Assembly: GCF_002844195.1 (NCBI RefSeq)
Contig: NZ_PEND01000012.1
Location: 1-64,000, forward strand
DNA: 64,000 nucleotides
Direction: 5' to 3'
Source of the DNA: Halegenticoccus soli
GTDB taxonomy: Archaea > Halobacteriota > Halobacteria > Halobacteriales > Haloferacaceae
The notes under the pieces were generated by a model, which saw only the letters and a program-made list of their open reading frames with translations, was not told the DNA's origin and searched no databases. Positions 1 through 64,000 of this stretch are shown piece after piece. Every line of letters begins with the position of its first letter. Position 1 is the stretch's first letter. Made by a program: the position numbers and the translations under genes.

Positions 1-1614
1 CCCTTCCGACTGCGCCCGCTCCGCCTCGGTCCCGTCCAGGACGACCTCCCCCTGGAGCCCCGCTTCCGTCACGCCGGTGATCGCGATGGCGGCCGAACCG
101 TTGAGGTCGCCGAGCAGGTTGCTGTCGAGGCAGAACGGCGGACTCGCGCCGGGCAGAAACGGTCGAAGCTCCTTCACGTCGTAGGTCGTCGACAGCGATT
201 CGACCTTCCCGAGGTGGACAACGCACTCGTCCTGCTTCGACCGCACGCCGACGAGCAGCGGGTAGCGGCCTACCGACGCGGCCAGCCCCTTGATGGTCGT
301 GCCGAGCGAATCGGCGACCGTGACACCGTCGCGTCCGGCTCCCGGCTGCCGGATCTCCACGTTCCGGAGGGTGCTCTCGGGCCGACCGATCAGCTCGATC
401 GCCGCGGTGCCGGGCGCGCGCCCGACGATCCGCAGGTTCTCCGCCGAGACGGACCACTTCTCGGGCGGACGGGCGAGGCTGGGCGCGTAGAAGTTTCCCG
501 CCTTCGGCCGGCGCAGCTTGATTCCGTACGTCGGGGCGTCGATCCTGAGGGTCGTGTCGCGGATCGCCGTGCGGCCGTGTTCGCGGCCGACGACGATCCC
601 GCCCGAACTCGTCGTCCCGCCGAGGTCGGCGACGCGCACCTCGCAGTTCTCGATGAGAGTCTCGTCGCCCTCCTTCAGCCAGATGCCGCGCATGTTCGCC
701 ATCCCCGGTCGCGGGTCGTCGACGCGAACCAGGACGTCCTTGACGATCGCCCGCGTGCCGCCGTTGCCCCCGCCGACGCGGATCTGCGCGAGCCCGTTGT
801 TCGCGTACTCGCCGCCGACGACGCGGATCGGACCCCCGTGAGCCGAGGCGTACAGCCCCTGCGTCCCCCAACCCGCGATCCGGCAGTCGCGGAACGTGAG
901 CGACCCGGGGCGGTCGGTCGGGTGGACGAACACCGCCGTCCCGTCCGCCGCGCCGGCCGACATGTCGACGCTCTCCAGCGACAGGTGGGTGTCGGCCCCC
1001 GACACGCGCAGGACGAACGCGTGCGTCGTCGTCCCCGTCACGTCCTGTCGCCCCGCGACGACGACGTTCCGGACGACGTTTCGGCCGCCGTCGCAGAGGA
1101 GCTGCACCAGCCCGGCGGTTCGTCTCGCGGTGTTGTCGAGGACGAATCCCTCGAACTGAAACGAGCTGACGGCGTCGACGACGATCCAAGCGCCGGCGTA
1201 CCCCGGGGGGACTTCGAGCACCGCGCCGTCGCCGACCATCCCCACGTTCCTGTAGCCCTGTATCGTCCAGGATCCGTCGATTCGGTACCTCCCTTCGGGG
1301 AAGTACAGGAGCGTGTCGTCGGCGACGAGCGAGTCGAGCGTCCCGTTGATCGCCGCCTCGCCCGTCCGGTCGGCTCCGGCGGCCGCGACGTCGACGACGG
1401 CGTCGTAGCGGTCCGCGTACGGGATCGCTCCGTCGACCGGCTCCATCGCCGGGCCCGGACGCCCGTCTTCCCTGCGAGCGGCCGGCAGGTCGGACGCGCC
1501 TACCCGCCCCGGATCGCCGCCGCAACCGGCCAGGACGGCGCTTCCGAGCGCCGATCCGAGCGCTTTCAGGTACGGCCGCCTCCCCAGCCCCCGGTCGAAC
1601 CTCTCCTCGGACAC
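1..1614 (-). CDS. Secreted right-handed beta-helix (pectin-lyase-like) protein, partial
   Basis: The gene reads in from a GTG at 1614 and runs off the left edge, giving 538 codons. The N-terminus has a twin arginine (residues 12-13), a short hydrophobic stretch and an LAGC lipobox (Cys31), so it is probably a Tat-exported lipoprotein. The rest is a run of short beta-strand repeats with many Asn and Gly turns (for example FRDCRIAGWG, VVGGEYANNGL, IRDTTLRIDAPTYG), typical of parallel beta-helix proteins that bind or cleave polysaccharides. No catalytic residues can be assigned. The GTG start is supported by an ATAACAA motif whose first base lies 33 bases upstream. It diverges from the deacetylase-like gene at 1740. 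Role in surface polysaccharide handling is inferred. Confidence 0.75.
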   Translation of the reverse strand, partial: MSEERFDRGLGRRPYLKALGSALGSAVLAGCGGDPGRVGASDLPAARREDGRPGPAMEPVDGAIPYADRYDAVVDVAAAGADRTGEAAINGTLDSLVADDTLLYFPEGRYRIDGSWTIQGYRNVGMVGDGAVLEVPPGYAGAWIVVDAVSSFQFEGFVLDNTARRTAGLVQLLCDGGRNVVRNVVVAGRQDVTGTTTHAFVLRVSGADTHLSLESVDMSAGAADGTAVFVHPTDRPGSLTFRDCRIAGWGTQGLYASAHGGPIRVVGGEYANNGLAQIRVGGGNGGTRAIVKDVLVRVDDPRPGMANMRGIWLKEGDETLIENCEVRVADLGGTTSSGGIVVGREHGRTAIRDTTLRIDAPTYGIKLRRPKAGNFYAPSLARPPEKWSVSAENLRIVGRAPGTAAIELIGRPESTLRNVEIRQPGAGRDGVTVADSLGTTIKGLAASVGRYPLLVGVRSKQDECVVHLGKVESLSTTYDVKELRPFLPGASPPFCLDSNLLGDLNGSAAIAITGVTEAGLQGEVVLDGTEAERAQSEG

Positions 1615-1640
1615 GCGTTACTCTCCGTCCGTCCGCGGTT

Positions 1641-1647
1641 TTGTTAT
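1641..1647 (-). promoter_or_regulatory. ATAACAA promoter-position motif for the beta-helix gene
   Basis: CATAACAAAACC on the minus strand. Its first A (1647) is 33 bases before the GTG start at 1614. Confidence 0.6.
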
Positions 1648-1739
1648 GCTACGATTACCGGCGTCAACGCCGCCGTGTCGCTCGGTGCGTACTGTTAGCA
1701 CCCGCATTCCAAAGGCCGATGCCCGCCGACTCGTCCACA

Positions 1740-2438
1740 ATGGAGTTCACATTCGAGCGGTACGGCGCGCTCCTCGACGAGCTCACCTCCGCCGGTTACG
1801 CCTTCACCGGTTACGAACGGTCCCTCGCCGACGGCGAAGCGATCCTCCGACACGACGTCGACTGGTCGCCGGAGAAGGCGTGTCGGATGGCGGAGATAGA
1901 GGCCGACCGCGGCGTGACCGCGACGTACTTCGTCCTCGTCACGAGCCCGTTTTACAACGTCCACTTCGGGGAGATCCGCGACTGCCTCCACAGGATCGAG
2001 TCGCTCGGTCACACCGTCGCGCTCCACTTCAGTACGCACCAGTACTGGGACGCGGAGCCGCCCGGCGAGGAGCTCAGACGGCGGGTCGACGAGGAGCAGT
2101 CGGTCCTCGGCACCGTCACCCGCGAGATGGGCGACGCCGTCGCCTTTCACATCCCGCCGAGCTGGACGCTCGACCGCTCGTTCGACGGGATCACGAGCGC
2201 GTACGAGCCGCGATTTTTCAGCGAGATCGCCTACCGCGCCGACTCCGGCCAGCGCTGGCGCGACGAGCACCCGTTCGACGGGGGCATCCCGGACCGGCTG
2301 CAGCTCCTGACGCACCCCGGCCTGTGGGGCGAGACCGACGCCTCGTTCGAAGCGCGTCTGCGGGAGCAGGAGGGCCAGCGCTTCGACGCGACGCGCGAAT
2401 TCCTGGCCTCGGAGTTCCTCGGGGAAGGTAGCGCATAA
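1740..2438 (+). CDS. Polysaccharide deacetylase-like (NodB-fold) protein
   Basis: A 232-residue protein with the NodB-type signature ILRHDVDWSPEKA near the N-terminus, where the two Asp would bind metal, followed by a second His-containing strand (VALHFSTHQYW). Such enzymes remove N- or O-acetyl groups from glycans or handle cell-surface sugars. There is no signal peptide, so it probably acts in the cytoplasm. ATG 1740 (MEFTFERY) fits the fold best. An in-frame ATG at 1719 is also possible because a weak AT-rich element lies about 27 bases before it. It ends 30 bases before the next gene. Confidence 0.7.
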   Translation: MEFTFERYGALLDELTSAGYAFTGYERSLADGEAILRHDVDWSPEKACRMAEIEADRGVTATYFVLVTSPFYNVHFGEIRDCLHRIESLGHTVALHFSTHQYWDAEPPGEELRRRVDEEQSVLGTVTREMGDAVAFHIPPSWTLDRSFDGITSAYEPRFFSEIAYRADSGQRWRDEHPFDGGIPDRLQLLTHPGLWGETDASFEARLREQEGQRFDATREFLASEFLGEGSA

Positions 2439-2441
2439 CAA
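2435..2441 (+). promoter_or_regulatory. ATAACAA motif for the 2468 membrane protein gene
   Basis: CATAACAATA. Its first A is 33 bases before ATG 2468, and the motif overlaps the stop codon of the preceding gene. Confidence 0.6.
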
Positions 2442-2467
2442 TACTGCGAGGGACTCTCCCGCCATTC

Positions 2468-4306
2468 ATGCGCGTTTCCCGAGCGAGACGGCCCCCGTCG
2501 GACGCGACGGAGCTGGCGCTGGCAGGTGTATTGGCGGTCGGATTCTTCGCCCTCGCGGGCGCGACGCTGTTCGCCCACCGCGCGCCGGCCACCGGGTACG
2601 AACTATCGATCTACGCGGGAACGCCGACCGCGGTGTGGCTCGGCATCGGCGTCGCGATGGCGGTCGCGACGGTCGGGGCGTTCTTCTCGTCGCCCGGTCT
2701 GCTCCGCCGGTCCGCGCTCCTCCTCGGCGGCGGCGGCGTCACCGCGATCGTCGCCATGCCGCTGCTCCGCGGGTACGCCTTCGTCGGCGCGGGCGACTCG
2801 CTCAGCCACCTCGGGTGGGCGCGGTCCGTCGTCTCGAACGCCGTCAACCCGGCGAACCTGTTTTATCCCAGCGTCCACACGCTCGCCGCGGCGCTCAGCA
2901 TCGTCACCGGGAGCGAGCTCTCCCGGATGCTGCTTTTCGTCATCGTGTGCGCGATCGTGGCGTTTCTCGTGTTCGTCCCGCTCTTGCTCCGCGCGGTGAC
3001 CGACGACGACCGCGTCGTGGTGCTGGGCACCGTCTCGGCGTGGCTCCTGCTCCCGCTCAACCACGTCGCGGTTCACATGATGCCGCACCCGAGCACGCAG
3101 GCGATATTCGTCGCCGCGGTCCCCGTCTTCGCCCTCGTTCTGTACCTCAGGCGGGCCGACGACGGGTCCGGCGCCCTGTTCTCCTCGTACGGCGCGCTGT
3201 TGCTCCTTGCGAGCGCCGCCCTCGTCCTGTACCACCCGATGCAGGCGGTGAACCTGGTGCTGCTGTTCGGCGCCGTCTCGGCCGTCCAGTTTGCGGTCCG
3301 CCGCTGGGACGTCGACTCCGCCGTCGCGGAACACCGGTCGATGTTCGGACAGACGCTGGCCCTCGGCGCGATTCTCGCGGCCTGGCTCGTCCACCGCGAG
3401 CGCTTCCAGCGCGCCGTCGTCGGCGTCATCTTCGACCTGTTCGTGCCCGGCGGCGGGTCGTCGACGCAGGTCCAGCAGGTGACGCCCTCGCTGGCGGCGC
3501 TCGGCGGCAGCATCGAGACGCTCTTTTCGAAGCTGTTCCTCGTCGGCGCGCTGTACTTCGCGCTCGCCGCGGTGGCGCTCCTCCTGGCCTTCCTGGGCTC
3601 CGAGGACGAGTCCCCCGACGCCCGCGCGCTGACCGTCTACTTCGGCGCGGCGCTCGTCCCGCTTTTCGTCCTGTTCGGGCTCTACTTCCTGGGCTCGCCG
3701 ACGCTCGCGTTCCGCCAGCTCGGGTTCCTCTTCGTCGTCGTGACGCCGCTCGGGGCCCTCGGTTTCCGGCGACTCCTCGACGCCGTCGGCGGCGTCGCCA
3801 CGCCGGGCGTCGCCCGCGCCGCGGCGGTCGTCGTGCTCGTCTGTCTGCTCGCGCTGTCGCTCGTCGTCGTGTTCCCCTCGCCGTACATCCACAAGACCAC
3901 CCAGCACGTCTCCGAACAGCAGCTCGCCGGCTATCAGACGGCCTTCGAGCACCGCATGGGGGACACGCCGTACGCGGGGGTCGACAGCGGCACCGACAGG
4001 TACGCCGACGCGGTGTACGGCTTCGACGGTCAGCGCACGCTGGCCGGCCCGCCGACGAACACGGAGGTCGTCACGCCGGGTAACTTCTCGAACGCAACGG
4101 TCGCGCGCCAGTTCGACTCGGATCGCTACCTCGTGGTCACCCAGTCCGGCGTCGAGCGGGAGGCCACGCTCTACAAGGAACAGCGGTACTCCGTCGCCGG
4201 CTTCCAGTCGCTCGAAACCCAGCGCCGGCTCGACAAGGTGCAGTCGAACGACGAGTTCACCCTCTACTTCGTCGACGCGCGGGCGGGCGCTGAAAGCGGC
4301 GCATAA
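2468..4306 (+). CDS. Polytopic membrane protein, possible glycosyltransferase
   Basis: A 612-residue protein with a dozen or so predicted membrane helices across roughly residues 15-470, then a soluble C-terminal part of about 140 residues (from SPYIHKTTQHVSEQQ) that would face outside. This layout resembles GT-C-type glycosyltransferases and related uncharacterised haloarchaeal membrane proteins. The motif YAFVGAGDSLSHLGWARSV in the first large loop has acidic and polar residues, as in GT-C active sites, but I cannot assign a donor or acceptor. It lies between a deacetylase-like gene and a phosphodiesterase-superfamily gene. Function is inferred from context. Confidence 0.65.
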   Translation: MRVSRARRPPSDATELALAGVLAVGFFALAGATLFAHRAPATGYELSIYAGTPTAVWLGIGVAMAVATVGAFFSSPGLLRRSALLLGGGGVTAIVAMPLLRGYAFVGAGDSLSHLGWARSVVSNAVNPANLFYPSVHTLAAALSIVTGSELSRMLLFVIVCAIVAFLVFVPLLLRAVTDDDRVVVLGTVSAWLLLPLNHVAVHMMPHPSTQAIFVAAVPVFALVLYLRRADDGSGALFSSYGALLLLASAALVLYHPMQAVNLVLLFGAVSAVQFAVRRWDVDSAVAEHRSMFGQTLALGAILAAWLVHRERFQRAVVGVIFDLFVPGGGSSTQVQQVTPSLAALGGSIETLFSKLFLVGALYFALAAVALLLAFLGSEDESPDARALTVYFGAALVPLFVLFGLYFLGSPTLAFRQLGFLFVVVTPLGALGFRRLLDAVGGVATPGVARAAAVVVLVCLLALSLVVVFPSPYIHKTTQHVSEQQLAGYQTAFEHRMGDTPYAGVDSGTDRYADAVYGFDGQRTLAGPPTNTEVVTPGNFSNATVARQFDSDRYLVVTQSGVEREATLYKEQRYSVAGFQSLETQRRLDKVQSNDEFTLYFVDARAGAESGA

Positions 4307-4310
4307 CAAA
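4304..4310 (+). promoter_or_regulatory. ATAACAA motif for the 4343 gene
   Basis: CATAACAAAACC. Its first A is 39 bases before ATG 4343, and the motif overlaps the upstream stop codon. Confidence 0.55.
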
Positions 4311-4342
4311 ACCCTCGACAGTCGTCGGCTGCTGATAGCAGC

Positions 4343-5932
4343 ATGCAGTCGACCTCTACCGCAGACCGCGCGTTCGTGCTGGGATTCGACGGCGTCCCGT
4401 GGGACATGCTCCGGGGGTGGGCCGAGGACGGGTACCTCCCGAACTTCAACCGCCTGCTCTCGGAGGGGGCCGCGGGGCCGCTCGGGAGCACGCGACCCGC
4501 GTCGACCCCCCTGGCGTGGCCCTCCATCGCAACCGGCGTGTGGCCCGACAAACACGGCGTCTACGGGTTCCAGCGGCTCACCGCCGAGCACCGGCGCGAG
4601 CTCTACACGAGCGAGGACGTGTCGCGTCCGCCGCTGTGGGAGATGCTCTCGCCCGCGGTCGTGGGGAACGTCCCGCTGACCTACCCCGCGAGCGAGATCG
4701 ACGGGACGATGGTGACGGGGATGCTCACGCCGGAGTTCAACGAGCGGTTCACGTACCCCCCGTCGTTCCGCGAGACCGTCCGCGAGGAGATCCCCGGCTA
4801 CGTCACCGGCCTGTACTACGAGGAGTACCACGACCGCAAGGACGAGTTCCTCGACGCCCTCGAATCCATGGTCGAAAAGCACCGGAAGCTGCTGTCGCTT
4901 CTCATGCGCGAGGACGACTGGCGGCTGTTCTTCTTCGTGTTCACGGCCCCGGATCGGCTACAGCACCTCATCTGGGACGAGTCACAGCTCCGGGCGCACT
5001 ACCGCCTCCTCGACGCGATTCTCGGCGACGTGATGCGGTACGTCGAAGAGCGCGGGGCGACGCTGTACGTCGTCTCGGACCACGGGTTCGGCCCCATCGA
5101 CAAGCACGCCTGCGCGAACACGCTGCTCGAGGAGCACGGCCTGCTCGTCCGAAAGTCGGCGGGCGGCGGCACCCGCGGCGTGCTCGACCGGGCCGGGTTG
5201 ACGAAGGAGCGGTTCGTCCGCGCGTTCGACCAGTTCGATCTCGACCTCGGCGCCATCACGAAGCGGCTGCCCCGGGGCCTCGTCGACTCCGTCGCCGAGC
5301 AGGTGCCCGGGGACCACGCGCTCTACGACGTCGACTTCTCCCGGACCGCGGCGTTCGTCCACGGCGAGGGGCTCGTCTACGTCAACGACACCGAGCGCTT
5401 CGAGAACGGGGCGGTCGCGCCCGATCGGGTCCCGGGGCTCAGAAAGCGCATCGCGAGGGCGTTCGAGGAGTACGTCGACCCCGAGACCGGCGAGCCGGCG
5501 TTCGAGGTGTTCGACGGGCCGGAGACGTACCCGAACGATCCGGACGCGCCGGATCTGATCGTCGAGGGCAGACCGGGGTACGAGATCAAGGTCGGCCTGA
5601 CCGACCGGGTGTGCGTCCCGTCGGACGTCCTGGAGGCGTCTCACCGCCCCGAGGGGATCTTCCTCGCGTGGGGTCCGGACGTCGCGCCCGGCGTCGAACT
5701 CGACGGCGCGACCGTCGTCGACGTCGCGCCGACGGTGCTGCACGCGGCGGGCGAGCCGATCCCCGAGGACGCCGACGGTCGCGTGCTGACGGAGCTTTTC
5801 GGCCCGGACACCGGGCCCGCACGGGCATCGATCCGGACGGAAGCCTACCGGCGGTCGGCGGGGGGCGAATCTACGGGCGATGACTTCGAGGGCGTCGAGG
5901 ACCGGCTCCGCGGGCTCGGCTACATGGAATGA
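4343..5932 (+). CDS. Type I phosphodiesterase / alkaline-phosphatase-superfamily enzyme
   Basis: A 529-residue protein of the alkaline phosphatase superfamily. Visible metal or active-site segments are VLGFDGVPWD near residue 15, the nucleophile region STPLAWPSIATG (Thr or Ser nucleophile), and VVSDHGFGPID near residue 245. There is no signal peptide, which suggests cytoplasmic hydrolysis or transfer of a phosphodiester, pyrophosphate or sulfate on a nucleotide-sugar or lipid-linked intermediate. It resembles the enzyme encoded at 18085-19713. The C-terminal LGYME ending is like the LGYL/LGYLD endings of the two other superfamily members in the window. Substrate unknown. Confidence 0.8.
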   Translation: MQSTSTADRAFVLGFDGVPWDMLRGWAEDGYLPNFNRLLSEGAAGPLGSTRPASTPLAWPSIATGVWPDKHGVYGFQRLTAEHRRELYTSEDVSRPPLWEMLSPAVVGNVPLTYPASEIDGTMVTGMLTPEFNERFTYPPSFRETVREEIPGYVTGLYYEEYHDRKDEFLDALESMVEKHRKLLSLLMREDDWRLFFFVFTAPDRLQHLIWDESQLRAHYRLLDAILGDVMRYVEERGATLYVVSDHGFGPIDKHACANTLLEEHGLLVRKSAGGGTRGVLDRAGLTKERFVRAFDQFDLDLGAITKRLPRGLVDSVAEQVPGDHALYDVDFSRTAAFVHGEGLVYVNDTERFENGAVAPDRVPGLRKRIARAFEEYVDPETGEPAFEVFDGPETYPNDPDAPDLIVEGRPGYEIKVGLTDRVCVPSDVLEASHRPEGIFLAWGPDVAPGVELDGATVVDVAPTVLHAAGEPIPEDADGRVLTELFGPDTGPARASIRTEAYRRSAGGESTGDDFEGVEDRLRGLGYME

Positions 5933-6026
5933 GCCGGACCGCGGACGACCCCGGGCGGCCGGAGCGCGGACGGAAGCGCCCCGGACGAACCGTCACACGG
6001 ACGGTCGGCGAACGGGGAGGGGACTG

Positions 6027-7220
6027 ATGTACGTCCACCACGCCCCGTACTTCCGGCCGACGTGGTTCAGCGCGCGGGAGGTCGGCATCCCCGAGTGGCT
6101 GACCGACGGGCGGTGGGTTCCGCCGGGAGAATTCGGTTTGTACACGCACGCGCGCACGGGACTCGCGGCGGCGCTCTCCGACCGCGGCGTCGGCGACGGC
6201 GTCGCCCTGGTCCCGTCGTACGCGCCGCCGTCGGTCGTCGGACTGCTCCACCGCGAGTTCGGCCTCCGCGTCGAGTACTTCCCCGTGCGCGGGGACCTGA
6301 CGGTGCCGACGGACGCGGCCGTCGATCTGATCCGCCGTCGGGAGCCGGCGGTCGTCGTGCTCATCCACTACCTCGGGTTCGAGACGGGCGACGTCGACGA
6401 CGTCGCCGCCGCGGCCGACGCGGTCGGTGCCGTCCTCGTCGAGGACTGCGCGCGCGGGCTGTTCAGCCGCCGCGCGGACGGCTCCCTGCTCGGATCGGTC
6501 GGCGACGTCGCCACGTTCAGCCTCCGGAAGACGCTTCCCGTGCCGAACGGCGGACTCGTCGTCGCGCCGGGAACGCGCCTGCCGTCGCCGGACGCGGAGG
6601 CGCGCGAGGCGTCCGCCCTCGTTCGATCGCTGTTCGTCGCGGCGCAGGAACGCCTCGACTCGCCCGCGCCGTCGATCCCCCTGCGGAAGCCGATCGCCGC
6701 GACGACGAAGCACGCGACCGCGCTCTGGCAGCTGACGAGCACTTCGCGGACGGGGGCGGGTCCGGGCCCGGCGAGCCGCGCCGATTCGACGGCGGACCAC
6801 CGCGTCCCGGCGAGGCGACCGGGGCGCGTCTCGCGCCTCGGGCTGCTCCGCTGTCGCCCGGCGGAGATCGTCGCGGCCCGGCGGGCGCGCTACCGCGACC
6901 TCCGCGAGCGGCTCGAATCGCTCGACTGTCTCTCCGTCCTCACCCCGCCGCTCGCCGACGGCACCTGCCCGTACGGCGTCGGGGTCCGCCCCCTCGGAGC
7001 CGTCTCCGCCGACGCGCTCTGGACCGCGCTCAGGGAGCGCGGCCTGCCCGCCGAGATGCTCGGCTGGGCCCTCGGACCGGACGTTCCGCGCCCGGACTGC
7101 CTGGGCGCTGCCGCGCTCCGGCGATCCCTGCTGGTGTTGCCGACGCACCAGCAGCTTCCGCCCGCGTCGGCCCCGCGGACGGCCGAGGCGATCCGCCGAA
7201 TCGTCGCCGAACGGCGCTGA
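6027..7220 (+). CDS. DegT/DnrJ/EryC1-like PLP-fold protein
   Basis: A 397-residue protein matching the DegT/DnrJ/EryC1 sugar aminotransferase fold. FSLRKTLPVPNGG carries the expected PLP lysine (Lys168), and VLVEDCARG contains the acidic residue that contacts the PLP ring nitrogen. The segment after the lysine differs from the usual NLTTGEGG, so it may be a divergent aminotransferase or a dehydratase-like member. ATG 6027 is preceded by the purine-rich ribosome site GGGAGGGG and gives the natural N-terminus. Longer in-frame openings upstream are probably non-coding. The gene lies between a phosphodiesterase and an asparagine-synthetase-like gene. Confidence 0.75.
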   Translation: MYVHHAPYFRPTWFSAREVGIPEWLTDGRWVPPGEFGLYTHARTGLAAALSDRGVGDGVALVPSYAPPSVVGLLHREFGLRVEYFPVRGDLTVPTDAAVDLIRRREPAVVVLIHYLGFETGDVDDVAAAADAVGAVLVEDCARGLFSRRADGSLLGSVGDVATFSLRKTLPVPNGGLVVAPGTRLPSPDAEAREASALVRSLFVAAQERLDSPAPSIPLRKPIAATTKHATALWQLTSTSRTGAGPGPASRADSTADHRVPARRPGRVSRLGLLRCRPAEIVAARRARYRDLRERLESLDCLSVLTPPLADGTCPYGVGVRPLGAVSADALWTALRERGLPAEMLGWALGPDVPRPDCLGAAALRRSLLVLPTHQQLPPASAPRTAEAIRRIVAERR

Positions 7221-7259
7221 GCGGCGCGGAAGGGACCGGGTACGGTCGGAAGGGGCTGA

Positions 7260-7266
7260 ATAACAA
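7260..7266 (+). promoter_or_regulatory. ATAACAATGG motif deciding the start of the 7296 gene
   Basis: The motif reads ATAACAATGGC. The ATG at 7266 is part of the motif, so the true start is the in-frame ATG at 7296, 36 bases after the first A. Confidence 0.6.
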
Positions 7267-7295
7267 TGGCTCGACGGGACGAGTTCGACGGTAAG

Positions 7296-9107
7296 ATGCC
7301 CGGAATCGCTGGGAGTTCATCGGACGACGGCGACGTTTCCGCCATGCTGGAGTCGCTGACGCACGAGCCGTGGTACGAGACGGAGCGAGTTTCGGTCGGA
7401 GACGCCGGACTCGGCCTGGCTCACCACGGCGAGCGGGACGCCGCGAGCGACCTGTGGTGGGAGGGCGATGGGATCGTCGGCGTCCTCCACGGCATCGTCT
7501 CCTCGGCCCCCCGATCGATATCGGACCCGGGGGAGTTCTTCGCCGCGGTGCTCGATCGCCCCGCCGACGCGCTCGCGGAGATCGACGGCCTCTTCAGCCT
7601 CGCCTGCGCGGACCGATCGGGGCGGATCGTTCTCGCGACCGACAAGCTCGGAACCCGGCCGTGTTACTACCGCGACGTGGACGGCCGATCCGGCGCGCCC
7701 TTCTCCTTCTCGTCCGAGCTGTCGGCGCTCGCTCCGCGCCTCGACGACCCCGAGCTCGATCCGCGGGCGCTGAGCGACATGGTCTTCCTCGGGTACCCCT
7801 GGGGCGAGACGACGCTGCTCGCGGGCGTGTCGGAGCTCCGACCGGCGCGAGTGCTGACGCACGAGAACGGCGAGACGACTGTCGAACGGTACTGGCGGCC
7901 GGCGTTCGGCGACGGAACCGGCGACGAGGACGAGTACCCGCGGCGGCTCCTGCGGGCGTACCGTAACTCGGTCCGCGAGGCGGCGGCCACGGTCGACGGT
8001 CGGACCGGCCTCTGGCTCTCCGGCGGCCTCGACAGCCGGATGATGGCGTCCGCCCTCCGCGACGAGTTCGACTCGTTCCTGACCATGACGTACGACATCC
8101 CCGGCGAGGACGAGTCCGGACCGGCGCGCCGCGTCGCGGAGACCCTCGGCGTCGAGAACGAGCGGATCGAACTCGGCCCGCCGTCCGCGTTCACGAACGT
8201 CCTGGACAGGGCGATCCGGCTGACCGACGGGATGCTCGCCTGGTCGTATCTGATCAACACCGCCTACATGCTCGACGGCCGCCTGCGCGGCGCGGCGGAC
8301 GTCGTCTTCGAGGCCGCGCCGCAGGAGATCTACCTGGGCGAGGATCTCTGGTCGCACCGCCGGCGGACGATCCGCCGGGGGGACGTCGCCGGCGCGCTGG
8401 CCGGGAGACACGCGGCGGTCGACGCCGACGCGGCCGCCGCCGTGGTGAACGGCGCGGTCGATCCGATGGACTCGATCCGCGAGGAGGTCGCGATCAACGC
8501 GGGGCCGACCCGGGAGGCGACCTTCCGCGACGTCGTCTGGCAGCGGGCGGCCTACTCGCACTTCCGCAGCAGCCGGATTCCGCGCAGTCAGGTCGGAACC
8601 AGGGTGCCCTTCGCGGCCAGCGGGTTCCTCGATCTGGCCGCGGATCGGCCGCCGCGGTACCACAAGCAGACCGTGCCGTACACCGGCGGGCGGGTCTCCC
8701 TCGCGACGACGCGGCTGAAGCTCGAAATGACGCGGATGATGAGCGGCGGCCTCGATCGGATTCCGTACCAGCGGACGGGGTTCCCGCCGACCGCCCCGCA
8801 GTGGCTTCACACCGTCGGGATGGCGGGCAAACGCATCCGCAAGCGGCTGCGCGGACCGAAGCTGTACGCCGAGTGGTACCGGACGGACCCGACGCTGCGG
8901 GCGTACCTCGACGGTCTCCTCGACGACGCGGCCGACCGGTCGCACTTCGACGCGGGGGAGATCGAGCGGCTCCGGTCGGAGCACCTGGACGGCGCGCACA
9001 ACCACATCAAGACCATCGCCGCGATCACGTCGGTCGAACGGTGGACCCAACAGCACCTCGGTCGGACGGCGGAGGTGGCGGCGCCCCCGTTGACCGGTTC
9101 GTCATGA
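7296..9107 (+). CDS. Asparagine-synthetase-like protein without the glutaminase Cys
   Basis: A 603-residue protein with an N-terminal Ntn/GATase-II-like half and a C-terminal ATP-pyrophosphatase half whose PP-loop is LSGGLDSRMM near residue 245. Active glutamine amidotransferases of this family begin Met-Cys-Gly. Here the N-terminus is MPGIAG, so the catalytic Cys is replaced by Pro and glutamine hydrolysis is not expected. It would adenylate a carboxylate and couple it to an amine or ammonia. The start at 7296 was chosen because the upstream ATG lies within the promoter motif. The stop overlaps the next gene's ATG (ATGA), implying coupled translation with the formyltransferase. Amidation of a uronic acid or an aminoacyl group is inferred. 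Confidence 0.8.
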   Translation: MPGIAGSSSDDGDVSAMLESLTHEPWYETERVSVGDAGLGLAHHGERDAASDLWWEGDGIVGVLHGIVSSAPRSISDPGEFFAAVLDRPADALAEIDGLFSLACADRSGRIVLATDKLGTRPCYYRDVDGRSGAPFSFSSELSALAPRLDDPELDPRALSDMVFLGYPWGETTLLAGVSELRPARVLTHENGETTVERYWRPAFGDGTGDEDEYPRRLLRAYRNSVREAAATVDGRTGLWLSGGLDSRMMASALRDEFDSFLTMTYDIPGEDESGPARRVAETLGVENERIELGPPSAFTNVLDRAIRLTDGMLAWSYLINTAYMLDGRLRGAADVVFEAAPQEIYLGEDLWSHRRRTIRRGDVAGALAGRHAAVDADAAAAVVNGAVDPMDSIREEVAINAGPTREATFRDVVWQRAAYSHFRSSRIPRSQVGTRVPFAASGFLDLAADRPPRYHKQTVPYTGGRVSLATTRLKLEMTRMMSGGLDRIPYQRTGFPPTAPQWLHTVGMAGKRIRKRLRGPKLYAEWYRTDPTLRAYLDGLLDDAADRSHFDAGEIERLRSEHLDGAHNHIKTIAAITSVERWTQQHLGRTAEVAAPPLTGSS

Positions 9108-9985
9108 GGTGGGTCGTCACGCTCCTGTCGCGGCTCGCGACGCTGACGAGCAGCACCGTCGAACGGGCGGTGCCGGATTGGGGGCCCGCTCCGGCGAACC
9201 CCGGCCCGGAGGAGCGGCCGGTACGGGACGTCTGCCTCCTCCTCGGGACGCGGTGGGTGCCGATGCACTTCCACCGGGCCCTCGTCGAGATGGTGACGGA
9301 GACGGAGGCCGAACTCGTCTCGATCGTGCTCGCCGGCGAGGAGAATCCGCCCGCGGACGACTCCGCCGGCGGCCTCCTCGGGCGGATCGCGTCCCTCCGG
9401 ACGCCGGACACGGAGTACGTCGACGTCCTCGCGCAGCCGTACGCCCCGGAGACGGTCGTCAGGACCGAGACCGTCCCCGCGGGCGCCGGGGTGGACCTCC
9501 CGGAGGAGGTCATCGACCGGGTCGTCGCCGACGCCGACGTGGCCGTGCAGTACGGGATGGGGATCCTCGGGGGCCGGGTCCTCGACGCGCCGGCCCGCGG
9601 CGTCCTGAGTTTCCACCACGGCGACGTTCGGGAGTACCGCGGCGGGGGGTTCGGCTTCTGGGAGTTTCTCAACGGCGAACCCGAGGCGGGTGTCACGCTG
9701 CAGATCCTCTCCGACGGGCTGGACACCGGGAAGGTCGTCGCAATCCGCCGGATCGACCTCGACGGGGCCGGCACCCTCGCGGAGGTTCGCCGCCGACTGA
9801 TGGCCGCGGAGCGGCCCCTCCTGGCGATCGGCGTCCGCCGCCTCAACGACCCGGCGTTCGTCCCCCGCGAGTTCGACGAGGACGACCTCGGGGAGCTGTA
9901 TCTGTACTCCGACGTCACGACCGCGGTGAAAGTCCGATACGTCCTGACGGAGCTGATCAGGCGGTTCCGGCCGATTCGGGGGTGA
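9104..9985 (+). CDS. Formyltransferase-family protein
   Basis: A 293-residue protein. The C-terminal two thirds fit the formyl_transf_N fold: GVLSFHHGDVREYRGGGFGFWEFLNGE (around residues 165-190) corresponds to the N-x-H...YRG catalytic region of methionyl-tRNA and sugar formyltransferases, followed by LDTGKVVAIRRIDLDG. The His is kept but the usual Asn is not obvious. It begins in an ATGA overlap with the Cys-less asparagine-synthetase-like gene and precedes an LpxD-like acyltransferase, which suggests formylation of an amino sugar or amino-acid substituent of the surface glycan. The substrate is inferred. Confidence 0.75.
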   Translation: MRWVVTLLSRLATLTSSTVERAVPDWGPAPANPGPEERPVRDVCLLLGTRWVPMHFHRALVEMVTETEAELVSIVLAGEENPPADDSAGGLLGRIASLRTPDTEYVDVLAQPYAPETVVRTETVPAGAGVDLPEEVIDRVVADADVAVQYGMGILGGRVLDAPARGVLSFHHGDVREYRGGGFGFWEFLNGEPEAGVTLQILSDGLDTGKVVAIRRIDLDGAGTLAEVRRRLMAAERPLLAIGVRRLNDPAFVPREFDEDDLGELYLYSDVTTAVKVRYVLTELIRRFRPIRG

Positions 9986-10014
9986 CGGCCGGGCGGTCCG
10001 TCGACAGTCTGCGC

Positions 10015-10021
10015 ATAACAA
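10015..10021 (+). promoter_or_regulatory. ATAACAATGG motif for the 10048 acyltransferase gene
   Basis: GCATAACAATGGC. Its first A is 33 bases before ATG 10048. The ATG at 10021 belongs to the motif and is out of frame with the gene. Confidence 0.6.
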
Positions 10022-10047
10022 TGGCGATCGGACGCCACCTCGGAGGT

Positions 10048-10890
10048 ATGACGGCCGAGCTTCGAGCCGCCCACGTGGCCTGGTTCCTCGGGAAACCGCT
10101 CGCCGGGCGGGGCGGAACCGACGTGTGGCTCACCGGCGTCGACTCCCTCGACGGGGCGACGAGAACGGACCTCGCCTTCTCCGTGTACGACGATCCGGAG
10201 CGCATCGAGGCGTCCGACGCCGGGCTGATCATCTGCCCCGAGACGACGCCGGACGTCCCCGGCCGTCCCCTCATCCGAACGGCGGACCCGAAACTCGCGT
10301 TCGTCCGCGTCGCCCGGGAGTTCTTCGCGCGATCGATCGACGAGACGGAGATCCACCCGACCGCCGTCGTCGAGGACGGCGCGGAGGTGGGCGAGCGGTG
10401 TCGGATCGGCGCGCACGTCTACGTCGGCGACGCCGTCACGATCGGGGACGACTGCCGGATCCACGCCGGGACCGTCGTCGGCGAGGCCGGGTTCGGATTC
10501 GCCCGCGATCGGACCGGTCGGCCGCTGCGACAGGTCCACGACGGCGAGGTCGTCATCGAGGACGGGGTCGAGATCGGGGCGAACTGCTCGATCGACCGGG
10601 CGGTGTTCGGCGAGACGGTCGTCGGCGAGGGGTCCGTTCTGAGCGGGGGGATCCACATCGCCCACCAGGTGAAAATCGGAGAGAACGTCTCGATAGCGTA
10701 CGGCTCCGGCGTCTCCGGGAGCACGGAGATCGGCGACGGGGTCGTCGTCCACCCGCACGTCTCGGTCGCGGGGCACCTCACCGTCGGCGACGGCGCCGAA
10801 CTCGGCATCGGCTCGACCGTGCTCGACGACGTGCCGCCGGACACGACGGTCGTCGGCACGCCGGCCCGTCCGATCTCCGAGCGGCGCTGA
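10048..10890 (+). CDS. LpxD-like left-handed beta-helix N-acyltransferase
   Basis: A 280-residue protein with a short N-terminal uridine-binding-like domain (about residues 1-100) followed by hexapeptide repeats such as IHPTAVVEDGAEVG, IGAHVYVGDAVTIG and IGDGVVVHPHVSVAG. The pattern and the HIAHQVKIGENVSI segment, which carries the likely catalytic His, match UDP-3-O-acylglucosamine N-acyltransferases (LpxD). Archaea lack lipid A, so it more likely N-acylates an amino sugar nucleotide for the surface glycan. ATG 10048 is supported by the ATAACAA motif. Confidence 0.8.
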   Translation: MTAELRAAHVAWFLGKPLAGRGGTDVWLTGVDSLDGATRTDLAFSVYDDPERIEASDAGLIICPETTPDVPGRPLIRTADPKLAFVRVAREFFARSIDETEIHPTAVVEDGAEVGERCRIGAHVYVGDAVTIGDDCRIHAGTVVGEAGFGFARDRTGRPLRQVHDGEVVIEDGVEIGANCSIDRAVFGETVVGEGSVLSGGIHIAHQVKIGENVSIAYGSGVSGSTEIGDGVVVHPHVSVAGHLTVGDGAELGIGSTVLDDVPPDTTVVGTPARPISERR

Positions 10891-10990
10891 TCCCGTTCGA
10901 TTTCGGAGTCGAGCCCGTCCGATCGTCGGCCGATCCCGCATTCGATCGCCGTTCCGACCCGCCCTTTTCGCCCGGCGCACGCGGCCGGTC

Positions 10991-12793
10991 TCAGTAGACG
11001 AGTTCGCCGGTCGAGAGCGCGACGACGGTGTACAGGCGGGCGAGCTCCGCGTCGCTGTACGACGCCTCGCTATCGAGAACCGCCTCGACCCCGTCCGGGT
11101 CGAGCGACGTTTCCTCGGCGGAAAGGAGCGATCTCACCGACTCCGGATCCCGCAGCTCGTCGCGCCGCCCGCTCCGGCGGCGTCTGAGCTGCGACACCAC
11201 CGTGCGCTTGACCGAGGGAAACCGGGACAGCCCGTCGTAGAGCCGGTGTTTGAGCCGGTACTCCACCGACGAGAGCGACGCGCCGAAGTTCGCGTACTCG
11301 ATGTCCGCCACCGCCGGCGACAGCGCCCCGAGGAACTCGCGGTACAACCCCCGGCGCGCCTTCTGCTCCGGCGGGCAGTTCATCGCGTACTCGAACACCG
11401 GCCGGGCGTAGAACGGCGAGAGGCTGGGGAAGTAGTACCGGTTCCGGTCCTCCCCGTGCGTGAGCCAGTTCATCCCCCGCTCGCGGATCAGGAAGTGGAC
11501 GTGTTTCGCGTCGAGGTCGTCCTCGGGGTACGAGCCGATCCGCTCGCGGACCGACTCCACGAGCCGTTTCTCGTCGATTCCGGCGACGCGGGCGGCGTCC
11601 TCCGGCGGGAAGATGCCGTTCGTCTCCACGATGTGCCGGACCAGCGTCCGCTCGGTCGAGAGCGGTCGGCCCGCGGTGAGGTCGGCGAGCACCTTGTCGC
11701 CGCCGTCGCCGGTGAGGTACGTGACGCATCCGTAGTCCGCTCGAACCCGCTCGAAGAAGTCGAGGATGAACGCCATCTCCAGGTAGTTCGTCCCCTGCTT
11801 CATGTCCAAGAGCAGCGCACGCGCCTCGGGCGAGTCGGACACCGCGTACCGCCGCCACGGGATGTCGAGCGCCCGGGCGACCGACGCGGCGATCGCCGCG
11901 TCGTCGTCCAGCCCGACCGCGGCCGACCCCCCGTCCGCGGCCGCTGTCGCCTCGTCGCCGGTCACCCGCTGGAAGGTGGCGGCGACCGCCGGAAGTTCGG
12001 CCCGAGCGAACCCCGCCGCGACCGCGCGCGAGTCGAGGCCGCCGCTGAGCGAGATGACGTTCGGCCCCGCGACCTCGGAGCGTCGTCGGCACGCGTCGAC
12101 GAAGCGCGACGCGAGCGCCTCGGCGTTCTCCGCGGGCGTCCGATCGGCGTGTTCGTTCCCCTCGAAGCGGTGCCGGTGGAGCCAAGTCGCTTCCGCGCCG
12201 TCGCGGAGGTCGACCCGCGCGCCCGGCGGCACCTGCTCTACGCCCTCGAACGGCGTCCGCGTCCCGAGGGAGTAGCCGAACAGCAACTGCTGGCCTATCG
12301 CGACGCGGTCCAGTTCGAGCGGCGCTCCGAGGCGGTCTGCGAGGTGCCGGACGAACTTCAGCTCGCGGGAGACGATCGTCGTCCCGCCGACGGTCGCACA
12401 GTACGCCGGGAACCGCCCCAGCGCGTCGGAGAGGACGGTCACGTCGCCCGTGTCGCCGTCGACGACGGCCAGGAGGAACTCCCTGTCGCCCGTTCGGAGC
12501 CACTCGCGGACGGCCGCGTCGTCGCCTGCCCGGAGCGATCGGACGACCGATCGGATCTCCCCTTCGACGTCCGCGGCGTCGTGGAGATACCCCTCGAGAA
12601 ACGCCGCCCACCCGTCTCCGTCGACGCGCCTGATCGGGTACGAATCGTACCCCGTGTGTGCGACCACCGTGCCCGACGCCCGGAGGTGGTCGTAGGCGCT
12701 GTATACGTCAGTGAACCGAACGGCGTCGAGCGATTCGGAAATTCCGCCCGCACCGACGGTATCGGCTCCCTGAACGATGCTGAGGCCAGGCAT
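10991..12793 (-). CDS. Second asparagine-synthetase-like protein without the glutaminase Cys
   Basis: A 600-residue protein with the same two-domain layout as the 7296 gene product: a degenerate Ntn-like N-terminal half and a PP-loop half with ISLSGGLDSRAVA near residue 248 and TGDGGDKV further on. It begins MPGLSI, so the nucleophilic Cys is again Pro. Sequence between the PP-loops is quite different from its neighbour, so the two are paralogues with different substrates. The start ATG at 12793 is preceded by a GTAACAA variant only 17 bases upstream and by an AT-rich stretch further up, so its promoter is not settled. It converges with the LpxD-like gene. Confidence 0.8.
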   Translation of the reverse strand: MPGLSIVQGADTVGAGGISESLDAVRFTDVYSAYDHLRASGTVVAHTGYDSYPIRRVDGDGWAAFLEGYLHDAADVEGEIRSVVRSLRAGDDAAVREWLRTGDREFLLAVVDGDTGDVTVLSDALGRFPAYCATVGGTTIVSRELKFVRHLADRLGAPLELDRVAIGQQLLFGYSLGTRTPFEGVEQVPPGARVDLRDGAEATWLHRHRFEGNEHADRTPAENAEALASRFVDACRRRSEVAGPNVISLSGGLDSRAVAAGFARAELPAVAATFQRVTGDEATAAADGGSAAVGLDDDAAIAASVARALDIPWRRYAVSDSPEARALLLDMKQGTNYLEMAFILDFFERVRADYGCVTYLTGDGGDKVLADLTAGRPLSTERTLVRHIVETNGIFPPEDAARVAGIDEKRLVESVRERIGSYPEDDLDAKHVHFLIRERGMNWLTHGEDRNRYYFPSLSPFYARPVFEYAMNCPPEQKARRGLYREFLGALSPAVADIEYANFGASLSSVEYRLKHRLYDGLSRFPSVKRTVVSQLRRRRSGRRDELRDPESVRSLLSAEETSLDPDGVEAVLDSEASYSDAELARLYTVVALSTGELVY

Positions 12794-12887
12794 AACCGGG
12801 AGTTTGTTACGGACTACTAAAGTTAATCAGCGCGTTCAGATCGCTCCGGCGACTAGTCTGCGCCTTCCGCGGCGGCGCAGTCTGACC

Positions 12888-12894
12888 ATAACAA
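12888..12894 (+). promoter_or_regulatory. ATAACAATGG motif upstream of the tRNA-like gene
   Basis: CCATAACAATGGC. Its first A is 45 bases before the tRNA-like 5' end. If transcription starts about 33-36 bases after the first A, as at the coding genes, a short 5' leader of roughly 10 bases would result. Confidence 0.55.
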
Positions 12895-12932
12895 TGGCTC
12901 GACCGCTCCGACTGTCGGGTGCGGTCGCTGGA

Positions 12933-13016
12933 GGAAGGGTCGCTCAGTGGCAGAGCACCATCGGTTCTCCGGTGGGGGCCGTCAGGCCTCGCGTGGTTCG
13001 AATCCCGCCCCTTCCG
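12933..13016 (+). tRNA. tRNA-like RNA gene with long variable arm, isotype unassigned
   Basis: The acceptor stem is a perfect 7 bp (GGAAGGG at 12933-12939 with CCCTTCC at 13009-13015) plus a G discriminator. The D arm is GCTC-loop-GAGC (12942-12956). The variable arm forms GGGCC/GGCCT around GTCA, as in class II (Ser/Leu) tRNAs. The T loop TTCGAAT is canonical, but its stem pairs only with one bulged T. The anticodon arm is wrong for decoding: CCATC/GGTGG closes an 8-base loop, and these loop bases can pair further to give 7 bp with a 4-base loop. CCA is not encoded. The 3' half overlaps the end of the convergent glycosyltransferase gene. It may be a non-decoding tRNA-like RNA, a decayed tRNA, or a tRNA needing special processing. 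Confidence 0.6.
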
Positions 13017-13953
13017 CTTCGCTCCGTTCGCCCTTCGAGAGGACTCGTTCGTACACGGAATAGATCCCCTCGCCCATCCGTTCGAGGCTCAGTTCGCGCA
13101 TCGCGGCGCGGCCGTCGGACCGCCCGCCGCGGCGGAGAACGTTCGCCAGGCCCTCGATCAGCTCGTCGTCGCTCCGGCAGACGGCGGTCCCCTCGACGCC
13201 GTCGAGGCGCTCCCGGACGTCGCCGACGTCCGTCGAGACGACCGGCACGTTGCAGGCCAGCGCCTCCTTGACCGCGTTCGGCGAGCCCTCCCGCTTCGAG
13301 GTGAGAAGGAGCGCCCCGGCGGCGTTCATGTACACCGGCATCCGCGAGTGGGGCAGTCCGCTCACCGTGTGGAGCTCGACGGGCGCGTCGAGCGTCGCGT
13401 CGACGGCGTCGACGACCCGCTTCGCCCGCGGGTAGTCCTTGACGCTCCGATCCGTGTCATAGGGGAACAGCACGTGGTACGCCGACTCGTCCCAGCCGAG
13501 CTCCGCCCTGGCTTCGTCCCGCGGCATCGGCCGGAACAGCTCCAGGTCGACGCCGTGCGGGATGACGGTGCAGTCGCGGCCGAGCTCGTCCCGCATCGGC
13601 TCCGACATGACGATCACCTCGTCGAAAAAGCGCGCGCAGGCCCTGCTCAGCGCGCCGTACCGCCCGTGCAGGTCCGAGCCCCAGAGGGTGAGCACGATCG
13701 GCCGCGTCGGCTGGGCGAGCGCCATCGGCGCGGTCAAGCCGTAGTTCGCGTGGACGATGTCGTACGAGCCGAGCGACCGCCCGAGCACCCGGGGGAAGAA
13801 CCGGAGGTAGTCCGCCGCCGACCGGGTCGCGCCGTTCATCGCCGACCCCGGAACCGACAGCGTGGTGCAGGTGACGCCGCGCGATTCGAGGGCGCGGACC
13901 TGGAGTTTGAAGAATCGGGCCTCCGCGTTCGTGGTGAGGTTGAGAACGTGCAT
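12982..13953 (-). CDS. Glycosyltransferase family 4 (group 1) protein
   Basis: A 323-residue GT-B protein. The N-terminus MHVLNLTTNAEARFFKLQVRA and the C-terminal donor site LLLTSKREGSPNAVKEALACN, with the conserved E-x7-E spacing, are typical of GT4 enzymes that retain the sugar configuration. ATG 13953 is preceded by GGAGGG. The ATAACAA motif at 14016-14022 implies a 5' untranslated leader of about 30 bases, unlike most genes here. The last residues (GAGFEPREA) are read antisense through the T arm of the tRNA-like gene, so the natural C-terminus was probably extended into it. Confidence 0.8.
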   Translation of the reverse strand: MHVLNLTTNAEARFFKLQVRALESRGVTCTTLSVPGSAMNGATRSAADYLRFFPRVLGRSLGSYDIVHANYGLTAPMALAQPTRPIVLTLWGSDLHGRYGALSRACARFFDEVIVMSEPMRDELGRDCTVIPHGVDLELFRPMPRDEARAELGWDESAYHVLFPYDTDRSVKDYPRAKRVVDAVDATLDAPVELHTVSGLPHSRMPVYMNAAGALLLTSKREGSPNAVKEALACNVPVVSTDVGDVRERLDGVEGTAVCRSDDELIEGLANVLRRGGRSDGRAAMRELSLERMGEGIYSVYERVLSKGERSEAEGAGFEPREA

Positions 13954-14015
13954 GCTGGTTCTGTCCACCCTCCGGGCGGATGCGGTGGTATCCACGGCTT
14001 GTCGGGCGTCTCTCT

Positions 14016-14022
14016 TTGTTAT
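14016..14022 (-). promoter_or_regulatory. ATAACAA motif upstream of the GT4 gene
   Basis: GATAACAAAG on the minus strand, 69 bases before ATG 13953. This is longer than the usual spacing and implies a leader that holds the ribosome site. Confidence 0.5.
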
Positions 14023-14117
14023 CCTCACCCTGAATCGCCCCCGCGTCGTGCGATCGGCGGGGCCGCCCCGTCCCTCGATTTCGTCCCGTCGAGGCGCGCT
14101 TTTCGGGTAGCGACGGC

Positions 14118-14124
14118 ATAACAA
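14118..14124 (+). promoter_or_regulatory. ATAACAA motif for the 14154 gene
   Basis: CATAACAAAG. Its first A is 36 bases before ATG 14154. Confidence 0.6.
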
Positions 14125-14153
14125 AGACCGGATGACCGGTACACTCGGGTAGA

Positions 14154-15251
14154 ATGCGGTACCTGATATTCACGAACACCCCGGCGCACGTCCACGTCTA
14201 CAAAAACGTCGTGCGGAAATTACAGGAGCGCGGCCACACCGTCCACATTCTCGCCCGCAATTACACCTGCACGGTGCCGCTGCTCGAACACTACGACCTC
14301 CCGCACGGCATGTACGGCCGGCACGACGCGACGGCGTACTCGACGCTCGACTTCGGGCGCGAGCTCGCGTGGCACCTGATCAAGGTGCCCGTCGAGGCGC
14401 GCAGCTTCGACCCCGACGTCGTGTTCGGCTGCGGGGCGTACGCCGCGTACGCCGGCACCGCGACCGGCGCGCGGACGATCCTCCTCCGCGACTCCGCGCC
14501 CGGGACGTTCCTGCCGAAGCTGTCGAGCAAGTTCGCCGACCTCGTGCTGACGCCGGACGTCTACGGGCTGGACCTCGGGCCGAACCACTACACCTTCGCC
14601 GGGCTCAAAGAATGCGCGTACCTCCACCCCGACGTGTTCGAGCCCGACCCCGAGGTCAGAGAGCACCTCGGCGTCGGACCGGACGAGCGGTACGCCATCC
14701 TCCGGTTCAACGCGTTCGACGCGATGCACGACGCCGGCAAGGCGGGGTTCACCCCGGCGCAGCGGCGCGCGCTCGTAGAGCGGCTGAGCGAACACGTCCG
14801 GGTGTTCGTCTCCGACGAGGGCGGGCGGATGCGCTTCGACGACCTGCCCGCCGAACCGTACGACATCCCCCCGGCGCTCATCCACGACGCGCTCGCGGAG
14901 GCGTCGCTGCTCGTCGCGGACACCGGGACGATGGTCACGGAGGCGGCGCTCGTCGGGACGCCGGCGATCCGGTCGAGCGCGTTCATCGACCAGGAGTTCG
15001 GCGAGTTCTCCGAGCTCGAACGGTGGGGGCTCATCGAGAACATCACCGACTACGACGCCGTCGTCGAGCGGTCCGAGGAGCTGCTCGCTGACGGCGACGC
15101 GGGGGAGCGCTGGGCGGAAAAGCGGGCGGCGTACATGGAGGACCGGCTCAACCTCACCGACCTCCTGGTGGACGTCGCGACCGACCCGACGGCCGTCGAC
15201 CGTCTCGACACCGTCTCGAAGCGCGCGCCGGCGAAAACGTCTCCGATCTGA
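14154..15251 (+). CDS. DUF354-family glycosyltransferase-like protein
   Basis: A 365-residue protein that begins MRYLIFTNTPAHVHVYKN and has a GT-B-like architecture. The pattern VYKNVVRKLQERGHTVHILAR, the middle FAGLKECAYLHPDVFEPD and the C-terminal DTGTMVTEAALVGTPAIRS match the DUF354 family, related to UDP-GlcNAc 2-epimerases and MurG-like glycosyltransferases. It probably handles a nucleotide-sugar in surface glycan assembly. The stop lies one base before the ATG of the next gene, so the two form an operon. Confidence 0.75.
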   Translation: MRYLIFTNTPAHVHVYKNVVRKLQERGHTVHILARNYTCTVPLLEHYDLPHGMYGRHDATAYSTLDFGRELAWHLIKVPVEARSFDPDVVFGCGAYAAYAGTATGARTILLRDSAPGTFLPKLSSKFADLVLTPDVYGLDLGPNHYTFAGLKECAYLHPDVFEPDPEVREHLGVGPDERYAILRFNAFDAMHDAGKAGFTPAQRRALVERLSEHVRVFVSDEGGRMRFDDLPAEPYDIPPALIHDALAEASLLVADTGTMVTEAALVGTPAIRSSAFIDQEFGEFSELERWGLIENITDYDAVVERSEELLADGDAGERWAEKRAAYMEDRLNLTDLLVDVATDPTAVDRLDTVSKRAPAKTSPI

Positions 15252-15252
15252 A

Positions 15253-16254
15253 ATGTACCGGGGCGCGACGGTCGGGGCGGTCGTCCCGGCGTACAACGAG
15301 GGGGGGTTCATCGGCGAGGTCATCGACACGCTCCCGGAGTTCGTCGACCGGGCGTACGTCGTCGACGACGGGTCGACCGACGGGACGTGGGGGGAGATCG
15401 TCCGCCACGCCGAGCGCGCGAACGAGCGGTGGCGCGCCGAGGCGCCGCGCACCGACGGCGGCGTCGGCTTCGACCGCCGAGTCGTCCCGGTCCGCCACGA
15501 GCGGAACCGGGGCGTCGGCGGCGCGATCAAGACCGGGTACGGGCGGGCGCTCGAGGACGGGGTCGACGTGACGACGGTGATAAGCGGCGACGGGCAGACG
15601 GAGCCCGACATCGTCGAGCGGATCATCCGCCCGGTGGCGGACGGCCGAGCGGACTACGCCAAGGGGAACCGCCTCCGCGGCCGGGACCGGGACTCGATGC
15701 CGCCGTTCAGGCAGTTCGGCAACTTCGTCCTCTCGCTCCTGACGAAGATCGCCAGCGGCTACTGGAAGGTCGCCGACCCGCAGAACGGCTCGACTGCGAT
15801 CTCCCACGAGGCGCTGGTCGAGCTGGACCTCGACTCGCTGTACGAGGACTACGGCTTCGCGAACGATCTCCTCGTCCGGCTCAACGTCCACGGAATGCGC
15901 GTCGCGGACGTGTCCCGCCGGGCGGTGTACAAGGACGAGACGAGCCACATCCGCTACAAGACGTTCGTCCCGCGGCTCTCGAAGCTCCTCCTCCGGGACT
16001 TCCTCTGGCGGCTCCGCGCGAAGTACCTGACCGACGACTTCCACCCGCTCCCGTTCTTCTACTACTTCGGCGCCTTCGCCGCGTCGGTCGGGCTGCTGTC
16101 GCTGTTCCGCCGGATCGCCCGGCGCGACGGCGACGCGCTCGACGCGCTGACCCTGTTTCTCCTCGGGTGGCTGTTCATGCTCTTCGCCATGGTGTTCGAT
16201 CTTCGGCAGAACGAGGACCTGCAGGTCCTCGTCTACGACCACCCCGACGACTGA
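15253..16254 (+). CDS. Glycosyltransferase family 2 with C-terminal membrane segments
   Basis: A 333-residue GT-A enzyme. The nucleotide-binding start VGAVVPAYNEGGFI, VVDDGSTDGTW and the metal-binding region ISGDGQTEPD are those of polyprenyl-phosphate sugar transferases of the DPM1/ArnC type. Two hydrophobic stretches near the C-terminus (FYYFGAFAASVGLLSLF and LTLFLLGWLFMLFAMVF) would anchor it. It follows the DUF354 gene by one base. A 97-bp repeated element starts one base after its stop. Confidence 0.85.
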   Translation: MYRGATVGAVVPAYNEGGFIGEVIDTLPEFVDRAYVVDDGSTDGTWGEIVRHAERANERWRAEAPRTDGGVGFDRRVVPVRHERNRGVGGAIKTGYGRALEDGVDVTTVISGDGQTEPDIVERIIRPVADGRADYAKGNRLRGRDRDSMPPFRQFGNFVLSLLTKIASGYWKVADPQNGSTAISHEALVELDLDSLYEDYGFANDLLVRLNVHGMRVADVSRRAVYKDETSHIRYKTFVPRLSKLLLRDFLWRLRAKYLTDDFHPLPFFYYFGAFAASVGLLSLFRRIARRDGDALDALTLFLLGWLFMLFAMVFDLRQNEDLQVLVYDHPDD

Positions 16255-16255
16255 T

Positions 16256-16352
16256 AGGGAGTATCGGAGCCAACCGGCGGTTCCGAAGCCCGTCCGTGGA
16301 CGGCGTCTCTCGGCTCTTCGCCGAGAATCTCTGAACTCCTCCGATACTCCCT
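16256..16352 (+). repeat. 97-bp element, copy A, with 14-bp terminal inverted repeats
   Basis: It starts AGGGAGTATCGGAG and ends with the exact inverse CTCCGATACTCCCT. On the opposite strand it matches the 33092-33188 copy with about 11 differences in 97 positions and no gaps. It begins one base after the stop codon of the GT2 gene. It may be a miniature inverted-repeat element or a 3' RNA element. Confidence 0.75.
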
Positions 16353-16537
16353 CTGAGTCCCCGCTCCCGTCCCGTCTCTCCCCGGTACCGGCCGTTTCTC
16401 CCCGTTCGGCCCGTTCGATGCACTCCCGCCGTCGGACGCGGTCCCCGCTTCCGATCGTTCCCTCCGAACCGGCGTCGAACCGTTCCTTTCGAAACGAGTC
16501 GCGCCCGCCCGCTTCGCAGGGGCGGTTGCTCGGGCCG
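16353..16537. other. Intergenic space between convergent genes
   Basis: About 185 bases of GC-rich sequence between copy A of the repeat and the end of the flippase gene. I see no gene or RNA here. Confidence 0.5.
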
Positions 16538-18085
16538 TCAGTCCCCGCCGGTCGACTGACTACCGGTCGGTGTCGGGAGGTACCGCCGGACCAGCGGGAT
16601 CCGCACGCCGATCCGCTCTTCGACGACCTCGATCACGACGCGGTCTTCCGACTGGAGGCCGCCCCCCGCGGCGACGACGCCGATTGCGGCCAGCCCGACG
16701 GCGACGAGGAACGGGAGGAGCGTCAGGGCCGAAAGCGAGACGTACCGCGCGAACAGCGCCGCCGGCGGCAGCAGGCAGACGGGCAGCAGCGCGAACGTCC
16801 GGACGTTCGCGGGCGAGATCGGCGAGATGTCGAAGTACACCTTCAGAACGCCGTTGACGATGCCGTGGACGATGACGACGGACAGCGCGGACGTGATCGC
16901 CGCGCCGATGAAGCCGTACATCGGGATCAACACGAGGTTCAGGAGGAAGTTGAAGACGAACCCGGACAGGTTCGCGACGAGGATGAACTTGGTGTAGCCG
17001 ACCGCCGAAAGCGCCTCGCGGTTCCGCCCGACCGCCGCGTTCAGGAAGAAGCCGACCGCGAGGATCGGCAGCGCGGCCGCGGCCGCCTCGTACCCCTCGC
17101 CGAAGGTGATCCGCATGACGTCCTCCGGAAAGAGGAGAAACGTCAGGAACGCCGGGAAGGTGACGATGTATACCCACTTGGTGGTCGTCCGGTAGATCCG
17201 GTTGAGCTCCTCGTGTTCGCCGTCCGCGTCGAGCCGCGAGGCGATGGGCAGGAACATGAACCCGAACGCCGAGAGGACGACGAGCATCCCGGCGGCGATG
17301 GAGTACGACGCGTCGTACAGCCCGGCCTGGGTGGACGACTTGAAGTAGCTCACCATGACGGTGTCCGTCTTCGTGAGCAGCAGCGACATCATAGTCGACA
17401 CGATGAGCGGCGCGGAGAACACGAGCATCTCGCGGACGTGGGTCCGGTACGGCCCCCGGAGCGGCATCAGCCGCCGCAGGAGGTAGTGGCCGAACGCGAA
17501 CGAGAGCGCCGCCGCGACGAGGTACGCGTACCCGGCGGCGAGGACGTCCATGCCGAGCAGCAGCAGCCCGACGATGAGGCCGATCCGGCCGATCGGGTAG
17601 AGCAGGTCCTGCACGTACATCCGGTACAGGGTGTTCTCGAAGCCCCGGATGGTGTTCACCACGACCTGCTGGCCGACGACGAACGGGACCGCGAGCGCGA
17701 ACACCCTGACGAGCGCGACCGCCTCCGGCCTGTCGAACAGCGCGGCCGCGATGAGATCCGCCTTCAGGAAGATCGCCCCGGCGAGGACGAGGCTGATCGC
17801 GCCCGTGAAGACGAGCCCGCCGAGCCAGACGCCGCGCCTGTCCGCCGACTCGTCGTACCGCGACAGGTAGCGGGGGATGCCCTGGGAGAACCCGACGAGC
17901 GCGAACGTCGTCGCGAAGGTCAACACCGCTATCGCGACGGCCACCTCGCCGTACTTGCTCGGCGAGAGCAGCCGGCCGATGACGATGCGCTCGACCAGCG
18001 TCCCCCCCGAACTGATGAGCCCGCCGACGATGACGAGACTGGCACTCGACAGCAGCGTCTTGAGATCCTCTCCGGAGTCGGCCAT
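16538..18085 (-). CDS. Oligosaccharide flippase (Wzx/MOP superfamily)
   Basis: A 515-residue polytopic protein with about 14 hydrophobic segments. The start LKTLLSSASLVIVGGLISSGGTLVERIVIGRLLSPSKYGEVAVA is characteristic of polysaccharide-type MOP flippases, which move lipid-linked oligosaccharides across the membrane. It is the last gene of a three-gene operon with the phosphodiesterase and the FemAB-like gene; its ATG overlaps the preceding stop by one base. It most likely exports the glycan made by this island. Confidence 0.85.
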   Translation of the reverse strand: MADSGEDLKTLLSSASLVIVGGLISSGGTLVERIVIGRLLSPSKYGEVAVAIAVLTFATTFALVGFSQGIPRYLSRYDESADRRGVWLGGLVFTGAISLVLAGAIFLKADLIAAALFDRPEAVALVRVFALAVPFVVGQQVVVNTIRGFENTLYRMYVQDLLYPIGRIGLIVGLLLLGMDVLAAGYAYLVAAALSFAFGHYLLRRLMPLRGPYRTHVREMLVFSAPLIVSTMMSLLLTKTDTVMVSYFKSSTQAGLYDASYSIAAGMLVVLSAFGFMFLPIASRLDADGEHEELNRIYRTTTKWVYIVTFPAFLTFLLFPEDVMRITFGEGYEAAAAALPILAVGFFLNAAVGRNREALSAVGYTKFILVANLSGFVFNFLLNLVLIPMYGFIGAAITSALSVVIVHGIVNGVLKVYFDISPISPANVRTFALLPVCLLPPAALFARYVSLSALTLLPFLVAVGLAAIGVVAAGGGLQSEDRVVIEVVEERIGVRIPLVRRYLPTPTGSQSTGGD

Positions 18086-19713
18086 CAGAGGTACCCGAGG
18101 TCCTCCAGTCGTTCGGTCACCTCCCCGTCGTCGGTTCCCTTTCGCTCCGCCGTGCCGAACTCGACGTCGGGGTACTCGCGGGTTCGAACCGGCACGGAGA
18201 GCAGGTCGGGCGGGACGCGTCCGGTCATGCGCGTCGGCACCGGCTTGCCGAGCAGGGACATGCAGATCGGCGCGACGTCGGTGAGCGACAGCGTCTCCGG
18301 CGCGGCGCCTCCGAAGTCCGGACCGGCGCCGACGAAGACGCCCTCGCGCTTGTGGTCGTGGGTGTCGACGGAGAGGAACCGCCTGCCGTACAGCGAGATC
18401 GCGATCTGGTTGTCCATCCCCCGCGGGAGGAACAGCACGTCGTCGGCGTCCTCGAGGTACGGGCCGTCGTACACCTCCTCGCGCCGCTTCACGAACTCGA
18501 ACGCCGGTTTCCCGTCCGGCGTTTCGAGTCCCGACAGGAGCTCGATGATCTCGTCGCGGACCGCCTCATACTCGGACTGGGGAACGACGCCGTGCGGTTC
18601 GCGCCCCTCGAGGTTCACCCGGACGCCGAGCCGGGCGCTGCTTCGGCAGTAAGCCCTCGACTTGCGCCAGTCCACGCTCTCGCCGGTCGCGCCGCGGACG
18701 GCGGCCGGCGTCACGGCCAGGAGCGCGTCCTCGACGCCGAACCGGCGGGCGGTCGCGTACACGTCGGCCGGGGAGACGCCGATCCGATCGAGCGCCATCC
18801 CGGCGCGCGTCAGCGCCCGCGACAGCGCGCTGTCGCCGTCCCGTTTCCCGTCCGACGTCAGGTCGGACTTCACGGCGTCGAGCGTCGGGCGCGATCCCTC
18901 GCTCGTCGTCTCCACGTAGCCGCGGCGCTTCAGCACCTCGTTGACGTAGATCCGGTGTCCCCGCGTCGGGCCGATCCCGTGGTCGGAGCAGACGACGACG
19001 TTGGCGTCCTCTCCGACCGCGTCGCGGACGTCTCCGACGAGCTCGTCCGCGGCGGCGTACACCTTCCGGAACGCCTCGGCTTTGCCGAAGTTGTGAAACA
19101 CCGCGTCCGTCTTCTGCACCTGGACGAACGCGAACTCCCAGTCGGCCGATTCGAGGAGCGCGAGCGCCGCGCGTCGACGCGCGTCGATGAGCTCGAGGTA
19201 GCCGGCGAGCTTTTCCTTCTTGTCGGCGGACGTTTCCGCCCGCGAGTAGATGCGGTACTCCTCGCCGATCGCTTCGGAGAGCTGCTCCCGGATCCCCTCG
19301 GGATAGCCGGGCGTGTCCTCGGTCGCGAGGTAGCCGGGCACCAGCGCGCCGTCGACCGGCTCCGCCGGGTGCGTCACCGGGACGTTCATCACCGCGACCC
19401 GCGATCCCTCGGCGTTCAAGTAGTTCCAGATCGCGGGGGCGTCGACGTCGTTCCGAGACACGACGCGCCCCTCGTCGGGGTAGTACTCGTAGTCGAAGAA
19501 GCTGTACACGCCGTGGTAGCTCGGATCGACCCCCGTGTACATCGAGGGCCAGGCGCTCCCGGTCCAGGGGGGAAACGTGGACCGGAGCGGCGCTTCGACG
19601 CCCGCTTCGCGGAGCGCCTGGAGGTTCGGCGTCGAGTCGGCGAACTGATCGAGGTAGCGGAAGTCGAGCGCGTCGAACCCGAGTACGACCGTCCGGTGGG
19701 TTTCGTCCGTCAT
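18085..19713 (-). CDS. Type I phosphodiesterase / nucleotide pyrophosphatase-like enzyme
   Basis: A 542-residue alkaline-phosphatase-superfamily enzyme. VVLGFDALDFRYL near residue 12, PPWTGSAWPSMYTGVDP (nucleophile region) and VVVCSDHGIGPTRGH hold the expected metal ligands. No signal peptide is seen. The ATG at 19713 overlaps the previous stop by one base (TGATG), and its stop overlaps the flippase ATG. It is similar to the 4343-5932 product. A role in hydrolysing or transferring a phosphate-linked group on the glycan or its lipid carrier is inferred from operon context. Confidence 0.8.
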   Translation of the reverse strand: MTDETHRTVVLGFDALDFRYLDQFADSTPNLQALREAGVEAPLRSTFPPWTGSAWPSMYTGVDPSYHGVYSFFDYEYYPDEGRVVSRNDVDAPAIWNYLNAEGSRVAVMNVPVTHPAEPVDGALVPGYLATEDTPGYPEGIREQLSEAIGEEYRIYSRAETSADKKEKLAGYLELIDARRRAALALLESADWEFAFVQVQKTDAVFHNFGKAEAFRKVYAAADELVGDVRDAVGEDANVVVCSDHGIGPTRGHRIYVNEVLKRRGYVETTSEGSRPTLDAVKSDLTSDGKRDGDSALSRALTRAGMALDRIGVSPADVYATARRFGVEDALLAVTPAAVRGATGESVDWRKSRAYCRSSARLGVRVNLEGREPHGVVPQSEYEAVRDEIIELLSGLETPDGKPAFEFVKRREEVYDGPYLEDADDVLFLPRGMDNQIAISLYGRRFLSVDTHDHKREGVFVGAGPDFGGAAPETLSLTDVAPICMSLLGKPVPTRMTGRVPPDLLSVPVRTREYPDVEFGTAERKGTDDGEVTERLEDLGYL

Positions 19714-20726
19714 CAGTGGTTGAGAAGGCTGTACGCTCTCTTCGCCACGTCCATGCCCCGACCGCCGGACTCGACGACGTAGTACGGGACGAGCTCGGCG
19801 CCGAACTTCGCCTTGTAGCGGCAGAGCCGCTCGGTGTTCGCGCCCATGAGGTCGTAGGCATGGACGGAGTCGATCGGCGGGTCGTCGACGATGTCTTCGA
19901 TGATACGCCAGTGGACCAGACTGTTGACGCTCGTCCCGTCGTACGTCGCCCTGGTGCCGCCCTGCCAGAAGTAGGCCACGTCGTTCGAGTAGAGGACGGT
20001 GATGCCGCTCAGGTGCTCTCCGTCCGGCGTCCGGGCGAGGTAGACGCGGCAGCGGTCCTCCTCGGCGAGCGACGCGGTGAGGTCGCGGACGTACGGCCAC
20101 TGGAGGCGGTACTGCTCGCCCTGTTCTTCGTACCGCGACTTCGCGTCGTCGTACACCACCCGCGCGCCCTCCTCGGGCGAGACGCGTTCGACGACGACGT
20201 CGGTCTCCCGCGCGTCCCTGATCTCCCGGCGCAGGCTCTTGCTGAAGGACGAGAGGAGGGCGTCGGGGGACGTCTCCGAGAGCGACAGCGCGTACGTGAA
20301 GAACGGATCGACGTCGAGATCCTGCCAGACGTAGGGACGGGGGTCGTCGTACGCCGTGCCGCACACCATCCGGAGGAGGCTGAGAGAGGAGTCGACCGCG
20401 AGCTCTTCGAGAACCAGCTCCGTGAACTCGCGGTTGACGCGCTCTCGCTTCCGCCGCTTGGGGCTCGGCGACATCAGAACGGGGCCGAGGCGCGGAACGC
20501 CCATCGCGGGCGGCGGCGACAGCACGGCGGTTCCGACGGACTGCCGTCGCAAAACCACGGGGAGGAGGGCAATCGGCTGCTCCCCCTTGAACCCGCCGTA
20601 CAGTCGGAGCTGCCCGGACGTGTACTCGTCGAGTACGTCCAGCGCCGCGGGCGTGTGAAACACCTCGAAACCGGACGACGGCAAGGCGTCTCCCCACGCT
20701 GCCAGATCAAGCTGCTCGACTCTCAT
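19713..20726 (-). CDS. FemAB/GNAT-like acyl- or aminoacyl-transferase
   Basis: A 337-residue protein of the FemAB-related GNAT fold (Acetyltransf_6/BioF2-like domain in about residues 150-300): FSKSLRREIRDARETDVVVE, HLSGITVLYSNDVAYFWQGGT and YDLMGANTERLCRYKAKFGAE follow the family pattern. Bacterial Fem relatives transfer amino acids from aminoacyl-tRNA to cell-wall precursors; others use acyl-CoA. ATG 20726 was chosen because it lies 37 bases after an ATAACAA motif. An earlier ATG at 20741 is only 22 bases after it. First gene of an operon with the phosphodiesterase and flippase. Confidence 0.8.
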   Translation of the reverse strand: MRVEQLDLAAWGDALPSSGFEVFHTPAALDVLDEYTSGQLRLYGGFKGEQPIALLPVVLRRQSVGTAVLSPPPAMGVPRLGPVLMSPSPKRRKRERVNREFTELVLEELAVDSSLSLLRMVCGTAYDDPRPYVWQDLDVDPFFTYALSLSETSPDALLSSFSKSLRREIRDARETDVVVERVSPEEGARVVYDDAKSRYEEQGEQYRLQWPYVRDLTASLAEEDRCRVYLARTPDGEHLSGITVLYSNDVAYFWQGGTRATYDGTSVNSLVHWRIIEDIVDDPPIDSVHAYDLMGANTERLCRYKAKFGAELVPYYVVESGGRGMDVAKRAYSLLNH

Positions 20727-20756
20727 TAGCGCACGTCTCAACAGGCGGTCGCCACT

Positions 20757-20763
20757 TTGTTAT
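20757..20763 (-). promoter_or_regulatory. ATAACAA motif for the FemAB-like operon
   Basis: GATAACAAAG on the minus strand. Its first A is 37 bases before ATG 20726. Confidence 0.6.
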
Positions 20764-20867
20764 CCACCCCTTACCCCCGAAATCCGCCCGACGAGGCCGT
20801 CTTCGGCTCGAATCGGCGAATCGGAAGCCGAGCGACGCGGAGACCGCACGGCGGTTCGGACGGGCGG

Positions 20868-21803
20868 TCACTCGGGGTGGTCGAGCGACTCGTACACCGC
20901 TTCGAGGGGGCCGACCCAGCCGCCCAGCTCCTGTGCGCGTTCGATCAGCCGCCGGTACAGGGCCCGGTACTCGGGCCGACGCTCCGGATCGAGGTACGTC
21001 GGGTGCCACAGGACCGTCATCACGGCGCCGTTGTCGCTCGCCTCCCGGAGGAGATTTTCGCACTCCAGCCACGCGCCCTCCGGGTCCGAGCGGACCTTCG
21101 GCAGCGTCCGCTCCATGAGCGTCAGCGGAAACACGACGAACTCGTCGTCGAACGGTCGGAGCGGGCAGTACCCGTGGTGGAACCCGTACGTCGAACTGGA
21201 GCCGAGCGTCGAATCGTACCGCAGGCCGACGTCGGCGTGGTACCGCCACGTGTCGGGCGCGTCGAGGTTCAGACAGTGCTGGCGCCCGCCGATCACCTCC
21301 CTGCCGAGCACGGATTCGAGGAGCGCCTTCTCCGTTCGCAGCCGCTCGGGATCGTCGTACGAACTGTACGAACCGTGCAAACCGATCTCCCACCTGCCTT
21401 CGTCGAGTCGCCGGATGAGCCGCGCGACGTCCGGGTCCGCGACGTCGTACCGCCCGAGGTGTTCGATCCAGTAGCGCGGTTCGAGCCACTCGCGCGGGGG
21501 GCGCTCCGTCATCGACTTCTCGCGCAGGAAGTAGAACGACGAGCGGACGCCGAGTTCCTCTTCGAGCGATACGATGTCGTCGAACAGCCAGTAGGGGTTC
21601 GACCACGGGGCGAGCCCGCGAAGCTGTTCCGGATCCCGGTCCCGGTACGCGTAGAACAGCGCGTGCGCGGCCCGCTTGTACGGCCGATCGACGTCGTGCG
21701 TCAGCGCGAGCGTGAACTCGTAGCCCGGCACTCCGCACGTCTCCTCCGCGCCGTTCGACCGCGTCCGCGCGCCGATCGCGCGGGGCAGGTCACTCAGTCC
21801 CAT
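20868..21803 (-). CDS. Polysaccharide deacetylase-family protein
   Basis: A 311-residue NodB-fold protein. FTLALTHDVDRPYKRA carries the first Asp pair, GLHGSYSSYDDPERL is the His/Ser motif, and VLWHPTYLDPE the C-terminal His. It belongs to the longer deacetylase group found in O-antigen and capsule loci. It starts within the end of the dehydrogenase gene (14-base overlap) and is the last gene of the WbpD-E-B-A-like operon, so a role on the same sugar is likely. Confidence 0.75.
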   Translation of the reverse strand: MGLSDLPRAIGARTRSNGAEETCGVPGYEFTLALTHDVDRPYKRAAHALFYAYRDRDPEQLRGLAPWSNPYWLFDDIVSLEEELGVRSSFYFLREKSMTERPPREWLEPRYWIEHLGRYDVADPDVARLIRRLDEGRWEIGLHGSYSSYDDPERLRTEKALLESVLGREVIGGRQHCLNLDAPDTWRYHADVGLRYDSTLGSSSTYGFHHGYCPLRPFDDEFVVFPLTLMERTLPKVRSDPEGAWLECENLLREASDNGAVMTVLWHPTYLDPERRPEYRALYRRLIERAQELGGWVGPLEAVYESLDHPE

Positions 21804-23163
21804 GGTTGCGCGTCCCGCTGCCTATCGTGTAGACGCGGTGGTCCGTGCCGCCGAGGTCGAGCGCCTGCCGCCCGTCGACCACGGCCATCGGCTCGAGTTC
21901 GCCCCAGTCGATCGCCTCGAACTCGTCGTGCGCGGTGACGAGCACCGCGGCGTCGAGGTCGCACTCGTCGAGGGATCCGACGTCGGCCGGCGTCGCCCCG
22001 AACTCGCGGACGTCGACCAGCGGATCCGCCGCCAGCACGTCCGCGCCGAGCCCGCGGAGCCCGTCTATGATCGGGCCCGCGGGCGTCGCCCGCGTCTCGG
22101 CGACGTTCGGCCGGTAGGTGACGCCGAGCACGAGCACCGTCGCGTCGGCGGCGTCGGTCCCGCCCGCCTCCAGGAGTTCGACGGTCTTCTCGACGGTGAA
22201 CGCGGGCATCGAATCGTTGACCGACCGGGCGGTCCGAACCAGGGGCGTCCCGTCGTCGACCTGCTGCATGAGGAAGTACGGGTAGTAGGGGATGCAGTGG
22301 CCGCCGACGCCCGCGCCGGGCGTGTGGATGTTACAGAACGACTGCGTGTTCGCCGCCTCGATCGCCTCGTTGACGTCGAGGTCGAGGTCGTCCACCAACC
22401 GCGCCAGTTCGTTCGCCAGCGCGATGTTGACGTCGCGGTACAGCCCCTCGAACACCTTGACGGCCTCCGCGGTCGTCACGTCGGAAACCGGGATCACCCG
22501 GTTTTCGGTTAGCTCGCCGTAGATGAGCTCCGCGACCCGCGTGCTCTCGTCGTCGGCCCCGCCGACGATCTTCGGGTGCTCCCGTCGGATCTTCCGCAGC
22601 GCCTTCCCGCTCGTGGTCCGTTCGGGGCAGAACGCCAGCCCGAACTCGCCGAGTTCGAGCCCGGATTCGCGTTCGAGAATCGGCAGGAGGCGGTCGCGGC
22701 ACGTCCCCGGCGGGACCGTGCACTCGACGACGACCGTGTCGCCGGGGTCGAGTTCCCGCGCGATGACCCGCGTGACCGATTCGAGGTTGTCGAGGTCGAC
22801 CTCCTTCTCGTCGGTGACGAGCGTCGGCACGATGATCACGTGGACGCTCGCCTCGGCGGCGGCCGCGTCGGCGTCGGTCGTCGCACAGAGCGCGCCGCGC
22901 TCGACCTGCTCTTCGACCAGCTCCGCGAGCCCCGGCTCCCGATCGATGTGACAGCCGCCCCGGTTGATCGTCTCGACGACGGACTCGTCGATGTCGACCC
23001 CGGTGAGGTTGCCGGTGACTTCGGCGTACACCGCGGCGAGGGGCAGCCCCATCTTACCGAGGCCGTACACCGCGACCGGGACTGCGCCGCTGGTGAGGGC
23101 GATCCGCTGCGCCTGCGACGAGTGGTCAGAGCCGTACAGCCCGGCGCCGCGCGAGAGGCTCAC
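21790..23163 (-). CDS. UDP-N-acetyl-hexosamine 6-dehydrogenase (WbpA/WecC type)
   Basis: A 457-residue UDP-glucose/GDP-mannose dehydrogenase-family protein. VYGLGKMGLPLAAVYA is the N-terminal NAD site, GAGVGGHCIPYYPYFL contains the catalytic Cys (about residue 289), and VLGVTYRPNVAETRATP lies in the C-terminal UDP-binding domain. These enzymes oxidise a 6-hydroxyl to a carboxylate with 2 NAD. The start is a GTG at 23163 that overlaps the preceding stop (GTGA). With the adjacent genes it would make UDP-GlcNAc uronic acid for the diacetamido-uronate pathway. Confidence 0.85.
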   Translation of the reverse strand: MSLSRGAGLYGSDHSSQAQRIALTSGAVPVAVYGLGKMGLPLAAVYAEVTGNLTGVDIDESVVETINRGGCHIDREPGLAELVEEQVERGALCATTDADAAAAEASVHVIIVPTLVTDEKEVDLDNLESVTRVIARELDPGDTVVVECTVPPGTCRDRLLPILERESGLELGEFGLAFCPERTTSGKALRKIRREHPKIVGGADDESTRVAELIYGELTENRVIPVSDVTTAEAVKVFEGLYRDVNIALANELARLVDDLDLDVNEAIEAANTQSFCNIHTPGAGVGGHCIPYYPYFLMQQVDDGTPLVRTARSVNDSMPAFTVEKTVELLEAGGTDAADATVLVLGVTYRPNVAETRATPAGPIIDGLRGLGADVLAADPLVDVREFGATPADVGSLDECDLDAAVLVTAHDEFEAIDWGELEPMAVVDGRQALDLGGTDHRVYTIGSGTRNHGTE

Positions 23164-24134
23164 CGCTGCACCACCTCCCGCCGCTCGGACCGCATCGCCT
23201 GCCGGTCGATCTCCCGGGTGACCTCGATCGCCCGCAGCGCGTCCGCCGCCGTCACCCGGGGGGTCTTGCCCTCGGTCGCCGCCTCGACGAACGACGAGAT
23301 CTCGTCGAGGAGCGGCTCGGACCGCTCGATCATCGGCTCCTCGACGATGCTCTCGTGGCGGTAGCGGATCTCCCCGTCGTTCTTGATGTACTCCGGCAGC
23401 GAGTTCCGGTGGATGTGGACCGCCTGGGAGGTGTAATCGACGTCGATCCGGCAGTCGTCCGCCGTCACGCTGAGCGTCCGGATCTTCCGCTGCGTGAGGC
23501 GGCTCGCGGTGAGGTTGGCCACCGTGCCGTCGGAAAACCGGAGGTTCGCGGTGGCGTACTGCGTCCCGCGCGTGCCGCACGCGGACACGGATTCGAGGTC
23601 GGCGTCGACGAGCGACAGGATCACGTCCACGTCGTGGATCATCAGGTCCATCACGACGCTGTCGTCGAGTTCGCGATCGAGCGGCGGGCCGAGGCGGTGC
23701 GCCTCGAACGCGATCACGTCCAGGTCGCGGACGATCTCCGCGAGGGCGGTGATCGCGGGGTTGAACCGCTCGACGTGGCCGACCTGGATCGTCACCCCGT
23801 TCTCCTCGGCCCGGCGCGCGAGTTCGCGGCCGGCGTCGAGGTCGTCGACGAACGGTTTCTCCACCAGCGCGTCGACGCCGGCCTCGATGCAGTCGCGCAC
23901 GATCGGCGCGTGGTAGCTCGTGGGGACGGCGACGGAGACCAGGTCGGCCGCGTCGAGCAGCTCGTCCTGCGCGTACGCGTCAGTGTCGTACTCGGCGGCG
24001 ACCGACTCGGCGCGCGCGGAATCCGCGTCGCAGACGCCGACGAGGTCGACCCCCTGCATCTCGCCGTACACGCGGACGTGGTTCTGTCCCATGTGGCCCA
24101 CGCCGATCACGCCCGCGGCCGGGACGTCCGTCAC
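23160..24134 (-). CDS. Gfo/Idh/MocA-family oxidoreductase (WbpB-like)
   Basis: A 324-residue NAD-dependent oxidoreductase. AAGVIGVGHMGQNHVRVYGE is the Rossmann start and VEKPFVDDLDAG the family EKP motif with its lysine. In the Pseudomonas Wbp pathway, WbpB oxidises the 3-hydroxyl of UDP-GlcNAc uronate before transamination. The GTG start at 24134 overlaps the aminotransferase stop, and the stop overlaps the dehydrogenase GTG. Specificity comes from the four-gene context and is well supported as a set. Confidence 0.8.
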   Translation of the reverse strand: MTDVPAAGVIGVGHMGQNHVRVYGEMQGVDLVGVCDADSARAESVAAEYDTDAYAQDELLDAADLVSVAVPTSYHAPIVRDCIEAGVDALVEKPFVDDLDAGRELARRAEENGVTIQVGHVERFNPAITALAEIVRDLDVIAFEAHRLGPPLDRELDDSVVMDLMIHDVDVILSLVDADLESVSACGTRGTQYATANLRFSDGTVANLTASRLTQRKIRTLSVTADDCRIDVDYTSQAVHIHRNSLPEYIKNDGEIRYRHESIVEEPMIERSEPLLDEISSFVEAATEGKTPRVTAADALRAIEVTREIDRQAMRSERREVVQR

Positions 24135-25222
24135 GCGACCACCTCCCCCGCGTACTCCGCGACGGCGCTCCCGACGCGATCGACGTCCTCCTCCGAGAGG
24201 TTCGGGTGCACCGGCAGCGAGAGCACCTCCGCCGCGGCGCGCTCCGCGTGCGGGGCGCGGTGGTCGACGTCGTCGTACGCCGGCTGTCGGTGGATGGGGA
24301 TCGGGTAGTAGATCCCGGTGCCGATGCCGCGGTCGTCGAGCGCCGACCGGAGGCCGTCGCGGTCGTCGCACCGGATCGTGTACTGGTGGTACGCGTGGCG
24401 GTACCCCGACGGCTCGACGGGCGTCTCGACGGGCGCGTCGGCCAGCAGCTCGTCGAGCCGCGCGGCGTTCGACCGCCTGTCGCGGACGTAGCCGGGGAGC
24501 TTTTCGAGCTGCGCGCGCCCGATGGCCGCCGCGACGCTCGTCATCCGGAAGTTGTGGCCCACCGAAACGTGCTCGTACCCGGCGGCCGCGCGGCCGTGGT
24601 TGACGTAGCGGGCCGCTCGCTCGGCGACGTCGGCGCGGTCCGTGAGCACCATCCCGCCCTCGCCCGTCGTCATGTTCTTCGTCGGATAAAACGAGAAGCA
24701 GGCGGCGTCGCCGAACGAGCCGACCGGCGCGCCGTCGACGGCCGCGCCGTGCGCCTGCGCCGCGTCCTCGACGAGGAGGAGATCGTGCTCGTCCGCGATC
24801 TCGCGGAGCCGGGGCGCGTCCGCCGGCAGCCCGTACAGGTGGACGGCGAGCACCGCGTCGATCTCCGCCCCGTCGCGGAGGGCCGCCTCCAGCGCGCGTG
24901 GGTCGAGGTTGTACGTGCGCGGGTCGACGTCGAGGAAGACCGGCTCGGCGCCGCAGAGGCGGATCGCGTTGGCGCTCGCGATGAACGAAAACGGCGTCGT
25001 TGCGACGCGGTCGCCGGGGCCGAGCTCCAGCGCTTCGAGGGCGACGTGGAGGGCGGTCGTGCCGTTCGAGGTGGCGACGCCGTACTCCGCGCCGCAGAAG
25101 TTGGCGAACTCCTCCTCGAAGGCTCGGACCTCCGGTCCGTCGGCGAGCTGGCCGTTCTCCATGACGGTCGCGACCCGCCCGCGCTCCTCCGGACCGATGT
25201 CGGGGTCGGCGATCGGGATCAT
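24131..25222 (-). CDS. DegT/DnrJ/EryC1 sugar aminotransferase (WbpE-like)
   Basis: A 363-residue PLP aminotransferase. [14 protein letters not shown] carries the PLP lysine (Lys182), and [13 protein letters not shown] the Asp for the pyridine nitrogen. The N-terminus [16 protein letters not shown] and the C-terminal [11 protein letters not shown] are typical of the WbpE/ArnB group that aminates a 3- or 4-keto sugar nucleotide using glutamate. ATG 25222 overlaps the acetyltransferase stop (ATGA). Confidence 0.85.
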
Positions 25223-25803
25223 TCGAGGTCGTTCCCCCCCGCGAGCCGGTCCGGAAGCGGCCGGTGGACCGCCGGCGCGCCGACCGCGAGCGTGCGGGCG
25301 GGTACGTCCTCGGTCACGACCGCTCCCGCGGCGACGAACGCGCCCTCGCCCACCGTCACGCCCGGGAGGACCGTCGCGTTCGCCCCGATCGAGGCGTCGT
25401 CCTCCAGCGTCGGTCCGGCCAGGTCCGTCGAGGTTCTGATCGGGTAGGGGTCGTTCGTCAGCGTCGCGGCGGGGCCGACGAAGACGCGGTCGCCGATCTC
25501 CGTGTGCGACGGGACGTACGCGTTCGTCTGGAGGCTCACGTGCGAGCCCACGTCCGTCCGTCCGTCGATGACCGCGTTCGTCCCGACGAGCACGTCGTCG
25601 CCGATGGTCGTGTACTCGCGGACGAGCGCGTTGTGTCCGGTCTGCAGCCCCTCGCCCGCGACGACGTCGTTGTAGATGACGGTCCCGGCGCGAACCGTCG
25701 CGCCGTCGCCGAGGACGGTCGGGTCCCCGCCGTCCGCGTGCGGGTGATCGAGCACCGCCGTCTCGTGGACGCTGGCGTCGCGATCCGCTTCGGCGCTCGT
25801 CAT
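25219..25803 (-). CDS. Hexapeptide-repeat N-acetyltransferase (WbpD-like)
   Basis: A 194-residue left-handed beta-helix acetyltransferase. Repeats such as [36 protein letters not shown] and [22 protein letters not shown] and the ending [11 protein letters not shown] match the WbpD/PglD group, which N-acetylates the 3-amino group of the sugar made by WbpE-type enzymes. It is the first long gene of the operon; its ATG overlaps the stop of a short upstream ORF. Confidence 0.8.
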
Positions 25804-25871
25804 CGGATCACCTCAGGGGACCGACCGGGCGGTCCGCGTTCTCCGTTGTCGGTGTTGGTTACTCCCATCAT
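25800..25871 (-). CDS. Short leader ORF coupled to the acetyltransferase gene
   Basis: A 23-residue ORF ([18 protein letters not shown]...) whose TGA overlaps the acetyltransferase ATG as ATGA. Its own first ATG overlaps the stop of another short ORF. It could serve translational coupling rather than make a useful peptide. Confidence 0.3.
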
Positions 25872-25918
25872 GAATGCAGATACCGCGGCCGAGCCGTCCG
25901 AACCCGGCCTGGGTTCAT
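25868..25918 (-). CDS. First short leader ORF of the sugar-nucleotide operon
   Basis: A 16-residue ORF ([16 protein letters not shown]). Its ATG is 31 bases after the first A of the ATAACAA motif, which is where the other leaderless genes start, and its stop overlaps the next short ORF as ATGA. Confidence 0.3.
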   Translation of the reverse strand: MNPGRVRTARPRYLHS

Positions 25919-25942
25919 CCGAAACCTACACCTATCGAGGCT

Positions 25943-25949
25943 TTGTTAT
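25943..25949 (-). promoter_or_regulatory. ATAACAA motif for the WbpD-E-B-A-like operon
   Basis: AATAACAAAG on the minus strand. Its first A is 31 bases before the leader ORF at 25918 and 146 bases before the acetyltransferase ATG. Confidence 0.55.
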
Positions 25950-26158
25950 TCGGCGCCTGCGCGGCCGGTATGAGCACATTTACGGCGGCGCTCCGGCGGG
26001 TGCACGAAACGCCGCGAGAGCGGCGGACCGTCCGCCCCGTCGGGCGCGGACGGTAGCCTGCGGATAGTAAAGAGGGCGTCATTCGCATACAGTAGTATGC
26101 GCCGCCAGCGCTACCGGAGCGTAGACGAACGAACACCCACGGTCGCGACGAGCGGACG

Positions 26159-26680
26159 ATGACCGACGAGGAGACGCTCACCAAGGGGACGCTGTTCGAT
26201 CTGCTCTGCAACCGCCGTCGCCTCGAGATCATCCGCTATCTCCGCACGAACGGCCGGCGGGGGCGGCTACACCCCATCATCGACCACGTCGCGGCGGCCG
26301 AAAACGGAAAGGACCCGGACGAGCTCACGCGCGCGGAGCGACGGCGAGTGTACGTGTCCATCTACCAGACCCACCTCCCGATGCTGGAGGAACACGGCGT
26401 CGTCGAGTGGGACCAGTCGGACAACCAGGTCCGGCTGCGGGCGAACTCGGAGGTCGAGCGGTACCTCAGCAACCGGTGCGAAAGCGGGGTCCCGTGGCAC
26501 TGGATCTACCTCGGAATCGCGGCGTTCAGCGCGGCGTTCGTGGGGGCGTTGAGCTTCGGAGCGGTGGCGTCCGTCGGCGCGTCCCCGGCGTGGGCGATCG
26601 CGTTCGTCAGCGCCGTCGTGCTCGGGCTGGTGCTGCTCAGGTACGCGTTCGAGCGGCGGGGCGGCTCCATCTCGTTTTGA
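26159..26680 (+). CDS. DUF7344-type winged-helix protein with two membrane helices (copy 1)
   Basis: A 173-residue protein. Residues about 8-100 form a winged-helix-like domain (GTLFDLLCNRRRLEIIRYL, then RVYVSIYQTHLPMLEEHGVVEW), the hallmark of haloarchaeal DUF7344. Two hydrophobic segments follow (about residues 118-160: WIYLGIAAFSAAFVGALSF and WAIAFVSAVVLGLVLL). The layout suggests a membrane-tethered transcription regulator. It is the first of four such genes in the window, next to the surface-sugar operon. The target is unknown. Confidence 0.75.
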   Translation: MTDEETLTKGTLFDLLCNRRRLEIIRYLRTNGRRGRLHPIIDHVAAAENGKDPDELTRAERRRVYVSIYQTHLPMLEEHGVVEWDQSDNQVRLRANSEVERYLSNRCESGVPWHWIYLGIAAFSAAFVGALSFGAVASVGASPAWAIAFVSAVVLGLVLLRYAFERRGGSISF

Positions 26681-27084
26681 TCTGACTGTCGCCAGCAGGC
26701 GGCGCTCGCCGGGAGCGCGGCCGCGTTACGACGGCGACGACGCGATGTCCGTCGTCGGGCGCGACCGCAGCGGTCGCGACGCGTCGTCGCCAACCGGAGA
26801 AAGACGCGCCGTCGAGCGACTCGCGGGGATCGCGTCTCGGTGACTCGGCGTCGGGAGCGCCCCGTCGAGGCGCGATCGCCGCGCGGCTGCCGCAGCCCTC
26901 GGAACGGGGATTCGCCGACGCGGCGTGCCGAAGAATCCGCGGCGGCACCGCGCGTCCGTCCGCGGTGGACGGCGCGGGAGCCGCCCGTCGCGGTCGCTGA
27001 GGGACGCGAGGCGGTTCGCCGCACGTCACCGAAAAGGAGGCGGGCGTTCGGACGACGGGACCGCAGGGTTCGGACGGCGGGACC
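26681..27084. other. 400-bp GC-rich intergenic stretch
   Basis: It lies between convergent genes. Open frames here have random-looking Arg/Pro/Ser-rich translations. I see no RNA fold, repeat or promoter that I would defend. Confidence 0.4.
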
Positions 27085-28080
27085 TCAGGCGGATCCCGGG
27101 ACGGAGATCCAGATGTGGAGGTCCCGGTCGGCGTTCGCGGCGGACGGATCGGCCGGCGGCTCCCCCTCGTACAGCAGGTACTGGAGGCGGAGGTTCCGGC
27201 CTGTCATCGTCGGCGTGACGGTGTGACGGATCGTCGCCGTCTCGCCGGCGGCGACCTCCCGGGTCAGCCTGTTCAACTCGCGCTGTTCCGTGACCTCGCC
27301 GTTGCCGTCGACCCGCTGCAGTTCGATTACGACGGTGTAGTCGGTCGCGGAGTCGCCGTGGTTTTCGATGCTAGCGACGAGCGGGACCGATTCCCCCTGT
27401 GCGATTTCGTCGGGATAGCCCCCGGCGACGAGCTCCCCGGACCCCGATTGGGTCAGAAGCGAAAAGCCGGTGAAGTCGTTCCCGTCGGGCGGGACGGCGA
27501 ACGCGTACGCGAAACTGCTCCCGGCCGCGACGACGCCGAGGAGCAGCAGCGCGGTCACGACCTTCTCGGCCGCGCCGGTCCGCGCCGCCCGCTGTCGGAC
27601 CGCGTCGGACCAGGCGCCGAACGGGAGCCGGAACCGGTCGGCCTTCGGTACCCGCAGCCGCCTGATCGCGCCGACGAGACCCGCGAGGAAGATGAATCCG
27701 CCGACGACGCCGAGCGTGGTTTCGATCGTGATCGTCCCCGCGACGCCGAGCGCGAGCATCAGGATTGGGACGACGAGGAGGCTCGTGCCGAACGACAGCG
27801 CCAACCGCTCGTCGAGCGTGATGCCCTGGACGAGCACGTGCGTTCCGAACGAGTCCCGCTCGCGCGCGCTCCGTCGGGGGAACAGAGCCGTCAGCAGCGC
27901 GTACCCCGGAAGGAACAGGACGAACGGAACGCCGAGCAGAAAGCGGATCGGCTGCGCCACCGCCGACGCCGCGTCGAGGAAGATCACCCCCGCGGCCCAG
28001 GCGAAGACGAGCGCGATGTCGATCGGGACGGCCCAGGCCGCGCCCGCTCGCGACGTCGACTCGTGCGTCTGCGGCTTCAT
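27085..28080 (-). CDS. DUF1616 membrane protein
   Basis: A 331-residue protein. The N-terminal half has four or five membrane helices (VPIDIALVFAWAAGVIFLD, FLLGVPFVLFLPGYALLTALF with the family F-x-P-G-Y motif), then another helix near residue 185 and a C-terminal extracellular beta-rich domain with CARDB/DUF11-like repeats (VPLVASIENHGDSATDYTVVIEL). DUF1616 proteins are common in haloarchaeal cell-envelope loci, but their function is unknown. Its ATG overlaps the stop of a 36-residue leader ORF. Confidence 0.8.
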   Translation of the reverse strand: MKPQTHESTSRAGAAWAVPIDIALVFAWAAGVIFLDAASAVAQPIRFLLGVPFVLFLPGYALLTALFPRRSARERDSFGTHVLVQGITLDERLALSFGTSLLVVPILMLALGVAGTITIETTLGVVGGFIFLAGLVGAIRRLRVPKADRFRLPFGAWSDAVRQRAARTGAAEKVVTALLLLGVVAAGSSFAYAFAVPPDGNDFTGFSLLTQSGSGELVAGGYPDEIAQGESVPLVASIENHGDSATDYTVVIELQRVDGNGEVTEQRELNRLTREVAAGETATIRHTVTPTMTGRNLRLQYLLYEGEPPADPSAANADRDLHIWISVPGSA

Positions 28081-28187
28081 GGCTCCGGGGGCGAAACTCG
28101 CGGCACTAGGACGATGCGTTCGACTCCGAAGCCGACCTGCGACGGCCGTCGTCGTCGCGCGGTCGTCCGCGTCGTTTCTCGCGTCAT
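28077..28187 (-). CDS. Short leader ORF coupled to the DUF1616 gene
   Basis: A 36-residue, Arg-rich ORF (MTRETTRTTARRRRPSQVG...). Its ATG lies exactly 36 bases after the first A of an ATAACAATGG motif, and its TGA overlaps the DUF1616 ATG as ATGA. It is probably translated; its function is unknown. Confidence 0.35.
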   Translation of the reverse strand: MTRETTRTTARRRRPSQVGFGVERIVLVPRVSPPEP

Positions 28188-28216
28188 GCTATGACTGGAT
28201 CAATCCGTCTACGCCA

Positions 28217-28223
28217 TTGTTAT
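28217..28223 (-). promoter_or_regulatory. ATAACAATGG motif for the DUF1616 unit
   Basis: CATAACAATGGC on the minus strand, 36 bases before the leader ORF start and 143 bases before the DUF1616 ATG. Confidence 0.55.
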
Positions 28224-28270
28224 GTCCCAGTTACCGGATCGCCCGGAGCGTCGCGCAGGGCGCCGGTCGA

Positions 28271-28549
28271 TCACTCGGGAGAGAAGTACTGATCTTCCCA
28301 CCGCCGGCGTTGCTGCATCGCCTCGCGCCCCTCGTCCGTAATCGCGTAGTAGTTCGTCCGGCGGTCGAGCTGCCCCTTTTCGACCAGATCCTTGTTGACG
28401 AGCGTGTCCAGATTCGGGTACAGCCGCCCGTGGTTGATCTCCGTCTCGTAGTACTCTTCGAGCTCCTCTTTCACGTCCTGTCCCGACGGCTGATCGAACC
28501 CGCTGATGACGTACAGCAGGTCCCGCTGGAACCCACTCAGGTAGTACAT
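28271..28549 (-). CDS. PadR-family transcriptional regulator
   Basis: A 92-residue winged-helix protein. FQRDLLYVISGFDQPSGQDVKEELEEYY, the recognition helix region NHGRLYPNLDTLVNKDLVEKG and the wing RRTNYYAITDEGREAM are a complete small PadR domain. It is short of the C-terminal dimerisation helix found in PadR-s1. GAGGAG stands just before ATG 28549. The ATAACAA motif 44 bases upstream would give a short leader. It may regulate neighbouring envelope genes. Confidence 0.85.
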   Translation of the reverse strand: MYYLSGFQRDLLYVISGFDQPSGQDVKEELEEYYETEINHGRLYPNLDTLVNKDLVEKGQLDRRTNYYAITDEGREAMQQRRRWEDQYFSPE

Positions 28550-28586
28550 ATCTCCTCTCTGTCCGGGAGTTCGACGGAGGGTGTAA

Positions 28587-28593
28587 TTGTTAT
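28587..28593 (-). promoter_or_regulatory. ATAACAA motif for the PadR gene
   Basis: GATAACAATTACAC on the minus strand. Its first A is 44 bases before ATG 28549, a slightly longer spacing with a ribosome site in between. Confidence 0.5.
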
Positions 28594-28609
28594 CCGTTTC
28601 ATACGCGCT

Positions 28610-29122
28610 CTATGGCTTCGAATACCGCTTCTCGTCGCTCCAGAGCGTGACGAACTGTTCGAAGAGGTCGTCGGTCAGCTCGATGCTGACGTTGAGCTCC
28701 TTCTCGCCGGCGTCGGCGTTGATGTGCTTGAAGGGCATCTCCGTCAGCAGCTGAAGGAGGTGGTACGGGCCGTCGCTGCACTGGTGCGGCGTCACCTCGA
28801 AGCCGTCGTCGGTGATCTCGACCTCGACGTGTTCGAACGTCGTCCGATACACCTTCTGTCGCGTCGAGTCCGCGTCGAACTCGAACGATTCGGCGAGCAG
28901 TCCGTCGTCGAGGAGCGTGTTGATCCGACGGTAGACCGTGGCCGGCGAGACGTCGCAGTGCTCCGTGAGCTCCTTCGCCGTCACGGCCCGCTTGGCCGCG
29001 ACCGAGAGGATGACGCGCGAGCACTCGTCACCGAGGGCGTTCAACACGTCCGACGCCGCAGGTTCCTCGTCGTAGTCGTTCCGCAGTGCACCCATCGTCC
29101 CTTCTGATACTTTACCGGACAT
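28610..29122 (-). CDS. ArsR-like winged-helix regulator
   Basis: A 170-residue protein. Residues about 20-85 form an ArsR/HTH_20-type winged helix (DVLNALGDECSRVILSVAAK, AKELTEHCDVSPATVYRRIN as the helix-turn-helix, LLDDGLLAESFEF as the wing). The C-terminal half is an acidic alpha/beta domain without obvious ligand residues. The start may be ATG 29122 or ATG 29095 (MGALRNDYDEE). It is adjacent to the PadR gene on the same strand but has its own upstream region. Confidence 0.75.
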   Translation of the reverse strand: MSGKVSEGTMGALRNDYDEEPAASDVLNALGDECSRVILSVAAKRAVTAKELTEHCDVSPATVYRRINTLLDDGLLAESFEFDADSTRQKVYRTTFEHVEVEITDDGFEVTPHQCSDGPYHLLQLLTEMPFKHINADAGEKELNVSIELTDDLFEQFVTLWSDEKRYSKP

Positions 29123-29224
29123 CGATCGATGTGAGCTGTCGTGTCATCGTCTGTCGTTCCGTGCGTTCGGTCGGTTGCTTGGCGATACCGGGCCGCTACG
29201 GAGGCGCTTTCGACGCACCCGCGT

Positions 29225-29446
29225 TCACGCGGCGGACACCGGGGATCCGAACCGGAGAAGACCGCCGGGCTCGCAGAGTGCGGTAGCCGCCGGCCCGCCG
29301 CGCCCTCCGCCTTCGTCGGGACCGTCCCCGTGCTCGCTCGGTGCGAGCTTCGGTTCCGCTGTCTGATCCCCTCTGTGATGCAGATACTCGTCAACGCCGT
29401 CATCCCATAAGTACTCGGGTCCTTTCGATAGTTCAGTTTGAGTAAG
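29225..29446 (-). CDS. Small hypothetical ORF with AT-richer 5' part
   Basis: A 73-residue ORF starting MLTQTELSKGPEYLWDDG. Its first 30 codons use A/T-ending codons unlike the neighbours; the remainder is Gly/Pro-rich and may be non-coding. It could be a remnant of a transferred gene or a short real gene. I do not recognise it. Confidence 0.2.
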   Translation of the reverse strand, partial: LTQTELSKGPEYLWDDGVDEYLHHRGDQTAEPKLAPSEHGDGPDEGGGRGGPAATALCEPGGLLRFGSPVSAA

Positions 29447-29909
29447 CATAGAATAGAACCTGCAAACCATAGATTTCGACTCGAACCAGGCAATTAACTA
29501 AAGACTAATCAACCGAGCGAAGAGTCCGTCTCGCAGCCGAAATCGCCGAAAGAACGGGGTAGGGCGCCGTTTGCTGGAGAAAGCCGATATTACACGCCTG
29601 AACCGTGCCGAGAATCGCGGAACGGTACTCGTCGTTTATACCGCTTCTCGCCCGAATGCCGTCGGATGACGACACGGACGCGGTCCACCGCGACCGGCGA
29701 AGAACGCGCTCGCAGTCCGGCGGCGGGGACGGAGGCGAACCGCCGCGGCGGACTCCCCGCGCGGTCGCCGGACGGCGCGGCGCGCGAGGTCGATCCCGCG
29801 CCCTTGCCGACCGGCGTACGCGGCGGGCACGGCGAGCGGACGGCCCCCGACGGGGGTCGAGACGCGGGCGGAACGCACGCGACAGAAGGCAGAGAGGGAG
29901 TCAACACCA
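29447..29909. other. Intergenic region, AT-rich then GC-rich
   Basis: About 29400-29520 is unusually AT-rich for this window and probably holds promoters. The rest, up to the zinc-finger gene, is GC-rich and shows no convincing gene. Confidence 0.4.
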
Positions 29910-30104
29910 ATGGCTAACAACTGGCACGAAACGGAGGAAGCGTCGACGAACAGATTCTGCGAGAACTGCGGGCGACACGTGACGCGGACGTTCGCGCGCG
30001 TGTTCGGCGACAACCTGGACACGGTTCACGGCTGCATCCACTGCACGACGTCCCGAGAGCGGCAGACCGGCGATTACATCCCGCAGCAGCGGACCGTCGA
30101 CTGA
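29910..30104 (+). CDS. Small zinc-finger protein (DUF7563-like)
   Basis: A 64-residue microprotein with two Cys pairs: FCENCGRHVTRTF and GCIHCTT. This is a CPxC-type zinc ribbon as in many haloarchaeal zinc-finger microproteins. The ending QTGDYIPQQ is typical of the DUF7563 group. A DNA-, RNA- or protein-binding role is likely but not known. A T-rich stretch follows the stop. Confidence 0.75.
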   Translation: MANNWHETEEASTNRFCENCGRHVTRTFARVFGDNLDTVHGCIHCTTSRERQTGDYIPQQRTVD

Positions 30105-30120
30105 CGGTGTTGTGGCCGCT

Positions 30121-30150
30121 CATTCTCCTGTTTTAATTTTATCTGCTTTA
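30121..30150 (+). terminator. T-rich putative terminator
   Basis: CCTGTTTTAATTTTATC and a following CTTTAA lie just after the zinc-finger gene. Archaeal termination commonly uses T-rich tracts. The stretch could also contribute to the promoter of the next gene. Confidence 0.35.
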
Positions 30151-30205
30151 AGGACCTACCAAAACACCTATGTAGCGGTACCGGGATGATGTACAGTGAC
30201 TGAGT

Positions 30206-30727
30206 ATGAGCCGAAGTGGGCTGGGAAGACTACTCATCGGTGCCGTCCGCAGGAACGCATTGAACCTCAGACGCGCGCTGCGGACCGACCGGGCGGAGAG
30301 CGCGCCCCGCGGAAACGCCGACGAATCGGTCGCCGACGAGGGATTTCTCGGCGAGCAGCCGGCGACGAGCTCCGTCGCCGGCGAGAGCCTGTATCTGCTG
30401 GCCGAACGCGGAACGCTCGCGTTCGAGTCCGTCGAACGCACGGGCAGGGTAGTGGACGAAGCGCTCACGTCGGGCCGTCCGCTGCGAATGTACGTCGACA
30501 CCTTCCCCGTCGCGGGGATCACCTGGAGCAGGTACTACCTCGGCCTCGCCAGCGCGGGTCTCGTCTTCGTTCTCAGCAAGTACGTCTGGGTGCCGATAGT
30601 GTCCGGGGTCGACAGGTCGGTTTCGATCCTGCTTCTGTTCTGTCTACTCGTCTGTAGCGCGCTCTATCAGCTGTACACCCGCGTAAACGTGGTGTTACCC
30701 GACGGTCTCAGCCGCGACGCGCAATGA
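30206..30727 (+). CDS. Unknown membrane protein with two C-terminal helices
   Basis: A 173-residue protein: a basic, then acidic, soluble part (about residues 1-110), then two hydrophobic segments (YYLGLASAGLVFVLSKYVWV and SILLLFCLLVCSALYQLY). It looks like the C-terminal membrane part of the DUF7344 proteins without a recognisable winged helix. I cannot assign a family. It stands alone between the zinc-finger gene and a DUF7344 gene. Confidence 0.55.
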   Translation: MSRSGLGRLLIGAVRRNALNLRRALRTDRAESAPRGNADESVADEGFLGEQPATSSVAGESLYLLAERGTLAFESVERTGRVVDEALTSGRPLRMYVDTFPVAGITWSRYYLGLASAGLVFVLSKYVWVPIVSGVDRSVSILLLFCLLVCSALYQLYTRVNVVLPDGLSRDAQ

Positions 30728-30948
30728 CGGCTCTTCGAACGCGAAACAACACTCCGTTCTGACGGTAATTGTTCGTTACCGGAGTATTCTGTCCGGGACG
30801 GCGGTCCGGGAGGCGGGCGGGCCGAGGGGCATTAAATCAGCATGACACCCCAAGCATAGTGCTAATAGAATACGGTCCGTTCGTAACGATTGACGATACG
30901 CAACAGAACGCTAACCCGGACATCCGAGAGGAAAGATGACAAATAATC

Positions 30949-31452
30949 ATGTCGACTAAATTGAACACGAAGCGCCAACTCGACGAGGCGGAAGCGTTCC
31001 ACATCCTCGGTAACGATCGTCGACGGGCGGCGATCAACCGCCTCGCACAGAGCCACGGGAGCATCACGGTGTCCGAGTTGGCCGAGCAGATCGCCGAGGA
31101 GGAGGCCGGCAGCGCCGCGGAGGCGGAGAACCTCTACAAGAGCGTCTACGTCTCGCTCCGCCAGACGCACCTCCCCAAGTTGGCCGCACAGGGGATCATC
31201 GAGTACGATTCCGACTCGCAGACGATCCGGCCCGGAAACCGGATGGACGACATCCGCGTGTACACGAGCAGTCCGAGCAGGTTCGAGGCGCTCCAGCGGT
31301 CGGCGTACCTCCTCGTGAGCGTCGTCGGGCTTCTCGCCGTCGTCGGCGCGCAGTTCGGGGTCCCGGTGCTCGGCGCGCTCCCCGTGGAAGTGTGGGCCGT
31401 GTTCTTCCTCCTTCTCATCGTCGCGCTCAGCCTGTACCAGAATTACGCCTGA
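30949..31452 (+). CDS. DUF7344-type winged-helix protein with two membrane helices (copy 2)
   Basis: A 167-residue protein. The winged helix spans EAFHILGNDRRRAAINRLA to YKSVYVSLRQTHLPKLAAQGIIEYD, followed by two membrane segments (SAYLLVSVVGLLAVVGAQF and VEVWAVFFLLLIVALSLYQNYA). It is closest in design to copy 3, including the shared EVWAV-F and SLYQ/NLYQ ending. It is probably a membrane-bound regulator. Confidence 0.75.
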   Translation: MSTKLNTKRQLDEAEAFHILGNDRRRAAINRLAQSHGSITVSELAEQIAEEEAGSAAEAENLYKSVYVSLRQTHLPKLAAQGIIEYDSDSQTIRPGNRMDDIRVYTSSPSRFEALQRSAYLLVSVVGLLAVVGAQFGVPVLGALPVEVWAVFFLLLIVALSLYQNYA

Positions 31453-31468
31453 GCGCGGTCGGCCGACG

Positions 31469-31696
31469 TTACAGCTCCCGGTCGTCGAACGCCGAAAGGC
31501 CGGGGAGTTCGGCGATGCCGCTGTGCGTTCCCCGGTACGTCGCGCGGTCGACGGTCCGTTCGAACGTGGGAACGTCGGGGTACTCCCGCACGGTGAGGAC
31601 GCGACCCTCGGCGGACGTGAACACGACCTCGATCGTCCCGTCGTCGTGCTCGTACTGGTCGCCTTTCGCGGGGCTTCGGGGCGGGTGAGACTTCAT
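31469..31696 (-). CDS. Small haloarchaeal hypothetical protein
   Basis: A 75-residue protein from ATG 31696 (MKSHPPRSPAKGDQYEHDDG). Its beta-rich centre (IEVVFTSAEGRVLTVREYPD) looks like a compact domain. In-frame codons further upstream to 31723 are less likely. I do not recognise the family. It is convergent with DUF7344 copy 2. Confidence 0.5.
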   Translation of the reverse strand: MKSHPPRSPAKGDQYEHDDGTIEVVFTSAEGRVLTVREYPDVPTFERTVDRATYRGTHSGIAELPGLSAFDDREL

Positions 31697-31780
31697 ATCG
31701 GCACTGTCACGCCCGACCGCCAAAGGCTTTTCTCGGGAACGAGCCCGTCGACCGATCCGCGAAAACGACCGACCGCCGCA

Positions 31781-32614
31781 TCAGTTCCGCTCCTCCTCCC
31801 CTGAGAACGGCGAGCGAGAGGCGGGCGGTTCGTGGCCGCTGAGGCAGATCAGATTCTCGCGCCCCAGCCTGAGCTTCGTGATCTCCCCCTCCTCGTCGAG
31901 CTGCGAGAGGAGGCGACTCACCTTCGCCTTCGACCAGTCGACCCGGTCTACGATCTGCGACTGCTTCATTCGGCCGCCGTGTTCCTCGACCAGCTCTCTG
32001 ATCCGGTCCTTGTCGGACGGGATCGACCGCGGTTCCGGGACCGACATCTCGGGCGGGCGGCTCACCGCTCGGGCGTCGAAAAAGCGCTGATACACCGCCA
32101 GTCCGACGCTGACGAGGATCGTCACCAGACTCAGAAGGAGCGCGACCGCGTCGACGCCGTCCGGTTCTCCCCCGGAAGAACCACCGGTGTCCGCCTGGAG
32201 GGGCTGAGACGGAATCGCCGACCCGTGGGAGACGTCCCGAGGGAGGCGATTCCCGCTCGTCGTCAGCTCCGTGTGCCCGAGCAGGATCGCCAACACGAGC
32301 TTGTGCGATCGCTTCGAGTTCGACGCGTCCGCGAGGAGCGATTCGACGAACGACACCGCGCCCGTCCCGAGGGCGCGAAGCAACCGCTCCGGCGACGCCG
32401 AGTCGCCTCCGCGCGCCGCGCGGTCGTCGCCGACCGGGGCGTCCTGCGCCTGCTCGACCCGTTCGAGCGCCCGCACTTCGTCCCCCTGCGGGACGGGCTG
32501 TCCACCCTGGCTCGGCCCCTCGCGCGTCGCGCCGTCGACGGCGCCGAAGGACACTACACAGGCCAGTACGAGGCCGACGTAGAGCCACCCTTTGAGCGAC
32601 TGTTTTCCCCTCAT
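31781..32614 (-). CDS. Membrane-anchored HTH protein (DUF7343-like)
   Basis: A 277-residue protein. An N-terminal hydrophobic segment (WLYVGLVLACVVSFGAVDGA) may be a signal peptide or anchor. A low-complexity extracytoplasmic part follows, then a membrane helix (VDAVALLLSLVTILVSVGLAVYQ, about residues 152-172), and a C-terminal winged helix (IRELVEEHGGRMKQSQIVDRV then WSKAKVSRLLSQLDEEGEI). This is the DUF7343-type HTH design. It may pass a surface signal to DNA. Confidence 0.75.
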   Translation of the reverse strand: MRGKQSLKGWLYVGLVLACVVSFGAVDGATREGPSQGGQPVPQGDEVRALERVEQAQDAPVGDDRAARGGDSASPERLLRALGTGAVSFVESLLADASNSKRSHKLVLAILLGHTELTTSGNRLPRDVSHGSAIPSQPLQADTGGSSGGEPDGVDAVALLLSLVTILVSVGLAVYQRFFDARAVSRPPEMSVPEPRSIPSDKDRIRELVEEHGGRMKQSQIVDRVDWSKAKVSRLLSQLDEEGEITKLRLGRENLICLSGHEPPASRSPFSGEEERN

Positions 32615-33091
32615 CGTCTTATCCGATATCTCTCATTGGTCCATCTGACGTACACCTCGGTTGCTTTCCGCCGTTCCGATCGGTACGGCGACGGCTGTAC
32701 GATATTCTCCTTCACAGACACGCGCGGACGTTATATTCTTTTTCCCATATCCCAATATGATAAATAATATTTTTCTGTCCATTCGCAAAAGATCGAATTT
32801 CGGCGGCGCAGACACGTCGATCCCAAGGTCGCGTTTCGGGCGCACGTCGTGTGTGAATCGACGGAACCGGGAACGCTCGGACGGGGAAGCGTCGGTCGGC
32901 GTTCGGACTGACCGGAACGGATGCAGGTGAGGCAGGGGAGGGGGGAGGGGCGGAGTCGGTGTGTCACTCCTCCGCCGTACGCTAGCACCGATCCCCGGCG
33001 GTTAGTTATTTACCGCCTACAGACTCGTGACGAATAATGTCGCCGCTCGGAAACTGTACGGACGGGAGATACGACGGGCGGGACGGCTGAT
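32615..33091. other. 480-bp intergenic region with AT-rich promoter zone
   Basis: About 32720-32800 is AT-rich (for example AATATGATAAATAATATTT) and is probably a promoter or upstream element of the minus-strand HTH gene. No gene is evident. Confidence 0.4.
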
Positions 33092-33188
33092 AGGGAGTAT
33101 CGGAGGAGTTCAGAGATTCTCGGCGAAGAAACGAGAGACGCCACCAAAGGACAGGCTTCGGAACCTCCGGCTGGCTCAGATACACCCT
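33092..33188 (-). repeat. 97-bp element, copy B
   Basis: A gapless homologue of the 16256-16352 element with about 11 differences. In the orientation of the upstream gene it starts one base after the epimerase stop codon, just as copy A does after its GT2 gene. The distal terminal repeat is perfect; the gene-proximal one has drifted (AGGGTGTATCTGAG). Confidence 0.75.
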
Positions 33189-33189
33189 G

Positions 33190-34101
33190 TCAGCGAAGCA
33201 GGTCGGCGAGCCCGTCGGAGAGCGACACGCGGGGCTCGTAGCCCAGCCGCTCCCGGATCCGTCCGATGTCCGCCCGACTGCGATCGACGTCACCCGGCCT
33301 GGCGTCGACGTGGACGATCTCGGAGCCGGAGTCGGCGGTCGTCCGGACGAGGCGCGCGAGCTCCTCGATGGAGACGCTCGACCCGGTTCCGACGTTGTAC
33401 GCGTCGCCGACGGCGTCCGTGGTCGCCGCGAGGAGGTTCGCCTGGACCACGTCGCTCACGTGGACGAAATCGCGCGTCTGCGCGCCGTCGCCTTCGACCG
33501 TGATCGGCTCGTCCGCCCGCGCCTGTCGAAGGAACGTGCTCACGACGCCGCTGTACGGATTCTCCGCCTGCCTCGGCCCGTAGACGTTGAAGTACCGCAG
33601 GGCGACCGTTTCGAGGCCGTACAGGTCGTTGTACAGGCGGGCGTAGGTGTCGGCCGTGAGCTTGTCGACGCCGTACGGCGACGTCGGCGATTTCGCGTCC
33701 GACTCGTGAATCGGCGTCGACTCCGGCGGACCGTACAGCGCGCAGCTCGAAGAGAGGACGACGCGGGCGTCCACCCGGCGGGCTCGCTCGAGGATCGACA
33801 GCGTCGCGCGCGCGTTGATGTCGTGGCTCCGCTCCGGGTGCTTCGTCGACTCGGGGACGCTGATGAGAGCGGCGGTGTGGAACACCAGGTCGACGCCCTC
33901 CATCGCCCGTTCGACCAGGCCGGCGTCGCGGACGTCGCCCTCGTACACCGTCACGTCCTCGGGGAGACGCTCGCGCCTGCCGGTGGAGAAGTCGTCCAGC
34001 ACGCGCACGTCGTTCTCCGGGACGAGCGCGTCGACGAGGTGGCTTCCGATGAACCCGGCGCCCCCGGTGACGAGCACCGATGTTCCGCTGAGTTGCTGCA
34101 T
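33190..34101 (-). CDS. NAD-dependent sugar-nucleotide epimerase/dehydratase (GalE-like)
   Basis: A 303-residue extended SDR protein. VLVTGGAGFIGSHLVDAL is the NAD site, SSSCALYG supplies the Ser, and Tyr143-Lys147 (SPYGVDKLTAD) the catalytic pair. Length and motifs match UDP-glucose/UDP-GlcNAc 4-epimerases. ATG 34101 gives a conventional N-terminus (MQQLSGTSVLV). It is monocistronic, flanked by the 97-bp element and divergent from rdfA. It probably provides a galacto-configured sugar for the glycan. Confidence 0.85.
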   Translation of the reverse strand: MQQLSGTSVLVTGGAGFIGSHLVDALVPENDVRVLDDFSTGRRERLPEDVTVYEGDVRDAGLVERAMEGVDLVFHTAALISVPESTKHPERSHDINARATLSILERARRVDARVVLSSSCALYGPPESTPIHESDAKSPTSPYGVDKLTADTYARLYNDLYGLETVALRYFNVYGPRQAENPYSGVVSTFLRQARADEPITVEGDGAQTRDFVHVSDVVQANLLAATTDAVGDAYNVGTGSSVSIEELARLVRTTADSGSEIVHVDARPGDVDRSRADIGRIRERLGYEPRVSLSDGLADLLR

Positions 34102-34408
34102 CAAACGACGTGTTGCGGCGAGACGGCCTTTGGTATGTGCCGGCTTCGTCCGGTAACGCACGGCATACCGGCGGGGCGGCCTTCGAAAGAATCGAATCCG
34201 ACGACCGTGTTTTACACTGATACGTTTGTAAACCCTGATGCCCCTCGACGACGTGAGGGCGTACCGAGTCGACGATCCGCCCCCGACGGTAGCGGCGTCG
34301 CGCGAGGATTCGGCGGGTAGAGGCGATTGTTCGGCCGGGCGGAGAGTAAGTAGAAAGATACATACAGCCGGAACTAGAGGTTCAATTCGGCGGTACGGTG
34401 CTGCACTC

Positions 34409-35050
34409 ATGACACGCCATCAGGACCAATCCGAAGCGGAAACGCCGCCCTGTTGCTGTAAAGTCGGTCGGCTCATCGATCGGTACGGGCTGGACGGGCT
34501 GAACGGCAGACTGAGACGCCGGTGGACGGGATCCGGGAGCGAGCGGTCCAGCCTCCGGGAGCTCGAACGGTACGTCAACGAGCGCGTCCTCGGGGCCGCC
34601 GTCTCCGAGAGCCGCGCGCCGATGAGGAGCGACGTCGAAACCGTCTACCGGCTGCTCACCGACGACGGCGTGAGCGCGGGCCGCCGGATCGAGACGGAAC
34701 GGCGCCTGGCGCGGGAAGGGATCGACGTCGAGGCGCTCCGGAAGGATTTCGTCTCGCACCAGACGATTCACTCGCACCTCCGCGGCTGCCTCGGCGCGTC
34801 GTGCGCCGAGGCGCTGTCCGACGAGGAGCGCCTGGAGAAGGCGGAGAAGACGGTGTTTTCGATGCAGAACCGGACGAAGATCATCACCGCCGAGACGCTC
34901 CGACGGTTGGCCGACGCGGACGCGCTCTCCCTGCCGGATTTCGACGTGTTCGTCGAGATCCAGGTGGCGTGCGAGGCCTGCGGGCGCTACATGACGGCCG
35001 CGACGCTCCTCGACCGGGGCGGGTGCAGCTGTCAGCGCGAGACGGGGTGA
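34409..35050 (+). CDS. rdfA: Rod-determining factor RdfA
   Basis: A 213-residue protein. CCKVGRLIDRYGLDGL, SLRELERYVNERVLGAA, VETVYRLLTDDGVSAG, LRKDFVSHQTIHSHLR and the C-terminal zinc-like CEACGRYMTAATLLDRGGC follow the haloarchaeal RdfA family. In Haloferax volcanii, RdfA is required for rod-shaped cells. ATG 34409 is chosen because earlier in-frame codons have non-coding character. Relevance to the surface genes around it is plausible but not shown. Confidence 0.8.
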   Translation: MTRHQDQSEAETPPCCCKVGRLIDRYGLDGLNGRLRRRWTGSGSERSSLRELERYVNERVLGAAVSESRAPMRSDVETVYRLLTDDGVSAGRRIETERRLAREGIDVEALRKDFVSHQTIHSHLRGCLGASCAEALSDEERLEKAEKTVFSMQNRTKIITAETLRRLADADALSLPDFDVFVEIQVACEACGRYMTAATLLDRGGCSCQRETG

Positions 35051-35137
35051 ACGCCGACCGCCGCGCCGGAAGCGGCCGTCGTCCGGTCGCGACGAGACTC
35101 CCGCGCCGTGATATTACTTTTGTGCCTGAAAAAGAGT

Positions 35138-35145
35138 AAATATAG
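35138..35145 (+). promoter_or_regulatory. TATA-like box for DUF7344 copy 3
   Basis: AAATATAG is centred about 25 bases before ATG 35166. This supports a leaderless start there instead of the GTG at 35157. Confidence 0.5.
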
Positions 35146-35165
35146 TCAACCGGCATGTGTACGGT

Positions 35166-35717
35166 ATGCCCCACGGCGAACTGAAGTCGACGCCGAGTGA
35201 CGAGAGAGGGACGGAGGCGCGTCGCGCGCTGGCCAACGAGGGAGAGATTTTCAGCCTGCTGAAGAACGACAGGCGTCGGCAAGTCGTGGCGCTGCTGGCG
35301 GATCGGCGAGAGACGGTTCCGATCTCGGAGCTCGCCCGGGTGATCGCCGAACTGGAGAGCGACGAAGCGCCGTCGGAGAAGCTGTACAAGAGCGTCTACG
35401 TCTCGCTCCAGCAGACGCACCTGCCGCGGCTGGCTCAGAGCGACGTCGTCACCTACGATCGGAGCACGGGGACCGTCTCCCCGGGCCCGGATCTCGAGGA
35501 CGTCCTCGTGTACACGCGGCGCGGCGCTCGGACGGGGTGGTGGTCGAAGGAGCTCGCCATCGGGCTCGTCGGGCTCGCCGTCGCGACGGGGGCGATGCTC
35601 GAACTGCCGCTCGTGAGCGGCATCGCGATGGAGGTATGGGCGGTGGTGTTTTTCAGCGCGATCATCTGTCTCAACCTCTATCAGATCGCGAGCCGGAAGA
35701 CGAAACCGCTCGGTTGA
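35166..35717 (+). CDS. DUF7344-type winged-helix protein with two membrane helices (copy 3)
   Basis: A 183-residue protein. Winged helix: GEIFSLLKNDRRRQVVALLA through LYKSVYVSLQQTHLPRLAQSDVVTYD. Membrane segments: LAIGLVGLAVATGAMLEL and MEVWAVVFFSAIICLNLYQ. It is very like copy 2. A TATA-like AAATATAG supports the ATG at 35166. It lies directly after rdfA on the same strand but has its own promoter. Confidence 0.75.
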   Translation: MPHGELKSTPSDERGTEARRALANEGEIFSLLKNDRRRQVVALLADRRETVPISELARVIAELESDEAPSEKLYKSVYVSLQQTHLPRLAQSDVVTYDRSTGTVSPGPDLEDVLVYTRRGARTGWWSKELAIGLVGLAVATGAMLELPLVSGIAMEVWAVVFFSAIICLNLYQIASRKTKPLG

Positions 35718-35993
35718 GCCGCCACTCCGGGGCACCTGTCGGTTCGTCGTGCGGCCCCGTCGGGCTGACTCCTCCCGTCGCCTCGTCGGCGCGCGGCCTC
35801 GAAGCCACTGACGGGTCACGGACCCGTCGGACGACGAGGACGGAAGGTTGATCCTACAGGCGAGAGCCGGGTCGGGTCGCGCCCCGGCCGCGGCCGCGAC
35901 ATCGGGTGAAAAGCGGGGTTTACACCGACGCCGCGGAGAAACGCGGTGTTGGCGCTCGAAACGGTTCTTCCCGTATTTGCCGCGTTCGACCGT

Positions 35994-36848
35994 ATGTCGC
36001 ACCTGCGACAGATGTCAGGGCAAGGGATAGAAGAGGGGAGCACCTCGGTAGAGGTGACGACCGGAGAAGTCCTCGCGCTCTCCGCGAACGAGAGCGGAGT
36101 CGGTGCCACGCCGCGGTCCGTCAGAGAGTCTGCGATCTCGATCATCATTCCGACGTACAACGAATCGCAGAACGTCGTTCACGTCATCGAGCGCTGTCGG
36201 GCCGCGCTGGAGGGATACGAGTTCGAGATCATCGTCGTCGACGACGACTCGCCCGACGGGACGTGGAAGCTCGTGGAGGACCAGTACGCCGACGATCCGG
36301 AGATCCGCGTCGTGAGGCGGACCGACGGCCGAGGGCTCGCGGCGGCCGTCTCGCGCGGGTTCCGCGAGGCGTCCTGCGAGTACTGCGCGGTCATGGACGC
36401 GGACCTCCAGCACCCGCCCGAAAAGCTCCCCGAACTGATCGAAGCACTGCAACCCGGCGTCGACGTCGTCATCGGCAGCCGACACGTCGACGAGGGGGGA
36501 ATCGAAGACTGGCCGTGGATCCGCCGCCTCGTCAGCCGCGGGGCGACGTTCATCGCGCGGCTCGCCGTCCCGGAGGTGCGGGGGATCTCGGACCCGATGA
36601 GCGGCTTTTTCGCCATCCGGCGCGAGGTCGTGAGCGGCATCGACCTCAGGCCGACCGGCTACAAGATCCTGCTCGAAATCCTCGCGAAGGGGGACTACGA
36701 CCGCGTCGTCGAGGTCCCGTACGTGTTCAGAGAGCGCGAGCGGGGCTCGTCGAAGCTCACGATGCAGGAGTACGTCCGCTTTCTGGAGCACGTTCTCATG
36801 CTCCGGCGGGGCGGCCGTCGACCGAGACGGCCCGTCGTGCCGCCGTGA
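35994..36848 (+). CDS. Dolichol-phosphate mannosyltransferase-like GT2
   Basis: A 284-residue GT-A enzyme. ISIIIPTYNESQNVVHVIERC, VVDDDSPDGTWKLVED and the metal motif MDADLQHPPEKLPELI match DPM1-type polyprenyl-phosphate sugar synthases, which charge the lipid carrier at the cytoplasmic face. There is no C-terminal membrane domain, so it resembles the short soluble class. ATG 35994 (MSHLRQMSG) is preferred over 36012. It stands next to the four-gene glycosylation operon on the other strand. Confidence 0.85.
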   Translation: MSHLRQMSGQGIEEGSTSVEVTTGEVLALSANESGVGATPRSVRESAISIIIPTYNESQNVVHVIERCRAALEGYEFEIIVVDDDSPDGTWKLVEDQYADDPEIRVVRRTDGRGLAAAVSRGFREASCEYCAVMDADLQHPPEKLPELIEALQPGVDVVIGSRHVDEGGIEDWPWIRRLVSRGATFIARLAVPEVRGISDPMSGFFAIRREVVSGIDLRPTGYKILLEILAKGDYDRVVEVPYVFRERERGSSKLTMQEYVRFLEHVLMLRRGGRRPRRPVVPP

Positions 36849-36903
36849 CCGGCGGCGAGGGCCAGCGGGTCGGCGACCGCGCGAGCCGACCCGCCCGCGG
36901 CGG

Positions 36904-38259
36904 TCAATCGAGATAGCCCAGGTCCTGGAGCCGCCGCTCGACCGCGGCGTCGCGCTCCGCCGCGGCGGCCCCCGTCAGGTCGATCGCGCCGAGCCGGTCG
37001 TCAAGCGCCGACTCCAGCGGCCGCCACTCCGAACCCCTCGGATTCCGCGTCGGACGCTCTTCGTCCGGATCGTCGCCGAGGTCGAACCCGAGCAGGTCGC
37101 CGTCAGCGTTCCGGATCAGCTTCCGCTCGGGGGATCTGATCGCGACCTGAATCGCGTTCTCGTCGAGGCGACCCGGCGTTTTCGCCGTCGACGCGACCTC
37201 CGAGACGGCGAGCCGGTCGTCGAGCGTCTCGCCCTCGACGGCGGGGCGGAGCGATCGGCCCCTGAACGTCGACGGCGGGCTGACGCCGGCGTAGTCCAGG
37301 ATCGTGGGCGCGACGTCGACGTGCTGGACCTGCCGGTCGACGACCGACGCGTCGATCGGCGCGTCGGCCGGCGGCCGGATCAAAAGCGGGACGCGGATCA
37401 GCTCGTCGTACAGCGCGGGCTCGTGGCCGACCTGGCCGTGCTCGAACAGCGCCTCGCCGTGGTCCGCGGTGACGACGACGAGCGTCTCGTCGTCGACGCG
37501 CGCCAGGAGCGGTTCGAGTTGCTCGTCGGCGTGTCTGACAGCGGCGGCGTAGAGGCGCTTCACGGCCTCGCGCTCGCGTTCGGAGAGCGCGTCGGGGTCG
37601 CGCTGCGCGCGGGTGACGAGCGCCGTGGGCGACGTCGAAAGCTCGGGGACGCCCATCTCCTCTCGGAGTCGCTTCGGCGGCGTGTACGGCGCGTGCGGCG
37701 TGAGGAGGTGGGTCCAAACGAACAGGTCGTCGGCGCGCGCGTCGAGCGCCTCGATCGCCGTCGACACCTCGTCGGGGCCGCCGCGGAACCGCTGCAGCGG
37801 CTCTTGTGCGTGCCGGTACAGCTTCTGTGCCGCGCGGTACGCCGGGTGATCGAGCCCGAACCGGTCGATCAGGAACTCGCGGGCGTCGTCGAGGAACGGG
37901 AGCCCGAACTCCCCGACGTCCTCGTAGAAGTCGTACCCGCGGCCGTAGCCGTACTTCTCGCCGAGCCAGGGGTTGCCGTGGACGCCCACGGCCCGCCAGC
38001 CGGCCTCCCGCAGTCGTTCGCTGACGAGGGTTCGGGCCGGATCGATCCGCTCGTACCCGCCGTAATCGAGCGGTAGCGTCGACGAGAACAGCGCCGGGAA
38101 CGCGTAGGGCGTCGCCGGGCCGTGGCTCACGGCCTGGGTGAACACGGTCCCGCCCTCCGCGAAGGAGGCGAGCGCCGGGGTGTACTCCTCGGCCGCGTCG
38201 GGGGTGAACGATGCGTGGGAAGCGCGCCATGCGTCGATGGTGATGAGCAGTGTTTTCAT
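36904..38259 (-). CDS. Sulfatase-family (alkaline phosphatase superfamily) enzyme
   Basis: A 451-residue protein. LLITIDAWRASHASF carries the first Asp, GPATPYAFPALFSS the nucleophile region, and VVTADHGEALFEHGQVGHE the second metal site. The usual C/S-x-P-x-R modification site of true sulfatases is absent, and Thr is the likely nucleophile, so a phospho- or phosphoglycerol-transferase or phosphodiesterase role is as likely as sulfate removal. Its ATG overlaps the DUF2079 stop (ATGA), and it is the last gene of a four-gene operon. Confidence 0.8.
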   Translation of the reverse strand: MKTLLITIDAWRASHASFTPDAAEEYTPALASFAEGGTVFTQAVSHGPATPYAFPALFSSTLPLDYGGYERIDPARTLVSERLREAGWRAVGVHGNPWLGEKYGYGRGYDFYEDVGEFGLPFLDDAREFLIDRFGLDHPAYRAAQKLYRHAQEPLQRFRGGPDEVSTAIEALDARADDLFVWTHLLTPHAPYTPPKRLREEMGVPELSTSPTALVTRAQRDPDALSEREREAVKRLYAAAVRHADEQLEPLLARVDDETLVVVTADHGEALFEHGQVGHEPALYDELIRVPLLIRPPADAPIDASVVDRQVQHVDVAPTILDYAGVSPPSTFRGRSLRPAVEGETLDDRLAVSEVASTAKTPGRLDENAIQVAIRSPERKLIRNADGDLLGFDLGDDPDEERPTRNPRGSEWRPLESALDDRLGAIDLTGAAAAERDAAVERRLQDLGYLD

Positions 38260-40142
38260 TGGTAAACGCGGGAAGCGGTGAAGGTCACGGTGGTTGCGGC
38301 GCTCACGGCGCCGGCGGTGCTTTCGGCGGTTTCGGCGGTCGCGGTCGCTGTCGGGGCGTTCCCGATCGCGGTCGCGGTGGTCGGGAGTACCGTCGCGGTA
38401 GTCGCGACTGCCGCCGCGGCTGTCGCCGCCAGCGTCGGCTTCGCACGAGCCGAGACGCCCGCCGTCGCGGCGCCGTCGACGGTGGCGAAGCCGAGCCGCG
38501 GCGGATCCGCCTCGATCATCCCGCCGTCATCCCGCTCCGGGCGGGACTCATCCGGCGGGGGGAGCGACGGCGGGCGGACGCGCTCGTCCGTCGTGATCGC
38601 CCTCGTCGGGCCGTCGTAGCCGCGCTTGAAGATCCAGATCCCGTCCTCGTACCGGTACACCCCGTACTCCGTGCCGAGCCGGCCGTCGAAGGCCTCCCGG
38701 ACCTGCCAGGACCAGTCGATCGGCCCGGTTTCGATCCGCGTGTCGACGAGGACGTACTCGGGCCGAATCGGCCCGTAGGCCCGCTGGTACTGCTCGAAGA
38801 TGTCGGGGCGGACGACGTACGTCGCGCCGGGGCGCTCTGCGACGTGCGGGTAGACGTTGTTCTGCGTGAGGAGGGTTTCGTCCGCCGGGACCCGCTCTAT
38901 GGCCTCCGAGAGCGTGTCCGTGTGCTCGTTCGTCCGCGGGACCACCTCCCGTTCTGCGCCGACGCTCGCGGCGCCGGCGACGTTCAACACGAGGACGACC
39001 ACGAAGAGCCGAACCACCAGGGCGCGCGGAGCGCCGATCGGCCGAAATCGTCCGAGCACCCGGACCGCGCCGACGTAGACGAACGGGAGCAGGTAAAACG
39101 AGTAGTGCGCGCCGAACATGTAGTAGATCGGCCTCCCGGCGAACACCCAGGCGAACCCCAGAAACGGCGCGAGCGCGCCGATCGCCACCTCGTCGTTCGC
39201 CGAGAGGAAGAGCACGGGAACCAGGAGGAGGACGAAGAAGGCGAACTTCTGGAACACGTCGTAGGTGACGAGGTCGACGAGGAGCGCCGGGTTGCCGAGA
39301 ACGACGCCGAAGAGGTCGCCGACGGTCGCGCGGGGGCCCTCGACGAACGGCTTGAGGGGGTCTGCGACCGACGAGTGGGGGATCCCGCCGAACCGGCTGA
39401 ACCGGTCGATGACGAGCCCCGCGAGGAGGTAACTCGCCCCGGTGAGGCCCGCGCCGGCGGCGAACAGGGGGGCTTCATCCCGGAGTCGACCGGCGCGGTA
39501 CGACGTGAGCGCGAGGCCCGCGAGCGCTCCGGCGACGATGAAGGCCATGAACTCGTTGGTGAGCAGGACGAGGGTCAGCAGGGCGAGAAACCGCCGGCGG
39601 GCCCCGTTGACGTAGGCGTGGTACGCGGCGAAGACGAGAACCGGTAAGAGGCACTGCTCCTGAAAGTCGAACAGCCACGCAGCCCACAGGAACGGGTTGA
39701 GCGCGTACGAGGCGGTGACGAGCGCGGCGAGGCGCTCGTCGCCCACTTCCCCGCGCGCGACGAACCAGAGCGCCGGCACGCTGGCGGCGACGACGAACGA
39801 CTTGGCGACGAGCAGCGTGATCGGCGACGGAAAGAGCGCGTACAGGGGCAGGAACGCGAGCAGCGTCAGCGAAAAGTGCGCGCCCCAGTAGGAGCCGGAC
39901 GGGTGGCTGAGCCGGTATTTGCCGTGCTGGAGGAACCCGTCCCCGCCGACCGTCGTCGCGAAGATGTGAACGTACGAACCGAAGTCGGCGCCGGTCAGCC
40001 AGAAGCTCCGGTAGAGCAGCGTCAGGTACACCGTGAACGCGACGAACAGGACACCGGACAGCGCGAAAACGTACCACGTCGAACGGTCCACGTCGGTCAA
40101 CACGGGGTGATCATACACGAGCGCGGAGATTCGCGTCGTCAT
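38256..40142 (-). CDS. DUF2079 membrane protein with low-complexity tail
   Basis: A 628-residue protein with about ten membrane helices. The first loop GADFGSYVHIFATTVGGDG and SPITLLVAKSFVVAASVPALWF are DUF2079 hallmarks, a family related to GT-C glycosyltransferases. The soluble part ending GIWIFKRGYDG is shared with the neighbour at 40139-42775. After that the two diverge: here a roughly 80-residue Ala/Thr-rich tail (ATAAAAVATTATVLPTTATA...) replaces the neighbour's beta-domain. ATGA overlaps link it to both neighbours. Confidence 0.8.
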   Translation of the reverse strand: MTTRISALVYDHPVLTDVDRSTWYVFALSGVLFVAFTVYLTLLYRSFWLTGADFGSYVHIFATTVGGDGFLQHGKYRLSHPSGSYWGAHFSLTLLAFLPLYALFPSPITLLVAKSFVVAASVPALWFVARGEVGDERLAALVTASYALNPFLWAAWLFDFQEQCLLPVLVFAAYHAYVNGARRRFLALLTLVLLTNEFMAFIVAGALAGLALTSYRAGRLRDEAPLFAAGAGLTGASYLLAGLVIDRFSRFGGIPHSSVADPLKPFVEGPRATVGDLFGVVLGNPALLVDLVTYDVFQKFAFFVLLLVPVLFLSANDEVAIGALAPFLGFAWVFAGRPIYYMFGAHYSFYLLPFVYVGAVRVLGRFRPIGAPRALVVRLFVVVLVLNVAGAASVGAEREVVPRTNEHTDTLSEAIERVPADETLLTQNNVYPHVAERPGATYVVRPDIFEQYQRAYGPIRPEYVLVDTRIETGPIDWSWQVREAFDGRLGTEYGVYRYEDGIWIFKRGYDGPTRAITTDERVRPPSLPPPDESRPERDDGGMIEADPPRLGFATVDGAATAGVSARAKPTLAATAAAAVATTATVLPTTATAIGNAPTATATAETAESTAGAVSAATTVTFTASRVYQ

Positions 40143-42775
40143 CGGTCAGCGTTACGCCCTCCGTTGCCGTCTCGGTTTGGACTGTTTGGACGGTTCGTAC
40201 GGTTCGGTCCGTCACGATCCGGAGGGGGACCCTCGCGCACCAGCGTCGCGTCGTCGAGGACGACCGTCGCGTTCCTGTCGGTGCGGAATCCCCTGAACTC
40301 CACCTTGTCGATCGGCCTGTCGAGCGTGAACGTGAGGGTGACCTCCTGCCAGTCGTCGTCCGAGGGAACCGTCTGCCTCGCGACGACCCGGTGGCCGCTC
40401 CCGACGGCGACGTCGACGGCCGCGGCGGGGCGGTCGTCGTCCCCGTCATCCCCGGCGGCGTACACGTCGAACGTCACGTTGTACGTCCCCGATCCGAGGG
40501 TCTCGTACGGGCCGTACCAGATCACCTTCCCGCGCGGACCCCGCTCGGAGACGATCTCGCGGTCGGCCGCGTCGTAGCGGCCGGCGCCGATCTTGAACTC
40601 CCTCGCCTCGTACTCCTCCGAGTCGCCGTCGAACCACGTCCTGTCGGACGTGATCGCCGTCGGGGTACCGTCGTACCCGCGTTTGAAGATCCAGATCCCG
40701 TCCTCGTACCGGTACAGCCCGTACTCCGTGCCGAGGCGGTCGCCGAACACTTCGAGCACGACCGACGCCCAGTGGCCGTTGTAGTTCGTGTCGTAGAGCA
40801 CGTACTCCTGTCTGATCGGGCCGTGCGCTTTCTCGTACTGCTCGGTGTCGTACGGGCTCACGACGAAGGTGGCGTTCGGCCGCGTGGCGACGTGCGGGTA
40901 GATGTTGTTCTGCGTCACGATCGACGCGTCCTCCGGGATCGTGTCGACCGCCGCCCGGAGCGTTTCGACGTGCTCCGTCTCCGGCGGGACGGGTTTCATG
41001 TTTCCGCCGGCGATCACCAGGCCGACGCCCGCGTTCAGGATCAGAACGACCGCCAGCGCGCGGACGAAGAGCCGCCGCGACGGTCGGAGGCCCGGGACGC
41101 TCGCGAACCACGCGAACCGCCCGGATCGCCCGGATCTCCCCGACCGCCCGGACCGCCCGGATCGCTCCGACCCTCCGGACCGCCCCGACTGACCCGGGGT
41201 CGCGGACGACCCCGTCGGGAACGAGACGTCCATGCGATCGAGGGCCCGCACCGCGCCGATGTAGACGAACGGCATGACGTAGAACGGGTAGTGCGCCGCG
41301 AACGTGTAGTACGCGTCCTTGCTCGCCAGGAGCCACGCGAACCCCAGGAACGGCGCGAGCGCCCCCAGGGTGAGCTCGTCGGTCGCCGCGAGGAACAGCA
41401 CCGGCAGGAAGAAGGCGAACAGGAAGAGGACCTTTCTGTCGATGCCGACGGCGACCGCCTGGACGACCACGTCCGGGTTGGCGAGCGCGAGCGGCAACAG
41501 CGTGCTGATCGAGACTCGCGGGGCGAACTCGGCGACGAGCCCCTGGAGCGGGATCGCGAGCACGCGGACCGGGATGCCGGAGGCCGTGCTGTACTGCGAG
41601 ATGACGTACCCCGAGAGGAGCTGTGCGAACAGCGTGAGCGCGAAGGCGGCGAGGAGGACCGGCCCCTCCTCGCGGAGGCGGCCGGCGCGGGCGACCGCGA
41701 CCGTCAGGCCGACGAGGGAGCCGGCGACGACGAGGATCATGAACTCGTTCGTGAGCAGCGCGAGGAGGAGGAGGACGAGAAAGCCGAGGTAGCGCTCACG
41801 GCTGTACAGGTAGTACGCGCCGAAAACGAGAATCGGCAGGAGGCACTGCTCCTGGAAGTCGAACGACCACGCGGACCACAGGAACGGGTTGAACGCGTAC
41901 GAGACGGTGACGAGCGCGGCGAGTCGATCGTCGTCGAGCGTCCGCCTGGCGAGGAACCACAGGAGCGGCACGCTGGCGGCGACGACGAACGACTTGGCGA
42001 CGAGCAGCGTGATCGGCGACGGAAAGAGCGCGAAGATCGGCACGAAGGCGAGCAGCGTGAGCGTGAAGTGGCCGCCCCAGTACACGCCGCTGGGGTGCGT
42101 CGCCACGTACTTCCCCTGCTGGAGGAACCCCTCGCCGTTGACGGTCGTCCACATCATGTGGACGTAGGAGCCGAAGTCGGCGCCGGTGAGTTGAAAGCGG
42201 AGGTAGAGGAACGACGTGTAGACGGAGAAGACGACGAACAGCGTGGCCGCGAGCGCGAGCACGAGCCACGTGCTCCTGTCCAGACCGGGAACGCGAGCGT
42301 AGAGGGAGGCGCGGAACGTCCCCACGCCCGTCGCGGCGTCCTCCGGCCGCCAGACCCACCGCTCGCTCGCGCCGAACCCCCAGAAGATGCCGACGGCGAT
42401 CGCGAGGAGGTTCGCGACGAGGTAGTGCATCCCGAACACCTCGACGAAGAGGATCAGCGCCGCGAGGCCCATCCCGATGCCGACGACGCGCGTCAGGACG
42501 TACTTCACGCCGCGGACAACCCACTCGCGGCGGCCGGGAGCGCCGCGTCCGTCCCAGGTCCACGAGTCGTTCATCGCGTAGTTGGCGAGGATGCTCAGCA
42601 CGCGGCTGAGCGTTCCGCCGATGACGTACGAGAGGCCCGCGACGCCGGTCGCGAGGAACAGGACGCCCTGGTTGATCCCGACGCCGACGAGGCCGACGAT
42701 GACGTACTGGACGAACCGCTTCGTCTGCCCCTCGGTGAGATCGAGGCGCTCGATGAACCGCGGGACGTTGCTCAC
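40139..42775 (-). CDS. GtrA-DUF2079 fusion membrane protein
   Basis: An 878-residue protein. Residues about 20-145 are a GtrA-like four-helix flippase domain (FVQYVIVGLVGVGINQGVLF, NYAMNDSWTW). Residues about 165-620 are DUF2079. The end is a jelly-roll-like domain (VTFDVYAAGDDGD, WQEVTLTFTLDRPIDKVEFRGF). A Ser-Gly-Arg repeat linker (SGRSGRSGRSGR) interrupts one loop. The GTG start at 42775 overlaps the glycosyltransferase stop, and its stop overlaps the next ATG. It could flip and transfer a polyprenyl-linked sugar. Function is inferred from domains. Confidence 0.85.
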   Translation of the reverse strand: MSNVPRFIERLDLTEGQTKRFVQYVIVGLVGVGINQGVLFLATGVAGLSYVIGGTLSRVLSILANYAMNDSWTWDGRGAPGRREWVVRGVKYVLTRVVGIGMGLAALILFVEVFGMHYLVANLLAIAVGIFWGFGASERWVWRPEDAATGVGTFRASLYARVPGLDRSTWLVLALAATLFVVFSVYTSFLYLRFQLTGADFGSYVHMMWTTVNGEGFLQQGKYVATHPSGVYWGGHFTLTLLAFVPIFALFPSPITLLVAKSFVVAASVPLLWFLARRTLDDDRLAALVTVSYAFNPFLWSAWSFDFQEQCLLPILVFGAYYLYSRERYLGFLVLLLLALLTNEFMILVVAGSLVGLTVAVARAGRLREEGPVLLAAFALTLFAQLLSGYVISQYSTASGIPVRVLAIPLQGLVAEFAPRVSISTLLPLALANPDVVVQAVAVGIDRKVLFLFAFFLPVLFLAATDELTLGALAPFLGFAWLLASKDAYYTFAAHYPFYVMPFVYIGAVRALDRMDVSFPTGSSATPGQSGRSGGSERSGRSGRSGRSGRSGRFAWFASVPGLRPSRRLFVRALAVVLILNAGVGLVIAGGNMKPVPPETEHVETLRAAVDTIPEDASIVTQNNIYPHVATRPNATFVVSPYDTEQYEKAHGPIRQEYVLYDTNYNGHWASVVLEVFGDRLGTEYGLYRYEDGIWIFKRGYDGTPTAITSDRTWFDGDSEEYEAREFKIGAGRYDAADREIVSERGPRGKVIWYGPYETLGSGTYNVTFDVYAAGDDGDDDRPAAAVDVAVGSGHRVVARQTVPSDDDWQEVTLTFTLDRPIDKVEFRGFRTDRNATVVLDDATLVREGPPPDRDGPNRTNRPNSPNRDGNGGRNADR

Positions 42776-43791
42776 GCGCCGGCCCTCCCGGCGGAGAGCA
42801 ACAGCCGCTTCAGCTTCGGATAGATCACGTCGACGCCGTGCTCTTCGCCGTGGCGTCGGGCCGCCCGACAGCGCCGGTCGTACCCGTCTCCCCGCGCCCA
42901 CTCCCGATGAACCGCTTCGATGGTGTCCACCATCTCCGACACGGTGTTACAGCGCAGGACGGCTTGTCCGTTTCCGACGTGAGTCGGGAGCGCCGTCGTG
43001 ACGACCGGGGTCCCCGACGCGCACGCCTCGTTTATCACCATGCTGTCCGTGTCGACCCGGGCCGGGTGCAACACGAGGTGGGCGCGCGAGTACGCCGACG
43101 CGAGTTCGTCCTCGGTCAGGAATCCGAGGTCCTCGATCGCCGGTTCGTCGCTCGTCCCCGTCGCCTCGACCCGGATCTCCGCCGGGAGCCGACGGGCGAT
43201 AGACCGGACGGTGTCCCAACCCTTCTCGCGGATGTGAGCGGCGGTGACGAGGACCGTAAAGTCCGCCGCGAGGGGCGCTCGATCGGGGTGGAACTGTTCG
43301 GTGTCGACGAAGTTCGGGATGTACACCGTGTTCGGGTGCGGGGACTCGAACGCCGGCGTGACGGTGTGGACCGCGTCGTACCGTCCGAGGTCCCACGGGC
43401 CGATGAGCCGGTAGAGCGCCTTCACCGCGGTCGGGACGGCTCCGTAGTGCGACTCGTACAGCCGCTTCGAGACGAACACCCACGAGTGAATTCCGGCGAT
43501 AGACGCCGTCTCGCCGGTGAAAAACAGATTCGCGAGCGGCGCGTAGAACACGTACGCCGCGTCGAATCCGGAGAGGTCGTGCCGCCACGACTCCCGGTAG
43601 GGGACGCGCCGATCCAGCACGTCCCGGACGCCGACCCGGCGTTCGCCGTCGGGGGTGTACGGGAGCGATCGGATGGAGATGTCGACGCCGTCGGCGGCGA
43701 GCCGATTCGCGAGCGTGACGGCCCACTTCTCTCCGCCCCGGTAGTGCTCGACCGAGATGTGCGGACAGAGCGCTACGCGCACAGAAACCAC
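42772..43791 (-). CDS. Glycosyltransferase family 4 protein
   Basis: A 339-residue GT-B protein. RVALCPHISVEHYRGGEKWAVTLANRL is the N-terminal glycine-rich start. VLVTAAHIREKGWDTV and VLHPARVDTDSMVINEACASGTPVVTT form the C-terminal nucleotide-sugar domain with the family's Glu. It is the first gene of the four-gene operon that also contains the GtrA-DUF2079 and DUF2079 genes and the sulfatase-like gene. Confidence 0.85.
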   Translation of the reverse strand: MVSVRVALCPHISVEHYRGGEKWAVTLANRLAADGVDISIRSLPYTPDGERRVGVRDVLDRRVPYRESWRHDLSGFDAAYVFYAPLANLFFTGETASIAGIHSWVFVSKRLYESHYGAVPTAVKALYRLIGPWDLGRYDAVHTVTPAFESPHPNTVYIPNFVDTEQFHPDRAPLAADFTVLVTAAHIREKGWDTVRSIARRLPAEIRVEATGTSDEPAIEDLGFLTEDELASAYSRAHLVLHPARVDTDSMVINEACASGTPVVTTALPTHVGNGQAVLRCNTVSEMVDTIEAVHREWARGDGYDRRCRAARRHGEEHGVDVIYPKLKRLLLSAGRAGA

Positions 43792-43959
43792 TCCCCGCCG
43801 ACGGACACACCCATTGAGAGAACAGGTCGGTCAGCGGACCCATTAGTATGGGCCCGTTAGCAACCGCTCGGCGGGAGAAACGGGATATTGACTCGAGGCG
43901 GCCGCGCTCAGCTCACTACTGCTTCCGTCCGAAGACGTTACCGCTCCCGTCGGAGGGCG

Positions 43960-45354
43960 CTACCGCTCCCGTCCGTCGGAAGGCGTCCGATCGAGGACGC
44001 GTTCCACCCGCCGTCTGGTCTCGACGGTCCGCTCGTCGCGGTACGCCCTGTGGGTTGTCTCGACGGACTTGTGCCGGAGGACGTCCTGTGCGAGTTCGGC
44101 GCTCCCCTCGGCGTAGAGCTGGTTCCCGAGCCCCCGGCGGGCGCCGTGCGGCTTGAGGTAGTCGCCGTCGATGTCGACCTCGGCCGCCTCGCAGAGCCGC
44201 CGCATGATCGCCCGGGCGCCGTTCGTCGAGACGCTGTTCGGGACGAGCCCGTGTTCCCTGATGAGTTCCCCGGGGTCGGCCGCGTCGAGCGCCGCCTCTA
44301 TCCGACGGTCGCTCCAACCCGCCTCGGCGAGCCCCTCTCGGACGCAGGCGTACAGGCTCGGGGCGTGCGCCGTCGGGAACACGGGCCAGTCCCCGCGCGG
44401 CGGATCGAGCGCCCGCCGGTACCGACGGAGCCGGTCGGCGGCGTCGCGCGGGAGCTGGGCCCACTCGAACTCCCGGGACTTGCCGAACACGCGGAGCAGG
44501 CCGCGGTCGAAGTCGACGTCGTCCCACCGGAGTCCGCGGCGGCGGTCGTCGCCGGGGTCGCGGAACACCTCGGCCCCGCGAACGCCGGTCAGCGCGAGGG
44601 TGTACACGAGCGCCCGGTCGCGGAACGCCAGGAGCCGGTCGGATCGATCGCCGTCGAGGCTCGCGGCCGCCCGCTCGTCGACGTGCGCGAGGATGGCCTC
44701 CCGATCCTCGACGCTCCAGAACTGCCGCGCCCTGGTCCCGTGCGTCTCCGGGAGCGCGTCCGTAACTCGCCGGGGCTTCGCCGGGTTGGCGTCGAGCCGC
44801 TCGTCCTGAACGCACCACTCGAAGAACGCGCGCACGACGGTGAAGTACGGCCCGTCCGCCGCGGCGGAGCTCGCCGACAGGGGATCGTCGTCGTCGTTCG
44901 CCCGCCGGCGGAGCCACTGCGCGTACCGCCGGCAGTCGAGGACCTCGACGTCGGCGAGCCGGTCGACGCCGCGCTCGCGTCGGAGCCAATCCCGAAACAG
45001 CGTGAGGACGTGTTCGGTGCTCCGGCGGTAGTTCCCGGAGTCGATGCTCTCGACCCGGGCCCGGATCGCCTCGTCAAGGTCGGAAGATGAGACGGCATCG
45101 CCGCCGTCGAGGTCAGAGGACGAGGCGGCACTGCCGTCGAGATCGGTGGGCGAGACGGCATTCTCGCCGTCGAGATCGGTGGACGGAACGTCGGCGTCGC
45201 CGTCCCGATTCGAACCGGAGGTCTCGGTCGGCGTAGCCGACGAGTTCCCTCGAACGTCGTCGAACCGCTCCGAGTTCCGGTCGGACCGAGAACCGCGGCG
45301 CGTCTGTCGGCGACCGCGGTCGGGTTCCTCCGAATCCTGCGTCGAATCGACCAT
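43960..45354 (-). CDS. Tyrosine recombinase / phage-type integrase
   Basis: A 464-residue protein. The N-terminal 95 residues are acidic low-complexity with a repeated Ser-Asp-Leu-Asp-Gly unit. Residues about 95-195 are a SAM-like core-binding domain. The catalytic part shows TGVRGAEVF (Arg), LKPHGARRGL (His-x-x-Arg) and RHKSVETTHRAYRDE (His and Tyr). XerC/D-like site-specific recombination is expected, for example of an integrated element or replicon dimers. It marks the boundary between the glycosylation genes and the replication region. Confidence 0.85.
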   Translation of the reverse strand: MVDSTQDSEEPDRGRRQTRRGSRSDRNSERFDDVRGNSSATPTETSGSNRDGDADVPSTDLDGENAVSPTDLDGSAASSSDLDGGDAVSSSDLDEAIRARVESIDSGNYRRSTEHVLTLFRDWLRRERGVDRLADVEVLDCRRYAQWLRRRANDDDDPLSASSAAADGPYFTVVRAFFEWCVQDERLDANPAKPRRVTDALPETHGTRARQFWSVEDREAILAHVDERAAASLDGDRSDRLLAFRDRALVYTLALTGVRGAEVFRDPGDDRRRGLRWDDVDFDRGLLRVFGKSREFEWAQLPRDAADRLRRYRRALDPPRGDWPVFPTAHAPSLYACVREGLAEAGWSDRRIEAALDAADPGELIREHGLVPNSVSTNGARAIMRRLCEAAEVDIDGDYLKPHGARRGLGNQLYAEGSAELAQDVLRHKSVETTHRAYRDERTVETRRRVERVLDRTPSDGRER

Positions 45355-45896
45355 TCGTGATCGACCGACGGCGGAACGTCACGTAAATCTACTGCATCTT
45401 TGTGACCTAATCGACAGTGGATCGGGCGCGGGGAGAACCCTCAAAACCGCGTGACTGGCCTCCGGTGCGCCTTGATAAAGTACATGACGATATACAGATA
45501 CCGATGCGGGCGAAGACGAGCACGCGCTCGCTTCTGTATCGCCGTGAGACAGCGCCGTTCGCCGCGCGACGGGCGCGACGCCAGCGAGTTCCGCGAATCC
45601 GGTAGGCGTCCGACGCTGCCGTGCGGCGAAGCGCGGTGAGCGCGTTTCCCCTCAAGCTGGCGTTAGACGTGCAGTCGCCGTTGAATGACCCGCGACGGAA
45701 ACTCTCACGATGACGGAACCGATCGAGGAGAGGGCCCGAACGCCCGTCGGCCGGCGTCTACCCGCGGAAAAACGGGATTACTCCGGACATCTACCTTGCT
45801 CTTTTACATTTTATATTACCCATTTGAGAAGGTATTAAACCGGGCTCGTGTACGCGCCGCTTAAATAAACGTCCGCGTCCGCTCGCTCCGATCGCA
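45355..45896. other. 540-bp intergenic region ending in a strong promoter
   Basis: About 45800-45875 is AT-rich. CTTAAATAAAC (about 45862-45872) is a TATA box about 27-30 bases before ATG 45897, so the downstream mRNA is probably leaderless. No gene seen in the remainder. Confidence 0.5.
45862..45872 (+). promoter_or_regulatory. TATA box for the 45897 gene
   Basis: CTTAAATAAAC is centred close to -30 from ATG 45897. Confidence 0.6.
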
Positions 45897-46664
45897 ATGC
45901 CGGCACAGCAAGCATCCGGGCTCGCGTTGCAGACGGGCCTTCAGGCGGTGCCGCAGTACCTACAGAACACGGTTTCGAACGTCGTCGCGTTCCTGCCGCG
46001 GCTGCTCGGCGCGCTCGTCATCCTCCTCATCGGGTGGATCATCGGGCGCGTCCTCGGCGGGGTCGTCCGAAGCCTGGTCGACCGATCCGAGATCGACAGG
46101 CGGTTGCAGAGCACGCCGATCGGTCGCGTCCTCGGGGGGACCGAACAGGCGGTCTCGGGCGCGTTCGGCAAGCTGACGGCGTACTACATCTACCTGCTGG
46201 CGATCCTCGCGGCCACGAACGCGCTCGCGATCCCGGTGCTCTCGCAGTGGGTCCAGCGGGCGGTCGCGTACGCCCCGGCGTTCATCGCCGGCGTGGTCGT
46301 CATCCTCCTCGGCTTCGTCCTGGCCGACTTCGTCGCCGACGTGGTCAGGCGAACCGACGCGGTCACGGGCTCGCGGATGACCGACATCTTCGCCGACGGG
46401 ATCCGGTTCTTCCTGTACTTCACGGTGCTCGTGATCGGCCTCGACACCATGGGCGTCGACGTCCAGATCCTGTACCTGTTCGCGCGCGCGCTGGCGTTCG
46501 GGCTGGCGATCGGCCTCGCGCTCGCGGTCGGCATCGCCTTCGGGCTCGGCGGCCGCGACTACGTCTCGCAGAACGTGGACCGCTGGGCGGGCCGCGCCCA
46601 ATCCGCCGCGAGTCAAGGTCAGACCGGCGGCGGGGCGCGAACGGACGGCGGCGACGACGCCTGA
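45897..46664 (+). CDS. Small-conductance channel-like TM-helix protein
   Basis: A 255-residue protein with four or five membrane helices: LPRLLGALVILLIGWIIGRVL, YYIYLLAILAATNALAIPV, YAPAFIAGVVVILLGFVLADFVADVV and a Gly/Ala-rich last helix (LAIGLALAVGIAFGLGGRDY). The pattern fits the conserved TM-helix repeat of MscS-associated proteins (PF05552 type), lacking the MscS beta domain. It could sense membrane tension or be an accessory subunit. Confidence 0.75.
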   Translation: MPAQQASGLALQTGLQAVPQYLQNTVSNVVAFLPRLLGALVILLIGWIIGRVLGGVVRSLVDRSEIDRRLQSTPIGRVLGGTEQAVSGAFGKLTAYYIYLLAILAATNALAIPVLSQWVQRAVAYAPAFIAGVVVILLGFVLADFVADVVRRTDAVTGSRMTDIFADGIRFFLYFTVLVIGLDTMGVDVQILYLFARALAFGLAIGLALAVGIAFGLGGRDYVSQNVDRWAGRAQSAASQGQTGGGARTDGGDDA

Positions 46665-46899
46665 TCGACCGAGGCGGCTCGCGCGTTTCTTTTCACCGTC
46701 ACAATCGGCCGTCCGTGACATCGGGATGCGGATGGGGAGTACCCGCGTCGCCCGCCGGCGGTGAAGACGACCCCCTGCGCCCGAGTGAATCGATGACGCC
46801 GAGGTAGGGGTACCAGGTCCGCAGTCGGAGAATCTTGGGCTCGACGGCCGAAAGAAAGGAAACGCGTCCACCCGAACTGCGCCCATCCGAGGTCGTAAA

Positions 46900-49494
46900 A
46901 TGGACGAGGAGCCAACGGATTCGCCCTCCGAACCGAGACGGAGAGGACGGCACGGTCGACGAGCGTTCCTGAAAAAAGCAGTCGCGACGAGCGCCGGCGC
47001 GTCGACGACCGCCGGGTGCGCCGCGGTTCCCGACGAACTGCTCCCGCGAAAGCGGGACCGGGAGTCGCGCCTGACGCCGGTCGCGAAGCTGCCGGACGAC
47101 GTGACCCGTCCCTGGATCGGGCCGCAGTTCTGGAGCAACCGCCTCCAGGACTGGCGACTGCACGCGGGGAGGATCGAGTGTCTCCGCGGCGGAGCGAGCT
47201 ACGAGGTCCGGACGGTGAGCGTGCTGACCCGGGAAATCGTTCCCGGGCGGCTCCGAGGGCACCTCCGCGTCACGACCGGCCTCGCGGGTCACCCCGAGCG
47301 AGACGGATTCTGCGGCTTCCTCATCGGCGTCGGGGATCGGGATCTGGATTACCGCGCCGCGGCGCTGGCGCAGCGCGGATCCGGAGAGGGAGGTGGATTT
47401 CTGTGCGCGTTCGAACGCGACGGCCGACTCCGGTTCCGCGAACACACGAACGAGGTCGAGCCCCTCGAATTCGGAGACCTTCCGGCGGAGGCGCGCTACC
47501 CCGACGGCGAACCGACCCGACCGGCCGCGGATGATCGCGTCCGTCTCGATCTCGAGGTCCTCCCGCGGGGGGACGACCGGTTCGACGTCCGACTGACGGC
47601 CCGAGACGCGGCGAACGGGGAGCACCTCGGGACGGCGATCCGACGCGACGTCGCGGAGGCGGCGGTGACGGGCGGGATCGCTCTCGTCTCCTCGCCGCCG
47701 GCTGAGCGGCCGGGGGCGCGGTGGTGGTTCCGGAATTTCCGGACCGGCGGCGGGAAGGTCGCCGAATACCCGAAGCGAACCTTCGGGCCCATCGCCGGCG
47801 CGCTGTACACGGTGAACGAGAACGTACTCAGGCTCTCGGCGCAGCTCGCGCCGATCGCCGACGACGAGGTACGGCGCCTCCGCCTCGACTATCGTCCGGC
47901 CGGAACCGCCGACTCGTGGAGGAGGGGTCCGACGGACGAGGTTCGGCCGGGCTACGCCGCGTTGTTCCGCCTCGACGACTGGGATCCGACCCGAGCCTGG
48001 GAGTATCGCGTCGTCTATCGGTCCAGAACCGGGGCGTCCGATACGTACCGCGGCCGGATACGCGAGGATCCCGGAGCTGGGGGTGGGAAGAGCCCGGGGA
48101 GCGGGGGCGTGGCGGATTCGGGGAGCGGAGGCGTGGCGGATTCGGGGATCGGGGACGATTCGAGGAACGAGGGTGAGAGCAATTCGAGGAACGGGGGCGA
48201 GAACGATCCGAGAAACGGAGTCGAGGACTTCAAAATCGGGCTGTTTAGCTGCACCGCGCCGACGGCTCGGGGGCTCGAAGCCGGCGGCGTCGACCCGAAA
48301 ACCTCGGAGGACGCGCGGTTGGGGCGGTACACGCGGGACAACCTCTACTTCCCCTATCCGGATCTCGTGCGGAACGCCCGGCGGCAAGATCCGGATTTCC
48401 TCGTCTTCGCCGGCGATCAACTGTACCAGAACAACCCGACGCGGGTCGAGGGCCGCGAGAACCCGACCCTCGATTACCTGTACAAGTGGTATCTCTGGGT
48501 GTGGGCGTTCCGATCGCTGACCCGAACTCGGCCGACCGCGATCCTCGTCGACGACCACGACGTCTACCAGCAGAACCTGTGGGGCGAAAAAGGAAAGAGC
48601 GCGGCGCGAAACGTCTCCCGCGAGGGCGGCTACGTCGGAACCACCGACTTCGTCAACCTGGTTCAACGGACGCAGTGCAGCCACAATCCCGACCCGTACG
48701 ATCCGACGCCGGTCAAACGCGGAATCGACGTCTACTACGCGTCGTTTCGCTACGGAGGCGTCGATTTCGCCCTCCTCGAGGATCGGAAGTTCAAATCGGA
48801 TCCCCCGAGCGGCGACGGAGAGCGCGACGCGGACGAGTCGGAGCGATTGCTCGGCAGCAGACAGAAGCGGTTCCTCCGCGAGTGGATCGAGGACCTCGAC
48901 GAAGACGCCGTGCCGATCTGCCTCAGCCAGAGCCTCTACGCGTGCGTCGAAACCGCGCCGGACGGGTCGCCCGCGACGGACCTCGACTCCAACGGGTACC
49001 CGCCCGAGGGCCGCGACGACGCGGTCCGACTCTTCCGGGAAGCCGGCGCTCTCGTGCTCTCGGGCGATCGCCACCTGGCGACGCTGGTTCGACACGGAAT
49101 CGACGGACACGCCGACGGCGCCTTCGAGTTCAGCGGTCCCGCGAGCGCCTCACTGTACCAGCGCTGGTTCAACCCCCGGCCGCAGTCGGACGATCCGAGC
49201 GATCCGACCCTCGGCGAGTTCGTCGACACGTTCGGGAACAGAGTGCGGGTACACGCGGCGGCGAATCCGAGGCTCACGTTCGAAGCGTACCGACGGCGAA
49301 GGGAACGCGGACAGGCGATCGGCAACCGGGAGCTGAAACGGGAGGGGTACGGGCTCGTCCGGATCGATCGCGAAAACGAGCAGTGTCTGATCGAGTGTTG
49401 GCCCTGGAACGGAGATCCGACCGACGCTGCCGAGCAGTTTCCCGGATGGCCCTTCGAACTCCCGTTCGAGGAGTTCGGGAGCGGATCGGGGTGA
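46900..49494 (+). CDS. PhoD-like phosphatase, Tat lipoprotein
   Basis: An 864-residue protein. Tat signal with R20-R21 followed by AFLKK and a possible lipobox Cys40. Residues about 60-290 are a lectin-like beta-sandwich. A Gly/Ser/Asn-rich linker with a SGGVADSG repeat lies near residues 395-445. The catalytic domain shows LVFAGDQLYQNN, ILVDDHDVYQQNLWGE and VLSGDRHLATLV, the metal and phosphate ligands of PhoD phosphodiesterases. Secreted phosphate scavenging from phosphodiesters or glycan phosphates is likely. Longer than typical PhoD (about 500-550 residues) because of the beta-sandwich and linker. Confidence 0.8.
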   Translation: MDEEPTDSPSEPRRRGRHGRRAFLKKAVATSAGASTTAGCAAVPDELLPRKRDRESRLTPVAKLPDDVTRPWIGPQFWSNRLQDWRLHAGRIECLRGGASYEVRTVSVLTREIVPGRLRGHLRVTTGLAGHPERDGFCGFLIGVGDRDLDYRAAALAQRGSGEGGGFLCAFERDGRLRFREHTNEVEPLEFGDLPAEARYPDGEPTRPAADDRVRLDLEVLPRGDDRFDVRLTARDAANGEHLGTAIRRDVAEAAVTGGIALVSSPPAERPGARWWFRNFRTGGGKVAEYPKRTFGPIAGALYTVNENVLRLSAQLAPIADDEVRRLRLDYRPAGTADSWRRGPTDEVRPGYAALFRLDDWDPTRAWEYRVVYRSRTGASDTYRGRIREDPGAGGGKSPGSGGVADSGSGGVADSGIGDDSRNEGESNSRNGGENDPRNGVEDFKIGLFSCTAPTARGLEAGGVDPKTSEDARLGRYTRDNLYFPYPDLVRNARRQDPDFLVFAGDQLYQNNPTRVEGRENPTLDYLYKWYLWVWAFRSLTRTRPTAILVDDHDVYQQNLWGEKGKSAARNVSREGGYVGTTDFVNLVQRTQCSHNPDPYDPTPVKRGIDVYYASFRYGGVDFALLEDRKFKSDPPSGDGERDADESERLLGSRQKRFLREWIEDLDEDAVPICLSQSLYACVETAPDGSPATDLDSNGYPPEGRDDAVRLFREAGALVLSGDRHLATLVRHGIDGHADGAFEFSGPASASLYQRWFNPRPQSDDPSDPTLGEFVDTFGNRVRVHAAANPRLTFEAYRRRRERGQAIGNRELKREGYGLVRIDRENEQCLIECWPWNGDPTDAAEQFPGWPFELPFEEFGSGSG

Positions 49495-49540
49495 GTCGGC
49501 TCTCGCGGACAAGGCGGTTACGGCTGTTCACCCACCCGGT

Positions 49541-49942
49541 TCACGCGCTGGGCTGTCCAGTTCGGGCGCGCGCGCTGCGGCCCTTGAGAGCGCTCCCGAC
49601 GGCACCGCCGACGGCGCCCGGGATGGCGTACACGACGATGAACAGGAGTCCGAGTCCCAGGAGTCCGAGGCCGAGCAGCCCAGCGACGAGCGTCCCGATG
49701 ACGACCAGCACCGCGAGGGCCAGGACGCTCCCGATCGTGGTCGCGAGCGCCCCGTGCAGCGCGCCGCGCCCGAGGGAACCTCCGGCGATGTACCCGGCGA
49801 TGAGGCCGCCGAGCAGGCCGGTCAATCCCCACCCGATCGTCGGCAGCGTCGCGTCGGTGTACGGGACCGCAGCCCCGCTTAGCAGTCCGATGACGACAGT
49901 TCCGATGAGGCCGTAGATAACGGCTCGCCAGCTGATATTCAT
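49541..49942 (-). CDS. DUF5518 membrane protein
   Basis: A 133-residue protein with four helices rich in Gly: WRAVIYGLIGTVVIGLLSGAAVP, TGLLGGLIAGYIAGG, GALHGALATTIGSVLALAVLVV, LLFIVVYAIPGAVGGAVGSAL. It matches small haloarchaeal DUF5518 proteins of unknown role. It stands alone and is convergent with the PhoD gene. Confidence 0.75.
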   Translation of the reverse strand: MNISWRAVIYGLIGTVVIGLLSGAAVPYTDATLPTIGWGLTGLLGGLIAGYIAGGSLGRGALHGALATTIGSVLALAVLVVIGTLVAGLLGLGLLGLGLLFIVVYAIPGAVGGAVGSALKGRSARARTGQPSA

Positions 49943-50130
49943 TCGAATTTACACCTCGAAAACTAAGTCGCGTTCCGAGGAGATATACGTATCCCAGCGG
50001 AGATAGAACTTCTCTCGAGCGGCCGGTGCAGGAGCGCTGACGGGGCGTTTTCTGGCGTCCCCACAGTGACACACGGATTACACGTCGGGGTTGGCACTCC
50101 GTATCGCAGTCGCGACCGGAGACTCGCGGC

Positions 50131-52029
50131 GTGAAACGCGCGAAAACCTCTTTTTTCCTGCGTCTCCCAGAACTCTCCGTGGACGTCCCCGCTCCATTCG
50201 TTCTCTGGCAGGCGACGTCGGAGCTCCCCCCGATCACGCCGGAGATCGTCGTCGTCTTCGCCGTCGCGGCTGTCGCCCTGCTTCTGTTTGTCACCGAATG
50301 GTTTCCGCCGGACGTCACCGCGATAATCGTCATGTTCGTCCTCATCGTCCTCGGCCCGTGGACGCAGATATCGACCGAGGAGGGAATCTCGGGTTTTTCG
50401 AACGACGCGACGATCACGGTTCTGGCGATGCTGATCCTCAGCTCGGGGATTACACGAACCGGGGCCGTGCAACGGCTCGGCGAGCGGCTGTCCGCGTTCG
50501 CCGGCGCGGACGAGCGCAGACAGCTCCTCGCGACGCTGGCGGTCGCGGGCGTCCCCTCCGGGTTCATCAACAACACCCCGATCGTGACGATGCTCATGCC
50601 GGTCATCTCGGACCTGGCAGAGCAGGGTAACACGTCCCCTTCGAAGCTCCTCATCCCGCTGTCGTACGCTTCGATGGTCGGCGGGATGCTCACGCTCGTC
50701 GGAACGTCCACGAATCTCGTCGCGAGCCAGGTGTCGGCGCGGCTGCTCGGGCATCCGTTTTCGATGTTCGAGTTCACGCAGCTCGGCGTCCTCGTCTTCG
50801 TCACCGGAACCCTCTACCTCGTCGCCGTCGGGACGCGGCTGATTCCGGAGCGCGTCAAGCCGAACGAGGACTTCGTCGAGGAGTACGAACTGGAGGGGTA
50901 TCTGACCGAAGTCGTCGTCGATGCCGACTCGCCCATGATCGGACGGACGATCGAGGAGGCGATCGGGGAGTCGCCGTTCGACTTCGACGTCCTGCGGTTG
51001 ATCCGAGACGGCGACACGGTCGTCGAGCCCGGATCGAAGCTGGAGATCCGGGCCGGCGATCTACTCGTCGTTCGCGTCGGACTCGACACCCTCCGACGGC
51101 TCATCGTCACCGAAGGGCTGTCGGTCGCCCCCGCGGCGACGGTGACCGAGGAGGAGCTGAGCCGGGACGGAGAGGAGCGGACCATCGCGGAACTCGTCGT
51201 TCCGTCGTGGTCCGCACTCGTCGATCAAACGCTGTCGACCGCCGCGTTCCACGATCGCTACGACGCGACCGTCCTCGCGCTGCGTCGCGGCGGGGACATC
51301 CTCCGCGAGCGGATGGAGCGGACGCCGCTCGAGAGCGGGGACACGCTCTTAGTCCAGGCGACGTCGGACACGCTCAACCGCCTCGCGACGAACCGTGATT
51401 TCATCGTCGTCCAGGAGGTGTCCGATCCGGACTACCGGACCTCCAAAGCGCCGCTCGCGGTCGCGATCGTCCTCGCGGTCGTCGCGGTCGCGGCGATCGG
51501 CGCGACGGACATCCTCGTCGCGGCGCTCGGCGGCGTCGTGGCGATGATCCTCGTCGGGATCACGAAACCGCACGAGATCTACGACGCCGTCGAGTGGAAC
51601 GTCATCTTTCTGATCGCGGGGCTGATCCCGCTCGGAATCGCGTTCGAGCAAACCGGGGCCGCGGCGCTCCTCGGCGCAGTCGTCGCAATGAGCGCCGATT
51701 TCCTCCCCGCGATCGGCGTGCTGTGGGTGTTCTACGTCATGACGACGCTCGTGACGGCGCTCGTCAGCAACAGCGCGAGCGTCATCCTCATGCTCCCGAT
51801 CGCGATCGAGACGGCCAACCGCGTCGGATCCGAGCCGTTCTCGTTCGTGCTCGCCGTCACCTTCGCCGCGAGCGCCGACTTCATGACCCCGATCGGCTAC
51901 CAGACGAATCTACTCGTCTACGGCCCCGGCGGGTACAAGTTCACGGACTACTTCCGCATCGGCGCGCCGCTTCAGGTGATCCTCTCCGTCGTGACGGTGC
52001 TCGGAATCGCGTTCTTCTGGGGCGTTTGA
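50131..52029 (+). CDS. DASS/SLC13-type transporter with TrkA-C domains
   Basis: A 632-residue permease. About five N-terminal helices, then two RCK-C/TrkA-C domains (residues about 240-425: VVVDADSPMIGRTIEEA... GDLLVVRVG and DRYDATVLALRRGGDIL... GDTLLVQ), then more helices. SGFINNTPIVTMLMPVI and SNSASVILMLPIAIETA are the duplicated substrate/sodium hairpin motifs of the DASS family (dicarboxylate, sulfate or phosphate). Start GTG 50131; an ATG further in is possible. Next to a phosphatase, phosphate or sulfate uptake is plausible. Confidence 0.85.
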   Translation: MKRAKTSFFLRLPELSVDVPAPFVLWQATSELPPITPEIVVVFAVAAVALLLFVTEWFPPDVTAIIVMFVLIVLGPWTQISTEEGISGFSNDATITVLAMLILSSGITRTGAVQRLGERLSAFAGADERRQLLATLAVAGVPSGFINNTPIVTMLMPVISDLAEQGNTSPSKLLIPLSYASMVGGMLTLVGTSTNLVASQVSARLLGHPFSMFEFTQLGVLVFVTGTLYLVAVGTRLIPERVKPNEDFVEEYELEGYLTEVVVDADSPMIGRTIEEAIGESPFDFDVLRLIRDGDTVVEPGSKLEIRAGDLLVVRVGLDTLRRLIVTEGLSVAPAATVTEEELSRDGEERTIAELVVPSWSALVDQTLSTAAFHDRYDATVLALRRGGDILRERMERTPLESGDTLLVQATSDTLNRLATNRDFIVVQEVSDPDYRTSKAPLAVAIVLAVVAVAAIGATDILVAALGGVVAMILVGITKPHEIYDAVEWNVIFLIAGLIPLGIAFEQTGAAALLGAVVAMSADFLPAIGVLWVFYVMTTLVTALVSNSASVILMLPIAIETANRVGSEPFSFVLAVTFAASADFMTPIGYQTNLLVYGPGGYKFTDYFRIGAPLQVILSVVTVLGIAFFWGV

Positions 52030-52068
52030 GGGTATCTCGTAGCGTTTGACAAATCCGAGAACACGCAC

Positions 52069-52500
52069 CTACGCGCGATACGGATCCGTCGCGGTGTCGA
52101 GCCGGTAGAGATCGTCAACCGCGTCGAAATCGTCGTCGAAGGCGTATAGGTACGCGATTCCTTCGTCCTGCGCGTGTGCGACCAGAGCCGCGTCGACGAA
52201 CGAGAGCCCCGGGTACGCGCGGAACACGGACTTCGCGCGCGCGAACGACTCCGCGGTGAGGCGACCGGGGTGGAACCGGGAGTTCTCCTCGATCCGACGG
52301 AGGAAGTCGACCGCCGAGTCGTGAGACGCCTTTCGCACGAGCCCGTTGAGGGTCTCCGCGAGGACGTAGTCGAGGACGATCGCTTCGGGGAGATCGCCGC
52401 CGTCGACGCCTTTCAGAATCGGAAGAGCGGATTCGTGGTGCGCGTCTCGCGGGTACACGGCGGCAAAGAGGACGGTCGTGTCGACGAGCGCCCGTCGCAT
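52069..52500 (-). CDS. vapC: PIN-domain toxin (VapC)
   Basis: A 143-residue PIN nuclease. The acidic residues appear in LVDTTVLFAAVY (Asp7), VLAETLNG (Glu), LSFVDAALVAHAQ (Asp) and YAFDDDFDAV. VapC toxins cut RNA, often initiator tRNA or rRNA. It lies 31 bases downstream of the AbrB-type antitoxin gene on the same strand. Confidence 0.85.
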   Translation of the reverse strand: MRRALVDTTVLFAAVYPRDAHHESALPILKGVDGGDLPEAIVLDYVLAETLNGLVRKASHDSAVDFLRRIEENSRFHPGRLTAESFARAKSVFRAYPGLSFVDAALVAHAQDEGIAYLYAFDDDFDAVDDLYRLDTATDPYRA

Positions 52501-52531
52501 CGCTACTTCAAACCCCGGGTGCGTCGCATCG

Positions 52532-52783
52532 TTACTCCAGTCCCCAGGTGTCGTGGTCGGCCGCGACGTCGGTCGGTTCGCCGTCGACGTCGTATCCGGA
52601 AAAATCAGCGAACGTTCCGGTCCGGCGGTGGATCACCTCGACGCGCAGGGTCCCGTTGTCTTCGAGAACCCACCGGAGCTGATCGCCGTCCTCGATGTCG
52701 AGTGCGCGCCGGATGTGGGCCGGGATGTTCGCCTGGTTTCCCGACACCTTGCTTTCGGCGTCGACCGGATTGCTGCTCATCAC
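52532..52783 (-). CDS. vapB: AbrB/SpoVT-type antitoxin (VapB)
   Basis: An 83-residue protein. SKVSGNQANIPAHIRRALDIEDGDQLRW is the swapped-hairpin AbrB DNA-binding fold. The acidic C-terminus would occupy the toxin active site. The start may be ATG 52783 or the adjacent ATG 52780. It probably autorepresses the operon. Confidence 0.8.
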   Translation of the reverse strand: MMSSNPVDAESKVSGNQANIPAHIRRALDIEDGDQLRWVLEDNGTLRVEVIHRRTGTFADFSGYDVDGEPTDVAADHDTWGLE

Positions 52784-52910
52784 CTCCGCGTTGGGGAGTC
52801 GGACGTATAAATGTAGTGTGCGACCACACTAATTCGGCTAGCGGATCGAACGGCGTACGGGCTGTGACCACGTTTCCCGGCACGACCGTCCAGCGAATTA
52901 CGATTCGTAC

Positions 52911-53034
52911 GGCCTTGTTGAAACCCTTCGTCGCAGACATTCGCGAGAGGCTCTCTCTTGCCCGCTCACAACCACAGCTGCAGAACCTGTCGTTATACGA
53001 AACCGCAGGACGTGAAGAGGGTTTCAACAGAGCC
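52911..53034. mobile_element. 124-bp miniature inverted-repeat element (IS6-like ends)
   Basis: The left end GGCCTTGTTGAAACCCT and the inverse of the right end GGCTCTGTTGAAACCCT match at 15 of 17 bases. Flanks are an exact 8-bp direct repeat ATTCGTAC (52903-52910 and 53035-53042). The 8-bp duplication and GGC-TGTTG ends are typical of IS6-family insertion sequences. No transposase fits in 124 bp, so it needs an enzyme supplied elsewhere. Confidence 0.7.
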
Positions 53035-53042
53035 ATTCGTAC

Positions 53043-53545
53043 GGATTTATGCGCCCGGTAGGCCGGTTTCGCGCGGCATTCCGGCGATCTCCGTCGTGTG
53101 GCGATTTCAGAATTCAGACTGGTCGATCGGGCGAAATCTCATTTCGGATAGCCCGGTTCGTTTGGAGAGTTATGATGGATTTGAGAGCACGGATAGGTTT
53201 GATAGTTCGTTCGTTTTTGACATCCAGGTGGAAGTTCGTGGGGGGTTTTGTGGAGGTTCGTGGAACGGGGCGAACCATGCTTATGACCGCGCTTGGCAAC
53301 GTAAGAGATGCTGAACGAAAGTGGGGTCCGGTAGTTTTCGAACTCGGGCGTCCTGACGGATAACGTAGATTGGAGGGACCGGATTTAGGGAGATCGGATA
53401 GTTTGTACGTGCGAAGTGGGTTTGAGAGATTGGCCGGGAAAGCTGGTAAAAGAGTCCGAAAGTAGGATGAGCGGGCGTTTTTGAGCGACAGACGAACAAC
53501 CTCGTTCGGACGGACAACAGAACCTTCGATGAACGATAGGACGGG
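53043..53545. other. AT-richer non-coding stretch before parA
   Basis: It contains repeated short words such as GATAG, TTTGAGAG and TTCGTTCG but no convincing gene. Together with the array at 53546 it may form a partition site. Confidence 0.4.
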
Positions 53546-53680
53546 GTTTTGATATACAAATCGTCAGAGACGGTGTGGGTATGCGAACCATTTCAGAGAG
53601 TATTGATATACAAACCAGTTGAGAGAGTTTTGATAGACGAACTGACCGAGACGATTCTGATAGACGAAGAGAATGAGGAA
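53546..53680 (+). repeat. Five-unit direct repeat with exact 27-bp period
   Basis: Units are anchored at 53551, 53578, 53605, 53632 and 53659 (the G of a GATATACAAA / GATAGACGAA core), each exactly 27 bp apart. The sequence is degenerate between units but the period is perfect. Position about 160 bases before parA suggests a centromere-like parS site or iterons. The period is a multiple of three, and one frame reads as a 9-residue repeat (VLIYKPVER, VLIDELTET), so a decayed coding repeat is an alternative. Confidence 0.55.
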
Positions 53681-53800
53681 CCTGACCGTCGAATTCGCCT
53701 CCGAAACTCCGAGACCGCTCGATCCGTCCCGGCGCATTCGCCGAAGGCGACGAAACCAGCGGTAGGGCCGCGAACGCGCGCTTTTAAAAGCGTCTGACGC

Positions 53801-53812
53801 AGTATTAAGGTC
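53801..53812 (+). promoter_or_regulatory. TATA-like element for parA
   Basis: CAGTATTAAGGT is centred about 30 bases before ATG 53837. Confidence 0.45.
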
Positions 53813-53836
53813 AATCGAGTGTACAAAGCAGTTTGT

Positions 53837-54628
53837 ATGAACGAACCGGCCAAACTGTGCGTGTCGAATCAGAAGGGAGGGGTTGGGAAGACGACGGTCG
53901 CGATAAACGTCGCCGGGGCGCTGAACGAGCTGGGACACGACGTGCTGTTCGTCGATCTCGACCCGCAGGGAAACGCGACGGAGGGACTCGGACTCGTAGA
54001 GGAGTACGAAGCGTCGCCGCCGAGCCTCTTCGACGTGCTCACGGACGCGGACGAACGGACGGCGATCTCCTCGCTTGTCGTCGAACACGCCGAGATGGAC
54101 GTCGTTCCGAGCAACATCGACATGACCGCGGTCGAGCCCGAGCTCGTGCTGGCGCGGCGCGGCGGCGAGCGGTTGGCCCTCGCGCTGGAAGAGATCGAAG
54201 GGTCGTACGACTACGTCATCGTCGATTGCCCCCCGCACCTCGGCTACCTCGCGGACAACGCTCTCTACGCGACGCGAAACGTCCTCATCCCGGCGTTGGC
54301 CGAGAGCACGAGCAAGCGGGCGCTGGAACTCCTCTTCGACCACGTAGAGAGCCTCGAGAGAGACTACGAGATCACGATTCGAGAGCGCGGGGTCGTCGCG
54401 AACCGAGTCGAGGAGACGAACGAGGCCCGAGAGATGATGGGCTGGTTCGAACAGGCGTTCCCCGATATCCCGGTGTGGGAGATTCGAAAACGGGTGGCGC
54501 TCCAGCGCGCGTTCACAGCCGGGACCTCGGTCTTCGAGTTCGACCCGGACCTCGACATGGCGTCGGCGTTCCTCGAAATCGGAACGGAGCTCGACGAACA
54601 GTTCGGCCGGACGGAGGTTCGCGTATGA
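53837..54628 (+). CDS. parA: ParA/Soj-type partition ATPase
   Basis: A 263-residue deviant Walker ATPase. KGGVGKTT at residues 13-20 carries the signature lysine, LFVDLDPQGNATEG is switch I / Walker A' and YVIVDCPPHLGYLADNAL is Walker B. ParA proteins form ATP-dependent dynamic gradients on DNA that segregate plasmids or chromosomes. Without an N-terminal HTH it is the short type. The stop overlaps the next ATG (ATGA), so the downstream gene is its probable partner. Confidence 0.85.
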   Translation: MNEPAKLCVSNQKGGVGKTTVAINVAGALNELGHDVLFVDLDPQGNATEGLGLVEEYEASPPSLFDVLTDADERTAISSLVVEHAEMDVVPSNIDMTAVEPELVLARRGGERLALALEEIEGSYDYVIVDCPPHLGYLADNALYATRNVLIPALAESTSKRALELLFDHVESLERDYEITIRERGVVANRVEETNEAREMMGWFEQAFPDIPVWEIRKRVALQRAFTAGTSVFEFDPDLDMASAFLEIGTELDEQFGRTEVRV

Positions 54629-55200
54629 GCGACGACGAAAGTCGGGCCGAAAGGCTCCGGCGGCGGCGAGCAGTACAGCGCGCGCGATCCCAGCAGATCG
54701 AACTGGACGAGAAAGATGCGAGGCTCGAACGAGACGAGCGAGATGGGCGAAATGGACGAGATGGACGAGGTGGACGAGACAACCAGACCGAGGAAAGCGC
54801 CTCGGTCGGCTCGGCGGGGGCTGAAACAGGAGAAAAACGGAAGACGCAGGTGGCAAAAGAGGCAGAAGAGACGGAAGAGACAGAAGAGACGGGAAGGGCC
54901 GGACAGGTATCGGGAGAAACAGCGGAGTCGACACGAGAAACCGACGAAGGGCGGTCGGACCGCTCGACGTCGAGCGTCAAGGACGAGCAGGTGGGAACCT
55001 ACATGTATCTCCCGAAACGCCAGAAGAAGGAGATCGAACGGGCGTACACAGTCCTGAAGGCCGAGTACGAGTACGAGTACGACGCCGATTTCGAGAAGAA
55101 TCGGCACTTCTTCCCGTTGCTCGTCCAGCGCGGGTTAGACGGATTAGATGGTTTGGACGTCTCGGAGGTCCGGGATCAACTCTCCGAATTCGATCGATAG
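54625..55200 (+). CDS. ParA-linked charged coiled-coil protein, possible ParB-like partner
   Basis: A 191-residue protein. The N-terminal third is strongly basic/acidic helical (AERLRRRRAVQRARSQQIELDEK). The middle is low-complexity with Glu-Thr-Glu and Arg-Asp-Gly repeats. The C-terminal 65 residues look like a folded domain (TYMYLPKRQKKEIERAYTVLKAEY, FFPLLVQRGLDGLD). It begins in an ATGA overlap with parA. The arrangement is that of a ParB-type centromere-binding partner, but no known HTH or CTPase domain is visible. Confidence 0.7.
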   Translation: MSDDESRAERLRRRRAVQRARSQQIELDEKDARLERDERDGRNGRDGRGGRDNQTEESASVGSAGAETGEKRKTQVAKEAEETEETEETGRAGQVSGETAESTRETDEGRSDRSTSSVKDEQVGTYMYLPKRQKKEIERAYTVLKAEYEYEYDADFEKNRHFFPLLVQRGLDGLDGLDVSEVRDQLSEFDR

Positions 55201-55207
55201 CATCTAA

Positions 55208-55228
55208 CACCACTTCGTCCGCTGTTAA
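55208..55228 (+). repeat. Origin-type box 1
   Basis: CACCACTTCGTCCGCTGTTA, close to the 21-bp consensus, just after the parA operon. Confidence 0.5.
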
Positions 55229-55242
55229 ATCGGCCTCGCGCC

Positions 55243-55302
55243 AATATGTGAGCGTTAGTCGCAATGTGTGAGCGTTAATCGTAATGTGTGAGCGGTAGTC
55301 GT
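55243..55302 (+). repeat. Three 20-bp tandem repeats
   Basis: Three contiguous 20-bp units with core AAT-TGTGAGCG-TA-TCG at 55243, 55263 and 55283. It lies between two origin-type boxes. Confidence 0.7.
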
Positions 55303-55310
55303 TGCGTGGA

Positions 55311-55331
55311 CACCACCATGTCCGCTGTTAG
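55311..55331 (+). repeat. Origin-type box 2
   Basis: CACCACCATGTCCGCTGTTA, same orientation as boxes 1, 3 and 4. Confidence 0.55.
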
Positions 55332-55381
55332 GTCGGACTGCGTCGTCCGGCGGCGTTCCAAGGATCCTCGAAGCACACTCA

Positions 55382-55402
55382 CACCACTGTGTCCGCAGTT
55401 CT
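55382..55402 (+). repeat. Origin-type box 3
   Basis: CACCACTGTGTCCGCAGTTC; one base of the core differs from the consensus. Confidence 0.55.
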
Positions 55403-55487
55403 GCCGTCGAAGCCGATGTCGGTCCGAAGGGAGAATCACGGGAACTCCTCTCACCCTCGGATCCGTCTTCAACTTTGTCGGATCCAG

Positions 55488-55555
55488 CTTCAACTTCGAA
55501 TCTGCTTCAACTCCAAATTCGCTTCAACTTCAAATCCACTTCAACCCCGGATCAG
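55488..55555 (+). repeat. Four 17-bp tandem repeats
   Basis: CTTCAACT-containing units start at 55488, 55505, 55522 and 55539, exactly 17 bp apart. An additional CTTCAAC lies at 55467. Purpose unknown; inside the putative origin. Confidence 0.6.
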
Positions 55556-55686
55556 TTTCCGGTCTAGTCGGTGATCCGTTTCCGTTCCGCGCCGTGTTAC
55601 GACTCGACGTACTATCGGTCTTCCCTCCTACCGTATGTTTATCGTCCGTCATTTTCCCCGCCCTCGCGTTTTCTTCTACACCCTCA

Positions 55687-55707
55687 CACCACTATGTCCG
55701 CTGTTCT
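55687..55707 (+). repeat. Origin-type box 4
   Basis: CACCACTATGTCCGCTGTTC, matching box 8 (57554-57574) except for one central base. It stands at the left edge of the AT-rich zone. Confidence 0.6.
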
Positions 55708-55931
55708 GGCTCCGAAGTGACACCGTCGGTCAGAGAAATACGCCTACTTCGACCGCTATATTTTCCTCTGATTTTTGTATTTTTTGCCGTAACTGCAATA
55801 CGGACTAACTCTCCCCTAAAACGCTTAAATCTTTTCTTATCTATCTAGGGCTCTGACCGCCCTCCTCTCTCATGTTCGTTTCTCCGGACATGGTGGAGGG
55901 GGTGTGTCCCCACAAGTATTTATATAGGATA

Positions 55932-55950
55932 AGAACAGCGGACACTCCGG
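55932..55950 (-). repeat. Inverted origin-type half box, right of the AT-rich zone
   Basis: The minus strand reads GTGTCCGCTGTTCT. The core is kept and the CACCAC half is not. A second partial match on the same strand (CCACCGCGTCCGCAGT) lies about 20 bases further on. Confidence 0.45.
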
Positions 55951-55968
55951 ACACTGCGGACGCGGTGG

Positions 55969-55974
55969 TTTTAT
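55969..55974 (+). promoter_or_regulatory. TATA-like box for orc1/cdc6
   Basis: TTTATT is centred about 28 bases before ATG 56000. It supports that start over GTG 55991 and a leaderless mRNA. Confidence 0.5.
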
Positions 55975-55999
55975 TAGGCTCATCTCCGACGTGAGGAGT

Positions 56000-57298
56000 A
56001 TGGCGCTGTTCGAGCGGGATCAGCACATCTACCGGGATCGAGACGCCCTCCGCGAGGACTACCAACCGGAAGAACTCGTCGGACGCGACGAGGAACTGCA
56101 GACGTTCCAGGCCGCACTCCAGCCCGTAATCAACGGCGAACAGCCGAACAACATCTTCATCTACGGTAAGACAGGCGTGGGAAAGACGGCGGCGACGCGA
56201 TATCTTCTAAGTCATCTGAAGCAGGACGCGGCCCAGTACGATGATCTGGATCTCAGCGTCGTGTTCCTGAACTGCGACGGTCTGACGAGTTCCTACCAGA
56301 TCGCCACGCATCTCGTGAACGAACTCCGCTCGGAGACGAACCAGATTAGCACGACCGGCTATCCGCTGGCGTCGGTCTACGAGATGCTCTGGAACGAACT
56401 CGACGACCGCACCGGCACTGTCCTGATAGTGCTCGACGAGATCGACCACGTTCAGGACGACAGCATCCTCTATCAGCTCCCGCGCGCCCGAGCGAACGGG
56501 AACCTCGAACGGGCGAAGGTCGGGCTCATCGGCATTTCGAACGACTTCTCCTTCCGGGACGACCTCTCTCCGAAAGTCAAAAGTTCGCTGTGCGAGCAGG
56601 AGATCCACTTTCCGGCGTACAACGCGACGAACCTCCGGGCGATTCTACAACAGCGCTCGCAAGTCGCGTTCCACGAGGGCGTCCTGTCCTCCGAGGTCAT
56701 CCCGCTCTGTGCGGCGTACGGCGCGAAAGACGCCGGCGACGCGCGCCAGTCGATCGACCTGCTGATGAAGGCCGGCGACCTCGCCCGCGAAGAGGGCGCC
56801 GACCTCGTCGTCGAAGACCACGTGAAGAACGGCCGTCGATCGCTCGAACGGGGACGGATCAAAGAGGGGATCATGGGACTCACGGAACACGGGCACCTCG
56901 TCCTCTACGCGCTCCTGACCCTCGACCTCGAAGGCGAGACGCCGATCCGGTCGCGCGACGTCCGTCCTCGGTACACTCGATTCGCCGAAATGGCGAACCG
57001 CGATCCGCTCGTCCCGCGGCGCATGCGCGATCACCTGAGCGAACTCGCGATGCTCGGCATCATCTCGGTGACCGAGCGAAACGAGGGCCGCCGCGGCGGA
57101 ACGTACCGCGAGTACGCGCTGGACATGGACGTGAACCTGATCCTCTCGGCGATGGACGAGACGGTCGAACTCGTCGGCGTCCACGAGTCCCTCTCCGAGT
57201 ACATCGATCCGAGTGACTCGGCCGAAAGCGCTCCCTCCGACTCGTTTTCGTTTTCCGATTCGATCTCGTCCTCGGACTCGCTTTCCCCGGACGCTTAG
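56000..57298 (+). CDS. orc1: Orc1/Cdc6 replication initiator
   Basis: A 432-residue AAA+ initiator. Walker A GKTGVGKT at residues 56-63, Walker B LDEID at 145-149, sensor-1 region LIGISNDFSFRDDL, sensor-2 region GDARQSIDLLMKAG, and a C-terminal winged helix (HGHLVLYALLTLDLE to MLGIISVTERNEGRRGG). The last 25 residues are a Ser/Asp-rich tail (SFSFSDSISSSDSL). It binds origin boxes and loads the helicase. Repeats on both sides suggest that it serves this origin. ATG 56000 is chosen because of the TATA-like box. Confidence 0.9.
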   Translation: MALFERDQHIYRDRDALREDYQPEELVGRDEELQTFQAALQPVINGEQPNNIFIYGKTGVGKTAATRYLLSHLKQDAAQYDDLDLSVVFLNCDGLTSSYQIATHLVNELRSETNQISTTGYPLASVYEMLWNELDDRTGTVLIVLDEIDHVQDDSILYQLPRARANGNLERAKVGLIGISNDFSFRDDLSPKVKSSLCEQEIHFPAYNATNLRAILQQRSQVAFHEGVLSSEVIPLCAAYGAKDAGDARQSIDLLMKAGDLAREEGADLVVEDHVKNGRRSLERGRIKEGIMGLTEHGHLVLYALLTLDLEGETPIRSRDVRPRYTRFAEMANRDPLVPRRMRDHLSELAMLGIISVTERNEGRRGGTYREYALDMDVNLILSAMDETVELVGVHESLSEYIDPSDSAESAPSDSFSFSDSISSSDSLSPDA

Positions 57299-57458
57299 TC
57301 GTCCGCGACGACGTATCCCGCGACGCCGTATCCTATCAGAAAAAAGATAAAAATCATGGAAAAACCGACGAGGGGGGCGCTACTATCAGCCGGTCTCAGC
57401 TCTCGCCGGTGTCATCTCTCATTCGCGCAGCTTTGGCGACGTTCGAGCGGTCGTCCAA

Positions 57459-57479
57459 CACCACCGTGTCCGAAGTAAT
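57459..57479 (+). repeat. Origin-type box 7
   Basis: CACCACCGTGTCCGAAGTAA; the left half fits the consensus and the right half has drifted. Confidence 0.45.
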
Positions 57480-57553
57480 CGGGACTTACTGGCTTTGTAC
57501 GCGCGCATATCGCGGTAATCGAACGAGAAATATGAGGCGGTCGCCGCAGCGGG

Positions 57554-57574
57554 AGAACAGCGGACAGAGTGGTG
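57554..57574 (-). repeat. Origin-type box 8, inverted
   Basis: The minus strand reads CACCACTCTGTCCGCTGTTC, a full consensus match. With box 7 it forms an inverted pair on the 3' side of orc1. Confidence 0.6.
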
Positions 57575-57887
57575 TTCCGCTCGGCGGTAAGGGATCACTA
57601 CAGCCGGTGAACGGCCTCTCCCACCCCGAAAACCATAATCCAGATGATTGTTTTCTGCTCCATCGATTCGGATCTTCTCGGTTTCCACGACGTTCGAATG
57701 ATGGCGAACCGCGACCCTCACACTCCGTTCGCTTCGCCGTCACGCCGCTGATTTCACTCGCGGCGTCGATCGGCTGTCGAAAGAGGAGAAAAGCAGGTGG
57801 CCTGCAAGCCGACATCCGGGCACGTGTCGGCGGTGCGTCCGAAGCGTTACCAACGGACGCTACCCGTATACATGGCCGTGGCCCACT

Positions 57888-57894
57888 TTGTTAT
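57888..57894 (-). promoter_or_regulatory. Orphan ATAACAA motif
   Basis: GATAACAAAG on the minus strand with no credible gene start at the usual distance. It could drive an RNA into the region between orc1 and tfb, or be a chance match. Confidence 0.25.
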
Positions 57895-57959
57895 CGACCG
57901 GTTATTCCGACGAACGCGGGCGTTACACTCGCTTAATCCGTCGCTGCCCCGTTCGGTCC

Positions 57960-58069
57960 CACCGCTGTCTGTTCTACGTCTCACAGCTGTCCGTTTTACG
58001 TCTCACGGCTGTCCGTTCTACGTCCCACCGCTATCTGTTCTACGTCTCACCGCTGTCCGTTCTACGTTC
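57960..58069 (+). repeat. Five 22-bp tandem repeats between orc1 and tfb
   Basis: Units start at 57960, 57982, 58004, 58026 and 58048 with the core CACCGCTGTCCGTTCTACGT and no spacers. The GCTGTCCGTTCT core resembles the origin-type box. Iteron-like, adjacent to the 3' end of the TFB gene. Confidence 0.75.
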
Positions 58070-58127
58070 TGCGGCGACTCTTCGGTGTCGTCCGCTGCGT
58101 ACCCGGTATCGCACCCGCACCGGCGAC

Positions 58128-59051
58128 TTAGTTGACCGCTTCCATCTGCTCTCGGTAGTGGTTGCGGATCGTCACGTCCGTCACCTGCGCGACGTCGGCG
58201 ACTTCCTTCTGCGTCAGGTTCGTGTCCGAGATGACCGCCGCGGCGTAGATCGCCGCCGCGGCGTAACCAGACGGAGACTTCCCAGAGTGGAGGCCGCGCG
58301 ACGTCGTCTGCGTGAGGATATCGCGCGCCTGCGCCTGCACCTCGTGGCTGACGCCGAGCTTCGAGCAGAATCGGGGGAGGTACTGACCGGGATCCGTCGG
58401 TTCGAGCTGCAGGTCGAGCTCGTTTGCGACGTACCGGTACGCCCGTCCGATCTCGCGGCGCTCGACCCGCGACACGGACTCGACCTCCTCGAGGCTGCGC
58501 GGGATGTCGCTCATCCGGCAGGCCGCGTACAGCGAGCCGGTCGCGATCCCCTCGATCGAGCGTCCCCTGATGAGATCCTTGGCGAGCGCCTTGCGGTAGA
58601 TGACGGCGGCCATCTCGCGCACGGAGTCCGGAATTCCGAGCGCGCTCGACATCCGGTCGATCTCCGTGAGCGCGCACTTCAGGTTCCGTTCGTTCGCGTT
58701 GCGCGTTCGGATGCGCTCCTGCCACGTCCGCATGCGCGACAGTCGTCGACGCTTCTCCGAGTCGATCAGACGGCCGTTGGCGTCGCGGTCGCCGTAGCCG
58801 ATCGCCGTCGTCAGACCCATGTCGTGGATCCGCTGGGAGACGGGCGCGCCGACCCTGGACTTGCTGTCCCGCTCCTGTTCGCTGAAGGAGCGCCACTCGG
58901 CGCCGCGGTCGATCGCGCTCTCGTCGACGACGAGCCCGCACGACCGACAGACGAGCTCCCCTCGCTCGGTGTCCGAAACGAGTTCGCCTTCGCAGTCTGG
59001 ACACCCCTCCTGCTCTCTGGCCGGATTCGGCTGCTCGACGGTCCGCGTCAT
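58128..59051 (-). CDS. tfb: Transcription factor B (TFB)
   Basis: A 307-residue TFIIB homologue. A zinc ribbon with Cys17, Cys20, Cys35 and Cys38 (GCPDCEGEL, LVCRSCGLV), the B-finger/linker (AEWRSFSEQERD, SRVGAPVS), and two cyclin folds (about residues 115-205 and 215-300) ending in a helix-turn-helix (TQKEVADVAQVTDVTIRNHY) that reads the BRE. Haloarchaea have several TFBs with different promoter preferences. Position next to the origin suggests that it may be replicon-borne. Confidence 0.9.
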   Translation of the reverse strand: MTRTVEQPNPAREQEGCPDCEGELVSDTERGELVCRSCGLVVDESAIDRGAEWRSFSEQERDSKSRVGAPVSQRIHDMGLTTAIGYGDRDANGRLIDSEKRRRLSRMRTWQERIRTRNANERNLKCALTEIDRMSSALGIPDSVREMAAVIYRKALAKDLIRGRSIEGIATGSLYAACRMSDIPRSLEEVESVSRVERREIGRAYRYVANELDLQLEPTDPGQYLPRFCSKLGVSHEVQAQARDILTQTTSRGLHSGKSPSGYAAAAIYAAAVISDTNLTQKEVADVAQVTDVTIRNHYREQMEAVN

Positions 59052-59134
59052 CGTTTGCGAAACCGCAAAGCGTCCTTGTAATAGCGGCAGACGGTTTCAG
59101 GAGAAACGAGAGCTTGTATCGACAATAGGTCAGA

Positions 59135-60499
59135 TCAACATCGGTTACCCGGCGGCGGCGACGTCGTTTCTCGGTTTCCGTCGCCGCGAATCGCCTGCTT
59201 GACCACGTTACAAGCTTCGCCTAGAATCGTTTCGGAGCGAGCGGAATCCTCCGCCTCCGCGGTGACCCGGATGACGGGCTCCGTCCCGCTCGCGCGGATC
59301 AGGAACCAGCCGCCGTCGCGCTCGACGCGGACGCCGTCGGTCCCGTCCACCGCCGGATACCTCGCGGTGACCGCCTCGCGTATCTCCTCCATCGCGGCGA
59401 TCTCGTCGTCGACGGCGAACGATCGGCGGTGGATCGGGTACTCCTCGATGTCGCGTATCTGGCCCGACAGCGATCCGTCTCGATCGATCAGCGCCGCGAG
59501 CCGGGCCGCGGCGAACAGCCCGTCAGGACACAGCGCCTCGTCCGGCCAGATCCACGTGCCGCTCGGTTCGCCGCCGAACACGGCGTTCGAATCGGCCGCT
59601 CTGGCGGCGACGCTCACGTCGCCGACCGCGGTTCGGACGACCTCGCCGCCCGCGGCTCTCACCGCGTCCTCGACGGCCCGGCTGGCGTTGATCGGCGCGC
59701 AGATCCGGTCGCCCGGTTCGACGGCCTCGCGCGCGAACAGCGCGAGCAGCACGTCGCCCGCGACGAACGTCCCGTCGGAAGCGACGGCCATCATCCGGTC
59801 CGCGTCCGCGTCGTGGGCGACGCCGAAGTCGGCGTCGGTCGCCGCGACGACCCGCCTGAGGGTCGCGCAGTGGTCCGCGGTCGGCTCGCTGGGCCGGGAC
59901 GGGAAGGTGCCGTTCGGCTGGCCGTTCAGCGTTTCGACCGAGCAGCCGAGCGCCTCCAGCGCGCGGGCGGTTCCCCCGCCGCAGCCGTTACCGACGTCCA
60001 CCACGACCGAGAGGTCGTCGATCGGGTCGAACGCCGCCGCGATCCGGCGGACGTGCGTCTCGGTGGCGTCGTCCCACGTGCGCTCCGTGCCGTGGCGGTT
60101 CCAGTCGGCGAAGGCGAACGCCCGCCGGTTGATGCGACGGATGATCTCGTGCCGCTGCGCTCCCCCGAACGCCTGTCCGTTCGCCGACCACAGTTTCAAA
60201 CCGTTGTCGGTGGGCGGGTTGTGCGACCCGGTCACGGTGACGCCGGCGTCGGCGTCGAGCCAGCGGACGCTCCGGGCGACGGTCGGCGTCGCTGCAACGC
60301 AGAGACGAACGACCGCCCCGCCGCACTCGCGGACGCCGGCGCTCACCGCGTCGGCGAAGGTCCGCCCGGTGTCGCGGGGATCGCGGCCGATTACCACAGT
60401 GTTCGCGCCCTGGGACGCCAGCGCGCGCCCGACGTTCAACGCGAGATCGGCCCGAACCACCTCGCCGACCGGCCCCCGTATACCGCTCGTTCCAAACAT
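59135..60499 (-). CDS. glmM: Phosphoglucosamine mutase / phosphohexomutase
   Basis: A 454-residue alpha-D-phosphohexomutase. TVTGSHNPPTDNG carries the phospho-Ser (Ser92), AHDADADRM the metal loop (Asp230, Asp232, Asp234), GGEPSGTWIWPD the sugar loop and RASGTEPVIRV the phosphate loop. The GEPSG and short length fit archaeal GlmM, which converts GlcN-6-P to GlcN-1-P for UDP-GlcNAc, though ManB-type activity cannot be excluded. ATG 60499 gives MFGTSGIRGP, the natural start. With glmS nearby it would feed the glycan island. Confidence 0.8.
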   Translation of the reverse strand: MFGTSGIRGPVGEVVRADLALNVGRALASQGANTVVIGRDPRDTGRTFADAVSAGVRECGGAVVRLCVAATPTVARSVRWLDADAGVTVTGSHNPPTDNGLKLWSANGQAFGGAQRHEIIRRINRRAFAFADWNRHGTERTWDDATETHVRRIAAAFDPIDDLSVVVDVGNGCGGGTARALEALGCSVETLNGQPNGTFPSRPSEPTADHCATLRRVVAATDADFGVAHDADADRMMAVASDGTFVAGDVLLALFAREAVEPGDRICAPINASRAVEDAVRAAGGEVVRTAVGDVSVAARAADSNAVFGGEPSGTWIWPDEALCPDGLFAAARLAALIDRDGSLSGQIRDIEEYPIHRRSFAVDDEIAAMEEIREAVTARYPAVDGTDGVRVERDGGWFLIRASGTEPVIRVTAEAEDSARSETILGEACNVVKQAIRGDGNRETTSPPPGNRC

Positions 60500-61208
60500 T
60501 ACGTGGAACGAACGGGCGGCGGCGGCATTAGTACACGTCACCTAACGGTGAAATTCCTTCCGCCGGCGACCGCCCGGCCAATGCGCGACGAATCGCACCG
60601 GGCGTTCCGGACGTTTCGGCGCGGCGTGCCGGGGTTTCGATCGAAACCGCTCACGCGGCGCGCGCCGCGGTCCCTCAGCCGCGACGTATCCGTCTTCGCG
60701 AAGCGGCGTGCGAGGCGGACTCGTCGGGCGGCTTCACCCGCGCCGCGGGTCCGTCGACGCCGCGAATCCATCGACGCCGTGAATCTACCGCTACCGCGAG
60801 TATATCGCCGCCGTGAACGGTCTCGCGCCTACACGTCGAACTGGCCCCGCTGACCGCCTCTTTCGGGCCGAAACGGCACAATTCGTCGTTCACGCTGGGG
60901 AACGTGTGCGCCTTTCTCGTCGGTCTCTCGCGGTAGCGGTAGCCTACGATCGCTGAGGTATTCGAGCCGGCTCTCCCGCGTACCTCGGCGTAAGCCGCGC
61001 GTAATGGCGGTTTAGCTGGATTTACATAGTGTAATAAGACGGTGGTGTTTGTTCTGTCCCGGTTATCTTCGCAATAACTAGTCAAATATGCTGATTAAAT
61101 CCTTAGTTTCAATTGACGAAATTTCCCGTGGTTCTTTTTTCGCGACGTGAAACGGAGAGTCGTATTTATATCGTGGACAGTATGACTGTCCATTGGTGTG
61201 TCAAAGCC
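60500..61208. other. 700-bp intergenic region
   Basis: GC-rich up to about 61000, then AT-rich (61010-61170) with a TATTTATAT element at about 61163 likely to be the promoter for the next unit. No long gene is convincing. Confidence 0.45.
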
Positions 61209-61319
61209 ATGCTAGTACGAAGCCGGTCGCGTAAGCGACAGCTAACGCCCGATCTGAGGTGCCGGTCGCGTCCCGCCGCTGAAACGGTCACGACGGAGCA
61301 GGGAGGGACGGAACTGTGA
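61209..61319 (+). CDS. Short leader ORF coupled to DUF7344 copy 4
   Basis: A 36-residue, Arg-rich ORF (MLVRSRSRKRQLTPDLRC...) beginning about 43 bases after a TATTTATAT box. Its TGA overlaps the GTG start of the DUF7344 gene as GTGA. Length and basic character resemble the leader ORF ahead of the DUF1616 gene. Confidence 0.3.
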   Translation: MLVRSRSRKRQLTPDLRCRSRPAAETVTTEQGGTEL

Positions 61320-61900
61320 GCGTCGCCGATCTCACCATGCAAGCCAAGGACGACCGACAGGAAGTTCGGTCCGACGTGCTATCGATGGACGTCGTCTTCG
61401 AGCTGCTGAAGAATCGGCGACGGCGGGACATCCTCCGCTTCCTGTTCAACGCCGACCGGACCGTGACGCTGTCGGAGCTGGCGGAGCAGATCGCGGCGTG
61501 GGAGAACGAAATCGAGGTTCACGAACTGAGCTCCGATCAGCGAAAGCGCGTCTACGTCGCGCTCTATCAGACCCACCTTCCCAAGATGGACGACGCGGGC
61601 ATCATCGACTACGACCAGGACCGAGGCAACATCACGCTCTCGGAGAACGCGGATCTGCTCAGCATGTATCTCGACACGGGGAGCGAAAGCGACACCGAGT
61701 GGGAAAAGCGGTACATCGGGCTTAGTCTGACCGGCGGCACGCTCGCGCTGTTTCTCCAGTTCGCCGGCCTCGGCGTTCTCCCCGAGGTCGGCCTCGCGGC
61801 GGGCTTCGCGAGCGTCTTCCTGCTCGTCTCGCTCTGTCACGCGTACGAGGCCCACCAGAACCGACAGGCGCGCAGATCGAAGCTCTCGCGCATCAGGTAA
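61316..61900 (+). CDS. DUF7344-type winged-helix protein with two membrane helices (copy 4)
   Basis: A 194-residue protein. Winged helix: VVFELLKNRRRRDILRFLF through KRVYVALYQTHLPKMDDAGIIDYD, with the insert LAEQIAAWENEIEVHELSS typical of DUF7344. Two membrane helices follow (YIGLSLTGGTLALFLQFAGL and GLAAGFASVFLLVSLCHAY), then a basic tail. GTG 61316 is preferred because GGGAGG stands about 10 bases before it; ATG 61337 is an alternative. It precedes glmS. Confidence 0.75.
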   Translation: MSVADLTMQAKDDRQEVRSDVLSMDVVFELLKNRRRRDILRFLFNADRTVTLSELAEQIAAWENEIEVHELSSDQRKRVYVALYQTHLPKMDDAGIIDYDQDRGNITLSENADLLSMYLDTGSESDTEWEKRYIGLSLTGGTLALFLQFAGLGVLPEVGLAAGFASVFLLVSLCHAYEAHQNRQARRSKLSRIR

Positions 61901-62152
61901 CACCAGGTAACGCTCCGGACGCTGACCGTCGGCGCCGAGCTCGATCGTATTTTTACGACTCGTCTCGCGGGATTTATATTCCGCGGCGTAGTAATATACT
62001 ACACTCCCGGTGGCCGACGTCGTGTACCACAGTTCGCGTGCCAGCAACGCTGTGGATGCGGGCCAGCGGGAGCCTTTCTAACGGGCGTACGAGCGCGTTC
62101 GCGGAGTTATTTTCGCGTCGGTAGGCCGTACTTGTCTCCCGTCAACCGCCCT

Positions 62153-62159
62153 ATAACAA
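62153..62159 (+). promoter_or_regulatory. ATAACAATGG motif upstream of glmS
   Basis: TATAACAATGGC, 145 bases before the glmS ATG and 38 bases before the GTG of a short ORF (62191-62310) that overlaps the glmS start by 13 bases. Confidence 0.5.
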
Positions 62160-62190
62160 TGGCTGTTTCAGGATTAGGAGAGTTCGTTCA

Positions 62191-62310
62191 GTGGACTTCG
62201 AGTCATCGAACGAGAGAACTATGACGCCTGAATTACTCGGACCGACGGCTTCCCGCGGTCGATCGGTCCACGGTCATCCGTACGGAGGTGGTGTCGCATG
62301 TGCGGGATAA
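62191..62310 (+). CDS. Short leader ORF overlapping the glmS start
   Basis: A 39-residue ORF from GTG 62191 (or 29 residues from ATG 62221, MTPELLGPTASRG...) that ends 13 bases inside glmS. It begins where transcription from the ATAACAA motif would place a leaderless start. It may couple or attenuate glmS translation. Confidence 0.25.
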   Translation: MDFESSNERTMTPELLGPTASRGRSVHGHPYGGGVACAG

Positions 62311-64000
62311 TCGCCCGCGTCGGGAGCGACAACGGGGTCGACGAGCTTCTGAACTCGCTTTCGAACCTCGACTATCGAGGGTACGATTCGGCCGGTCTCG
62401 CCGTCGTGAACGGCGACATCCGACCGACCGTCGTGAAATGCGAAGGAAGCATCGAAGATCTCGGCACGCGCATCGACGGCCGACTCGCCGGGTCGGTGGG
62501 CATCGGCCACACGCGCTGGAGCACCCACGGCCCGCCGACGGACGAGAACGCTCACCCGCACACCTGCTGTGACGGGCGAATCGCCGTCGTCCACAACGGC
62601 ATCATCGAAAACCACGAGTCGCTCCGCGAGCGACTCGTCGCCGCCGGCCACCGCTTCGACAGCGAGACGGACACCGAGGTCGTCCCGCACCTCATCGAGA
62701 CCTACCTGAAGCGGGGATGCGATCCAGAAACCGCCTTCCGAAGGGCGGTCGGCGACCTCTCCGGCAGCTACGCGATCGCCGCCCTGATCGGCGACGACGA
62801 CACCGTCTACGCGACCCGCTCCGGCTCCCCGCTCGTGCTCGGCGTCGGCGACGACGAGTACTACCTGGCGAGCGACGTCCCCGCGTTTCTCGAATACACG
62901 GACCGCGTCGTCTACCTGGAGGACGGACAACTGCTGACCGTCGACCCGGAGGGGTACCGGCTCACCACGTTCGACGGGCGGACGCTCGACCCGTCGGTCG
63001 AGACGGTGAACTGGGACCCGGAACAGGCCGGAAAGGGCGCGTACGATCACTTCATGCTGAAGGAGATCTACGAGCAGCCGCACGCGCTCAGACAGGCCAT
63101 CAAGGGGCGGGTCGACCCGGGGACGAACGAGCTCTCGCTGGAGGAGTTCGAGGAGGGGGCGTTCGCCGACGTCAGCGACGTGCAGTTCGTCGGCTGCGGA
63201 ACGTCGTACCACGCGGCGCTGTACGGCGTTCACCTCTGTTCGAACCGGGGAATCCCGGCGGCGGCGTACCTCGCGAGCGAGTACGCGACCTCGCAGCCGC
63301 GGATCTCCGAGGACACGCTCGTCGTCGGCGTTACCCAGAGCGGCGAGACCGCCGACACGTTGAACGCGCTCCGCGAGGCCGACCGGGCGGGCGCGAGAAC
63401 CCTTGCCCTCACGAACGTCGTCGGGAGCACGGCCGCCCGCGAGTGCGACGACGCGCTCTTGATCCGCGCCGGTCCCGAGATCGGCGTGGCGGCGACCAAG
63501 ACGTTCTCCTCGCAGGTGGTCTGTCTGCTGCTGCTCGCGGAGCGGCTGGCGCGCGATCGGGGGCTGGACGAGTCCTCGTCCGACCTGTTCGCCGCGCTCG
63601 ACGCCCTTCCGGACGCGGTTCAGCGACTCCTCGACGAGACGAGCGCGCGCTCCATCGCGGAGCGGTACAGCGGCGCGAACTCGTTCTTCTTCATCGGCCG
63701 CAACACCTGCTTCACCGTCGCGCTCGAAGGGGCGCTGAAGTTCAAAGAGATCACCTACGAGCACGCCGAGGGGTTCGCGGCCGGGGAGTTGAAACACGGA
63801 CCACTCGCGCTCGTCACGCCCGAGACCCCCGCCATCGGCGTTCTCGACGGTCCCGATCGGGAGAAAACCCGCCACAGCCTCGCCGAGGCCCGCGCCCGGG
63901 GCGCGCCCGTCGTCGCGATCACGTGCGATCCCGAGTCGGTCGACGACGTCGCCGATCACGTGCTCGAAGTGCCCCGAACCCACCTGGAGCTCGCCGGGGT
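62298..64000 (+). CDS. glmS: Glutamine-fructose-6-phosphate aminotransferase (GlmS), partial
   Basis: 567 codons present; the last 30 or so are beyond the window. MCGIIARVGS supplies the nucleophilic Cys2. YRGYDSAGLA, GHTRWSTHG and HNGIIENH form the glutaminase site. FVGCGTSYHAALYG, VTQSGETADT and the ending region FKEITYEHAEGFAAGELKHGP are the two SIS isomerase domains. It makes GlcN-6-P from Fru-6-P and glutamine, the entry to UDP-GlcNAc. GGAGGT lies about 10 bases before the ATG. Confidence 0.95.
   Translation, partial: MCGIIARVGSDNGVDELLNSLSNLDYRGYDSAGLAVVNGDIRPTVVKCEGSIEDLGTRIDGRLAGSVGIGHTRWSTHGPPTDENAHPHTCCDGRIAVVHNGIIENHESLRERLVAAGHRFDSETDTEVVPHLIETYLKRGCDPETAFRRAVGDLSGSYAIAALIGDDDTVYATRSGSPLVLGVGDDEYYLASDVPAFLEYTDRVVYLEDGQLLTVDPEGYRLTTFDGRTLDPSVETVNWDPEQAGKGAYDHFMLKEIYEQPHALRQAIKGRVDPGTNELSLEEFEEGAFADVSDVQFVGCGTSYHAALYGVHLCSNRGIPAAAYLASEYATSQPRISEDTLVVGVTQSGETADTLNALREADRAGARTLALTNVVGSTAARECDDALLIRAGPEIGVAATKTFSSQVVCLLLLAERLARDRGLDESSSDLFAALDALPDAVQRLLDETSARSIAERYSGANSFFFIGRNTCFTVALEGALKFKEITYEHAEGFAAGELKHGPLALVTPETPAIGVLDGPDREKTRHSLAEARARGAPVVAITCDPESVDDVADHVLEVPRTHLELAG

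What the first reader, a model, noticed from the sequence alone, without database searches (positions are those of the whole stretch)
12881..13016. tRNA-like gene with a non-decoding anticodon arm, under the same motif as the glycan genes
The acceptor stem, D arm, T loop and class II variable arm are recognisable, but the anticodon loop has 8 bases (or collapses to 4) and the T stem needs a bulge. It stands inside a glycan island, has an ATAACAATGG motif at the expected distance, and the island also codes for a FemAB-like transferase and a formyltransferase-fold protein. Known precedent: bacterial Fem and MurM enzymes use aminoacyl-tRNA, some from tRNAs not used in translation. A dedicated aminoacyl donor RNA for glycan decoration in archaea would be new. 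The link is inference.
Basis: partly seen in the sequence, partly recalled or inferred. Interest (0 to 1): 0.75.

Follow-up and report, generated by a model that had tools for sequence, protein, structure and literature searches.

The report
Anticodon-less tRNA-like RNA in haloarchaea
This salt-loving archaeon carries a small RNA that folds like a transfer RNA but has no anticodon; the same RNA is conserved in about half of sampled haloarchaea, and one branch of it sits behind the promoter motif used by surface-sugar genes, so it probably does a tRNA-like job outside protein synthesis.

Summary
Window 12933-13016 is a tRNA-like gene (Rfam tRNA 36.8 bits; ARAGORN finds no anticodon). It belongs to a family found in 188 of 394 sampled Halobacteriales genomes (47 of 96 genera), not seen elsewhere. 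In 129 distinct members the acceptor stem, D arm, T loop and tertiary-contact bases are nearly fixed. The anticodon arm is replaced by a variable hairpin with compensatory changes; 128 of 129 lack a canonical loop. All 129 T stems keep a one-base bulge. This is a maintained RNA that should not decode. Two branches exist: class B beside sdhCDBA with an ordinary TATA box, and class A (this one) with a tRNA-Ser-like variable arm, usually G73, and in 19 of 34 non-Natrialbaceae members the motif CATAACAAWG upstream. That motif marks surface-glycan genes: 14 sites in the window against 0.31 expected. The island encodes a protein whose only clear solved relative is FemX. A serine donor for glycan decoration is plausible, but charging is untested, class B has no glycan link, and the discriminator varies. 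Function is inferred; existence and conservation are shown.

The parts
12887..12896 (+). CATAACAATG promoter-like element shared with glycan-island genes, 36 nt before the RNA
   Evidence: 14 sites in window vs 0.31 expected; same element before class A RNAs in other genera; family-wide A+T peak 27-35 nt upstream of the RNA
12933..13016 (+). tRNA-like RNA gene, class A, 84 nt, ends with discriminator G; no CCA encoded
   Evidence: 86-89% identical full-length relatives
12933..12939 (+). acceptor stem 5' strand GGAAGGG (pairs with 13009-13015)
   Evidence: invariant in 39 diverse aligned members
12942..12956 (+). D arm GCTC-AGTGGCA-GAGC
   Evidence: conserved
12958..12975 (+). hairpin CCATCGG-TTCT-CCGGTGG replacing the anticodon arm
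   Evidence: fold; compensatory changes in relatives; canonical 5 bp + 7 nt arm with U33 in 1 of 129
12976..12989 (+). variable arm GGGCC-GTCA-GGCCT; the string GGCCGTCAGGCCTC is identical to the arm of some haloarchaeal tRNA-Ser(UGA)
12991..13008 (+). T arm GCG-U-GG / TTCGAAT / CCCGC with bulged U at 12994
   Evidence: bulge in 129 of 129 members
13009..13016 (+). acceptor stem 3' strand CCCTTCC and discriminator G73
19713..20726 (-). FemAB/FemX-like GNAT-fold transferase in the same island, own copy of the motif upstream (candidate user of the RNA; link inferred)
   Evidence: Pfam PF13480 1e-20, PF02388 1e-4 below cut-off; profile of 7 homologues hits FemX 6snr, E 1.9e-4; motif 20755-20764
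10991..12793 (-). asparagine-synthase-like protein, upstream neighbour of the RNA (context only)
   Evidence: PF00733
12982..13953 (-). family-4 glycosyltransferase, downstream neighbour; predicted 3' end overlaps the RNA antisense by 35 nt (context only)

Best explanation
The locus encodes a member of a haloarchaeal family of stand-alone tRNA-like RNAs that keep the full L-shape but have given up decoding: no anticodon loop, and a bulged T stem that should weaken binding by elongation factor aEF1A. Shown: family, conservation, structure, promoter. Inferred: the class A branch, to which this copy belongs, is matured like a tRNA, charged with serine by the ordinary SerRS (which reads the variable arm and G73, not the anticodon), and kept out of translation. 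It then serves as amino-acid donor for a FemX-like ligase that decorates surface-glycan amino sugars, being switched on with the glycan genes through the shared CATAACAAWG promoter element.
For: Family in 188/394 genomes and 47/96 genera, reversed-pattern control almost empty. Acceptor invariant across the diverse alignment; T-stem and hairpin pairs change in a compensatory way. T-stem bulge 129/129 against 80/83 normal T stems in ordinary haloarchaeal tRNAs; bulge kept while moving GCGUGG to GUGGCG. EF-Tu reads T-stem pairs 49-65 and 51-63, and S. aureus non-proteinogenic tRNA-Gly are thought to escape through changes there (PMC4052509). No decoding loop in 128/129. Short members' variable arms closer to tRNA-Ser than tRNA-Leu 69/69; serine identity rests on the variable arm and G73 and is anticodon independent (PMC9976931). 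One canonical SerRS per genome. Motif: 14 vs 0.31 expected in window; before 19/34 class A RNAs outside Natrialbaceae, 0/62 of the rest outside Natrialbaceae, shuffles 0.07; 1.94 per 10 kb in RNA-bearing islands vs 0.03 in sdh loci; 11 of 24 own-genome sites on the 70-kb contig of the window. FemX the only significant PDB relative of the linked transferase; FemX of Weissella needs G2-C71 (PMC4052509), which this RNA has.
Against: No expression or charging data. Class B at the sdh locus lacks the motif and often the variable arm, and A73 or C73 occurs in 42/129. The D arm is not tRNA-Ser-like. FemAB-like genes are in 23/29 RNA+ and 9/29 RNA- genomes, but genome size confounds this and six RNA+ genomes lack them. 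Glycan islands may simply settle at tRNA-like loci. Natrialbaceae RNAs carry only a related element (GATTACAAAT). T-stem and SerRS effects are extrapolated from other organisms.
Confidence: 0.42

Rival explanations
1. An uncharged tRNA-mimic regulator: the conserved elbow and acceptor bind a tRNA-handling protein (RNase P, tRNase Z, CCA enzyme, SerRS, TGT or a dedicated protein), and the RNA acts as a sponge, sensor or scaffold; class A is co-expressed with glycan genes as their regulator.
For: Acceptor, D and T elements fixed while discriminator, variable arm and hairpin drift. Precedent: B. cereus tRNAOther, poorly charged, off polysomes, changes cell-wall traits (PMC3399842).
Against: The retained Ser-like arm with mostly G73 in class A is not needed for a sponge; no conserved single-stranded seed in the hairpin loops.
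Confidence: 0.36
2. The two branches differ: class A is a seryl donor in the glycan regulon, while class B at sdh has another charge (Leu-like arm and A73 in Haloarcula) or another job.
For: Haloarcula class B has CCC-GCAAA-GGG-CUCC with A73, scoring nearer tRNA-Leu; different promoters.
Against: A73 occurs also with no arm or CUUC arms; G73 is found in Haloferax and most Halorientalis class B; the pattern follows phylogeny.
Confidence: 0.12
3. A tRNA locus decayed and kept only as an integration site for islands.
For: 3'-tail-only repeats follow several copies; islands border some copies.
Against: Own promoter, compensatory changes, bulge in 129/129, vertical synteny at sdh, glmS and dinG loci.
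Confidence: 0.04
4. A genuine tRNA whose anticodon arm is restored by splicing a small intron.
For: Archaeal tRNA introns sit in this arm (general knowledge) and lengths vary (79-117 nt, one 169).
Against: Hairpins end in 3-6 nt loops in most members, short members have no room for an intron plus a 7-nt loop, no bulge-helix-bulge pattern seen in the folds; all T stems bulged.
Confidence: 0.03

Closest known systems
Bacillus cereus pseudo-tRNA tRNAOther (PMC3399842)
   Same: tRNA-like gene not used in translation, beside an island, linked to the cell surface
   Different: It has a Trp anticodon and is part of a larger regulatory RNA in some Bacilli; here the anticodon loop is gone and conservation spans an archaeal order
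Staphylococcus aureus non-proteinogenic tRNA-Gly used by FemXAB (PMC4052509)
   Same: T-stem features predicted to weaken elongation-factor binding; donor for FemX-type ligases
   Different: Those are Gly isoacceptors with altered D-loop GG; here GG is kept, the anticodon is absent, and the T stem carries a bulge
tRNA-Ser / tRNA-Sec (class II, SerRS-charged)
   Same: long variable arm of the same geometry as haloarchaeal tRNA-Ser(UGA), G73 in most class A
   Different: no anticodon, class-I type D arm, bulged T stem
tmRNA tRNA-like domain
   Same: acceptor and T arm without an anticodon loop, processed like tRNA (general knowledge)
   Different: no tag-peptide reading frame, a regular D arm, single short RNA, archaeal

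Membership tests
tRNA (Rfam RF00005) | cloverleaf with acceptor, D and T arms above family cut-off | tested here: met
   36.8 bits vs 29
tRNA (Rfam RF00005) | anticodon arm of 5 bp and 7-nt loop with U33 | tested here: not met
   window not; 1 of 129 relatives
tRNA (Rfam RF00005) | continuous 5-bp T stem | tested here: not met
   0 of 129
tRNA-Ser | G73 and long variable arm of tRNA-Ser type | tested here: met
   window and 69/69 short members nearer Ser than Leu; a few short members have A73
tRNA-Ser | charged with serine | not testable with these tools
   needs acid gel or in vitro assay
non-translational aminoacyl-tRNA donors (FemX type) | features weakening elongation-factor binding | tested here: inconclusive
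   T-stem bulge conserved; binding not measured
non-translational aminoacyl-tRNA donors (FemX type) | a FemX-type ligase linked to the RNA | tested here: inconclusive
   FemX-like gene near class A copies in islands but not in all genomes with the RNA
tRNA pseudogene | relaxed constraint, intact paralogue as source | tested here: not met
   compensatory changes; own genome holds only family members and ordinary tRNAs
tRNA-dependent MprF, CDPS or LanB pathways | the enzyme family is present | tested here: inconclusive
   PF09924 absent in 41 genomes with a working control; PF16715 and PF04738 no hits but controls silent

The most novel reading that the evidence does not exclude
Haloarchaea own a dedicated, anticodon-free aminoacyl carrier RNA: charged by an ordinary synthetase, shut out of the ribosome by a T-stem bulge, and transcribed with surface-glycan genes to feed tRNA-dependent sugar decoration. 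It would be the first such RNA in archaea and, as far as I know, the first tRNA family that lost decoding altogether while staying chargeable.
Probability: 0.35. Interest if true: 0.95.

Novelty: new variant of a known kind. Interest (0 to 1): 0.82.

Why it matters
An order-wide, maintained tRNA-like RNA without an anticodon was found in genera that include well-studied ones (Haloferax, Haloarcula, Natrinema), and no description turned up in the held literature or, beyond the general tRNA model, in Rfam. If charged, it opens tRNA-dependent glycan chemistry in archaea; if not, it is a new class of archaeal tRNA-mimic regulator. Either way it is testable in hosts with existing genetics. It also exposes a shared promoter element for haloarchaeal glycan genes.

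Tried and rejected
Common protein partner at the locus: rejected; neighbours are sdhCDBA, glmS, a DinG-like helicase or glycan genes depending on family. Duplicate SerRS as dedicated charger: none in 38 genomes. MprF-type lipid aminoacylation: absent. Phage or virus origin: no exact hits in viral contigs, only short tRNA matches in phages. FemAB presence as strict partner: association 23/29 vs 9/29, p 0.0005, but not significant in two of three size-matched ranges. Single-sequence AlphaFold of the FemX-like protein: pLDDT 42, not used. mRNA 3'-end processing element for sdh: unlikely because class A copies are convergent or divergent to neighbours and have their own promoter. Divergent copies in RNA-negative genomes: covariance search gave two clear and three borderline extra members; Halorubrum-type genomes keep sdhA and the downstream gene without the RNA. 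Other Rfam matches near the locus (mir-4018, Guanidine-II, ceN58) are far below cut-off.

Full report
1. What is there. Window 12933-13016 (+) reads GGAAGGG TC GCTC-AGTGGCA-GAGC A CCATCGG-TTCT-CCGGTGG GGGCC-GTCA-GGCCT C GCG-U-GG-TTCGAAT-CCCGC CCCTTCC G. ARAGORN calls it a tRNA with no identifiable anticodon and Rfam's tRNA model matches it above the gathering score. All stated irregularities are real: the anticodon arm is a 7-bp hairpin with a 4-nt loop (or 5 bp with 8 nt), and the T stem needs a bulged U.

2. It is a family. The own genome has two more copies. A pattern from the acceptor and D arm finds it in 188 of 394 Halobacteriales genomes and 47 of 96 genera, while the reversed pattern is almost silent. 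Named hits include Haloferax, Haloarcula, Halobellus, Natrinema, Natrialba, Halorussus, Haladaptatus; every listed hit in 84,980 species' genomes was haloarchaeal or a MAG contig that also appears within this order, though the scan stopped at 100 stretches. A covariance model separates family members (52-89 bits, including borderline ones) from ordinary tRNA-Ser/Ala (up to 51 bits) and finds none outside the class in a phylum sample. It is missing in whole lineages, for example every sampled genome of one large genus (g14, Halorubrum-type), where sdhA and its usual downstream gene remain without the RNA.

3. It is maintained. In 39 diverse sequences the acceptor stem never varies and the bases for tertiary contacts (U8, A14, G15, G18, G19, C48, T54, T55, C56, A58 in tRNA numbering) are invariant. 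Because most members were found with the acceptor and D-arm sequence, that invariance is partly selected for, but the covariance search of pattern-negative genomes found almost no other acceptor. The hairpin that replaces the anticodon arm shows compensatory changes (Natrialbaceae pair 34-41 CG/UA/GC; Halorussus-type group, four hairpin pairs and one T-stem pair changed on both sides; 0/500 shuffles reach the covariation score). In 129 distinct sequences all T stems have a one-base bulge and none is continuous, while 80 of 83 ordinary haloarchaeal tRNAs are continuous; in Natrialbaceae the stem changed from GCG-U-GG/CCCGC to GUGG-C-G/CCCAC, keeping a bulge at a new place. Only one of 129 has a canonical 5+7 anticodon arm with U33. 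An A+T peak at -35 to -27 marks a core promoter.

4. Two branches. Class B (for example Haloferax, Haloarcula, Halobellus) lies 3' of sdhCDBA on the same strand (19 loci) with ordinary TATA boxes, long hairpins and A73 or G73. Class A includes this copy, a Halorussus/Haladaptatus group beside glmS, Natrialbaceae beside a DinG-like helicase, and extra copies in glycan islands or on plasmids. The own genome has one class B and two class A copies. Class A arms are of tRNA-Ser type: 69 of 69 short members are nearer to tRNA-Ser than tRNA-Leu, and the window string GGCCGTCAGGCCTC equals that of tRNA-Ser(UGA) in relatives. Class A members have G73 with few exceptions.

5. The glycan link. CATAACAAWG (one mismatch) occurs 14 times in the window, expected 0.31, nearly all before glycan genes and once 36 nt before the RNA. 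Exact ATAACAAWG occurs 24 times in the own genome against 4 for the reversed pattern, 11 of them on this 70-kb contig; in four other genomes the sites also cluster around the RNA-bearing island. Density is 1.94 per 10 kb in RNA-bearing islands, 1.5-2.5 in some glycan loci without the RNA, and 0.03 in 19 sdh loci. The motif precedes 19 of 34 class A RNAs outside Natrialbaceae, including some that are not in an island (L073, Halorussus), and none of the 62 others outside Natrialbaceae; Natrialbaceae have a related GATTACAAAT at the same distance. So class A RNA looks like a member of a glycan regulon; whether the element is a TATA variant or an activator site is unknown.

6. Possible user. The island holds a FemAB-like protein (19713-20726, -); homologues occur near class A copies in several genomes (cluster 15). 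A profile of seven hits FemX (6snr) as the only significant solved relative, collinearly. FemX enzymes take amino acids from aminoacyl-tRNA, and one requires G2-C71 (PMC4052509), which this RNA has. The island makes amino and uronic sugars (nucleotide-sugar dehydrogenase, 3-dehydrogenase, aminotransferase), plausible acceptors.

7. Mechanism and confidence. Shown: family, fold, constraint, promoter, motif sharing of class A with glycan genes. Inferred: processing at both ends, serine charging (serine identity is anticodon independent and rests on the variable arm and G73, PMC9976931), exclusion from translation by the bulge (by analogy with T-stem recognition by EF-Tu, PMC4052509), donation to a FemX-like ligase. 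I give the full chain 0.42. The main rival is an uncharged tRNA mimic (0.36), favoured by the drifting discriminator and the sdh branch.

8. Novelty. Non-translational tRNAs and pseudo-tRNAs are known in bacteria (PMC3399842, PMC4052509). A clade-conserved archaeal tRNA-like RNA without an anticodon loop was not found in the held literature; that library is partial. I file it as a new variant of a known kind, with a real chance that it is categorically new.

Noticed in passing
window 2434-28224 and islands in L069, L071, L083, L105, L106: CATAACAAWG behaves as a promoter element of haloarchaeal surface-glycan genes across several families, also before glmS in the Halorussus/Haladaptatus group.
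   Followed up: partly
L210 and L209 (about 1420-1590): A second tRNA-like type, GAAAGGG...CCCTTTCG with a 3-5 nt loop and no T bulge, sits a few nt before an extra tRNA-Gly(UCC); in L210 that tRNA-Gly itself has a bulged T stem.
   Followed up: partly
L073 10169 and 10290; L074 13254 and 13136; L087 9792 and 9645: Repeated 3'-tail-only copies (T loop plus acceptor 3' strand) at 100-250 nt spacing downstream of the RNA, several followed by a similar palindromic stretch; attachment-site-like or satellite.
   Followed up: partly
window 7344-9107 and 10991-12793: Two asparagine-synthase-like proteins in one glycan island, perhaps making sugar-acid amides.
   Followed up: no
L161: One Natrialbaceae member carries an insertion of about 80 nt in the variable arm yet keeps all other elements.
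   Followed up: no
L067, L088, L090 (plasmid pHOS100): Three class A copies lie within about 0.05-0.7 kb of an orc1/cdc6-type gene, two of them on replicons or contigs of about 112-121 kb (one a known plasmid).
   Followed up: no
window 12982-13016: The predicted 3' end of a glycosyltransferase gene overlaps the RNA antisense; in Halegenticoccus tardaugens (L069) the gene ends well before the RNA.
   Followed up: partly
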